Source of the DNA: Ruminococcus sp.
GTDB taxonomy: Bacteria > Bacillota > Clostridia > Oscillospirales > Acutalibacteraceae
DNA length: 39,429 nucleotides
Assembly: GCA_017395925.1 (NCBI GenBank)
Contig: JAFQNJ010000042.1
Location: forward strand, 1-39,429
Direction: 5' to 3'
Shown here: piece after piece, positions 1-39,429 of the stretch
Layout: every line of letters starts with the position of its first letter
Numbering within the stretch: the stretch's first letter is position 1
Notes under the pieces: generated by a model
What the model saw: the letters and a program-made list of their open reading frames with translations, nothing else
Database searches by the model: none
Told to the model about the DNA's origin: nothing
Translations under genes and position numbers: made by a program

Positions 1-695
1 CAAGTGGGAGCTACTGCTTCATCTACAACAGGTGTGTGACCTGTAGCGTGAACTACTTCCTGTGCAACGATAGTCTCGCCGCATACGGAGCAGTGTGAAC
101 CCTCGGTAAGACCTGTTTCGGTACAAGTGGGGGCTACTGCTTCATCTACAACAGGTGTGTGACCTGTAGCGGGAACTACTTCCTGCGCAACGATTGTCTC
201 GCCGCATACGGAGCAGTGTGAACCCTCGGTAAGACCTGTAGCGGTACAAGTGGGAGCTACTGCTTCATCTACAACAGGTGTGTGACCTGTAGCAGGAACT
301 ACTTCCTGAGCAACGATTGTCTCGCCGCATACGGAGCAGTGTGAACCCTCAGTAAGACCTGTCTCGGTACAGGTAGGAGCTACTGCTTCATCTACAACAG
401 GTGTGTGACCTGTTGCGGGTGCAAGCTCTTCTCCACATACTGTACAAGTCTGTGCATTGTTACAATCGGCTGCTGCGCCGGGTGTGTGTCCTGCAGCGGG
501 AACTACTTCCTGTGCAACGATAGTCTCGCCGCATACGGAGCAGTGTGAGCCCTCGGTAAGACCTGTCTCGGTACAAGTGGGGGCTACTGCTTCATCTACA
601 ACAGGTGTGTGACCTGTGGAAGGTGCAAGCTCTTCTCCACATACTGTACAGGTCTGTGCATTATTACAATCGGCTGCTGCGCCGGGTGTGTGGCC
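1..695 (-). repeat. Tandem array of 123-nt and 81-nt coding repeats (41- and 27-residue Cys modules)
   Basis: The landmark encoding GHTP recurs at 30, 153, 276, 399 and 603, giving an exact 123-nt period interrupted by 81-nt units. In protein order the units are B (695-615), A (614-492), B (491-411), A (410-288), A (287-165), A (164-42) and a partial A (41-1). Module A carries C-x10-C-x2-C and module B carries C-x5-C-x2-C, both starting GHTP. Units are nearly identical at the DNA level, with differences mainly at silent or Ala/Thr/His positions. The array probably continues to the left. Related GHTP...CxxC repeats occur in Clostridia surface proteins. Metal binding by the Cys/His residues is inference. 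Confidence 0.95.
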
Positions 696-3317
696 TGTAG
701 CGGGAATTACTTCTGTGTATGTGTCACCGCAGGTACAGGTATAAGTCTTGAGACCCTCTGACTCACAGCCTGCAGGTGTTGTGATAGTTTCTGTGTAGGA
801 ATGTTCGCCTGTACACTCCTTAATCCAGACACCGTTAGTATATGTATAAATACCGGCTGTGCCTGCTGTCTCAGTATAGGTGCCATCTGCATTCTTGAGT
901 TTTGCAGAGGTAAGGGGAATCTGAGCGTATGTTGTATTAGCGGTATCCTGAGCCTGAATCATCTGATATGTTAAAGTCTCAGAACCGGGATTAATTGTAC
1001 CTACGCCTGTACCTGTGCTGTATACATTGGCACCGCCTGCAGTTGTATATACATAACCCGCACTTGCGTCGAATGTACCGTCAACTCTGATGGTTGCATC
1101 GACAAGGTCAGCGTTTGTACGAGTGTGTGTTCTGCTGGGAGAGTATCCTGCAGGAATGAAAGGCTTGTTTGCAGGGCTTGTATATCCACCCCACTGGTCT
1201 GCGTCATAAGCGTATACATTGTAACCGCTTCCAACGACACAGGTTGCGCCATTGTCAACGTTGATAACAGAACCGGGAAGAAGTGAAATATCCTGGTTAA
1301 GATTAATGTTGCTTCCACTCTTAACATTAACAGTAATGTTGTTTGTAACAGGAAGCTCATAATCCTTTGAATTGATTGAACTTGTACCAACTTTCATCTC
1401 AATAGATGAAACAGTCATATTACCATTAAGATCAATGATAAGTCTGTCGGTACTGCCGTCATAGCGCTTTACAACGTTACCTGATGTAAGGTTGAACATT
1501 GCTCCGCTGGAAGCAAAGAATGCAACTGCAGAGCCAAAATCAGCACTTGACATATATACAGTTGTGTAGCTGTATTCGGTTGCGCCGTATTCAATAGTCA
1601 TAGGAACTTCAACATTCTGTACATAGTACTGAGAAAGCGGGAATACGCCGTTGTCCATATCGGTTGACTGTGTACCGCCGCGGAAGTCAGTAATCTGGAA
1701 GTTCTCATAAACGGTACCGCCGCTCTTTACAGTAACAGAACCGTTACCGTAAATATATCCGTAAGCATAAAGAGTACCACCGTTATTAACGGTAATTGTA
1801 CTGTTATTCTCCATCTTTACAAAACTTACGGGACCGGTAGGTGAACCACCGTGATTTCTGGAACCCTGTGCATAGGTATGCTTACAGGAAAGGCTCATCG
1901 CACCGTTTACGATGAGGTTTGCACCCTCTGCCATTGTAAGTTTACGGAACTCTGTAGGAGCTGCCCAAACGCCACCCTGATTAGGGTTAGGGTCCTCAAT
2001 ACCTACTGCCTGGGTTGTGTATAGAGTATTGGCGTTGTCAAAGGGAATCAGCAGAGTAACTCCGGCAGGAATTGTATAGGTGCCTGCAGGAAGTGTACCG
2101 GTGTTTGCAAGAACGATAGTCTTGCTTGATGATGTGAGGGCTACACTAGCTGCAGCATTGAGGTCATCAAAAATATGAGTAGTGCCTACTGTGTAGTAGT
2201 AAAGCTTACCCAAGCCGAGAAGACCGGAGCTCTGTGACTTCTGGGCTGCAGGACCAAGATAGAAGTGAGGTGCGGAATTTGCACCGATAAATACAGCTTT
2301 TACTGTTACGTCAGCGGTAGGCTTCAGGGAGTAGGTTGCTGCTGTTGAGAGAATACGGCCGGTCTCAGCATCTGCCCATCCCAGGAAAGTGGCTCCTGTC
2401 ACAGGTGTTGCAACAAGTGAAATACCATCAGCAAGGCTTGCTTCTACCTGTGCACCTGACTCAACTGCACTTCCGCCTGCTGTTACACTACCGTAGGTGC
2501 TGTCGTAATCTACAGTTACCATAGATGACGCAGCGGCAGTTGTGAGACTGACATTGCTCATCGTAAGTGTTACGGTTGTGTTGCTCAGACCACTGTTTGA
2601 AGTAATCACAAGGACAACCGATGCACCGGGGTCAAGTGTTGCAGTATAAGTACCGGAAGTTGCAGCACTGGCTCCATCAATAGTAAACGCACTGCTTGCT
2701 GTTACAGTATAGTCAAAAGAAAGAGCCGAAACATCTGCAGTCTCGTTGACGATGGTAATTGTGCTGGATTTTTTACCAAACAATGAGCCCTTTGCAGTTG
2801 CGGTAACTGTACTGCCGGATACAGTAATTGTGTTTGCTGTATCGGTAAGGGACAATTTACCGTCAAGGAAATCAACTGTGGTGAGCAGCATAATGGGGGG
2901 ATTTACCATCTGATACAGGGTATCATAGACATATCCGAAGGTCTCTGTGCTTTCATACTCCAAGAGTATGGCGAATTCAGCTTCACTCATAGTCTCGATA
3001 ACGCCTACGAGTTCTTCCGACTCAAGCCATAAGTTCCACAGAGTGTCACCATCAAGTGCCACAAGGGCATTGAAGGTCTCTTCCTCAGACAGAACAGTCT
3101 TGCCGAGATACTCGGTCAGCAATGCGTCCATCTGAGCCTTCACCTGCTCTAAAAGCTCGGTGTCGACAACGGTCTCTGAAAGAGCCGCGTCAGTGTTCTC
3201 TGCAACTTCAGTTGTATGCTCATGCTCTGCCGCAAAAACACTGACGGGTATCATTGTGACAACCATCATCAGAACAAGCAAAACAGCCAGAAGTTGCTTT
3301 GAAAGTTTCGTGAACAT
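1..3317 (-). CDS. Large secreted surface protein with Cys-rich C-terminal repeats (C-terminus outside window)
   Basis: An open frame of about 1105 codons runs from ATG at 3317 off the left edge without a stop. The ATG has a GGAGG site 7 nt upstream. Residues 1-30 form a signal peptide (basic start, long hydrophobic core, VFAA cleavage region). Residues about 30-145 are acidic and helical. A segment at about 265-345, with a YGSVTAGG start and a GWAD core, resembles the divergent InlB B-repeat (Flg_new_2 type). A Ser/Thr/Gly-rich beta region follows, with many short hydrophobic strands and NGG turns suggestive of a beta-helix. From about residue 875 come Cys-rich GHTP modules. The gene follows the capsule operon but has its own promoter. 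A cell-surface or adhesin-like role is inferred. The anchor (sorting signal, dockerin or other) must lie outside the window. Confidence is high that it is real and exported, low on function. Confidence 0.9.
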   Translation of the reverse strand, partial: MFTKLSKQLLAVLLVLMMVVTMIPVSVFAAEHEHTTEVAENTDAALSETVVDTELLEQVKAQMDALLTEYLGKTVLSEEETFNALVALDGDTLWNLWLESEELVGVIETMSEAEFAILLEYESTETFGYVYDTLYQMVNPPIMLLTTVDFLDGKLSLTDTANTITVSGSTVTATAKGSLFGKKSSTITIVNETADVSALSFDYTVTASSAFTIDGASAATSGTYTATLDPGASVVLVITSNSGLSNTTVTLTMSNVSLTTAAASSMVTVDYDSTYGSVTAGGSAVESGAQVEASLADGISLVATPVTGATFLGWADAETGRILSTAATYSLKPTADVTVKAVFIGANSAPHFYLGPAAQKSQSSGLLGLGKLYYYTVGTTHIFDDLNAAASVALTSSSKTIVLANTGTLPAGTYTIPAGVTLLIPFDNANTLYTTQAVGIEDPNPNQGGVWAAPTEFRKLTMAEGANLIVNGAMSLSCKHTYAQGSRNHGGSPTGPVSFVKMENNSTITVNNGGTLYAYGYIYGNGSVTVKSGGTVYENFQITDFRGGTQSTDMDNGVFPLSQYYVQNVEVPMTIEYGATEYSYTTVYMSSADFGSAVAFFASSGAMFNLTSGNVVKRYDGSTDRLIIDLNGNMTVSSIEMKVGTSSINSKDYELPVTNNITVNVKSGSNINLNQDISLLPGSVINVDNGATCVVGSGYNVYAYDADQWGGYTSPANKPFIPAGYSPSRTHTRTNADLVDATIRVDGTFDASAGYVYTTAGGANVYSTGTGVGTINPGSETLTYQMIQAQDTANTTYAQIPLTSAKLKNADGTYTETAGTAGIYTYTNGVWIKECTGEHSYTETITTPAGCESEGLKTYTCTCGDTYTEVIPATGHTPGAAADCNNAQTCTVCGEELAPSTGHTPVVDEAVAPTCTETGLTEGSHCSVCGETIVAQEVVPAAGHTPGAAADCNNAQTCTVCGEELAPATGHTPVVDEAVAPTCTETGLTEGSHCSVCGETIVAQEVVPATGHTPVVDEAVAPTCTATGLTEGSHCSVCGETIVAQEVVPATGHTPVVDEAVAPTCTETGLTEGSHCSVCGETIVAQEVVHATGHTPVVDEAVAPT

Positions 3318-3339
3318 TTTTCATCCTCCAATTCTATAA

Positions 3340-3368
3340 TTTATATAAAACAACGCTCGTTGTTACAA
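3340..3368 (-). promoter_or_regulatory. Promoter for the surface repeat protein
   Basis: On the minus strand TTGTAA (3368-3363) and TATAAA (3345-3340) are separated by 17 nt, about 20 nt upstream of the SD of the surface protein. It overlaps the hairpin that follows the capsule operon, so the surface protein can be transcribed separately. Confidence 0.55.
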
Positions 3369-3383
3369 AGCCGCTCTTCGTAA
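3345..3383 (-). terminator. Overlapping hairpins at the end of the capsule operon
   Basis: Two minus-strand hairpins lie just after the polymerase gene. One is an 8-bp stem (3383-3363) with a 5-nt loop and one G-U pair. The second (3364-3349) has a 6-bp AACAAC/GTTGTT stem with a 4-nt loop, followed by TTTATA. They share two bases and so exclude one another. The second resembles a modest intrinsic terminator. It overlaps the -35 region of the next gene. Confidence 0.45.
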
Positions 3384-3409
3384 GGTCTGAGCATTATATC
3401 CTTCCATAA

Positions 3410-4732
3410 TTACTGAGAAACGGGATCTGAGGCTGAATCCGTAAGACTGCGGTCTTCTTTTTCTTTCTTCGGTATAAATGCCAGCGCAATAATAAAAGAG
3501 ATCATATAGACCGAGTCAACTCTCAATGAAGTGTTGTAGAAAGCAAACATCGTACACAAAAAGGCAACCGTCATAGACAACTGGGAACACATCAGGTCTG
3601 AATAGCCTTTTTTGTAATTGTTGCGTGCCATAAAAAACATCAGAATAAAAATTCCGAAATACAGTATAAGACCGATATAACCTGTCTCAAGGAACATAAA
3701 TGCATGAGAAAACCAGTTATAATGCATACTCTGGTGACTCTCATAAAAGGGAGTGTTGAAGATTGATATTGATGAAAGGTCGCAGTTTCCCAGTCCAAGC
3801 CCAACAAAGTACTGATGCCCCTTATCAAAGATTTCTTTCGATATAGTGCTGACAGCAGATAATCGGTTGATATCACCGCTGGAGGTGTAACCCTTGTTGC
3901 TCACTGCGCTTTCATAAAGCAGCTTGATAGTAAACTGACCTACATACTCGGGGAATATCTGAATGAGAATGGTAACACCAACTATTACACCAATAACACC
4001 TGCCGCAATAATAAGAACCTTCTTCCAGGTGAATCTTGTGATAAGCGATACTACACAGAGTATTACAATAAACTCAATATAGAAGAATTTGAGTTCCGCC
4101 AGAGCACCGATAAGGAACGCCGCAAAGAGCTTGAGGAGAACCCACATAAACTTCTCTTTTTTATTTATAAACCATATAAGAGATTTTGCAGATATTATAC
4201 ATAGGAATACATTCATATAAATGTTGCATCCTACAGCGGTACCAAACAGACCTCCGAGGAAGTCCTGCTTATATCCGAATACAAAGAACTGAATCAAGCA
4301 AACAACAAAATTAATCCAGAATAAAGCATCAAAGATTTTCAGATATAATTCTGAATCCTCAAACTTTATGAACTTAACAAAGACAAGAAAGGCAAAAAAG
4401 AATCTGAAATTATTCCGAAATCCCCACAAAAAATAAAACAGAGACTGGAAATTAACCAGATATGAGAAAAACAGAATTGCCACAAATGCGGCAAAATAGA
4501 CCAGAAGGGGCATTATCTCGCGCCTTATGCGGTTGTCATACCTGTATGCCATTATTCCCAGAAGGACCAGAAGAACACCGTCCTGAGCAAATCTCAAAGC
4601 CGTGGGCAAAGAAAAAGTATCAATTATAAGTCCTATCAGAAACGGCATAAACAAAAGGAACATAATAAGATAGTCCTCAAGAGGCCTTTTCTTTATATAT
4701 AGTTTTTGGATGCTTAACGTTGTCTTTTGCAT
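3410..4732 (-). CDS. Wzy-like polysaccharide polymerase / O-antigen ligase family membrane protein
   Basis: About 440 residues with roughly ten hydrophobic segments and an extended extracytoplasmic part (residues about 255-320), the layout of Wzy/O-antigen ligase proteins. These join undecaprenyl-linked repeat units outside the membrane. The position at the end of a CpsBCD/glycosyltransferase operon agrees with this. The start was set at ATG 4732, which has GGAG six bases upstream. A longer reading from TTG at 4744 would place that SD inside the gene. The sequence is too divergent to name the substrate. The family call rests on topology and context rather than on a conserved motif. Confidence 0.75.
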   Translation of the reverse strand: MQKTTLSIQKLYIKKRPLEDYLIMFLLFMPFLIGLIIDTFSLPTALRFAQDGVLLVLLGIMAYRYDNRIRREIMPLLVYFAAFVAILFFSYLVNFQSLFYFLWGFRNNFRFFFAFLVFVKFIKFEDSELYLKIFDALFWINFVVCLIQFFVFGYKQDFLGGLFGTAVGCNIYMNVFLCIISAKSLIWFINKKEKFMWVLLKLFAAFLIGALAELKFFYIEFIVILCVVSLITRFTWKKVLIIAAGVIGVIVGVTILIQIFPEYVGQFTIKLLYESAVSNKGYTSSGDINRLSAVSTISKEIFDKGHQYFVGLGLGNCDLSSISIFNTPFYESHQSMHYNWFSHAFMFLETGYIGLILYFGIFILMFFMARNNYKKGYSDLMCSQLSMTVAFLCTMFAFYNTSLRVDSVYMISFIIALAFIPKKEKEDRSLTDSASDPVSQ

Positions 4733-4747
4733 TGATAACTCCAAAAT

Positions 4748-5779
4748 TTATGAATTCTTGATTCTTAGCAGCAGATTACACAACCCGAAAAGTTTCATAG
4801 AGGCAAGCCTGTAGAATAATCGCAGGGTGCGTTTTTCGCGCCTTAATACATCCGATGTCAGAGTACGCTGTAAATCCTGACATTTGAGTATATTTTTAGA
4901 GAGTCTGCGTTTTTCTCTATCGGGAAGGTCTGATGCTGTCAACAGCTTCAGAGTTGCTATTGTAAAGGAATGATAAAGCATCAGAATTCGTATTCTGACC
5001 TCATGGCTATATGAAAACTTATTGGAAAGCTCTGTGAGAATTTTGACAAATTCATTGATTTTTTCCTGTCTGTCCGCCTTGTATGTGGTGGACAAAGAAG
5101 AGGTATTTATATAGTGGTAATATAGAATTTCATCAGTAGTTACCACGGAATTAACATAGTTAAAGTACTCCAGTATAAAATAGGTATCCTCCGAAGCAAT
5201 CTCTCTTTCGGAGCGAAAGTGCAGGTTGTTTTTGCGGATAATATCCATAGAAAACATCCCCGACCAGACGGCGAGAGCAAAAATCACCGTCTCCTCTTCC
5301 CGGTAATCAAAGGAAATAAGCCTCGGAAGCAAAACTTCTGTAGCCTGTTTATTGCTTGAATATCGGGTAATGCTATTGCTTTTTGAAAGGGCAGAAACTT
5401 CTCCTTTGTCGGTTACATCCGCCATAGAATACCAGACGAGGTCCGCCTCCTCTCCCCCCATAGCTGCAAAGCATTTCTCTATGAGAGTTGTGTCGGCATA
5501 ATCATCGCTGTCAAAAAAGCAGATATATCTGCCACGGGCAAGGTCAATTCCTGCATTTCGTGCAAGCCCTGCACCCTGATTCTCTTTGTGGATAACCTTG
5601 ATGCGGTCATCCTTTCCTGCCCATTTGTCACATATTGCAGGAGAATTATCAGGAGAACCGTCATCAACAAGGATGATTTCCAGATTCCTGTATGTCTGAT
5701 TTACGATGCTTTCTATACATTTATCAAGGTAGCGCTCAACATTATATACCGGTACAACTACCGAAACCAAATCTGACAT
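4748..5779 (-). CDS. Family 2 glycosyltransferase
   Basis: 343 residues. The N-terminus begins VSVVVPVYN and continues with VDDGSPDNS (near residue 40) and FFDSDDY (near residue 90). These are the nucleotide-binding and DxD metal-binding motifs of a GT-A-fold family 2 enzyme. It probably adds one sugar to the lipid-linked repeat unit on the cytoplasmic face. The C-terminal third is basic and amphipathic, as expected for membrane association. An AAGGAAG SD precedes the ATG. It lies between the radical SAM gene and the polymerase in one operon. Donor and acceptor sugars cannot be read from the sequence. Confidence 0.9.
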   Translation of the reverse strand: MSDLVSVVVPVYNVERYLDKCIESIVNQTYRNLEIILVDDGSPDNSPAICDKWAGKDDRIKVIHKENQGAGLARNAGIDLARGRYICFFDSDDYADTTLIEKCFAAMGGEEADLVWYSMADVTDKGEVSALSKSNSITRYSSNKQATEVLLPRLISFDYREEETVIFALAVWSGMFSMDIIRKNNLHFRSEREIASEDTYFILEYFNYVNSVVTTDEILYYHYINTSSLSTTYKADRQEKINEFVKILTELSNKFSYSHEVRIRILMLYHSFTIATLKLLTASDLPDREKRRLSKNILKCQDLQRTLTSDVLRREKRTLRLFYRLASMKLFGLCNLLLRIKNS

Positions 5780-5826
5780 TTTTACACTTCCTTATATATA
5801 AATGTATAGAGGGCAATAACAGAGTA

Positions 5827-6909
5827 TTATTTTCCGCAGGAGAACTTCTCACAGGTTGAGCATCTGTCCAGTTCTTCCTTTGTCACCTTTCCGTCACGAA
5901 AATCGCGGACAATTTTGTTCTCATACATACTGTATTTCTTTTTCTTGAAGAAGAAAAGGAACTTGTGCTTCAGCACCCAGAAGGCAGGCTTCCAGATATA
6001 CTTGTGCATTGCAGGAGAGGCAGAGCCTATCATCCAGCAATTACGGTCACAGCAGCGGACCTTTTTGCGAACCAGCTCTGCGGCTTCACTGTTCCAGAGC
6101 TCATCCCAGCTCTGAGTATTGAGATTACCCATAACCTCTTTTTCCTTGGTGCCGTTGCAGGGCATTACATCACCGAAGGGGTCGATAAAGAAGGTATCGA
6201 AGCTCATATCACAGGGCAGGAGACGCTTCTGTGAGAAAATATAATTGATAAGTCCGTGATTGAAATATGCACGGAACCATTTCTTGGGGCTGTTGGACTC
6301 AAGGAGCTTATTGATAAGCTTCTCAAAGTTTTCGGCTACCATCATTCGGTCGTGAATGATGTTGTTGGACTCTACAAAGTAGAAGCTGTTATGAAGCGAT
6401 GCAGTTGCAAACTCCATATTCATCTTGTCGGAGATATCATAGAGAGGTACCAGGTCAGGGGCATTCTTGTCCTGAACAGTCATACCGAAACCTACGTCCT
6501 TCATACCCATATCCACAAGTGTCTGAAGTGTGGTATAGCCTCGGTTGAAGCCGTCATCCAGACCGCGGATTTCGTTATTGGTCTGTTCCAGTCCCTCAAT
6601 GGAAATTCTGATTCCAACCTGAGGAAACTCCTTGCACAAATCCACGATTCTGTCGGTGAAAAAGCCGTTTGTGGAAATAACGATTCGGTCGCTCTTTTTG
6701 TACAGTTCACGGACGATATCCTTCAAATCCTCCCGGATAAAGGGTTCTCCGCCTGTGATATTTGTAAAGTACATCTCAGGCAGTTTCTTTATAGTCTCCA
6801 AAGAAATCTCTTCCTCGGGTTTTGAGGGTACTTTATATCTGTTACACATTGTGCATTTTGCGTTGCATCTGTATGTAACAATAACTGTTCCGTTTAGTTT
6901 CTTCGCCAT
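5827..6909 (-). CDS. Radical SAM protein with SPASM-like C-terminus in the capsule operon
   Basis: 360 residues. The radical SAM cluster motif CNAKCTMC is at residues 15-22, with Cys 15, 19 and 22 binding the 4Fe-4S cluster that cleaves S-adenosylmethionine, and GGEP is at 53-56. Additional cysteines at 233, 251, 286, 287, 291, 350, 353 and 358, including the LLPC and DVMPCNG contexts, suggest one or two auxiliary clusters of SPASM type. SPASM enzymes usually modify peptides or act as dehydrogenases. No precursor peptide is seen nearby, so a sugar or lipid-linked intermediate is a reasonable but unproven substrate. The SD is GAGG, seven bases before ATG. Neighbours on both sides are glycosyltransferases, so it very likely belongs to the polysaccharide pathway. 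Confidence 0.85.
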   Translation of the reverse strand: MAKKLNGTVIVTYRCNAKCTMCNRYKVPSKPEEEISLETIKKLPEMYFTNITGGEPFIREDLKDIVRELYKKSDRIVISTNGFFTDRIVDLCKEFPQVGIRISIEGLEQTNNEIRGLDDGFNRGYTTLQTLVDMGMKDVGFGMTVQDKNAPDLVPLYDISDKMNMEFATASLHNSFYFVESNNIIHDRMMVAENFEKLINKLLESNSPKKWFRAYFNHGLINYIFSQKRLLPCDMSFDTFFIDPFGDVMPCNGTKEKEVMGNLNTQSWDELWNSEAAELVRKKVRCCDRNCWMIGSASPAMHKYIWKPAFWVLKHKFLFFFKKKKYSMYENKIVRDFRDGKVTKEELDRCSTCEKFSCGK

Positions 6910-6960
6910 ACTTATCCTCTATTCCTTTCAGAGATTCTTAAATCCTATATGAAACTACGC

Positions 6961-8145
6961 TTATCTAAGACTTGCGATATCCCTGTAATCCGATGCCACC
7001 TTGTCCCATCCGTAATTCTCAAGGACTGCCTGTCTGACTTCACGGGAGAGTTCTTCTCTGCCTTGGGTGAGAATTCTCTCATTCATAATCCTCTCAAAAT
7101 CCGCCTCATCTTTGAATCGCAAGCACTTGTCGGAGAGCTTGAAAAGCAGGTTTTCGTACACAAAAACAGGAACACCTGCTGACATTGCCTCCAGAATTAC
7201 CAAGGAAAAGCCCTCTGCTTTTGATGGAAAAAGCATTGCACTACCCAGATTATAGAACCTGTTGAGTTCTTCTCCCGGAGAGAGCTCGCCGCAGTAAATA
7301 ACTCTGTCCTGCAGGGAATTCTCTTTGGCAAAATCTGCAATCTGCTGCTGATATTCTTCAGAGATAATTCCGCCTGCATAGAGGAATACCACGTTTTCAT
7401 CGGCTTTCATCAGCGGAAGCAGGAGCTTTATTGAGGTGAGCTGATTCTTTCTGTCACAGACAGAGCCTACCTGTACAAAAGCTTTCTTTCCTTTTATATT
7501 ATACTGTTCCTTCAAGGCTTCAATTTCAGCCTCGGGGAGTTTTCTGTATGTATCGGTATTAACGCCGTTATCAATAAGATAAACCTTGGAGTTGTTTATG
7601 CCGATGTGCTCCACAATATTTTTCTTTGTCTGCTCATTGAGGACGAAGATAAAGTCCGCTTCCTTCATTGAAGCTACTTCCTGAAAATATCGGGAATCTA
7701 TTGTATCCTTGATTTCATCCCATTCACCGTGCCACACATAGCTGTGATTTGTATACAGAATAGTGGCTTTCTCTCTGTACTTCTTACCTACAAGCTTCAG
7801 GAAGAAGAACATATTATACTGGTTATGGAAGTGAAGAATCACTTTTTCATTGGACTTTTTCAGAATTTTTTTAAGAGCAAGTGCGAGTTTCACAGAGTAG
7901 ACCACGCGCTTAACCTTGTGCATAAGACCGAGGCTTACGTCTTTTTTTCTGATAAACTTCGGAACTCTGACCTCACTGATGGGGAGGTCTGTCTCTGCTC
8001 TTGAATCCGCGGCAATGTCGATAATCTCAACATTCTCACCGAGCTTCAAAAAGGAACGGGTAAGTTCCTCCACAACGATTTCCGTTGCCGCGCCCATCTG
8101 TGCAGGTATGGGGGTGTAACCCGTACCTATTTCATATATTTTCAT
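6961..8145 (-). CDS. Family 4 glycosyltransferase (GT-B fold)
   Basis: 394 residues with the two Rossmann halves of a GT-B enzyme. The donor-binding C-terminal half holds FVQVGSVCDRKNQ (near 235) and EGFSLVILEAMSAGVP (near 325), the E-x7-E motif of retaining GT4 enzymes. It transfers a sugar from an activated nucleotide donor to the growing repeat unit. The ATG lies just after the stop of the preceding GT4 gene, whose final GAGGAT supplies the SD, so the two are translationally linked. The sugar specificity is unknown. Confidence 0.9.
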   Translation of the reverse strand: MKIYEIGTGYTPIPAQMGAATEIVVEELTRSFLKLGENVEIIDIAADSRAETDLPISEVRVPKFIRKKDVSLGLMHKVKRVVYSVKLALALKKILKKSNEKVILHFHNQYNMFFFLKLVGKKYREKATILYTNHSYVWHGEWDEIKDTIDSRYFQEVASMKEADFIFVLNEQTKKNIVEHIGINNSKVYLIDNGVNTDTYRKLPEAEIEALKEQYNIKGKKAFVQVGSVCDRKNQLTSIKLLLPLMKADENVVFLYAGGIISEEYQQQIADFAKENSLQDRVIYCGELSPGEELNRFYNLGSAMLFPSKAEGFSLVILEAMSAGVPVFVYENLLFKLSDKCLRFKDEADFERIMNERILTQGREELSREVRQAVLENYGWDKVASDYRDIASLR

Positions 8146-8148
8146 ATA

Positions 8149-9345
8149 TTAATCCTCATAGATTTGAATTAACTTGTTATAGTAAGTTTCGGGGGTTTCG
8201 AATACTACATCCTTACAGTTTCGGGTGAAGCTCTCTGCCACATCGGGAGTATACAGAAAATACTCCAGTTTTTCTTTCAGGTCGTCAGCATTTCCTGCCT
8301 CAAAAAGCAGTCCCGTCTTATTCTCCTGCAAAAGTTCGGGAATTCCACCCATTCGGGAGCAGATAACGGGAGTTCTGAACATCTGCGACTCAATAACCGA
8401 GAAGGGGCAGTTCTCATACCACTCGCTGGGATAGACACTGCACTTGGCTCTTCTGATAAGGTTAGAGAGCTCGTCCCCTGTCTTGAAGCCCACATACTCG
8501 GTATTGGGGATATCCTTCATATCCTCCACAGCCGCACCGTAACCTGCAAAGACGAATTTTTCATCGGGCATACGCTTTGCAACCTCAAGGAGGGTATTTG
8601 TACCCTTGTCTCTGGATAAATGTCCGAATTCAAGGATATAGTTATCTTTTTCGGTAATGTCCCCTGTTCTGTCTTCAATGAAATTATGAAGCGCTATGGT
8701 TTTGTCCGCAAACCGCTTCTGAGTATCCAGTTTGTCCTTGAGAAAACGCGAGGGACAAATAATGGTATCGATATAACTGTAAGCCTTGCTGATTTTCCAG
8801 ATGTAGGCATCCATCATACCGAGAAGGCTCTTCATAAAAGAGCCTTTGACACATTTTGTCCTTAAACAATGTGTATAATTACCGCCAAGACATTTCTCAC
8901 AAACCCGAATCTCTCTGTCAAACAAGCCGTGACTGGGGCATATAAGCTGATAATCGTGGGCGGTATATATAATCTTTAAGTCGCTTTTGGTTTTTTTGCG
9001 AAATTTATTTGCTTCTATAATAATACTGGGAGTCAGGTGAAACTGAATATTATTGAGGTGAACAATGTCAGGTTTGAAATCACGAAGGACTTTTCTCAGT
9101 TTACGTCTTGCCTCGTGGGAATAGATAATTCTTAAAGGTGCAGTTAAATTCTTCGAAACACCTTTTGAGAAATCCATATCGGATACATAAGCACCGACAC
9201 TGTTGCCCACAATGTTCTTTTCGTTTTCAAGTCCGAAGTACTCAACCTCGTGTCCTTTTGCCTCAAGCATTTCACCAAGCTTGAAAACGTAGGTTTCAGC
9301 ACCGCCTTTAGGATAAAGGAACTTATTTACTAACAAGACTCTCAT
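8149..9345 (-). CDS. Family 4 glycosyltransferase
   Basis: 398 residues. The N-terminus MRVLLVNKFLYPKGGAE is typical of GT4 acceptor domains. The C-terminal half has LEFGHLSRDKG and an E-x7-E-like stretch, YENCPFSVIESQMFRTPV. A Cys-containing segment (VCEKCLGGNYTHC, near residues 147-159) is found in a subset of capsule GT4 enzymes and could bind metal. The start overlaps the end of the upstream GT4 gene by 23 nt. An SD (GGAGAGG) lies inside that gene. This is one of three consecutive GT4 genes in the operon. Confidence 0.9.
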   Translation of the reverse strand: MRVLLVNKFLYPKGGAETYVFKLGEMLEAKGHEVEYFGLENEKNIVGNSVGAYVSDMDFSKGVSKNLTAPLRIIYSHEARRKLRKVLRDFKPDIVHLNNIQFHLTPSIIIEANKFRKKTKSDLKIIYTAHDYQLICPSHGLFDREIRVCEKCLGGNYTHCLRTKCVKGSFMKSLLGMMDAYIWKISKAYSYIDTIICPSRFLKDKLDTQKRFADKTIALHNFIEDRTGDITEKDNYILEFGHLSRDKGTNTLLEVAKRMPDEKFVFAGYGAAVEDMKDIPNTEYVGFKTGDELSNLIRRAKCSVYPSEWYENCPFSVIESQMFRTPVICSRMGGIPELLQENKTGLLFEAGNADDLKEKLEYFLYTPDVAESFTRNCKDVVFETPETYYNKLIQIYED

Positions 9346-10522
9346 TTCTTTTTTCCTCTCCGGCGGATACTCCTGCCTGTCCCGATGCAGTATAAAGACT
9401 AAGGGTCTTTTCCACTACATCCTGCCAGCTGTACTTATTACATATATAATCAGCGGCATTTTCTTTATAAGATTTGACAACACTCTCGTTGTCGCAGAGA
9501 TGCTGAAGCACTCTCTGTAAATCCTCTGTATCGCTTTTTCTGAAGGTAACCCCGTACTCCCCTGTCACCTCGGCACACTCGGGTATATCCGAAGTCAGAC
9601 AGCAGTTGGAGTAGCTCATTGCTTCCAGTAAGCTCAGGGGCATTCCCTCAAGGTCAGAGGGCAATACATATATATATGCATTGCTGTAAAGTTCCTCAAG
9701 GGTCCTGCCTTCAACAAATCCTGTGAAGATGATTCTGTCGTCATCCTCAGCGATTTTCCTAAGTTCCTTTGCAAATTCATCGGTATCCGATGAACCTCCG
9801 GCAATAACTAATTTTTTCTCTGTATCAAGGTTTTTGTAAGCCTCTAAAAGATATCTGATACCTTTTTCGGGCACAAGTCGACCGAGATAAAGGATGTAAT
9901 CATCCTTTGTGAGGGAAAACTTATCTTTTATAACAGAGGCATCAGCAGACAACGGTCTGTTGACGCCATTGGGGATAAACACAGTTTTTCGATTATATGT
10001 AGACTCAAAATAATTCTTTACGTTTTCGCTGAGTACAATAATTTCATCGGCACATTTAACCGCACATTTTTCTCCGAAAAGTATATATTTCGAAGCAAAT
10101 CCGCCCCACTTTGCACGCTGATGATCAAGCCCGTGAACGGTGGCAATGCATCTTTTTCCAAAAAGTTTGGGAATCCACATCACCGCACAGGGGCCCTCAG
10201 CGTGGAAATGCACCACATCGTAGTTACCGAAAGCCGCACATATTGCGGCAAAAAACGAAGAAGTCATAGCCGCCAGACCTTTTTTGTCAATGGTGGGAAC
10301 CTCTTTGAGGATAACTCCTTTGAAGTTTCTCTCCCCTGCTTTATCAAATTCTTCGCCGCTGACATGGTGCCCCTTTCGGTTGTAGCACACAACATTGTGT
10401 CCAAGCCCCGTCATACCCGAGGAAAGCTCACTCACAACTATCTCGACTCCACCCTCTCGGGAAGGAATTCGCTTGTGTCCAAGCATTGCGATACGCAGTT
10501 TTCTCTTGCCTTCAGATATCAT
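9323..10522 (-). CDS. Family 4 glycosyltransferase
   Basis: 399 residues. It begins with a basic stretch and IAMLGHKRIPSREGGVE, a typical rhamnosyl/galactosyl GT4 N-terminus. Further on are FIPNGVNRP, LYLGRLVPEKGI and the E-x7-E region LEGMPLSLLEAMSYSN near residue 290. The ATG follows the TAA of the sugar transferase gene directly (TAAATG), and the SD GGAAGGAG sits within the last codons of that gene. Coming directly after the initiating transferase, it is a good candidate to add the second sugar, though the sequence alone cannot show this. Confidence 0.9.
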   Translation of the reverse strand: MISEGKRKLRIAMLGHKRIPSREGGVEIVVSELSSGMTGLGHNVVCYNRKGHHVSGEEFDKAGERNFKGVILKEVPTIDKKGLAAMTSSFFAAICAAFGNYDVVHFHAEGPCAVMWIPKLFGKRCIATVHGLDHQRAKWGGFASKYILFGEKCAVKCADEIIVLSENVKNYFESTYNRKTVFIPNGVNRPLSADASVIKDKFSLTKDDYILYLGRLVPEKGIRYLLEAYKNLDTEKKLVIAGGSSDTDEFAKELRKIAEDDDRIIFTGFVEGRTLEELYSNAYIYVLPSDLEGMPLSLLEAMSYSNCCLTSDIPECAEVTGEYGVTFRKSDTEDLQRVLQHLCDNESVVKSYKENAADYICNKYSWQDVVEKTLSLYTASGQAGVSAGEEKRNESLVSK

Positions 10523-11206
10523 TTATACTCCTTCCATGCCAAGCACGGCGCCAAATGTTCTGAGTATGATACCCAGGTCAACCAAAATATTTCTTTTTTC
10601 TATGTACATAAAATCCAAGCTGAGCCACTCATCAAAGCTCAGGTCATTTCTCCTGGGCTGTATCTGCCAGTAGCAGGTAAGACCCGGAGTAACAGAAAGA
10701 CGACCCATCTGATACTCGGTATACTGCTCTACTTCTCTGGGCAGAGGAGGTCTGGGACCTACGAAACTCATATCCCCTTTGAGAATATTGAGAAGCTGGG
10801 GCAGTTCATCAATGCTTGTCTTGCGGATAAATCTGCCCACACGGGTAATTCTGGGGTCATCCTTGATTTTGAAAACAGGACCCTCCATCTCATTCTTATC
10901 AAGAAGGTCATCAAGCATTCCCTCCGCATTGGCAACCATGGAACGGAACTTGTAGAACTTGAACTTTTTGCCATTTTTGCCTATTCTCTCCTGAACATAA
11001 ATAGGAGAAGCTACGGGGCTGTCGATGCAGATAATCACAGCCACCACCGCCATAGGAATCGCCAGAAATCCAATGGCCAAAAGAGAGAAAATTATGTCAA
11101 ACACTCTCTTGAAAAAGTCGTATACCGGCTTTGATTTCACGTTGACAGCAGCTTTTTCTGCGGCATAAGTATATTCAGTTGTGTTATTCTTTAATTCAAC
11201 ACTCAT
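10523..11206 (-). CDS. Initiating sugar-phosphate transferase (bacterial sugar transferase family)
   Basis: 227 residues. A single hydrophobic stretch (about 32-61) is followed by the PF02397-type core: KFRSM (near 90), FIRKTSIDELPQLLNILKGDMS (near 127-148) and FVGPRP. It transfers a sugar phosphate from a nucleotide sugar to undecaprenyl phosphate, starting repeat-unit synthesis. It is the short, PglC-like form without the four extra N-terminal membrane helices of WbaP/WcaJ, so it probably sits as a monotopic protein on the cytoplasmic face. It lies between the LCP ligase and three GT4 genes. Confidence 0.93.
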   Translation of the reverse strand: MSVELKNNTTEYTYAAEKAAVNVKSKPVYDFFKRVFDIIFSLLAIGFLAIPMAVVAVIICIDSPVASPIYVQERIGKNGKKFKFYKFRSMVANAEGMLDDLLDKNEMEGPVFKIKDDPRITRVGRFIRKTSIDELPQLLNILKGDMSFVGPRPPLPREVEQYTEYQMGRLSVTPGLTCYWQIQPRRNDLSFDEWLSLDFMYIEKRNILVDLGIILRTFGAVLGMEGV

Positions 11207-11239
11207 TTATATAAACCCCTTATCCCGCATCCTGCCTTA

Positions 11240-12250
11240 TCAAACAGGCTTGTATAAAAGCTTAATCAGCAAATCCTTAACGGATTTCTCGTCGGGGGTA
11301 AATTCCATATACACCTCGCCGAGCTTACTTTCACCCTCTATTTCATAAATTTCTTCAAATTCATAAGTAGAGAGTTTCTCCAGAAGACTGTTGAGTCTTG
11401 TTACGGAGCAATCAGAAACCATATATTCCGCCACAACATCAATGGCACTAAAAAGAAAATCGTCGTCGTTTTCAACGCAATACTGGGTTTTCTCGATAAG
11501 AGCATTGATATACTGTCGCTGACGTATCATACGGGTAGTATTTGTGCTGTCTTCAAGTCCGTACCTTGTACGAACATAAGTGAGGGCGTGTTCTCCCTCA
11601 AGGAGAACCGTCTCGCCCTTAACGAGGGTATCATCAATTCCGGAAAAGTCATCCAGAACCTCTACCTCAACGCCGCCCACAAGGTCGTTGATTTCAGGTA
11701 CAGCATCCATAGTAACGGAAACATAGTGGTCAATCTTGGTATCATCAAGAATTCCCGAAACAGCAGCCGAAGTGTTATAACAGCTTACCTTGCCGCCTTT
11801 TCCGTATGTATGAGCAAGTGCCACCTGCTCATATTTAGTACCCATAACGCCTCCTGCAAGATCAAGCACATTGACATTGGTCATAGTGTCGCGGTTGATA
11901 TGAATGGCATTGTATGTAGAATTCTCATTATCAATGACAAACAGCATCAAGAAGTCTGCCTGCTGGTCATTGTTATATGAATTGTTTTCAATCTCGCCTT
12001 CAAATTTATCAAGACCCATCACAAGCAGAGTTTCCACATTATTCTTTTTTTCAAAGGTTTTACCATTGTATTCAATGGTATTCTTCACTGAATTGGGCAC
12101 AGGAGGAGTAAACGGTCCTGTGTGCTCGCATTTATCCAGCATCAGGATCGCCCCTGCAACCAGCGCTATGAGAACTATGACGGCAATAACGCCGCACAGA
12201 ATTCTTTTTTTACTTGAGAAAACCTTGCTTATGTGATGGTGATTGCTCAT
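11240..12250 (-). CDS. LytR-CpsA-Psr (LCP) family polymer transferase
   Basis: 336 residues with one N-terminal membrane anchor (about 18-39) and an extracytoplasmic LCP domain. Visible family motifs are HINRDTM (near 118-124), ALTYVRTRYG (near 222) and TTRMIRQRQYINAL (near 237-250); the Arg residues bind the polyprenyl pyrophosphate. LCP enzymes attach capsule or other glycopolymers from the lipid carrier to peptidoglycan, which fits this operon. The ATG overlaps the stop of the upstream gene as ATGA, suggesting translational coupling to the sorted protein. Confidence 0.92.
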   Translation of the reverse strand: MSNHHHISKVFSSKKRILCGVIAVIVLIALVAGAILMLDKCEHTGPFTPPVPNSVKNTIEYNGKTFEKKNNVETLLVMGLDKFEGEIENNSYNNDQQADFLMLFVIDNENSTYNAIHINRDTMTNVNVLDLAGGVMGTKYEQVALAHTYGKGGKVSCYNTSAAVSGILDDTKIDHYVSVTMDAVPEINDLVGGVEVEVLDDFSGIDDTLVKGETVLLEGEHALTYVRTRYGLEDSTNTTRMIRQRQYINALIEKTQYCVENDDDFLFSAIDVVAEYMVSDCSVTRLNSLLEKLSTYEFEEIYEIEGESKLGEVYMEFTPDEKSVKDLLIKLLYKPV

Positions 12251-12918
12251 ACTCTTTTCTTCTTATAAGCAACAACTGCTGCAAATGCTGCCAGCATAAC
12301 TACTGCAGTTGAAGAGTAAACAGCGATTTCCATTGTGGGATCGCCTGTCTGAGGAGAAGTTGTGTCGTTCTTTGTCTTGTCAACAACAACTGCGAATGAA
12401 CCGAGCTCCTTTGCACTGAATACCAGATATCCGTTTTCGTCAATCTCTGCATCCTCAACAAGTACCCACTCGCCGTCGATCATCTGCATAAGACCAACAA
12501 AGCCTTTGAGTGTGTCAGCATCAAGCTTAATCTTGAATTTACCGTGCTCATAGTGAACATCACAGTTATCCATATCAATGTAGAAGAGGTCGCTTACTGC
12601 CAGGTCGATGATAGATACGCCTGCAATATCAGCCAGCTTCTCAAGTGCATCACAGAGCTCACCAAGGTCGTCTGCGTTAACGATGTCATCGTATGCATCT
12701 TCCAGCTCTTCACGTTCTTCATCTGTGAGAGTTACGCGGTCTTTGTAGGGGATAATTGTGAGAGATGCTGTGCAGTTGGGGTCCTCGTTCTCAAACTCAA
12801 TGATGATGGGTGCGTCGTTACCGGAGGGGCTCTTTACGAACCAGCCTGCAGCACCTACATTGAGGCACAGTGCAAGCACCATAACTACTGCCATTACTAC
12901 TACTGATAATTTTTTCAT
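12247..12918 (-). CDS. Small secreted protein with LPXTG-like sorting signal
   Basis: 223 residues. Residues 1-24 form a signal peptide. The mature part is acidic, with a helical middle around the run TDEEREELED. The end has SPQTG (188-192), then a hydrophobic segment and a KKKRV tail, the three parts of a sortase sorting signal with Ser-Pro in place of Leu-Pro. I do not recognise a domain in the mature region. It lies between the CpsB-like phosphatase and the LCP ligase and overlaps the latter by 4 nt. A short AT-only hairpin precedes it. A role at the wall, perhaps in polymer display or export, is inference from context. No sortase gene is in the window. Confidence 0.8.
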   Translation of the reverse strand: MKKLSVVVMAVVMVLALCLNVGAAGWFVKSPSGNDAPIIIEFENEDPNCTASLTIIPYKDRVTLTDEEREELEDAYDDIVNADDLGELCDALEKLADIAGVSIIDLAVSDLFYIDMDNCDVHYEHGKFKIKLDADTLKGFVGLMQMIDGEWVLVEDAEIDENGYLVFSAKELGSFAVVVDKTKNDTTSPQTGDPTMEIAVYSSTAVVMLAAFAAVVAYKKKRV

Positions 12919-12966
12919 TTTAGTTCATCCTTTCTGTAACTAAAAAATATTTACTGAAATAAAATA

Positions 12967-13668
12967 TTAATTAACCGAGTCAAAGAGAAACTCTCTCTGA
13001 AATTCGGCATAATCACTTAAAAATTCTGTTCCCAGCTTTCTTTCTATGAAGCTGTAGGCTTTGCCGAGAAACGGGGGTCTGTGAACTGTATCGTGACAAT
13101 CGGAGCCGATAAAATGAACCCAACCGTCTGCGATATACCTGAGTGCTCTGCGCCTTGTGGAAATCCCGTTAATAAAACTTGCATTAATCTGCAGGAGAAT
13201 CCCGCTTTTCAGGAGCCTTTCAAGAAGTTCCCTGTTTCTTATTACCTCGTACCGCTCAATGTGTGCCAGCACAATGGTAAATCTGTTGGAACAGGCAAGA
13301 TTTATCAGTTCTTTGATAGTATATTCCGACCATCTGCTCTGAGGCATCTCCACAAGCAGGAGTCTGCTGTCACCTATACACAATTTCTCGAGATTATCAA
13401 GGTTACTTAAGCCGTCGTAATAAGCAACTTCGGCGCCAAGAAGAATCTCAGGAGAATCAGAAGAAAGATTCTGCTTCAGTTCATTATAGGAAGCATCTCT
13501 TCTGATTATGAACTCATCCACCGACTCGCGGTCGGCAAGGTAGTGGGGTGTCGCACAAACAAGGTCAACACCCTGAGAGGAAAGCATTGAGAGAAGTTTG
13601 AGACTTTCAGACGTATTCTTGCTTCCGTCATCCACAGCGGGAAGTATGTGACTGTGAAAATCAACCAC
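12967..13668 (-). CDS. cpsB: CpsB/CapC-type PHP-domain tyrosine-protein phosphatase
   Basis: About 233 residues with PHP-family metal motifs in order: DFHSHILPAVDDGSK at the N-terminus, ATPHY, GAEV, LAHIERY and GSDCHD near the C-terminus. The family removes phosphate from the tyrosine-rich tail of the CpsD kinase, controlling capsule synthesis. The start is placed at GTG 13668, which overlaps the cpsD stop by 8 nt. The frame stays open to 13761, but that extension lies inside cpsD, and family members begin one or two residues before DFHSH. The SD GGAG is 13 nt upstream, somewhat far. Confidence 0.9.
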   Translation of the reverse strand: MVDFHSHILPAVDDGSKNTSESLKLLSMLSSQGVDLVCATPHYLADRESVDEFIIRRDASYNELKQNLSSDSPEILLGAEVAYYDGLSNLDNLEKLCIGDSRLLLVEMPQSRWSEYTIKELINLACSNRFTIVLAHIERYEVIRNRELLERLLKSGILLQINASFINGISTRRRALRYIADGWVHFIGSDCHDTVHRPPFLGKAYSFIERKLGTEFLSDYAEFQREFLFDSVN

Positions 13669-14437
13669 CGTTTGTATTTGTCTCCTGCTGATAGTAACCG
13701 GATTTGTAGTACTTGCGGTAATACTTGGAGTATCTCTTGTACTTACCGCCGATACCGCCACTGCCCTTGGACTCGTTTAAAACGCATCCGAGAACATTAA
13801 CGTTTGACAGCTCAAGCTGTCTGAGACAAGCCTCAAGTTCTTTCTTCTCTGTATAATCCTCACGGATAACAACTATCATACCCGTGATATATTTCGCGAT
13901 AGCAAGTGCATCGGAAACAACATTTACGGGGGGAAGGTCAATTACTATATAATCAAACTTTTCGGACATAATTCCGATAATTGTCTCCATTCTGTGTGAA
14001 CCCAGAAGTTCGGAAGGATTGGGAGGAATGTCGCCGGATGGCATTATGTACCAATTCTCCAGAAGGGATGATTTGAATGCACTCATCTGATGTGACTCAA
14101 ATCCCATGAGCAAATCGGTAAGACCAGGAGTGCTCTTAAGGTTCATCTTCTTGGCAACGCTGGGAATTCTCAGGTCGCCGTCAATGAGGAGAACCTTCTT
14201 GCCGCTTTCAGCCAGAACATAGGAGAGGTTAACTGCAGTTGTACTCTTGCCCTCTCCCCTCATGGAGCTGGTAACTCCGATAACAGAGCATCTCTGATTC
14301 TCGGGAAGTGTGAACGAAAGGTTTGCTCTCAGGAGCTTATACTGCTCAACCGCAGTAAACTCAAGATTCTTGTGGAGAGTTTTCTTATTGACAGCCGCAT
14401 CAAAAAGCGGTTTTTTTGTTTTCTTTCTTAAAGCCAT
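13661..14437 (-). CDS. cpsD: CpsD-like bacterial tyrosine autokinase
   Basis: 258 residues. The P-loop SSMRGEGKST (57-66), Walker A' LLIDGDLR (83-90) and Walker B IVIDLPP (164-170) mark a BY-kinase. The C-terminal tail has a Tyr cluster (KRYSKYYRKYYKSGYY) that is autophosphorylated. The catalytic domain is separate from its membrane activator, the upstream cpsC-like gene, as usual in Gram-positives. Phosphorylation cycles with the adjacent CpsB phosphatase tune polymer length and amount. The SD AAGGAG precedes ATG. Confidence 0.95.
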   Translation of the reverse strand: MALRKKTKKPLFDAAVNKKTLHKNLEFTAVEQYKLLRANLSFTLPENQRCSVIGVTSSMRGEGKSTTAVNLSYVLAESGKKVLLIDGDLRIPSVAKKMNLKSTPGLTDLLMGFESHQMSAFKSSLLENWYIMPSGDIPPNPSELLGSHRMETIIGIMSEKFDYIVIDLPPVNVVSDALAIAKYITGMIVVIREDYTEKKELEACLRQLELSNVNVLGCVLNESKGSGGIGGKYKRYSKYYRKYYKSGYYQQETNTNGG

Positions 14438-14452
14438 ATCAATTCACTCTCC

Positions 14453-15214
14453 TTATCTGATGCTTTTTTTACGCTGATAGTAGTAGGCGTACTGCTTATC
14501 GGAAGAACCGAGGAGGTTGGGAACCTTTGCAAGAATGGGATAATCGTAGGTTTTGAGGATGTACTCGTCATCGTGAATGGTATTGTCAAGAAGAGCAAAT
14601 AATGCTATCACGATAACGGAGAGAGCACCGCCCAGAAGCAGTCCTACAATAGTCCAGCGTGTAACATAAGGAGATACCTTCTGAGGATTGACAATACCTC
14701 TGTCAACAACCTCCATAGAAGCACCCTCCATAATTGTGTCTATTCTCTGTGGAAGGACCTCAGCAATTGTGTTGGCGATGTCTGCAGCTATCTGAGGGTC
14801 ATCCGCTGTAACGGTAACACGGAGAACCTCTGTCTCGTCCACAGGCTCTGCCTTAATCATATGACAGAGTTCCTCGTATGTATAATCATATCCGCTTTTT
14901 TCTGCCACCTGACCAAGAGTAGTTCTGTTTATCAGGAAAACAGTGTAGGTCTTTACCAGACTCTGTGCTGCGATAAGGTCAGAGGAACTGATGCTGAAGT
15001 TGGAACTGCCCAGAGAAAAGGAGCTGTTGTTAACATACAGCATAACGGAAGATGAATACATAGGTGTGACAATGAACTTAGCAACGGAAAAAGCAAGAAC
15101 TCCGCAAATAAGTGATGCAAGAATGATTACCCATACTCTCTTCCACAATGTCTTGAAAATATGAAGAAAGTCTACAACATAATAGTCCTGTGTCTTCTTT
15201 TTGTTATTTGTCAT
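14453..15214 (-). CDS. cpsC: CpsC-like chain-length determinant / kinase activator (Wzz family)
   Basis: 253 residues. Membrane segments at about 30-52 and 193-213 flank an extracytoplasmic loop containing a Wzz-like fold; the PQKVSPYV stretch just before the second helix is a Wzz-family hallmark. The cytoplasmic tail activates the separate CpsD kinase. It is the first gene of the capsule operon, with an SD TTAGGAG 10 nt before ATG. Confidence 0.93.
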   Translation of the reverse strand: MTNNKKKTQDYYVVDFLHIFKTLWKRVWVIILASLICGVLAFSVAKFIVTPMYSSSVMLYVNNSSFSLGSSNFSISSSDLIAAQSLVKTYTVFLINRTTLGQVAEKSGYDYTYEELCHMIKAEPVDETEVLRVTVTADDPQIAADIANTIAEVLPQRIDTIMEGASMEVVDRGIVNPQKVSPYVTRWTIVGLLLGGALSVIVIALFALLDNTIHDDEYILKTYDYPILAKVPNLLGSSDKQYAYYYQRKKSIR

Positions 15215-15460
15215 GTGTCAAATACTCCTAACTTGCCAATGGAAATATATGCTAAAAACAAGCACAAAACGCCATAATAATAAATATATAAGTATAGTAA
15301 TACATTTCAGGCACAAATTCAACTAAAAATCCGCATATTCTTGAATTTTTTCAAAGTTTTTTTCTGCTGTGATTTACCTTCACCCATAAAGTCACAAAAC
15401 AGAATGAGTCGAAGCGAAAATATCCGCTCCGACTCTCCGAAAAAAACAGCTTAATCCTGC
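15215..15460. other. Intergenic region before the capsule operon
   Basis: AT-rich, no gene seen. It must hold the promoter of the minus-strand capsule operon. A TATACT hexamer is present near 15294 on the minus strand, but no -35 element at 16-18 nt is convincing. The DUF1540 terminator lies at 15406-15435. Confidence 0.5.
15406..15435 (-). terminator. Intrinsic terminator of the DUF1540 gene
   Basis: An 11-bp stem (GAGTCGGAGCG paired with CGCTTCGACTC) with an 8-nt loop. On the minus strand the only irregularity is a G-U pair; on the plus strand it would be a mismatch. It is followed by a moderately T-rich stretch. Confidence 0.65.
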
Positions 15461-15649
15461 TTATTTACAGCCCATACAACCGCTTCTGAGCATAAAGCTC
15501 TCGCAGTCTACACACTTCTTCTCGGTAGGGTTGGGTTCGTGTGTACCGACCTTGATGCTGTCAAGCTTACAGTAACCCTGCTCTTTGTTGTTATAAGCAC
15601 AGTTTGTTACAGAGCAATGGATGCTTCTGTTTACATTACATTCATTCAT
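15461..15649 (-). CDS. DUF1540 small Cys-rich protein
   Basis: 62 residues with eight cysteines in the DUF1540 pattern (CSVTNCAYN, GYCKLDSIKVG, CVDCESF). The Cys spacing suggests metal binding. The function of the family is unknown; members are widespread in Clostridia and Bacilli. The SD GAGGTG lies seven bases before ATG. A TATAAT hexamer at 15692-15687 could be its -10 element. It is monocistronic, ending in its own terminator. Confidence 0.88.
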   Translation of the reverse strand: MNECNVNRSIHCSVTNCAYNNKEQGYCKLDSIKVGTHEPNPTEKKCVDCESFMLRSGCMGCK

Positions 15650-15766
15650 AATCTCACCTCATAGATTTCGGCGCATATGCACCGTAATTATATTATCTGC
15701 AAGTGTTTTCTGCTTATTCACGCACACACTGAAGACTGTGAAATATTATATAAGGAGGTGTTTTAC

Positions 15767-16108
15767 ATGGGTTACATATTGACGTACTTTACAGTGTGTT
15801 TGCTTGCACTTTTAGGCTTCTTGGAACTTGCAAGAATAATTCTTCTGAAGATTTTTACCCCTAAAAGAATGCCGCCCTGCTCATTGGTGCTATCTATGAA
15901 AGACAACGTAAAGGATGCAGAATTTATAATTCGCAGTATTGCGGAGAGAATTCGCTGGAATAAAGACCTGCCTTACAGTGAAATTATCGTTACCGACAAT
16001 GGTCTGGACGAGAAAACTGCCCCTATTCTTCGTGCACTTTGTGAAGAATACAAATTCCTGAAGATTGTACCTGCAGATAGATTGAGTTCATATTTTCAGA
16101 ACCTCTGA
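15767..16108 (+). CDS. Small membrane-anchored protein of unknown function
   Basis: 113 residues from ATG 15767, chosen because a full AAGGAGGTG SD ends six bases upstream; an upstream ATG at 15677 lacks one. One N-terminal membrane helix (about 4-30) is followed by a cytoplasmic alpha/beta segment with strands CSLVLSM and SEIIVTDNG and a helix between them. This resembles the first half of a GT-A or Rossmann-like fold (a DNG turn follows the second strand), but it is too short to be an enzyme of that type. I do not recognise the family. It precedes recD2, which has its own promoter. Confidence 0.7.
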   Translation: MGYILTYFTVCLLALLGFLELARIILLKIFTPKRMPPCSLVLSMKDNVKDAEFIIRSIAERIRWNKDLPYSEIIVTDNGLDEKTAPILRALCEEYKFLKIVPADRLSSYFQNL

Positions 16109-16156
16109 TATTTCTGATGCAGAATTATTATATCTGAATTATTTCACAATTTTATA

Positions 16157-16185
16157 TTGTCTCAGGAAATATTTTGTATTATAAT
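16157..16185 (+). promoter_or_regulatory. Promoter for recD2
   Basis: TTGTCT (16157-16162) and TATAAT (16180-16185) with a 17-nt spacer, 33 nt before the recD2 ATG. Confidence 0.75.
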
Positions 16186-16218
16186 TAATTTGTAAAAATT
16201 TGTGCACAGAGGAACAAA

Positions 16219-18420
16219 ATGACAGATAACGAACTCTATGAGGTATGCGGTGAAGTTGAACGCATTGTATACCGTAATGAAGAAAATGAATATACTGTGC
16301 TTGAGGTAGGTTGCGGCGACGAGTGCATAACTGCCGTGGGCATTATGCCTCAGGTTTTTGAAGGAGAGGAAGTAAAACTCGTCGGCACCTTCAAGAGCCA
16401 TTCACAATACGGCGAACAGCTCTCCGTCACTGCCTTTGAGAGGAGTATGCCCACCACAGCCATCGGTATTCTCAAGTATCTTTCTTCGGGGGCTATCAAA
16501 GGCATCGGTCCTGCCACCGCCGCACGTCTTGTTAAAGAATTCGGTGAGAAAACCCTTGAGGTTATGGAGAGTGAACCACAGCGTGTAGCTCTGCTGAAAG
16601 GTATTTCCTTAGATAAAGCAAACAGTTTCAGCGAACAACTCAGAATGAACACCGGCATCAAGGAGCTTATGCTCTATCTGGGGGCTTTTGGCATTGACAC
16701 TGCAGAGGCACTTTCTCTATGGAAACGTTTCGGAAGCAAGACCATAGAAATAATCGAATATAACCCCTTTGCACTATATACCGAAGGGGGTGCTGTAAGC
16801 TTTGAAACCGCAGATTTAATCGCAAGACATAAGAATTTTGAGCCCGACAGCAGTGTGCGTATCCGTGCAGGTATCGCCTATGTTCTCAGACACAATCTCA
16901 GAAGCGGACACACCTGCCTGCCCGAGGATAAACTCCTGAGAACAACCTCGGAATTTCTTCAGGTTGAAATGTTCAAAACTGAATCATCACTCGGCGAAAT
17001 GATAACAGACGGCACTCTGGCAAGAGAATGCTTTGACGGGCGTAATTTTATATTTTTACCGCAGTATCACAATAGCGAAAACTATATCGCAAGCAGAATG
17101 AAAATGCTCACCCGATATCCCGTTGACCCTATGCGAAACATTGATGATGAAATCGACGGGGTTGAAAAAAGGCACAATATTTCTTATGCAGAACTTCAGC
17201 GTCGTGCCATATTCGAAGCATTACAAAAAGGTCTGCTGATACTCACCGGCGGGCCCGGTACCGGCAAAACTACAACCCTCAACGGAATTATTGAGATACT
17301 CAGACGCAACGGACAGACAGTTTTATTGGCGGCTCCCACAGGCAGAGCTGCTCAGAGAATGAGCGAGCTTACGGGATGCGAGGCCAAAACTCTGCATCGT
17401 CTTCTGGAGGTTCAGTGGACCACGGAGGATATTCCGGAGTTTAAAAAGAACGAGCGCAATATGCTGAATTGCGATGTGCTTATAGTGGATGAGCTGTCTA
17501 TGGTTGACTCTATACTCTTTGAAAACGTGCTGAGAGCCCTTCCTATGGGAGCCAGACTTATTCTTGTCGGTGACAGCGATCAGCTCCCCTCGGTAGGTGC
17601 GGGTAATGTGCTCTCCGACCTGATTTCTTCGGGCGTTCTCCCCTATGTCAAACTTACGGAAATATTCAGACAATCTCAGGAAAGTCTCATCGTCACCAAT
17701 GCTCATAAAATTGTAAACGGAGAGATGCCCGCACTTGATATCAAAGATAACAACTTCTTCTTTTTGCCCTGCACAGATATGACTCAGGCACGCGAACTCA
17801 TTGTAAATCTCTGCAAAGAGAGACTTCCCAAGAGCTACGGGTACTCACCTCTCTCGGACATTCAGGTACTCTCACCCGGCAGGAAAGGAATTCTTGGAAC
17901 GGGCGAACTCAACACCGCTCTGAGAGAAGCACTCAATCCCCCTTCCCCTAAGAAGGATGAGGTCACCTTCGGATTCAATACCTATCGCACAGGTGACAAG
18001 GTTATGCAGGTAAAGAATAACTACAACATCTCTTTCCTCAAGGATTCAGGTGAATTCGGTGAAGGAATCTTCAATGGCGATATCGGTATTGTTGAACAGA
18101 TAGACAAGGTCAGCAGACGTATGCAGGTGAGATTTGACGACAGAGTTGCTGTATATGACAGCGACTGTGCCTCGGACCTTGAACTAAGTTATGCATGCAC
18201 CGTACACAAGAGCCAAGGTAACGAGTTCAACGCGGTAATTATGCCCATAATGAAGAATTCAAAATTTCTCTTTTACAGAAATCTTCTGTATACAGGCGTT
18301 ACCCGAGCAAAGAAGCTCCTGATAATCGTGGGTAACAGAGAAAGTGTCGAATATATGGTAGGCAACAATCTGCGGACATTGAGATACAGCGGTCTCAAAT
18401 ATATGCTCAAAAGGGATTGA
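16219..18420 (+). CDS. recD2: RecD2-type 5'-3' DNA helicase
   Basis: 733 residues. The N-terminal OB-like domain and helix-hairpin-helix region (KGIGPATAARLV, near 94-105) are the long N-terminus that separates RecD2 from RecBCD-type RecD. The helicase core has Walker A GGPGTGKT (344-351), Walker B VDELSMVD (423-430), GDSDQLPSVG (near 452) and the UvrD-like C-terminal motif TVHKSQGNEFNAVI (near 657). RecD2 unwinds DNA 5' to 3' and acts in repair and replication-fork processing outside RecBC. comF follows with overlapping or coupled translation. Confidence 0.95.
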   Translation: MTDNELYEVCGEVERIVYRNEENEYTVLEVGCGDECITAVGIMPQVFEGEEVKLVGTFKSHSQYGEQLSVTAFERSMPTTAIGILKYLSSGAIKGIGPATAARLVKEFGEKTLEVMESEPQRVALLKGISLDKANSFSEQLRMNTGIKELMLYLGAFGIDTAEALSLWKRFGSKTIEIIEYNPFALYTEGGAVSFETADLIARHKNFEPDSSVRIRAGIAYVLRHNLRSGHTCLPEDKLLRTTSEFLQVEMFKTESSLGEMITDGTLARECFDGRNFIFLPQYHNSENYIASRMKMLTRYPVDPMRNIDDEIDGVEKRHNISYAELQRRAIFEALQKGLLILTGGPGTGKTTTLNGIIEILRRNGQTVLLAAPTGRAAQRMSELTGCEAKTLHRLLEVQWTTEDIPEFKKNERNMLNCDVLIVDELSMVDSILFENVLRALPMGARLILVGDSDQLPSVGAGNVLSDLISSGVLPYVKLTEIFRQSQESLIVTNAHKIVNGEMPALDIKDNNFFFLPCTDMTQARELIVNLCKERLPKSYGYSPLSDIQVLSPGRKGILGTGELNTALREALNPPSPKKDEVTFGFNTYRTGDKVMQVKNNYNISFLKDSGEFGEGIFNGDIGIVEQIDKVSRRMQVRFDDRVAVYDSDCASDLELSYACTVHKSQGNEFNAVIMPIMKNSKFLFYRNLLYTGVTRAKKLLIIVGNRESVEYMVGNNLRTLRYSGLKYMLKRD

Positions 18421-18425
18421 TTCAG

Positions 18426-19124
18426 TTGAAAACATACAGCAATACCGAACTTTCAAAGCGGCACAGGCGGAAGCTGTTTTTAAGAAAAGTCACCGCCGCA
18501 GTATTTCCCGAGAGATGCCCCTACTGTAACAAGGTAATCACTCCTGCTTTGGCATGCTGTATTGACTGCTTTGAAAACTTTCCTGAAATAACATACGAGA
18601 GAATGGCCTTCGGCGGATACCCTGCAGTATCTCCTTTTGCTTACATAGAGCCCTACGACAAAGCTATCAAAAGCTTCAAGTTTTACGATAATCTCCAGTC
18701 CGCGCCACAGTTTGCTGAGGTTATGGCGGAGGCTGTGAAAAAATCTTATTCCCACGAGGATTTTGACATCATAACCTTTGTACCGCTTCACCCAAACAGG
18801 CTTCGGGAAAGAGGCTTCAATCAAAGCTATATACTGGCAAAGGAGCTGTCAGAGCTTCTGCTTATTCCTTGCGATGAACTGCTAATTAAAACAAAAGATA
18901 ATCCACCCCAGCACAAAACGGAAGCTAAAGACAGAAAGAAGAACGTTTCGGGAGTATACAAGGCAGTCTCTAAAGATAAACTTCAGAATAAACGCATTCT
19001 TCTGGTGGATGATATCATCACCTCGGGACACACCTTAGGCGAATGTGCTCGCGTTCTGGTTGAAAATGGTGCCACTCGGGTGTGCTGTGTAACTTTTGCA
19101 ACTGCTGTAGTAAAAACGACTTGA
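18426..19124 (+). CDS. comF: ComF family phosphoribosyltransferase-like protein
   Basis: About 232 residues. The N-terminal zinc-finger-like pattern CPYC...CCIDC is followed by a PRTase domain with FVPLHPNRLRERGFNQS and the PRPP-binding loop LLVDDIITSGHT. ComF proteins support DNA uptake and transformation in competent Firmicutes; in other clades their role is less clear. A TTG start at 18426 is chosen because AAGGGA lies nine bases upstream. An alternative TTG at 18417 touches that SD directly and overlaps the recD2 stop. There is no ATG until residue 60. Coupled to recD2. Confidence 0.85.
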   Translation: MKTYSNTELSKRHRRKLFLRKVTAAVFPERCPYCNKVITPALACCIDCFENFPEITYERMAFGGYPAVSPFAYIEPYDKAIKSFKFYDNLQSAPQFAEVMAEAVKKSYSHEDFDIITFVPLHPNRLRERGFNQSYILAKELSELLLIPCDELLIKTKDNPPQHKTEAKDRKKNVSGVYKAVSKDKLQNKRILLVDDIITSGHTLGECARVLVENGATRVCCVTFATAVVKTT

Positions 19125-19149
19125 AATAACTCAAAGGTTATACTATACT
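19121..19149 (+). promoter_or_regulatory. Promoter for the mreB-like gene
   Basis: TTGAAA (19121-19126) and TATACT (19144-19149), 17-nt spacer. The -35 element overlaps the last codon of comF. Confidence 0.75.
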
Positions 19150-19192
19150 TATAAGGTATTTAATTCAATTGTAACCGAAAGGATGTATATAT

Positions 19193-20209
19193 ATGGACAT
19201 TGCTCTGGATCTGGGCACCTGTAACACAAGAATACTCACTAAAGAAAAAGGAAAGGTACTGGACGAGCCTTCCGTAATAACATACGATGCCATAGATAAC
19301 AAAATTCTGGCGGCAGGCAAAGAGGCATATCGGATGCTCGGCAAAACTCCCACCAGAATCCACGCGGTTTATCCTCTGGAAGGCGGTGTAATCGCAGAAC
19401 TCGACCTTGTGGAGGAAATGATAGACATTTTTCTCTCTCAGGTCAGCTCCTCAAAGGTTGTTATGCCCAGAGTTGTTGCCTGTATCCCGGGAGAGATAAC
19501 CGAGGTTGAAAAGCGTGCAGTTGTCAATGCTATCTCCAGCTTCGGAGTACGCCGCGTTTACCTCATTGAGGCTGCAAAAGCCGCCGCTATGGGTGCAGGG
19601 CTTGACATTATGAGTCCCCACGGCTGTATGATTGCCGACATTGGCGGAGGCACTGCGGACGTTGCAGTTATGTCTCTGGGCGGTGTGGCAGTCAGCAACA
19701 CCATTAAGGATGTGGGAAAGCGTATGGATGAGGAAATTGTCAAATTCGTCAGACGCAAATATTCACTTATCATCGGCAACACCATGGCTGAACAGTGTAA
19801 GAATGCCATAGGATGCGTTATGCCTCCTCTGGAGGAAAAGATATTCAGAGTAAAAGGCAGGGACTCAATGAGAGGTCTTCCCCGCTATGTGGATATGAAG
19901 TCCTCTGAGGTGTACGAGGCTATCATCGAAATCGCCGCAGGTGTGGTGAAGGGCATTATGGATGTACTGGAAAAGACTCCCCCCGAGCTTATCGGCGATA
20001 TTTATACCGATGGTCTCACCATTTCAGGTTCTCTGGCTCAACTTGAGGGTTTTACCGACCTTATCTCAAGATACACCAAACTGGATGTTCATCTTGCAGA
20101 AAACGCAGGTGACTGCGTTGTTAAGGGTTGCGGAGAGGCTATTGCCTATATCTCCGATGTGGAAAGCACCTCGGCGCTTAGTGTTAATCCCCTTTTGGCA
20201 GCATATTGA
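19193..20209 (+). CDS. MreB/Mbl-family bacterial actin
   Basis: 338 residues with actin-fold nucleotide-binding motifs: IALDLGTCNTRI (phosphate 1, residues 3-14), ADIGGGTADVAVMS (phosphate 2, near 148-161) and a C-terminal ISGSLAQLEGF adenosine motif. The EAAKAAAMGAGLDI and KRAVVNA stretches are typical of MreB. It forms membrane-bound filaments that direct side-wall synthesis. mreC and mreD are absent nearby, so this looks like a stand-alone Mbl or MreBH-type paralogue; which one cannot be decided here. It is followed by a strong terminator. Confidence 0.93.
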   Translation: MDIALDLGTCNTRILTKEKGKVLDEPSVITYDAIDNKILAAGKEAYRMLGKTPTRIHAVYPLEGGVIAELDLVEEMIDIFLSQVSSSKVVMPRVVACIPGEITEVEKRAVVNAISSFGVRRVYLIEAAKAAAMGAGLDIMSPHGCMIADIGGGTADVAVMSLGGVAVSNTIKDVGKRMDEEIVKFVRRKYSLIIGNTMAEQCKNAIGCVMPPLEEKIFRVKGRDSMRGLPRYVDMKSSEVYEAIIEIAAGVVKGIMDVLEKTPPELIGDIYTDGLTISGSLAQLEGFTDLISRYTKLDVHLAENAGDCVVKGCGEAIAYISDVESTSALSVNPLLAAY

Positions 20210-20220
20210 TAGCAATATAT

Positions 20221-20257
20221 AACGGGAACTGAATGCACGTTCCCGTTTTCTTTTTTT
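20221..20257 (+). terminator. Intrinsic terminator after the mreB-like gene
   Basis: Perfect 9-bp stem AACGGGAAC/GTTCCCGTT with an 8-nt loop, then a T-rich tract (TTCTTTTTTT). Confidence 0.93.
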
Positions 20258-20296
20258 ACAAACAACACCAAAATCTGACAGTTTATTCCTATTATC

Positions 20297-20326
20297 TTGA
20301 CACAGTAAACCTATAAATAGTAATAT
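20297..20326 (+). promoter_or_regulatory. Promoter for the CTG-start membrane protein
   Basis: Consensus TTGACA (20297-20302), 18-nt spacer, TAATAT (20321-20326), about 36 nt before the proposed start. Confidence 0.6.
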
Positions 20327-20361
20327 AATAGTGTGATACGAAACAAAAGGAGGGGGCAATA

Positions 20362-21174
20362 CTGAAAAACAAATCTCATAAAATTTCTAAAATCTCTGCG
20401 GTTCACTACATCAGATTTTTTCTGAGAACAACAATGTTTTTATCAGCACTTGCCTTGTACATCGTGGGCAAAGTGACTGAGAGTCCCAAGCTTTTTACGG
20501 AATTTGGGAGTCATACTGCTGTGCTCATAGTTATATGGGGAATTTTTGTTGTGGAAATGATTTTCAGATTTTTCCCTGCAAAGTTTGAGAGTATGGGTTG
20601 CCAGAAGCAATTCAGGAATAATTATCACCCCTCCCACCTTGCCGACAGTCTGAAACCCGACAAGCTGCCATGGTGGAAAACTTTTACAATTGCAACCATA
20701 TGGATTGGTGCCAACTCTGTAATCGGTGTATTTCACCTTCTGGGATTCTATGACGAAGGAATACTCTATCTGCTGTTTTTATTCTATGCAGTTAGTGATA
20801 TGATTTGCGTTCTGTTTTTCTGTCCTTTTCACACTCTGATTATGAAGAACAAGTGCTGTACAACCTGCAGAATCTATAACTGGGATTTTCCTATGATGTT
20901 CACCCCGCTTGTGTTTATACCTAATCTGTTTACATACAGTTTGGTTATCTTATCACTTGCACTTCTGGCAGAATGGGAAATACTCTACAAGTTTTATCCT
21001 CAGAGATTCACCGAGAATACCAATCTCTCACTGAAGTGTGCAAACTGTACCGAAAAAGCTTGTCAGCACAAAAAACAGCTTCAACACTATCTCAAGAATT
21101 ACAATGCCAAGCATAAGGATGATTTCCCTTCTCCTGCTCAGGAAGTCAGAACCAACGAAAAAGTTTTAAAATAA
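20362..21174 (+). CDS. Multi-pass membrane protein of unknown function, probable CTG start
   Basis: 270 residues if translation begins at CTG 20362, which has a strong AAGGAGG site eight bases upstream and is in frame with the rest. The first ATG (20434) has no SD, and starting there would lose a basic N-terminus (KNKSHKISK) typical of an inside-positive leader before the first helix. About five membrane helices are seen. Two Cys groups, KCCTTCRIYNWD (mid-protein) and KCANCTEKACQHKK (after the last helix), could bind a metal or cluster on the cytoplasmic side. I do not recognise the family. Confidence 0.75.
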   Translation: MKNKSHKISKISAVHYIRFFLRTTMFLSALALYIVGKVTESPKLFTEFGSHTAVLIVIWGIFVVEMIFRFFPAKFESMGCQKQFRNNYHPSHLADSLKPDKLPWWKTFTIATIWIGANSVIGVFHLLGFYDEGILYLLFLFYAVSDMICVLFFCPFHTLIMKNKCCTTCRIYNWDFPMMFTPLVFIPNLFTYSLVILSLALLAEWEILYKFYPQRFTENTNLSLKCANCTEKACQHKKQLQHYLKNYNAKHKDDFPSPAQEVRTNEKVLK

Positions 21175-21186
21175 AATCATATTAAA

Positions 21187-21216
21187 ATCTCGGCACTTCT
21201 GTCCGGGATTTTTCTT
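21187..21216 (+). terminator. Intrinsic terminator
   Basis: Stem ATCTCGG/CCGGGAT, fully paired on the plus strand with one U-G pair, then TTTTTCTTT. It ends the CTG-start membrane protein unit. Confidence 0.7.
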
Positions 21217-21228
21217 TAATATTATGTA

Positions 21229-21257
21229 TTGCACTTTAAGACAGTTTATAATATAAT
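21229..21257 (+). promoter_or_regulatory. Promoter for the signal peptidase gene
   Basis: TTGCAC (21229-21234) and TATAAT (21252-21257), spacer 17 nt. Confidence 0.75.
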
Positions 21258-21311
21258 AGTTATAATAATACGCAATTTTTATATCAGATTTACTTTGACA
21301 GGAGTATTTTT

Positions 21312-21959
21312 ATGTTTACCAAAATAAAACGAATTGCGGGTCTTGTTATTCTTGCGTTATTTCTGATAGCTTCACTTTACATTGTTATTCTCAGAATGGC
21401 AGACACCTTTCCCACCTTCTTCGGCTACTGCATTCAGCGTGTAGACGATGACAGTATGGAGCCCAAGCTTGATATTGGCGATGTAATTATTGTCAAGAAA
21501 ACCGATCCGGCAAAACTTATGAAGGATGACTGTATCTCTTACAGAGGAAACCGATATCCCGTTGACGGTGTTTTCGTTGTGCATCAGATTGCAGAGGAGC
21601 CCCGTGAGGAAAACGGCACATACTACTTTACCACAAGAGGCATCAAGCCGGGTGCTCTCAACGACCCTGAAATTGACGAATCCCAGATTATCGGCAAGGT
21701 TTTGTATAAAATCCCCCTTATAGGTACACTCTATGACTTCTTCAGTCAGTGGTACGGAATGGTTTGCTTTTTCGCAATACTTCTGATTGCGTTCAGCAGT
21801 GAGCTCGTAGCCTTAGGAAAACGCATTATGGGTTCACTCAAAAAGGAAGAAGATGAGGTTCCTGCAAACGCGGCAATCCCGGACTACAACCCTATTTTCA
21901 ACGAAGTTCTTGCCCGTGAGGCTGATGAAATTATAACAAATCTGGATGACGACATCTGA
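21312..21959 (+). CDS. Signal peptidase I, Sec11/SipW (ER-type) family
   Basis: 215 residues. A membrane helix (9-28) is followed by DDSMEPKLDIGDVIIVKK with the nucleophile Ser48, then VVHQI with His91 in place of the Lys of ordinary bacterial enzymes, then FTTRGIKPGALNDPE with Asp118. This Ser-His-Asp set defines the ER-type branch that includes B. subtilis SipW. A second helix at about 148-167 and a 45-residue acidic cytoplasmic tail follow. SipW processes specific secreted matrix proteins. No TasA-like substrate is adjacent, so the substrate is unknown. Confidence 0.88.
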   Translation: MFTKIKRIAGLVILALFLIASLYIVILRMADTFPTFFGYCIQRVDDDSMEPKLDIGDVIIVKKTDPAKLMKDDCISYRGNRYPVDGVFVVHQIAEEPREENGTYYFTTRGIKPGALNDPEIDESQIIGKVLYKIPLIGTLYDFFSQWYGMVCFFAILLIAFSSELVALGKRIMGSLKKEEDEVPANAAIPDYNPIFNEVLAREADEIITNLDDDI

Positions 21960-21978
21960 TTATTCACGGAGAGATAAT

Positions 21979-22164
21979 ATGAATAAAATAAAAGGCAGTT
22001 GTGAAATGTGTTCCCATTATGTTTTTGACGATTATCTCGGTTGCTACACCTGCGAGATAAATCTTGACGAAGATGAAATGGAGCGTTTCCTCAGAGGCAG
22101 TAATTTTGACTGTCACTACTTTTCTCTTGAGGATGAATACAAGATAGTCAGAAAACAAAACTGA
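21979..22164 (+). CDS. Small Cys-rich protein, DUF6472-like
   Basis: 61 residues from ATG 21979, which has GGAG seven bases upstream; an upstream in-frame ATG (21946) overlaps the signal peptidase gene. The pattern CEMCSHYVFDD, CYTCEINLDEDEM and a later Cys (FDCHYF) match my recollection of the Clostridia family DUF6472, function unknown. Four paired Cys suggest a zinc site. It starts 19 nt after the signal peptidase stop and shares its terminator, so the two are cotranscribed. Confidence 0.8.
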   Translation: MNKIKGSCEMCSHYVFDDYLGCYTCEINLDEDEMERFLRGSNFDCHYFSLEDEYKIVRKQN

Positions 22165-22174
22165 TATTAACATA

Positions 22175-22208
22175 AGAAGCCCGATTTCTTTATCGGGCTT
22201 CTTTTTTC
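22175..22208 (+). terminator. Intrinsic terminator
   Basis: 10-bp stem GAAGCCCGAT/ATCGGGCTTC followed by a T-run. It ends the signal peptidase operon. Confidence 0.93.
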
Positions 22209-22232
22209 ATCTTTATTAATAAAATGGATAAA

Positions 22233-22273
22233 AGAATAGGGCACACGGTTTTTTACGCCGTGTGCCCTTTTTT
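22233..22273 (-). terminator. Terminator of the pullulanase gene, able to act on both strands
   Basis: Perfect 10-bp stem GGGCACACGG/CCGTGTGCCC (22239-22248, 22258-22267). The plus side is followed by six T; the minus side by a T-rich run (TATTCTTTTA). It sits between convergent units, just past the pullulanase stop. Confidence 0.75.
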
Positions 22274-22277
22274 AGGT

Positions 22278-25200
22278 TTAGGAATAAGTGTACTGGCCGA
22301 TTGTGTACTTACCGCTTGCATTGGAATCAAGATAGAAACCGTTCTCTGTGTAAGTATCAAGGCTCAGGTCCACAGTCTGCTGAGTGCCGTTGTTGAAGAT
22401 AATCATATTCATACCTGCGGGAACAGTGTAAGAATAGATAGACTCACCATAGTCATTTGTCTTAACAAATGTCATGGGAACGCCGGGCCATGCGCCGTTG
22501 TTCTCATTGCTCATAGAGTTCCAGCAGTAAGCGTTAACTGTTGACCAACCCTTGTTGCTTGTGAAGTAAACAACTCTCTCTTCACCGCCGGAGGAACCGC
22601 CGATAACAGGCTCGGGATGAACGTTTGTTACATAGTGCTTGAACCACTTGTAAGCATTGTCGAGCTCGTCGTATGCAGCCTGAAGTTCCTCGTCTGTGCC
22701 GCCCTGAACAATGTAGAAGCTTGCATTGCTGAGGATAGCCTCAAACTTGTCGTGCTCGTTAGTCTTCTTGTCTTCCTTGGATACGTCGAAGCCGAATTCA
22801 GCCTTGAGAGCCAGTTCCTCGTCGCCGAGGGCAGACTCCTGAGCATAGATCTGCTTCTCCTTGATGAATGCACTTGCTTCTGCATAGAGTTTTGTGAGCA
22901 TATCAGAGAGACCTGACTCGCCGCCAACAGGCTTGCCTGTGCCGGGGATAACCTCGCCGATAGCGAATCCTGTCTCCATATCAGCAACGTACTTCTGGAT
23001 AGCAGTAGCATCCTTAACGTTTACGTTCTTGGAGCCGTCAACGTCAGCTGCCTTCTTTGCGTCATCGGAGAGGAGCATAAGACCTGCAGCGGACTTCTGG
23101 ATAGCAGTAGCATCCTTAACATTTACCTTCTCGTCAAGATCTGCGTCACCGAGGAGGATGCCGCCTTCAACAGGACCGGAGGGATTTGTGGGATCAGTAG
23201 GATCTACAGTTGTGTCATACATGTAAACAACACATGTGGAACCTGCAACGAGAGAACCCTGTGCGTTTGTGGGAGTAATTACCTTACCGAGACCGGACTT
23301 GGGAGTTGTGAAGTAGATGTCCTTGCTGGTAACCTGGTTGTACTCAAATCTCTCATCCTCAGCAAGCTTCTTACCGGTGTTTGCATCGATATGAGAAACG
23401 ATGATGTCAGCGTTGAAGATAACTGTCTTGTCCTTAACGTAGATAACGTCAGCAGCTACGTAGCCGGGCTCACCGTTAAGAGGCTCCTGCTTGCCCTGAC
23501 CGGACAGGAGGAACATAACGTTACAGCTTGTTACCATGTAGTCGAGCTGGTTGTTGGACTCATCGATAGTCTTCTTGTACCAGTTTCCTACTGACTCGCC
23601 TGCGAGAAGCTCGGAAGCATCAGTTACCTTCTGCATGTTCTGTAATGCGTTGTCCCAATCACCGAGGGGCTTCTCTTCTTCGTCGGTGTAAGCATACATT
23701 CTCAGTGTGCCGTTGCCGAGTCTGTTGTAGTAGTAAACAGTGATGGAATCAGTTGAAAGCTGCTTGTAAACAAATGTGATTACAGCAGGATTGTCGGTGT
23801 CGAATACACCCTTGAAGTTTGTGGGATACTTCTCGGAAATGAGCTCATAACCGGGAACATTCTCAAAAGGAATGTTGTACTCGGTCTCATCAAGCATTCT
23901 GTAAGTGATGTCGGAAGCAATGGAGTTGCCCTTGTCATCAACGCACTTGATGGTGAGGTATTCACTGGTGTTGAATCTCTCGTAGTAGTAGTTAACTACG
24001 ACTTCTTCACCCTTCTGAACTGTACCGTAAACGCTGTCGCCTACCTTGGTACCCTTTTCGAACTCAATTTTTGTGATGTTGTGGTCGAATACTGTGTAGC
24101 TGTCGGGGTTAGCTCTCCAGGTGTCACCGATCTTGTAGAGAGAATCGTTGGACTTGATGAGTTTGCCGTCAGCATAGTGATTAACTGTAACTGTGTTGTA
24201 CTCGGCGGACTTAGCAGAAGTTGTGCCCTGAACGAGAACTGCACCGCTGTACTCGCCGATGTTGTAAGTGCCGGAAGCTGTACCCAGAGATACAAGACCG
24301 GCCTTTTCGCCGTTAGCAACAACGGTCCATGTGCCTGCGGGAAGTGTAACTGTGCCTGCTTTGCCGTTGTTTACAGCAACGATAACCTTGCTCCACTCGC
24401 CAGCCTTTGTGTTAGAGAGTGAGTATGCGAGGATGCCGTTTGCGTTAGATGTGGTAAGCCACTCAACGTTATTGTAAGTCATTGAGTTTCTGAAGGGAGT
24501 GAAAGCAGAACGAATCTCTCTCATACCCTTTGCGTATGCAACTTCCTGTGCATAAGTTTCGATTCTTTCCCAATCGAAAGCATTTGTAACACCAGCGTTG
24601 TAGGAGTTACCGTTACCGTACTTGGTACGTGCAAACTCTGTACCTGCAAGTGTGAAGGGAATACCCTGTGTTGTGAAGAGATATGTGAAGGACATTCTCA
24701 GCTGGCTTCTGTACTTAGCCTCAGTTGTGTCATAGCCTGCAAGTTTGTTCTGACCTGCAATACCCTGTGACATAACAATGTTATCCCACCATGTTACACC
24801 GTCGTGACAGTCAACATAGTTTACGGACTGGTTGGGATACTTAACGTAGCCGTCGCTGGAGAACTTACCGTTAACACCGCGCTTGAGAGCTGTAACGTAT
24901 GCCTTTGTAGCAGCACCTGTGAACCAACCCTTCATTGTACCTGCCTCAGAACCGTGCATAGCCTGTCTGGTGTAGGAGTTGAAGCCTGCGATGTTAGCAG
25001 AGAGCTTGGAGAAAGTTGTAGTCTCAACAGCATTACCTGCAGAAAGACCTACATCGCCAACGGACCAAGGCTCACCGTACATGATGATCTTCTTACCTTC
25101 GCCGTCATACATGCCGTCGAACATAGCTCTGATCTGATTCATTGTGGTGATGTCGTGAGCTGTCATAAGGTCAAAACGGAAACCGTCGATATGATACTCT

Positions 25201-26294
25201 TCTACCCAATATTTGAGAGACTGCATCATATAGTTACGGAACATTGCCTTATCGGAAGCAGTTGTGTTACCACAGCCTGTACCGTTGATGTACTGAGTTG
25301 CGCTCTGCATTCTGTAGTAGTAGCCGGGAACTGTGTATGTAAATGCAGAATTCTCGGTTACGTATGTGTGGTTGAAAACTACGCCCATGATAACGGTGAT
25401 GCCTCTGTCATGGAGAGCCTGAATAAGCTGCTTGAATTCCTTGATTCTAACATTACCGTCGTAGGGGTTTGTGGAATACATACCCTCGGGGAGGTTGTAG
25501 TTCTTAGGATCGTAACCCCAGTTGTAGCTGAGAGGGTTAGTCTCGTCGCCAGAAGCAAAGTCGAAGGGACACGGAATGTGAACAGCGTTGATACCCTGCT
25601 CAACAAGATAGTCGATACCGACTTTCTTTGCGCCGTCCTTACCATTGATGGTAAGACCGCCTTCAGCAAAACCTAAGTACTTGCCCTGATAGTTCTTGTC
25701 AACACCTGATGTATCAGAGGAAGTGAAGTCCGCAATGTGAACTTCCCATACAACTTCGTCAGTCTGGTTCTCAAGGAAAGCATGCTCGTCCTTGTCCCAG
25801 CCATCGGGATCAGTGGAGTCAAGGTCAACTACCATGGAGCGGTTGCCGTTAACACCTGCTGCCTTTGCATAGATGTCGTAAATCTCGTTGGTGCCTGCGG
25901 GAGAAGCGATTACGTATGTGTAGTACTCGTTCTTGTGGTCACCTGTGAGAGATACGGACCATACGCCGGTAGCGGAGTCGTATTTCATGTCGTACTTACC
26001 AAGGCTCTCTGCGCCGCTTTCAAGGTCAGAACCTGTCTTGAAGAGCTTGAGCTGAATCTTGGTTGCGTTGGGGGACCAAACCTTCCATGTTGTCTTGGAG
26101 GGTGTGTAGGTACATCCCAAGTCAGTGCCGTTATATGCCTTGTCCTCAAGGTAATCTACGTTGTAGTAGTTACCGAGTCTGGCACCGGTCTCTGTGATTT
26201 CGGTCTCTGCTGCGTCTGCAGTGAGGCATACTGTGGAAAGTCCAGCAAGCATCAGAACTGTCAGAATGAGAGAAACCAGTCTTCTGAGTTTCAA
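22278..26294 (-). CDS. Secreted type I pullulanase (GH13) with internal dockerin and C-terminal CBM26-like module
   Basis: About 1338 residues. The start is TTG 26294, six bases after AAGGAGAGG; the first ATG (26318) has no SD and lies inside an inverted repeat. Order: signal peptide (1-27); E-set/CBM48-like region (about 60-160); GH13 domain with the pullulanase signature YNWGYDP (257-263), VVFNH (305-309), nucleophile Asp375 in GFRFDLM, acid/base Glu408 in YGEPW, and HD at 497-498; C-terminal beta domain; MucBP-like region (about 699-845); a second beta module; type I dockerin (about 1048-1115) with duplicated VNVKDATAIQK; FIVAR-like helices (about 1128-1224); CBM26-like starch-binding module (about 1240-1338). 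It cleaves alpha-1,6 bonds of starch or pullulan outside the cell, docked on a cohesin partner. No cohesin is in this window. Confidence 0.95.
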   Translation of the reverse strand: MKLRRLVSLILTVLMLAGLSTVCLTADAAETEITETGARLGNYYNVDYLEDKAYNGTDLGCTYTPSKTTWKVWSPNATKIQLKLFKTGSDLESGAESLGKYDMKYDSATGVWSVSLTGDHKNEYYTYVIASPAGTNEIYDIYAKAAGVNGNRSMVVDLDSTDPDGWDKDEHAFLENQTDEVVWEVHIADFTSSDTSGVDKNYQGKYLGFAEGGLTINGKDGAKKVGIDYLVEQGINAVHIPCPFDFASGDETNPLSYNWGYDPKNYNLPEGMYSTNPYDGNVRIKEFKQLIQALHDRGITVIMGVVFNHTYVTENSAFTYTVPGYYYRMQSATQYINGTGCGNTTASDKAMFRNYMMQSLKYWVEEYHIDGFRFDLMTAHDITTMNQIRAMFDGMYDGEGKKIIMYGEPWSVGDVGLSAGNAVETTTFSKLSANIAGFNSYTRQAMHGSEAGTMKGWFTGAATKAYVTALKRGVNGKFSSDGYVKYPNQSVNYVDCHDGVTWWDNIVMSQGIAGQNKLAGYDTTEAKYRSQLRMSFTYLFTTQGIPFTLAGTEFARTKYGNGNSYNAGVTNAFDWERIETYAQEVAYAKGMREIRSAFTPFRNSMTYNNVEWLTTSNANGILAYSLSNTKAGEWSKVIVAVNNGKAGTVTLPAGTWTVVANGEKAGLVSLGTASGTYNIGEYSGAVLVQGTTSAKSAEYNTVTVNHYADGKLIKSNDSLYKIGDTWRANPDSYTVFDHNITKIEFEKGTKVGDSVYGTVQKGEEVVVNYYYERFNTSEYLTIKCVDDKGNSIASDITYRMLDETEYNIPFENVPGYELISEKYPTNFKGVFDTDNPAVITFVYKQLSTDSITVYYYNRLGNGTLRMYAYTDEEEKPLGDWDNALQNMQKVTDASELLAGESVGNWYKKTIDESNNQLDYMVTSCNVMFLLSGQGKQEPLNGEPGYVAADVIYVKDKTVIFNADIIVSHIDANTGKKLAEDERFEYNQVTSKDIYFTTPKSGLGKVITPTNAQGSLVAGSTCVVYMYDTTVDPTDPTNPSGPVEGGILLGDADLDEKVNVKDATAIQKSAAGLMLLSDDAKKAADVDGSKNVNVKDATAIQKYVADMETGFAIGEVIPGTGKPVGGESGLSDMLTKLYAEASAFIKEKQIYAQESALGDEELALKAEFGFDVSKEDKKTNEHDKFEAILSNASFYIVQGGTDEELQAAYDELDNAYKWFKHYVTNVHPEPVIGGSSGGEERVVYFTSNKGWSTVNAYCWNSMSNENNGAWPGVPMTFVKTNDYGESIYSYTVPAGMNMIIFNNGTQQTVDLSLDTYTENGFYLDSNASGKYTIGQYTYS

Positions 26295-26311
26295 AAAAAT
26301 CCTCTCCTTCC

Positions 26312-26329
26312 AGTGCATAATACTGCACT
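26312..26329 (-). promoter_or_regulatory. Inverted repeat in the pullulanase leader
   Basis: AGTGCA and TGCACT, 6 nt apart, lie between the -10 element and the SD of the pullulanase gene. It could be an operator or a leader hairpin affecting ribosome access. It covers the ATG at 26318, arguing against that start. Confidence 0.6.
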
Positions 26330-26342
26330 TTATTCACCAGCA

Positions 26343-26351
26343 ATTATACCA
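26343..26351 (-). promoter_or_regulatory. Extended -10 promoter for the pullulanase gene
   Basis: TGGTATAAT on the minus strand is an extended -10 element. The -35 position has only a weak match (TTTATT, 17-nt spacer). The leader would be about 40 nt. Confidence 0.6.
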
Positions 26352-26452
26352 CAACAACCTTAAAAAATAAACACTTTTCGGCTTAATTTTGGCTTACTTT
26401 TTGCACAATGTTTTTTCCGTCATTTTGTATACATTGAATATAGAGTAAATGT

Positions 26453-26491
26453 AAAAAGGCGGACATCCGCAACACTTTGCCGATATCCGCC
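26453..26491 (-). terminator. Intrinsic terminator after the DHHW-protein gene
   Basis: 10-bp stem GGCGGATATC/GATGTCCGCC with one U-G pair on the minus strand (A-C mismatch on the plus strand), followed by TTTTT. Confidence 0.85.
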
Positions 26492-26505
26492 CGCTTTTCA
26501 TAGGA

Positions 26506-27606
26506 TTATTTTATTGTTTCGCTGTTGTTGAGAACCTGTGCACTGTAGATAAACAATACGTCTGCATCTGTGAAATTCACCTTGGAGCAGAGAACATCAG
26601 GCATCTGATATCTGATATCCAGCACAGTAACCTCCTCATAGCCCGAAAGAAGAAGAGGTGCCAGCGACGAAGTGAAGGAATCTCTGAACACAACAAGTCG
26701 TCTGCCGTTTGACTGAAGAGGATTCTTTATCTTCAGATATGAAAGCGAACCCGAAAGATAAACTTCATAGGGATCTTTTGAATCCGCCAGTCCTACATTG
26801 TATACAGGTATTTCGTTTTTATCCTGAAAATCATCATAAACCACTGCAGAGTCTATTGCCTCATTGCTGAGGCACACAATCTTCTCCCCCGGAACAGGAA
26901 GAGCATACTGACCGTAATACACTCCGCGGAAATCCTCTGTGAGAACCTCTTCCGTATAGGAATTATCACCACTTGTACCCATAGAAGTCAACAGATGTTC
27001 CGCCACATCGGCGATACTCTCCTGACGCCAGTGAGTATCAGTTTTGTAATAGTCCTCAAGGGAAAGCAAAGGATATATATCAATGTAATCCGCAAAAGGA
27101 ACCATCTCTGTCATCCTGTCAGCAAAATCATCATAATTCATAGAGAGATGTCCGCTTTCTTCTGCCATAAATGCATTCTTGTCTGGAATCAGAGAAAAAT
27201 ATACATTCTTAGCCTCTGACAGATACTTATCATTGATATAGGAAAATCTGCTTCCCGCATACGCCAGCGAATCAGAGTCCATTGGATATTCCATAGAGGA
27301 AATATATCCATCCCACATATACACGCCGTTGTTGTCCATTTTCTGAAAAACATACTTTGAGGTACCTGCCTTCAAGGCTCTGAATTCCTTGCGGAAAGGA
27401 AAATTGTCGGTAGTGTACTCCTCAAAGTTCGACATAAAACTGCCGTTCAGAATGCTCTCTGCAGTGAGCTTTGGCATAGGCTTGGGTTCGCGACGTTCCA
27501 TAAAGTTGAACTCTTCCTTGGGAAGCACTAAACATAAAAGAGCCAACACACCTACCGCCAGAGAAAAGGATATGCACATTATTATATTTCTGATTTTATC
27601 ACTCAT
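26506..27606 (-). CDS. DHHW-family exported protein, MBOAT partner (AlgJ/AlgX-like)
   Basis: 366 residues with an N-terminal membrane anchor (about 8-28). The extracytoplasmic part has DTHW (190-193), a variant of the DHHW motif, and FRDSFTSS with Ser310. These are the Asp-His pair and Ser nucleophile arrangement of SGNH-like AlgJ/AlgX proteins. Such proteins pair with MBOAT membrane acyltransferases to move acyl groups onto exported polysaccharides. The MBOAT gene lies directly upstream, 12 nt away, and the SD GAGGAGGG is placed around its stop. The acyl acceptor is not shown; a capsule or wall polymer is likely. Confidence 0.88.
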   Translation of the reverse strand: MSDKIRNIIMCISFSLAVGVLALLCLVLPKEEFNFMERREPKPMPKLTAESILNGSFMSNFEEYTTDNFPFRKEFRALKAGTSKYVFQKMDNNGVYMWDGYISSMEYPMDSDSLAYAGSRFSYINDKYLSEAKNVYFSLIPDKNAFMAEESGHLSMNYDDFADRMTEMVPFADYIDIYPLLSLEDYYKTDTHWRQESIADVAEHLLTSMGTSGDNSYTEEVLTEDFRGVYYGQYALPVPGEKIVCLSNEAIDSAVVYDDFQDKNEIPVYNVGLADSKDPYEVYLSGSLSYLKIKNPLQSNGRRLVVFRDSFTSSLAPLLLSGYEEVTVLDIRYQMPDVLCSKVNFTDADVLFIYSAQVLNNSETIK

Positions 27607-27618
27607 TGCTTACCCTCC

Positions 27619-29019
27619 TCAGAATCTGAAATACAAAAACGGATTGAAGGAACCGTCCACAAGATATGCTGTCACTACTGCAAGCAGAACCATAAGACAC
27701 ACGGGCTCTGCCACATTGATAACCTTTGAAAGCACAGGCTTTTTACAAAGCTTTTCCATAAGGGTTTTAAGAAGCGGTGTTGAACCGACTGCCGCCAGTA
27801 TCAACACGAGAGCGTAGTCACGCAGATAGTAGAAGAAGGGTGCGGATACAAAGGGGACGCCCCCTGCACCAAACATGCCGCCCAGGTCGCTTATTGCCAT
27901 AGTCATATCATTTGCATTGAAGATGACGAAGCTTACGAGAACAACAAAAGCCACATAGAGATGAGCCAGGGGCTTTACTTTATCCAGTATCTTCTTCAGG
28001 AAGAATTTTTCAGCCATCAGAAGAATAGCAAACATAAGTCCCCAGACAATAAAGTTCCACTCTGCACCGTGCCAGAAACCTGTTGCAAGCCATACAACCA
28101 GAATATTGAATATCCATCTGGGAGTTTTTACGCGGTTGCCGCCAAGGGGAATATAGAGGTAATCTCTGAACCAGGTTCCCAGTGACATATGCCAACGTCT
28201 CCAGAACTCGGTAACACTCTTGGAAATAAAGGGATAGTTGAAGTTTTCGAGGAAATCAAAGCCCATAATCTTTCCGAGACCTATTGCCATATCGCTGTAG
28301 CCCGAGAAATCGAAGTAGATGTGCAAAGCAAAAGCTACCGCATAAAGCCAGTAGAACATTACGGACTTCTCATCGCTCTCTCTGAAAATATTGCAAAGCT
28401 CGCCGAGCTGATTGGCGATGAGAATTTTCTTTGAAAGTCCCAGCATAAAACGTCTGATGCCGTAAGATGCCTTTGCGAAGGAAAGTGTTCTGTCGCCAAG
28501 CTGACGTGCAACATCGGAGTATCTGACGATGGGTCCTGCGATAAGCTGGGGAAACATCGCAATATATGCACCAAGGCTTATGATATTTTTCTGAGCAGGC
28601 TCTCCCCTGTACACATCCACAGTATAACTGATAATCTGGAATGTGTAGAAACTGATACCGATTGGAAGTGCAATATTCAGAAGTGTAACCGGCAGACCTG
28701 TAACTCTGCCGAAATTTTCGATGAAGAAATCTGCATATTTGAAATACAGCAGGAAAGAGAGGCTTATTGCTACAGATACAAAGCAGAAGGTAAGCCTCAA
28801 AGACTTATTCTCTCTGGATTTTTCAATAAGCAAACCAAAGACATAGCCCGAGAGTATGGATACAATCATCAGCACTACATATTTGGGCTCGCCCCAGGCA
28901 TAGAAGAAAAGGCTCGAAAGGAGAAGTACAGCGTTCTTAAGCTTCTTCGGAGATATAAAATACAGTATCAGAACTGCAGGCAAGAAATAGTAGAGAAAAG
29001 TTATACTTGAAAAAAGCAT
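27619..29019 (-). CDS. MBOAT family membrane O-acyltransferase (AlgI/DltB/PatA-like)
   Basis: 466 residues from ATG 29019 (AAGGA nine bases upstream); the longer reading from 29055 enters the preceding terminator. About eleven membrane helices. MBOAT motifs: PIGISFYTFQ, FPQLIAGPIVRY, FDFSGYSDMAIGLG, FWRRWHMSLGTWFRDY with His277, and FWHGAEWNF with the invariant His317. It probably passes acetyl groups from cytoplasmic acetyl-CoA across the membrane to the adjacent DHHW protein. AlgI-type proteins acetylate alginate, cellulose, peptidoglycan or capsules. It is not DltB, as no dltA, dltC or dltD is present. Confidence 0.93.
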   Translation of the reverse strand: MLFSSITFLYYFLPAVLILYFISPKKLKNAVLLLSSLFFYAWGEPKYVVLMIVSILSGYVFGLLIEKSRENKSLRLTFCFVSVAISLSFLLYFKYADFFIENFGRVTGLPVTLLNIALPIGISFYTFQIISYTVDVYRGEPAQKNIISLGAYIAMFPQLIAGPIVRYSDVARQLGDRTLSFAKASYGIRRFMLGLSKKILIANQLGELCNIFRESDEKSVMFYWLYAVAFALHIYFDFSGYSDMAIGLGKIMGFDFLENFNYPFISKSVTEFWRRWHMSLGTWFRDYLYIPLGGNRVKTPRWIFNILVVWLATGFWHGAEWNFIVWGLMFAILLMAEKFFLKKILDKVKPLAHLYVAFVVLVSFVIFNANDMTMAISDLGGMFGAGGVPFVSAPFFYYLRDYALVLILAAVGSTPLLKTLMEKLCKKPVLSKVINVAEPVCLMVLLAVVTAYLVDGSFNPFLYFRF

Positions 29020-29045
29020 ATCGTCGTTTCCTTTTTGGTAATAGT

Positions 29046-29083
29046 AAAAAGGCATGAGGAGACTCGTCTGTCATCCTCATGCC
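29046..29083 (-). terminator. Terminator between the lipoprotein and MBOAT genes
   Basis: 10-bp stem GGCATGAGGA/TCCTCATGCC followed on the minus strand by TTTTT (29050-29046). It falls inside an otherwise co-directional set, so readthrough would set MBOAT expression below the lipoprotein level. No separate MBOAT promoter fits in the 30 nt that remain before its ATG. Confidence 0.85.
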
Positions 29084-29101
29084 GTTTATTAGTGACTCAA
29101 A

Positions 29102-29692
29102 TCAGATTGCAAGAGCCTCATCATAGATAACTGTTGCAGTGTCGATAGTAGCAAGAGTTGTTGTCTTGAAGGTCTCGATAACATCTGTTGCACCGAAAGC
29201 AACGATTACATACTCGCTGTCAACGCTTACTGCCAGAACCTTCTCGGGGAAACCGCACATCCACTGAACTGTTGCGAAGTTGTCCTTGAGAGTGTTTGCA
29301 AAAGCAGTTGCATCAGTACCGTCCTTGAGCTGATATGCAACAGCTGTGAAGGTGTTCTGATTCATTGCGTGCATAAGGGAAGCTGCAGCCTCAACGTTTG
29401 CAAGAGCATCTGCGGGAACGTGGAAGAGAGCATCAACATCCTCTGCCTTTGTTACGTCAACTGCACCGGCTTTGCCGTCTACCATATTGGTATAGTCACC
29501 GCCCATTGCGAAGAACTTGTTCTCTTCAGCATAAGCATCGAAAATTGTGTTGAGAATCTCATCGGGAGATGCCCAAGCGGACTCGGTAACTGCAGGAGCT
29601 GTTGTACCGTCTGTGTCGGTGTTTGCGCCGCCGCAAGCTGCAAGGGACATTACCATAAGTGTTGCCAGAATTAAAGCAAATAATTTTTTCAT
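29102..29692 (-). CDS. Lipoprotein, DUF4358-like
   Basis: 196 residues. The signal peptide ends in the lipobox LAAC (Cys 20), so the mature protein is lipid-anchored outside the cell. The rest is alpha/beta with a conserved-looking sequence around VAYQLKDGTDATAF and FPEKVLAVSVDSEYVIVAFG. It resembles DUF4358 lipoproteins, which I recall as frequent neighbours of MBOAT/DHHW genes; this match is from memory and needs a profile search. SD AAGGAG and a good promoter precede it, and a terminator follows. Confidence 0.8.
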   Translation of the reverse strand: MKKLFALILATLMVMSLAACGGANTDTDGTTAPAVTESAWASPDEILNTIFDAYAEENKFFAMGGDYTNMVDGKAGAVDVTKAEDVDALFHVPADALANVEAAASLMHAMNQNTFTAVAYQLKDGTDATAFANTLKDNFATVQWMCGFPEKVLAVSVDSEYVIVAFGATDVIETFKTTTLATIDTATVIYDEALAI

Positions 29693-29755
29693 TTTACTTC
29701 TCCTTAAAATTTAATTTTCTGCACAAAAAGCGTGCATTCATGTTCGGACAATTGC

Positions 29756-29783
29756 ATTATAACATAATAAAAATAATAAGCAA
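29756..29783 (-). promoter_or_regulatory. Promoter for the lipoprotein-MBOAT-DHHW unit
   Basis: Minus strand TTGCTT (29783-29778), 16-nt spacer, TATAAT (29761-29756), about 64 nt before the lipoprotein ATG. Confidence 0.7.
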
Positions 29784-29802
29784 TACCCTTTCATAAATTA
29801 CC

Positions 29803-29833
29803 AAAAAAGCACCCTTACGACAGAAGGGTGCTT
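29803..29833 (-). terminator. Intrinsic terminator of the ABC/ASKHA operon
   Basis: Perfect 10-bp stem AAGCACCCTT/AAGGGTGCTT followed by a T-run on the minus strand, just past the ASKHA gene. Confidence 0.93.
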
Positions 29834-29849
29834 AATATTATCCTTTTTG

Positions 29850-30959
29850 TTATCCATTGCAGACGGAGCCTACATAATCAGGAGGAAATCCCACACCGAA
29901 AGCCGTGCCGAGAGAGAGACAAACCGTCTTTTCCTGACCTGTAAAATTCAAAGCAATGGCGGTGCCGTCGTGGAGAAGCCGCACTCTGAAGGGTCGGTGC
30001 AGACGTGAAGAAAGCTCATCGGAAAGCATTGTTGCATAGTCAACACCCAAAAGGCTGAGCTTTGCATATCCGCCCCTGAATGTATTGAGAGTTCCTCCCA
30101 CCACATAATTGGCTATACTTATTATAACCTCTCCCTGCTCCCCGTCCTTGAGAGGAAGTTCTTTGCAGGTATCGGTAAGTATATTCAGAAGATATCTGTG
30201 AAGCTCCAGTGCTCTGCTGTAGTTTTCGTCGCTGTCGGAAAAATCCAGTTCCATATTTATAGATGGTTCTGTGGGCAGCATAGTTATATTGGAAAGCTCG
30301 CCGCTTCGCTTTGTGACAATGCACCTCTTAAGGTTAGTCTGACCAAAGTCAAGCACCGCAAAGGTCTTGTCAACCTCGCTAATAAGACGCGCACATCCGA
30401 TAGCACCGATATGAGAGGAGTTCTCATAGATTGTTATGTTATACACCTTCTCCCCTGCAAGGTCAAAGATATACTGAATCTGCTCCTTGAAGCGCTTTCC
30501 CAGAATTCCACCTGCAAGACCGCCTGTGAGGATAACATTCTCCATCTGTGCCCAGTACTCCCAATGCTCATCGCCCCAGTCGGGACGGGCTTCGCGGTTT
30601 TCTTTGAGTCCCTGACGAAGTGTCAAAAGAAGGAGTCCCAGTCGGTTGCCGTATTTCTGTGCCATAGACTGTGCCAGTCGCTGGCGGAGAATGTCGTCGG
30701 ACATCATATAGTCAGAGATAAAGCGAGGAAGCTCCTTGAAGGTATAACCCGAAACATCTATTCTGAGCCTCCCTGCAGTGCGTCTTATATCCTCGCTGAT
30801 GATTTTCGCCGAGAAAATCTCGTCGGCACGTCTTCCCTCAATGCTGTCATCAATGCCCCTGAGAGAAAGCTTCGCTATACGCACACTGTTTACCGAACAA
30901 GCTCGGGAAAGATATTCTGTTTTTGTTCTTTCCGAATAACAGATAAAAGGATTAGTCAT
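29850..30959 (-). CDS. ASKHA-superfamily (ROK/hexokinase-like) protein of unknown substrate
   Basis: 369 residues. The middle has AVLDFGQTNLKRCIV, equivalent to the phosphate-binding DxGxT loop of sugar kinases, and the C-terminal part has LLHDGTAIALNF and VCLSLGTAFGVGFP, matching the adenosine/phosphate-2 regions of ROK-like proteins. The first 200 residues are unusual for ROK and hold ENVILTGGLAGGILG. A kinase role is plausible but no ROK zinc motif is visible. It ends the ABC exporter operon, starting 21 nt after the second permease, so a link to that transporter's substrate is possible. Confidence 0.7.
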   Translation of the reverse strand: MTNPFICYSERTKTEYLSRACSVNSVRIAKLSLRGIDDSIEGRRADEIFSAKIISEDIRRTAGRLRIDVSGYTFKELPRFISDYMMSDDILRQRLAQSMAQKYGNRLGLLLLTLRQGLKENREARPDWGDEHWEYWAQMENVILTGGLAGGILGKRFKEQIQYIFDLAGEKVYNITIYENSSHIGAIGCARLISEVDKTFAVLDFGQTNLKRCIVTKRSGELSNITMLPTEPSINMELDFSDSDENYSRALELHRYLLNILTDTCKELPLKDGEQGEVIISIANYVVGGTLNTFRGGYAKLSLLGVDYATMLSDELSSRLHRPFRVRLLHDGTAIALNFTGQEKTVCLSLGTAFGVGFPPDYVGSVCNG

Positions 30960-30980
30960 AACAACCTCTTTTTGTATTTG

Positions 30981-31808
30981 TCAGCTTCCTGCGGATTCAT
31001 ACGCCTTGAGTCCCCTGTGCCAGATTAACTGGGATACTCCGAAAAGCACAAGAGAAACCGCCACCGTCACGGGAATACTCCACCATGATTCGCCTCTCAA
31101 AAGATATATGGCAGGATAATATGCCGTGAGAGCAAAGGGCAGAATGTAGGTTATCAAAGTCTTTACAAATGTATTATATATCTTTGCAGGATATTTTGCA
31201 AATTCATTTGTCATATAACACATATGGGTGATGTGTCCGCTTCGCTTTGTCCAGAAGGATATGGCGGCGGTACCTGTTTTTACCGAGGTGAATATCATCA
31301 CCGCAAAGGGAATCACCAATACAACGGGGATAATTCTCAAGGGATTGATCTCTGCGATGGTTTCGGGGGACATAGATACAAGGCTGTAGACAATAAGTGC
31401 TACACCTACAACAAGGTCACCGAAAGCATCAACGCAGAATTTCTCACAGAGAATATAAATCCAGGAGTTTATGGGTCGTGTGAGATATTTGTCAAAATCG
31501 CCCTTGTCAACTATCCAGTAGCCAAGTCCCCACAGATTGTCATAGAGCAGATGGTCTATGCCCTTGGGGATAAGGGAAAAGCCGTAGATAAACAGTACTT
31601 CCTCAAAGCTCCACGCATCCAGCACCTCACCGTTTAAGGTGTAGCAGAGAGCAGGTATCGCCGAGAAGATAATGCCGAGACACAGTATCTGAACAGCCTG
31701 TGTCAAAAGAAATCCTATGGCACCAAGGAGAAAATCCACCTTGTACTCCATAAGTTTCTTAAGGTCCTGTCTGATAAAAATCAGATGCATTTTAAGTATC
31801 CTCTTCAT
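30981..31808 (-). CDS. ABC-2 family exporter permease (second subunit)
   Basis: 275 residues with six hydrophobic segments, and the LWGLGYWIVDKGDFDKYLTRPIN stretch (shown in part: GDFDKYLTRP) typical of PF06182-type ABC-2 permeases. Immediately follows the other permease (4 nt gap). Two different permeases and one ATPase make a complete exporter. The substrate is unknown. Confidence 0.9.
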   Translation of the reverse strand: MKRILKMHLIFIRQDLKKLMEYKVDFLLGAIGFLLTQAVQILCLGIIFSAIPALCYTLNGEVLDAWSFEEVLFIYGFSLIPKGIDHLLYDNLWGLGYWIVDKGDFDKYLTRPINSWIYILCEKFCVDAFGDLVVGVALIVYSLVSMSPETIAEINPLRIIPVVLVIPFAVMIFTSVKTGTAAISFWTKRSGHITHMCYMTNEFAKYPAKIYNTFVKTLITYILPFALTAYYPAIYLLRGESWWSIPVTVAVSLVLFGVSQLIWHRGLKAYESAGS

Positions 31809-31812
31809 ATCA

Positions 31813-32625
31813 TCAACCTCCGTGAACTACAAGCCGCTTCATTGCAAGGTGAAGAATAAGCTTTGAAACCGCAATAAAAACCACAAGCCACAAGACCTGA
31901 AGAGAAAGATAGAAAGCTATCTCCCCTGCAGAATACATTCCCATATATATCATTACGGGAGTATAGGAAAGAGACGCAAAGGGCAGATAACCCAGAACTT
32001 TTCCGAATCCGCCCATGAAAGCCAAGGGAATTGTGGCACCCGACAGAAAGTCGATAATAACCCCTTTGATAATATCTGTACCCCAAAGGTTCTTCAGATA
32101 AAAGGCAAGGAATCCATAGCTCAGATTGAAGAAGAAATTAATCAGGTATGCAAGCACCATACTGAGCACAAACAGCAAAAACAAGGGAATATTAAAGAGT
32201 ATCTCCCCTGTGATAATAAAGCGGTAAATCTCCACTCCTGCTGTAATAGGAACAAACAGTATCAGCACCTGCAGAATCTTTCCGCCCAGCTCCTGAAAGA
32301 GAAAGCACATATCAAAATCAACAGGCTTTATCATTCTCATAGCAATGGAGCCGTCCAGAATTTCTTTGCCGATTACATAGGAGCCGTCAGAATATGTAAG
32401 GTAGCCGCTTAAAAAGCTGATAAACAGGTAGACCACCATATTCTCGTAGGTGAAGCCGTAAATGGTAGTGCCGTCAGATGAATCGAAGACGGCTTTCCAC
32501 ACAAAGAACATTACAAAGCACTTCATTATCTCGCCCAGAAGGAAGAAGAGGAAGTTGACTCTGTAGACAACCATCTCCTGCAGACCTGCGCTGGTGAAGG
32601 GTTTATACATTCTCAGAAGCCGCAT
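31813..32625 (-). CDS. ABC-2 family exporter permease (first subunit)
   Basis: 270 residues, six hydrophobic segments, with GKEILDGSIAMRMIKPVDFD, the counterpart of the GDFDKYLTRP element in its partner. It starts inside the ATPase gene (23-nt overlap) with GGGGAG seven bases upstream of ATG, so the subunits are translationally coupled. It likely forms a heterodimer with the second permease. Confidence 0.9.
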   Translation of the reverse strand: MRLLRMYKPFTSAGLQEMVVYRVNFLFFLLGEIMKCFVMFFVWKAVFDSSDGTTIYGFTYENMVVYLFISFLSGYLTYSDGSYVIGKEILDGSIAMRMIKPVDFDMCFLFQELGGKILQVLILFVPITAGVEIYRFIITGEILFNIPLFLLFVLSMVLAYLINFFFNLSYGFLAFYLKNLWGTDIIKGVIIDFLSGATIPLAFMGGFGKVLGYLPFASLSYTPVMIYMGMYSAGEIAFYLSLQVLWLVVFIAVSKLILHLAMKRLVVHGG

Positions 32626-33646
32626 CCAGCATCTCCCCTCCCTTCAGATACAGTCTGCGGATTATCTCCTCAATATCTGCATCCTTTACATTGATATCCT
32701 TGACATGAACTCTGGAAAGAGTGTAGGAAAGCATCTCTTCAACCGACACCACATCGCAGTTGAAGCGCACATCCACAATGGTGCCTTTAAGTTCAATAGT
32801 GAAGTCTTCCTCCCCAAAGGAAAAGTCTCCTTTATAGTCAAGCTTCTCAAAGTCTGCACTGTTTTTCAGTTCAAAGTGAAGCTCGCGCATCTGACCGAAA
32901 CGTCTTTTAAGTTCCGAGATATCTCCGTCAAAGACCTTCTTGCCCTTGTCTATCATTACGATTCGCTCGCAAAGAAGCTCGATATCCTCAAGGTCGTGAG
33001 TTGTAAGGATAACCGTTGTGCCGTTTTCGGCATTAATCTTTTTGATAGCTTTACGGATGCTGTCCTTTACCACAACATCAAGCCCTATAGTGGGTTCGTC
33101 AAGGAAAAGCACCTTGGGATTATGCAGGAGTGATGCGGCAATATCAGCACGCATCCTCTGTCCCAGAGAAAGAGTTCGCACGGGGCTTGTGATGAAGTCG
33201 TCAAGCTCCAGCACCTCGTTGAGAAAAGCCATTCTCTCCTCATACTCTTTGTCGGGAATCTCGTAGATCTCTTTCAGAACCATATAGGTCTCACGAAGTG
33301 CCAGATCCCACCAGAGCTGGGTTCTCTGTCCGAAGACTACACCGATTTCCTTGACATACTTCTTTCGGTCCTTTGTAGGGATTTTTCCGTCAATGCGGCA
33401 CTCACCCGAGGTGGGTGTGAGAATACCTGTGAGCATCTTGATAACCGTGGATTTTCCTGCACCGTTGGGACCTATGAATCCGATTATCTCTCCCTTGGGC
33501 ACGGTAAAGCTGATACCGTCTACCGCCTTGACCGTATTGTATACAGGCTTGAAGAGAGCCTTGACGCTGCCTTTGAGTCCGGGCTCCTTCACTGCCTTTC
33601 TGAATTCTTTTCTGAGGTCTCTGACCTCTATCATTATATTTTCCAA
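32603..33646 (-). CDS. ABC exporter ATP-binding subunit
   Basis: 347 residues from TTG 33646, which has GGGAGG seven bases upstream; the next ATG is 19 bases from that SD, and longer readings cross the promoter region. Walker A GPNGAGKST (59-67), Q-loop VVFGQRTQLWWDL, signature LSLGQRMR, Walker B VLFLDEPTIGLD and the H-loop THD are all present. The insert before the Walker A motif and the QRTQLWWDL Q-loop are typical of ATPases that pair with PF06182 permeases. The last 100 residues form a regulatory C-terminal domain. Confidence 0.93.
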   Translation of the reverse strand: MENIMIEVRDLRKEFRKAVKEPGLKGSVKALFKPVYNTVKAVDGISFTVPKGEIIGFIGPNGAGKSTVIKMLTGILTPTSGECRIDGKIPTKDRKKYVKEIGVVFGQRTQLWWDLALRETYMVLKEIYEIPDKEYEERMAFLNEVLELDDFITSPVRTLSLGQRMRADIAASLLHNPKVLFLDEPTIGLDVVVKDSIRKAIKKINAENGTTVILTTHDLEDIELLCERIVMIDKGKKVFDGDISELKRRFGQMRELHFELKNSADFEKLDYKGDFSFGEEDFTIELKGTIVDVRFNCDVVSVEEMLSYTLSRVHVKDINVKDADIEEIIRRLYLKGGEMLDAASENV

Positions 33647-33663
33647 ATCATTTCCTCCCTGAA

Positions 33664-33678
33664 TGCGGTTTAACCGCA
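33664..33678. promoter_or_regulatory. Palindrome in the leader of the ABC exporter operon
   Basis: TGCGGTT-T-AACCGCA is a perfect 7-bp inverted repeat with a single central base, 12 nt upstream of the ATPase SD. Short, tight symmetry suggests a repressor operator. No regulator gene is adjacent. Confidence 0.5.
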
Positions 33679-33711
33679 AGAGTGTTACACATAAACATAT
33701 ATACAGAGCTC

Positions 33712-33740
33712 TTTTCAAATCCCGTCCTTTGTGCTATAAT
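33712..33740 (+). promoter_or_regulatory. Promoter for the PflX-like radical SAM gene
   Basis: TTTTCA (33712-33717), 17-nt spacer, TATAAT (33735-33740). The predicted transcript start is within a few bases of the start codon, so the mRNA would be leaderless or nearly so. Confidence 0.55.
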
Positions 33741-33748
33741 CACCCTCG

Positions 33749-34642
33749 GTGATTACTATGATATGCAGATTATGTCCACATAAATGCTCGGCAAAGAGAG
33801 ATTCTGACACAAGAGGCGGCAGATGCAATATGCCTCTGACTCCCTCCGTTGCCCGTATTTCTCCCCACTTTTGGGAAGAGCCTCCCATCAGCGGAACAAA
33901 AGGCTCAGGTGCTGTATTCTTCTCGGGATGCACTCTGGGCTGTGTATACTGCCAGAATTTTGAAATCTCTCAGGGTTCAAAGAACTTCCCGAAAGTATCG
34001 GCTGAGACACTCGCCGATGAATATAAAAAACTGGAAGAAAGCGGTGTGCACAACATAAACCTTGTAAGTGCCACCCAGTTTTTGCCTACTGTAATCAGGA
34101 GTTTCGAAATTTACAAGCCAAAAATCCCCGTGGTTTACAACACGGGGGGTTACGAGAGAGTTGAGACACTGCGCGCTCTCGAAGGCATTGTTGATATCTG
34201 GCTTCCCGACTTCAAATATTCCGATAATACATTGGCAGAACTTTACTCCCATGCCCCCGATTACAGAGAGGTTGCAACAGAAGCACTTCGGGAGATGTTC
34301 AGACAAAAAGGAAAACTCACCATAGATTCAGAGGGAATCGCAGAAAAAGGCGTCCTCGTCCGCCATCTGATTCTCCCCGGACACACTAAAAATTCCATAG
34401 GCGTCCTTGACATCCTCAAAGATAATTTCGGCGACTCGGTAACGGTAAGCCTTATGGGACAGTATGTCCCCCACGGCAAGGCTTCGGATTTCAAAAATCT
34501 CGGTCGCAAAATTACAAAGAGAGAATATGAGAAGGTGTTTTCTCATCTTCTGAATCTGGAGCTTGACGGATTTGCCCAGGAGCTTGAAGCCGCAGATGAA
34601 AGTTACATCCCCTCCTGGGATTATAATTCCGAATCAGAATAA
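33749..34642 (+). CDS. PflX-like radical SAM protein (COG1313 type)
   Basis: 297 residues from GTG 33749 (ATG 33758 is an alternative; neither has an SD). An N-terminal Cys cluster CRLCPHKC...GRC precedes the radical SAM motif CTLGCVYC (Cys 61, 65, 68 counted from GTG), followed by QNFEIS. These, with ARISPHFWEEPPISG, are hallmarks of the PflX/PFL-activase-like family, whose targets are not known. No pyruvate formate-lyase is adjacent. It is divergent from the ABC operon and monocistronic. Confidence 0.88.
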   Translation: MITMICRLCPHKCSAKRDSDTRGGRCNMPLTPSVARISPHFWEEPPISGTKGSGAVFFSGCTLGCVYCQNFEISQGSKNFPKVSAETLADEYKKLEESGVHNINLVSATQFLPTVIRSFEIYKPKIPVVYNTGGYERVETLRALEGIVDIWLPDFKYSDNTLAELYSHAPDYREVATEALREMFRQKGKLTIDSEGIAEKGVLVRHLILPGHTKNSIGVLDILKDNFGDSVTVSLMGQYVPHGKASDFKNLGRKITKREYEKVFSHLLNLELDGFAQELEAADESYIPSWDYNSESE

Positions 34643-34653
34643 TAGCGATATAT

Positions 34654-34884
34654 AAAAAGCCGCCGCAAGCCTCAGCTCACGGCGGCATTAATTATATCCG
34701 AAATATATCCGAAATCGGGATTAAGGATAGAAATAATCAGAACATAAGTCTCCGTGAGGATTTTTTGACATTTACCGCATAATAAGTCTGAGCACAGATA
34801 TTATCATAAAATCTGTTATGCATCATTATCCTCACGTCCTTTCCCTTTTAAAAACTGAATCTGCCAAATAATGGAGCTCTGTAG
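34654..34884 (-). ncRNA. Probable stand-alone structured RNA, about 230 nt
   Basis: A strong minus-strand promoter (34918-34890) and a minus-strand terminator (34686-34659, then TTTTT) bracket 230 nt with no good coding frame. Inside are nested stems: a 9-bp stem CGTGAGGAT/ATCCTCACG (34837-34829 with 34761-34753), a 6-bp GCATAA/TTATGC stem, and an inner hairpin closed by ACAGAT/ATCTGT with a 3-nt loop. Downstream there is a small hairpin and a tandem 11-nt direct repeat. The gene beyond the terminator is on the other strand, so it is not a leader. Not recognised as tmRNA, RNase P or SRP RNA. A divergent 6S RNA is possible but I cannot match it. Confidence 0.7.
34659..34686 (-). terminator. 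Terminator of the putative ncRNA
   Basis: A 12-bp stem with a UGAG loop. On the minus strand two positions are G-U pairs that would be mismatches on the plus strand, and TTTTT follows. This fixes the transcribed strand as minus. Confidence 0.85.
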
Positions 34885-34889
34885 TTGTG

Positions 34890-34918
34890 ATTATATCACA
34901 AGGAAAGCCTGTGTGCAA
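34890..34918 (-). promoter_or_regulatory. Strong promoter of the putative ncRNA
   Basis: TTGCAC (34918-34913), 17-nt spacer, TATAAT (34895-34890), with an extended -10 (TGATATAAT). It lies 40-70 nt past the anti-sigma stop. It is one of the best promoter matches in the window. Confidence 0.8.
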
Positions 34919-34956
34919 CACTTAAATTCAACAAAATCTATTCTATTATAACACTT

Positions 34957-35955
34957 TTATTTCATACTAATTGTCAGCCACTTTCCGTTTTCACCCGACA
35001 AAAGTCCCATCAAAAGAGTCTTTGTCTCTGACGAACCGTCGCTGAAATTCACCACAACATCCACAGTTGCATCTTTCAGCACTAGTTCCTGCAATTCATC
35101 ACTTGCTTCAGCAAGCTCCAAGTACAGGTTGCCGAGCTTCTCACCGGAGGGAATTCCCTCTGCTTTTTCACTGATTATCTCCTCTTCGTAAATCCAAAGC
35201 TTCTTGAGGCAGGCTGCCTGCTCGGGATATTTAGAATCACCTTCAACTACAAATTCCAGCTTATTGCACAGATTAATAAAGTCCCTGTCATCTTTATTGT
35301 GATAAGTAAAGGTATCGCAATATATCTCTCCATAAGAGAGTCCGTCCTGATATGTCAAAAGCTCCTCTGCCGAATACGCCGAATTTGAGAGGCTCATATC
35401 GGTAAACCTTTCAGCCTGCGATGTTTGGGGCAGAGTATCCGAGGAGTAATATCCATCAGGGGATATTGCAAAATAAGTACCCTTTGCGTTTGCTCTGAAG
35501 GTAACGGACTCTATCCCCTCCCCTTCGATATTAAAACTGTTGAGACAATAGCTCTGAAAATATGCAGGCACTTCCTCTGAAGTCTTCTCAAAATTCTCAT
35601 ACATCGCCCAACTTCCCGCGGACTCTCCTGCATAGGCACCTATTACGGTATCGCTGACATCAACACCGAGATTCTGTGCCTCCATTGCATTGGCGGTTAT
35701 TATAAAGGAGTTTTCCTTTTTCTCACCTTGCCACGATGATTTGTCTGCACCGAAGAACACCGTTAACATAAACACCCCCGCAAGGCAAGCGGCAAGTGCC
35801 GCTGTGCCCAAGTATCTGAATGAATATCCGCTTCTCCTTGTTTCATCGGATAAACCTTTTGCTTCGTTTTTGTCCCTTGCCATCATAACTGTTTCCTCAA
35901 CAAGTTTTTCGGGCACTTTTATATCCGAAAGCTTTTCAAAATATTTTTTATACAC
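34957..35955 (-). CDS. Probable membrane-bound anti-sigma factor
   Basis: 332 residues from GTG 35955, which overlaps the sigma gene stop by 8 nt and has GGAG nine bases upstream; a TTG at 35976 lies on that SD. A short cytoplasmic N-terminus (about 45 residues), one membrane helix (about 48-68) and a large extracytoplasmic domain of about 260 residues. No zinc-binding HxxxCxxC anti-sigma motif is seen. The function is inferred from coupling to the ECF sigma gene and from topology. The outer domain may sense a cell-envelope signal; I do not recognise it. Confidence 0.75.
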   Translation of the reverse strand: MYKKYFEKLSDIKVPEKLVEETVMMARDKNEAKGLSDETRRSGYSFRYLGTAALAACLAGVFMLTVFFGADKSSWQGEKKENSFIITANAMEAQNLGVDVSDTVIGAYAGESAGSWAMYENFEKTSEEVPAYFQSYCLNSFNIEGEGIESVTFRANAKGTYFAISPDGYYSSDTLPQTSQAERFTDMSLSNSAYSAEELLTYQDGLSYGEIYCDTFTYHNKDDRDFINLCNKLEFVVEGDSKYPEQAACLKKLWIYEEEIISEKAEGIPSGEKLGNLYLELAEASDELQELVLKDATVDVVVNFSDGSSETKTLLMGLLSGENGKWLTISMK

Positions 35956-36457
35956 AATTATCTTCTCCTTCTTCAATTATTTTCCGCAGTCGCTCTCTTC
36001 CCCTTCTGAGTTGGGAGCCTACTGTGTTGGGGTTAATCCCCAGAATATTCGATATTTCTTCAATAGAAAATTCCTCAAAGTAGAATAAATATAGAACCGT
36101 TCTGTATTTCTTCGGAAGCTTCAGAAGCTCATCGGAAAGACAGTCTGATTCCCTTACGTTTGCCGCAACATTCTCATCAAGAGGCTCGAAAATATGCAAC
36201 AGCCTGTATTTTTTCAGGTTCTTGCATTTGTTGATGGTAACTCTGCATATCCAGTTGCGAAGGTAGTGCTCATCTTCAAAGGGCGGATTCGCTGTCACCA
36301 GAGTCAGTGCCACTTCCTGAAAAATATCCTGAGCATCACTAAAGTTACCTGTATACTGATAAGCAATGCGATATATGGTATCTGCATATTTTCGTATCGC
36401 TTTCTCTATGAGCGTGTTGCGTTTGTTGGTTTCATTTTTATCGGTACCGAATTTCAA
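35948..36457 (-). CDS. ECF-type RNA polymerase sigma factor
   Basis: 169 residues. Region 2 is seen as YRIAYQYTGNFSDAQDIFQEV and region 4 as LPKKYRTVLYLFYFEEFSIEEISNILG followed by TVGSQLRRGRERL, the helix-turn-helix that reads the -35 element. It starts at TTG 36457, seven bases after a full AGGAGG site; no ATG is close by. It directs RNA polymerase to a small regulon, probably including its own operon, and is held inactive by the product of the next gene. No ECF-type promoter was identified. Confidence 0.93.
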   Translation of the reverse strand: MKFGTDKNETNKRNTLIEKAIRKYADTIYRIAYQYTGNFSDAQDIFQEVALTLVTANPPFEDEHYLRNWICRVTINKCKNLKKYRLLHIFEPLDENVAANVRESDCLSDELLKLPKKYRTVLYLFYFEEFSIEEISNILGINPNTVGSQLRRGRERLRKIIEEGEDNCV

Positions 36458-36528
36458 GCTGTTGCCTCCTTTCGAATATTAATACAACCGAGAAAAGGAT
36501 AATTGTGCATTATTTGAAAAATTTCACA

Positions 36529-36559
36529 CAAAAACCCCCGTGCAAAACACACGGGGGTT
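36529..36559 (-). terminator. Intrinsic terminator of rny
   Basis: 10-bp stem AACCCCCGTG/CACGGGGGTT with a 7-nt loop, followed by T residues on the minus strand, 23 nt past the rny stop. Confidence 0.93.
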
Positions 36560-36581
36560 AATCATCATTTGGGAGTTTTGA

Positions 36582-38135
36582 TTACTTGGCGAAATCAATG
36601 GCTCTGGATTCACGGATAATGTGAACCTTGATGTGGCCGGGATACTCAAGCTCCTGCTCAATCTTCTGGCAGATTTCGCGTGCCAGAACAGCCATTCTGT
36701 CGTCACCCACAACCTCGGGCTTAACCATAATTCTGACCTCACGGCCTGCCTGAATAGCAAAGGAGCTGTCAACTCCCTCAAAGGAGGAAGCAACGCTCTC
36801 AAGCTTCTCAAGTCGCTTGATGTAGTTTTCGAGATTCTCGCGTCTTGCACCGGGACGGGCAGCGGAGATAGCATCGGCAGCCTGAACAAGACAAGCAACA
36901 ATAGTCTTTGCCTCAATGTCACCGTGGTGAGCATGGATAGCGTGGATAACAGCGTCGCTTTCCTTGTACTTTCTGGCGACCTCAACACCGAGTTCGATGT
37001 GGCTTCCGTCCATCTCGTGGTCGAGAGCCTTACCGATATCGTGGAGAAGTACTGCACGTCGTGCGATGGTGGGATCCATTCCCAGTTCGGATGCCATCAT
37101 ACCTGCGATGTAGGAAACCTCAAGTGAGTGGTTGAGAACATTCTGGCCATAGCTTGTACGGTAGCGGAGTCTGCCCAGAAGTTTGACAAGTTCGGGGTGG
37201 ACATTGCCTACACCCGCGTCGATAACTGCATGTTCGCCGGCGCTCTTGATGGTAGCCTCAACCTCACGTCTTGCCTTGTCAACCATCTCCTCAATTCTTG
37301 CGGGATGAATTCTGCCGTCGGAAATCAGCTTCTCCAGAGAAACTCTGGCAATTTCACGGCGGACAGGCTCAAAGCAGCTGAGAGTAATTGCCTCGGGTGT
37401 GTCGTCAATAATGAGGTCACAACCTGTGAGTGTCTCAATAGCTCTGATGTTTCTGCCTTCACGACCGATGATTCTTCCCTTCATTTCGTCGTTGGGCAGA
37501 GCAACTACGGAAACAGTTGCCTCGGTTACGTGGTCGGCGGCAAGTCTCTGTATTGCAAGAGAGATAATGTTTCTTGCCTTTTTGTCGGATTCGTCCTTGA
37601 GCTGCTGCTCATAGTCCATAATCTTCACGGATTTCTCACGTGCCAGCTCTGAATCAAGCTGTTCCAGAAGGTATGCTTTAGCCTGATCTGCACTGTAACC
37701 GGAGATTCTCTCCAGCATTTCAAACTGGCTCTTCTTGACGGTTTCGATTTCCTCAAGCTTTGCCTCGGCTTCCTTCTGTTTCTTTGCCACGTTTTCTTCT
37801 TTTTTCTCTAAATTGTCCAGCTTTTTGTCCAGAGTTTCCTCTTTCTGCTGGATTCTTCTTTCCTGTCGCTGAACCTCCTTGCGGCGGTCATTCAGCTCCT
37901 TTTCGGATTCATTTCTCAGGCGGTGGAGTTCATCCTTGCCCTCGATGATGGCCTCTTTCTTCTTAGCTTCGCCAGCCTTCATAGCATCAGCTATGATACG
38001 CTTTGCCTCCTGCTCAGCAGAGCCGATTTCGTTCTCGGCAACCTTTTTTCTGTAGGTAATACCGACGAAAACACCAACAACTGTGCCGATAATCAGGGTA
38101 GCAACTGCGATAACTATTGCCAGCCATAAATCCAT
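36582..38135 (-). CDS. rny: Ribonuclease Y
   Basis: 517 residues: an N-terminal membrane helix (about 4-27), a long charged coiled coil (about 30-170), a KH RNA-binding domain with [10 protein letters not shown] (220-229) and an HD hydrolase domain with [12 protein letters not shown] (His365, Asp366). RNase Y starts mRNA decay and processing at the membrane and takes the place of RNase E in many Firmicutes. Full SD AAGGAGGTG before ATG. The length agrees with the family (about 520). Transcribed from a distant promoter through a structured leader. Confidence 0.97.
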
Positions 38136-38232
38136 TGTGTGACACCTCCTTGATTTGAATTTCGTTCAGATTCAACTCACGGTGCCGTTAAAATTACTAG
38201 ATATGCTATTTTAAAAATTACCGTATAAATAC

Positions 38233-38332
38233 AAAAAATCGGGCTGAATACACTGCTCCCTTGGTGACACAACTATGCCAAAAGCATAGGAAAAAGCTAT
38301 AAAGTTACCAAGGGTATGAGATATCCACCCGA
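38233..38332 (-). promoter_or_regulatory. Terminator-like structured element in the rny leader
   Basis: Nested pairing: TCGGG/CCCGA (38332-38328 with 38243-38239) extended by six pairs with one G-U and a bulge; CCCTTGGT/ACCAAGGG (38314-38307 with 38265-38258); and a CTATGC/GCATAG hairpin at the tip. The outer stem is followed by TTTTTT on the minus strand. The sequence TCGGGT (38332-38327) is also complementary to ACCCGA at 38400-38395, so an alternative fold could break the terminator. No known riboswitch class was recognised. Confidence 0.55.
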
Positions 38333-38492
38333 AAATATATAAAAAGGTAATTAACAGAATAAGGATATCTATAAAATAACGGCTCATCTAAGAGTCGGGT
38401 AAAAAAATTAAACATCTCAATACGTGCTTTTAAGTGCACATCTGATACGTTACAAGCGGTATAGCATAATGCAAATACTACACCTGTTTAAT

Positions 38493-38521
38493 ATATTAAA
38501 TGAAAGTAACGAATTTGTCAA
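38493..38521 (-). promoter_or_regulatory. Promoter for rny
   Basis: Consensus TTGACA (38521-38516), 17-nt spacer, TAATAT (38498-38493). The leader to the rny ATG would be about 350 nt. Confidence 0.6.
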
Positions 38522-38764
38522 GAATATTTTGTTTATTTTTAATACATAATAACCATATTAATGTTGCGCATGTGGGTAAAAGCACCATTATTTTGTACAA
38601 GTTGTCTGACTTTTCAGAGACACCGTTTCGCATTAAATATTCTGATAGAGTTCTTTTTGCTATTGTGCGGGGTAATCTTTGGTGTATTTTTGCATAAAAT
38701 TTTACCTCACAGAGCCATTATTCGTCTTGTTTTTAACAAATTGCGTTAAAATCTTCACAAACTA

Positions 38765-38793
38765 TTGAATAATTTGGAAAAAAGCATTATAAT
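38765..38793 (+). promoter_or_regulatory. Promoter for gap
   Basis: TTGAAT (38765-38770), 17-nt spacer, TATAAT (38788-38793), about 35 nt before the gap start. Confidence 0.8.
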
Positions 38794-38827
38794 TTATTCA
38801 CCACTAAAATTTAGGAGGAATTATATT

Positions 38828-39429
38828 ATGTCAGTAAAAGTTGGTATTAACGGTTTCGGTCGTATCGGCCGTCTTGCTTTCAGACAGATGTTCGGTGCTG
38901 AGGGTTACGAAGTAGTTGCAATCAACGACCTCACAAGCCCCAAGATGCTCGCACATCTTCTCAAGTACGATTCTGCTCAGGGTAAGTACGCTCTCGCAGA
39001 TACAGTAACAAGCACAGACAACTCCATCACCGTTGACGGTAAGGAAATCACCATCTACGCAGAGAAGGATGCTAACAACATCCCCTGGGGCGAGCTCGGT
39101 GTTGAGGTTGTTCTCGAGTGCACAGGCTTCTACTGCTCCAAGGAGAAGTCCATGGCTCACATCAACGCAGGTGCTAAGAAGGTTGTTATCTCTGCTCCCG
39201 CAGGCAACGACCTGAAGACTGTTGTATTCAGCGTTAACGAGAATACACTCACAGCTGATGATCAGATCATCTCTGCTGCTTCCTGCACAACAAACTGCCT
39301 CGCTCCCATGGCTAAGGCTCTCAACGACCTTGCTCCCATCCAGAGCGGTATCATGGCTACTATCCACGCTTACACAGGCGATCAGATGATCCTCGACGGT
39401 CCTCACAGAAAGGGTGACCTCAGAAGAGC
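38828..39429 (+). CDS. gap: Glyceraldehyde-3-phosphate dehydrogenase, type I (C-terminus outside window)
   Basis: 200 codons are visible from ATG 38828 (SD AGGAGG, seven bases upstream) to the right edge without a stop. The NAD-binding [10 protein letters not shown] (6-15) and the catalytic Cys153 in SAASCTTNC are present, as are the [10 protein letters not shown] and DGPH stretches. It oxidises glyceraldehyde-3-phosphate in glycolysis. Codon use is strongly biased (CTC, AAG, GCT, ATC, GGT), unlike neighbouring genes, as expected for a very highly expressed gene. The family is about 335 residues, so about 40% is missing. Confidence 0.97.

Follow-up and report, generated by a model that had tools for sequence, protein, structure and literature searches.

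A predicted small transcription unit in a Ruminococcus sublineage whose strong ribosome-binding site may be masked by its own short frame

The DNA analysed here, which we call the window, is the whole 39,429-nt stretch of contig JAFQNJ010000042.1 from Ruminococcus sp. (contig C27 of our set; assembly completeness 75.5%). Its minus strand probably holds a real, lineage-restricted transcription unit, predicted from its own promoter and terminator, and we put the chance that this unit is a lineage-specific short self-locked mRNA or dual-function sRNA at roughly one in two. A first-pass annotation had proposed an undescribed, discrete small RNA of about 230 nt without a coding frame. Much of that description holds: the unit is discrete and on the minus strand, has no Rfam match, is not a leader, and resembles two syntenic relatives in its promoter, leader and start. 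The missing frame does not, as an ATG-started frame of 29 codons plus stop (MMHNRFYDNICAQTYYAVNVKKSSRRLMF; predicted, 34826–34737, minus strand) lies behind a very strong predicted Shine-Dalgarno tract, and the unit is probably not the plain noncoding RNA first proposed.

A predicted unit with its own promoter and terminator

The unit lies between a plus-strand radical-SAM gene (PF04055), which converges on it and has its stop at 34642, and a co-directional minus-strand gene without a Pfam match that ends at 34957, about 40 nt upstream of the unit promoter. The latter gene follows a minus-strand sigma-70-type factor gene (PF04542, PF08281) and is its probable anti-sigma partner. Beyond the sigma-factor gene are an RNase Y gene (PF12072) and, past that, a plus-strand frame that we take to be GAPDH. 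Only some species have the sigma-factor gene and its partner (34957–36457, minus strand, in the window) at this position, flanked by the RNase Y and radical-SAM genes; close relatives lack the pair there (compare L009, L011 and L013 with L006–L008, L010, L012, L014 and L016).

The extended -10 promoter that the first-pass annotation had placed on the minus strand is present at 34918–34890, with a -35 element read either as TTGCAC (34918–34913) or as TGCACA (34917–34912) and an extended -10 of TG.TATAAT (34895–34890). The promoter scan gave the spacing TGCACA-16-TATAAT and inspection by eye TTGCAC-17-TATAAT, in each case with TG preceding the -10; the same layout, TTGnAn-17-TATAMT with TG, recurs at the two related loci described below (L036 and L006). 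At the other end, the 12-pair hairpin of an intrinsic terminator spans 34686–34659 (minus strand) and adjoins a TTTTT run at 34658–34654. By eye, two of its G-U pairs become mismatches on the plus strand and the T run stands on the minus-strand side only, in agreement with the strand assignment made earlier. Promoter and terminator together delimit a transcript deduced to run from 34884 to 34654 on the minus strand, about 230 nt long (231 nt as folded). Consensus matches of this kind are weak evidence by themselves, since a scan of 33700–36600 (2.9 kb) found 6 promoter-like sites against 5.1 expected and 7 terminator-like sites against 2.0 expected; the two related species are what give the promoter and terminator of the window extra weight.

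The unit had also been said to have no co-directional gene just beyond it. This is correct downstream, where no minus-strand gene follows and the next gene converges, which argues against a leader role as the annotation had concluded; on the upstream side there is the gene that ends at 34957. Rfam 15 returned no match above its curated cut-offs in the window, and the scan of the unit, 6S RNA included, bore out the lack of a known family: at E 10 the unit stretch drew 11 matches, all under cut-off, and at E 1 L006 and L008 drew two, also under cut-off.

Related units occupy the same gap in two species

A DNA search with the unit of the window against 98 relatives found, besides itself, only 34 nt in G029. 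Extended to 161 genus genomes, it found nine genomes besides its own (best E 1.8e-5, in G161), none of them at the radical-SAM locus. The two of these nine matches that were inspected, in G029 and G161, cover the same AT-rich, promoter-like stretch before one orthologous gene, and we regard them as chance. As these plain searches gave no convincing relative, we compared syntenic gaps instead, and here a related unit does appear in the same gap in two species. Among the 11 closest radical-SAM relatives (L006–L016, 66–71% protein identity), a gap of comparable size occurs in two, L006 in genome G156 (411 nt) and L008 in G010 (348 nt; L008 and L036 are on one contig). In 8 of the 11 the gap measures 59–147 nt and lacks the unit, and the gap of L015 was not assigned.

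In L006 and L036 the gap contains, in order, the RNase Y terminator, an extended -10 promoter, a strong Shine-Dalgarno tract, an ATG that opens a frame of 37 codons, a hairpin that has a T run and the radical-SAM stop. Both units thus have their own promoter and terminator-like hairpin, separate from the RNase Y terminator; the hairpin is seen in the fold, and a simple scan of L006 and L036 did not list it. The distance from the end of the -10 to the ATG is 63, 51 and 53 nt in the window, G156 and G010, respectively. In local alignments from promoter to terminator, all three pairs beat 500 of 500 shuffles, scoring 336 against a shuffle mean of 158 for G156 and G010, 273 against 171.5 for the window and G010, and 250 against 168.9 for the window and G156. 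From the -35 to the ATG, 40 of 86 positions of the G010 row are invariant, most densely in GAAAGG..GTGAG..AATG. MAFFT alignments A1, A2 (3′ arm), A4 and A5 put parts of the start region or of the arm in the wrong place and were excluded from the counts. The three syntenic loci are thus similar from promoter to start, and their kinship rests on promoter, leader, start region and synteny. On the radical-SAM tree the holders cluster with modest support (76/46; 78% of 200 bootstrap trees), which a single gain would explain most simply.

Beyond these parts the RNA has diverged in its body, since neither the G010 unit nor a model built from G156 and G010 (R1) reaches the window. With the G010 unit as a DNA query, 16 of 161 genomes matched, namely itself and fifteen at E 1.2e-4 or worse, and at E 0.01 neither the window nor G156 was among them. 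With the G010 peptide, 8 of 161 genomes matched, itself and seven at E 0.006–0.044; three of these seven are interrupted by stops and none resembles a member. None of the 12 matches that model R1 gave in the window at E 10 lay at the unit, and in the 161 genomes R1 found its own two sequences, then seven at E 0.14–0.92 that we judged on inspection to be chance. Model R2 covers the stretch from promoter to ATG and was built from three sequences, that of the window among them; it scored these three members at 1.2e-20 to 2.7e-19 and the next best locus at 2.0e-4, with some match at E 0.5 in 153 of 161 genomes. Five of these next loci were inspected and set aside: L169, L170, L171 and L178 are promoter-like stretches before longer frames, and L173 lies in an apparent coding region. 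No further copy beyond the window, G156 and G010 was found in the 161 genus genomes, and, within the reach of the models, there is one copy per genome; a search of viral contigs with one pattern gave no exact match.

Other material occupies the same region elsewhere. In L026, L028 and L044 the gap that follows the radical-SAM gene measures 753, 774 and 712 nt, respectively, and contains apparent short frames for membrane proteins, together with a promoter-like stretch and terminators of their own, so this gap seems open to small insertions. A sister clade (L038, L016 and L039) has a different short element between the RNase Y terminator and the radical-SAM stop, a sequence resembling GTGCTATC.GC.TTATGC.TTAGC with a small hairpin. 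In L006, at about 1210–1255, two direct copies of a ~21-nt unit (TTTTTACTTATAAAAGGAGCA-like) stand just upstream of the G156 unit promoter.

An exceptional Shine-Dalgarno tract in a predicted stem

The 231-nt RNA has a predicted minimum free energy (MFE) of -64.7 kcal/mol, against -51.2 ± 4.4 for shuffled sequences (z = -3.06; 0 of 200 shuffles as good). Nested stems had been described in its interior. The 9-bp stem among them forms, pairing 34836–34828 with 34753–34761 (minus strand), whereas the inner 6-bp stem is absent as such: its arms, 34821–34816 and 34777–34782, are complementary, yet pair in neither the MFE nor the centroid structure. The 5′ arm of the 9-bp stem lies within and just after the Shine-Dalgarno tract, reading GGGAAAGGACGUGAGGAUAAUG on the minus strand, so that the predicted ribosome-binding site GAAAGGACGUGAGG is held in the stem; the 3′ arm, AUCCUCACG, is inside the 29-codon frame that starts at the AUG at 34826. 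A second segment, UCCUUAAUCCC (34717–34727, minus strand), pairs with the rest of the tract, joining GGGAAAGGA (34845–34837) in the MFE structure, for a total of 18 paired nt in both MFE and centroid; this second pairing was not seen in G156 or G010.

At the matching place in G156 and G010, by a sequence-only alignment, the nine pairs of the stem are kept in both genomes. Between the two, one pair is changed on both sides and four on one side, and slid versions of the alignment pair 25–61% of cells. To this extent the stem is kept in the relatives, where the annotation had asked for covarying stems; the shuffle control for covariation (255 of 500) is powerless with two rows.

The Shine-Dalgarno tract itself, GAAAGGACGTGAGG (34830–34843, minus strand), has its GAAAGGA 10 nt upstream of the ATG at 34826. 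GAAAGGA-c-GUGA is complementary, with one mismatch, to what we take to be the usual 3′ tail of 16S rRNA. An exact 16-base pattern of that tail was found in none of six assemblies, and the duplex energies given here use the usual tail, which may not be that of this species. On that assumption, the predicted duplex with the tail is -15.7 kcal/mol in the window, -15.7 in G156 and -18.1 in G010, against a mean of -10.1 for 93 control ATG starts of long frames that have a Shine-Dalgarno-like tract, taken from genus loci. Only 3, 3 and 0 of these 93 controls are as strong as the window, G156 and G010, respectively, and the Shine-Dalgarno is exceptional in all three loci.

Evidence for masking differs among the loci. 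Among the 93 controls, 2, 3 and 33 have a start region as closed as that of the window, G156 and G010, respectively (the order used below as well). The best duplex that the start region can form with the 150 nt after it is equalled in 3, 132 and 0 of 1000 dinucleotide shuffles, and by 0, 1 and 0 of 64 real starts. Masking is thus strong in the window, good by duplex and not by ensemble in G010, and the reverse in G156; it exceeds chance in two of the three loci, the window and G010, and is weak in G156 by shuffles.

A short frame without codon-level conservation

Evidence that the peptide itself matters is mixed. The start signals and the equal length of 37 codons in G156 and G010 (29 in the window) speak for it, and codon identities, alignment gaps and the lack of a family match speak against it. 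Between G156 and G010, identical positions number 20, 19 and 17 of 38 at the three codon positions. Over the first 22 gap-free codons, 13 are changed and none synonymously; random replacement gives a mean of 1.7 synonymous changes and none in 9.5% of trials. The frame ends of the two are not collinear, since their alignment has gaps of 3 nt and 1 nt, the latter breaking the frame near its end. None of the three peptides matched Pfam or NCBIfam at E 1. All are basic, with GRAVY values of -0.49, -0.34 and -0.23 and a best 19-residue window of at most 0.49, and hence not hydrophobic. This leaves three possibilities: a peptide that is free to evolve, a frame for which nothing but its being translated matters, or a frame that is not used.

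As the peptide lacks codon-level conservation, a noncoding RNA has to be weighed, and we consider it rather unlikely. In this alternative the unit would be a trans-acting sRNA whose stem is structural, whose Shine-Dalgarno-like tract and frame are incidental, and whose single-stranded UCAGUUACUC pairs with target mRNAs. Besides the codon pattern, the ordinary outline of promoter, fold and terminator fits such an RNA, as does UCAGUUACUC, identical in G156 and G010 and placed in a loop of both MFE folds. This motif is, however, missing from the window, and all three starts have an exceptional Shine-Dalgarno at the right distance from an ATG.

Other readings of the unit

Because a co-directional gene ends about 40 nt upstream of the promoter, the promoter could also be fortuitous and the unit no more than a decaying remnant or the sigma-factor operon's 3′ UTR with its terminator. 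The scan of 33700–36600 listed no terminator between that gene and the unit promoter, and the absence of the unit from the same gap in 8 of 11 close relatives would suit a UTR or a remnant. We nevertheless consider this improbable: in G156 and G010 the sigma pair is not beside the gap and RNase Y has its own terminator, yet the promoter-to-start region is still present.

Type I toxins are typically small, hydrophobic, membrane-type peptides. A type I toxin-like mRNA here would encode a harmful peptide, silenced by its own fold and by an antisense RNA antitoxin. A masked ribosome-binding site is a hallmark of type I toxin transcripts according to PMC6733600, and the patchy, lineage-restricted presence of the unit would fit. 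As to that masking, the duplex is strong in the window and G010 and weak in G156, and the ensemble is closed in the window and G156 and not in G010. The peptides are basic instead of hydrophobic, the models find one copy of the unit per genome, and a promoter-like site on the opposite strand within the unit is absent in the window and G010 and present in G156 as one weak site (9/12). Membership is not claimed because of the peptide and because such a site occurs in one of three loci only, and we consider this reading very improbable.

A divergent 6S RNA, which would likewise be a long interrupted hairpin of ~200 nt and of which no match was found in the 75%-complete assembly of the window's own genome (G000), is almost certainly the wrong identification, as a standard 6S gene (RF00013) sits elsewhere, above cut-off, in 50 of 60 genus genomes, including G010 on another contig, and RF00013 has no match at this locus at E 10.

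A proposed kinetic lock

For the self-locked mRNA or dual-function sRNA that we prefer, we propose that polymerase would start at the extended -10 promoter and stop at the 12-bp terminator, giving an RNA in which a very strong Shine-Dalgarno precedes a short frame of 29 codons (37 in the two relatives). The Shine-Dalgarno would be made first and the masking arm some 65–100 nt later, whereupon this arm, complementary to the ribosome-binding site and situated within the frame or close to its end, would fold back and close that site. Translation and folding would compete because the masking arm lies in the frame, under a loaded ribosome that would cover it. Translation might then be confined to an early phase, in which the ribosome keeps the 3′ arm unpaired, or to RNAs whose stem has been opened by cleavage or by another RNA; a folded RNA would stay silent until cut or bound. 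That the unit is transcribed and translated, that it switches kinetically and that its peptide has any role are inferred, and the kinetic lock is read by analogy with the AapA mRNAs of Helicobacter. Several results count against a self-locked mRNA: the G010 start is not unusually closed (33/93), the G156 duplex is ordinary against shuffles (132/1000), there is no codon-level signal, R1 misses the window, and the scans miss the terminators of the relatives.

A bolder form of the proposal, which we think unlikely, is that a Ruminococcus sublineage has, in these three loci, a new family of small mRNAs that lock themselves, the end of the short frame masking the near-perfect ribosome-binding site in front of it. 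The start signal and its masking would be kept in this family and the peptide would not. Synthesis of the peptide would then require a ribosome to load ahead of transcription of the 3′ arm, or else cleavage of that arm. The RNase Y gene beside the unit in two relatives, and the GAPDH gene further along, leave open a link to RNA turnover.

Relation to known systems

Masked start sites and small frames within small RNAs are known in bacteria, and in this sense the unit is new in sequence and familiar in kind, that is, ordinary by kind. The claim of novelty is bounded by Rfam and by a limited literature search, which found no study of Ruminococcus sRNAs. What had been a suspected noncoding RNA becomes a testable small gene or dual-function RNA, and the case illustrates how a stem taken for RNA structure may turn out to mask a ribosome-binding site. 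Should the lock be real, the unit would offer a compact natural case of a ribosome set against the folding of its own message.

The closest parallel is with the AapA mRNAs of Helicobacter pylori, in which a long-distance 5′–3′ interaction masks the Shine-Dalgarno until 3′ processing frees it, a non-translatable primary transcript being a hallmark of type I loci (PMC6733600). Like the AapA/IsoA system as portrayed there, the unit would be a short mRNA with a small frame and a Shine-Dalgarno masked by a downstream or 3′ segment, with competition among transcription, folding and translation as the central issue (PMC6733600). It differs in that its peptide is basic and not hydrophobic, in that it has no consistent antisense RNA gene, and in that the masking arm lies in the frame, whereas in AapA, by the same account, it is at the 3′ end (PMC6733600). 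SR1 of Bacillus is likewise an sRNA gene of comparable size that includes a small frame, of 39 aa; its product SR1P is described as acting through GapA on RNA degradation, and the unit here stands beside an RNase Y gene (PMC8152036). Homologues of SR1 are reported only in Bacillales, and we liken the two by description, not by sequence (PMC8152036). VcdRP of Vibrio cholerae, from another phylum, is a small RNA that also has a 29-aa frame; both base-pairing and a small protein are reported for it, whereas the unit described here has a predicted frame only (PMC8672173).
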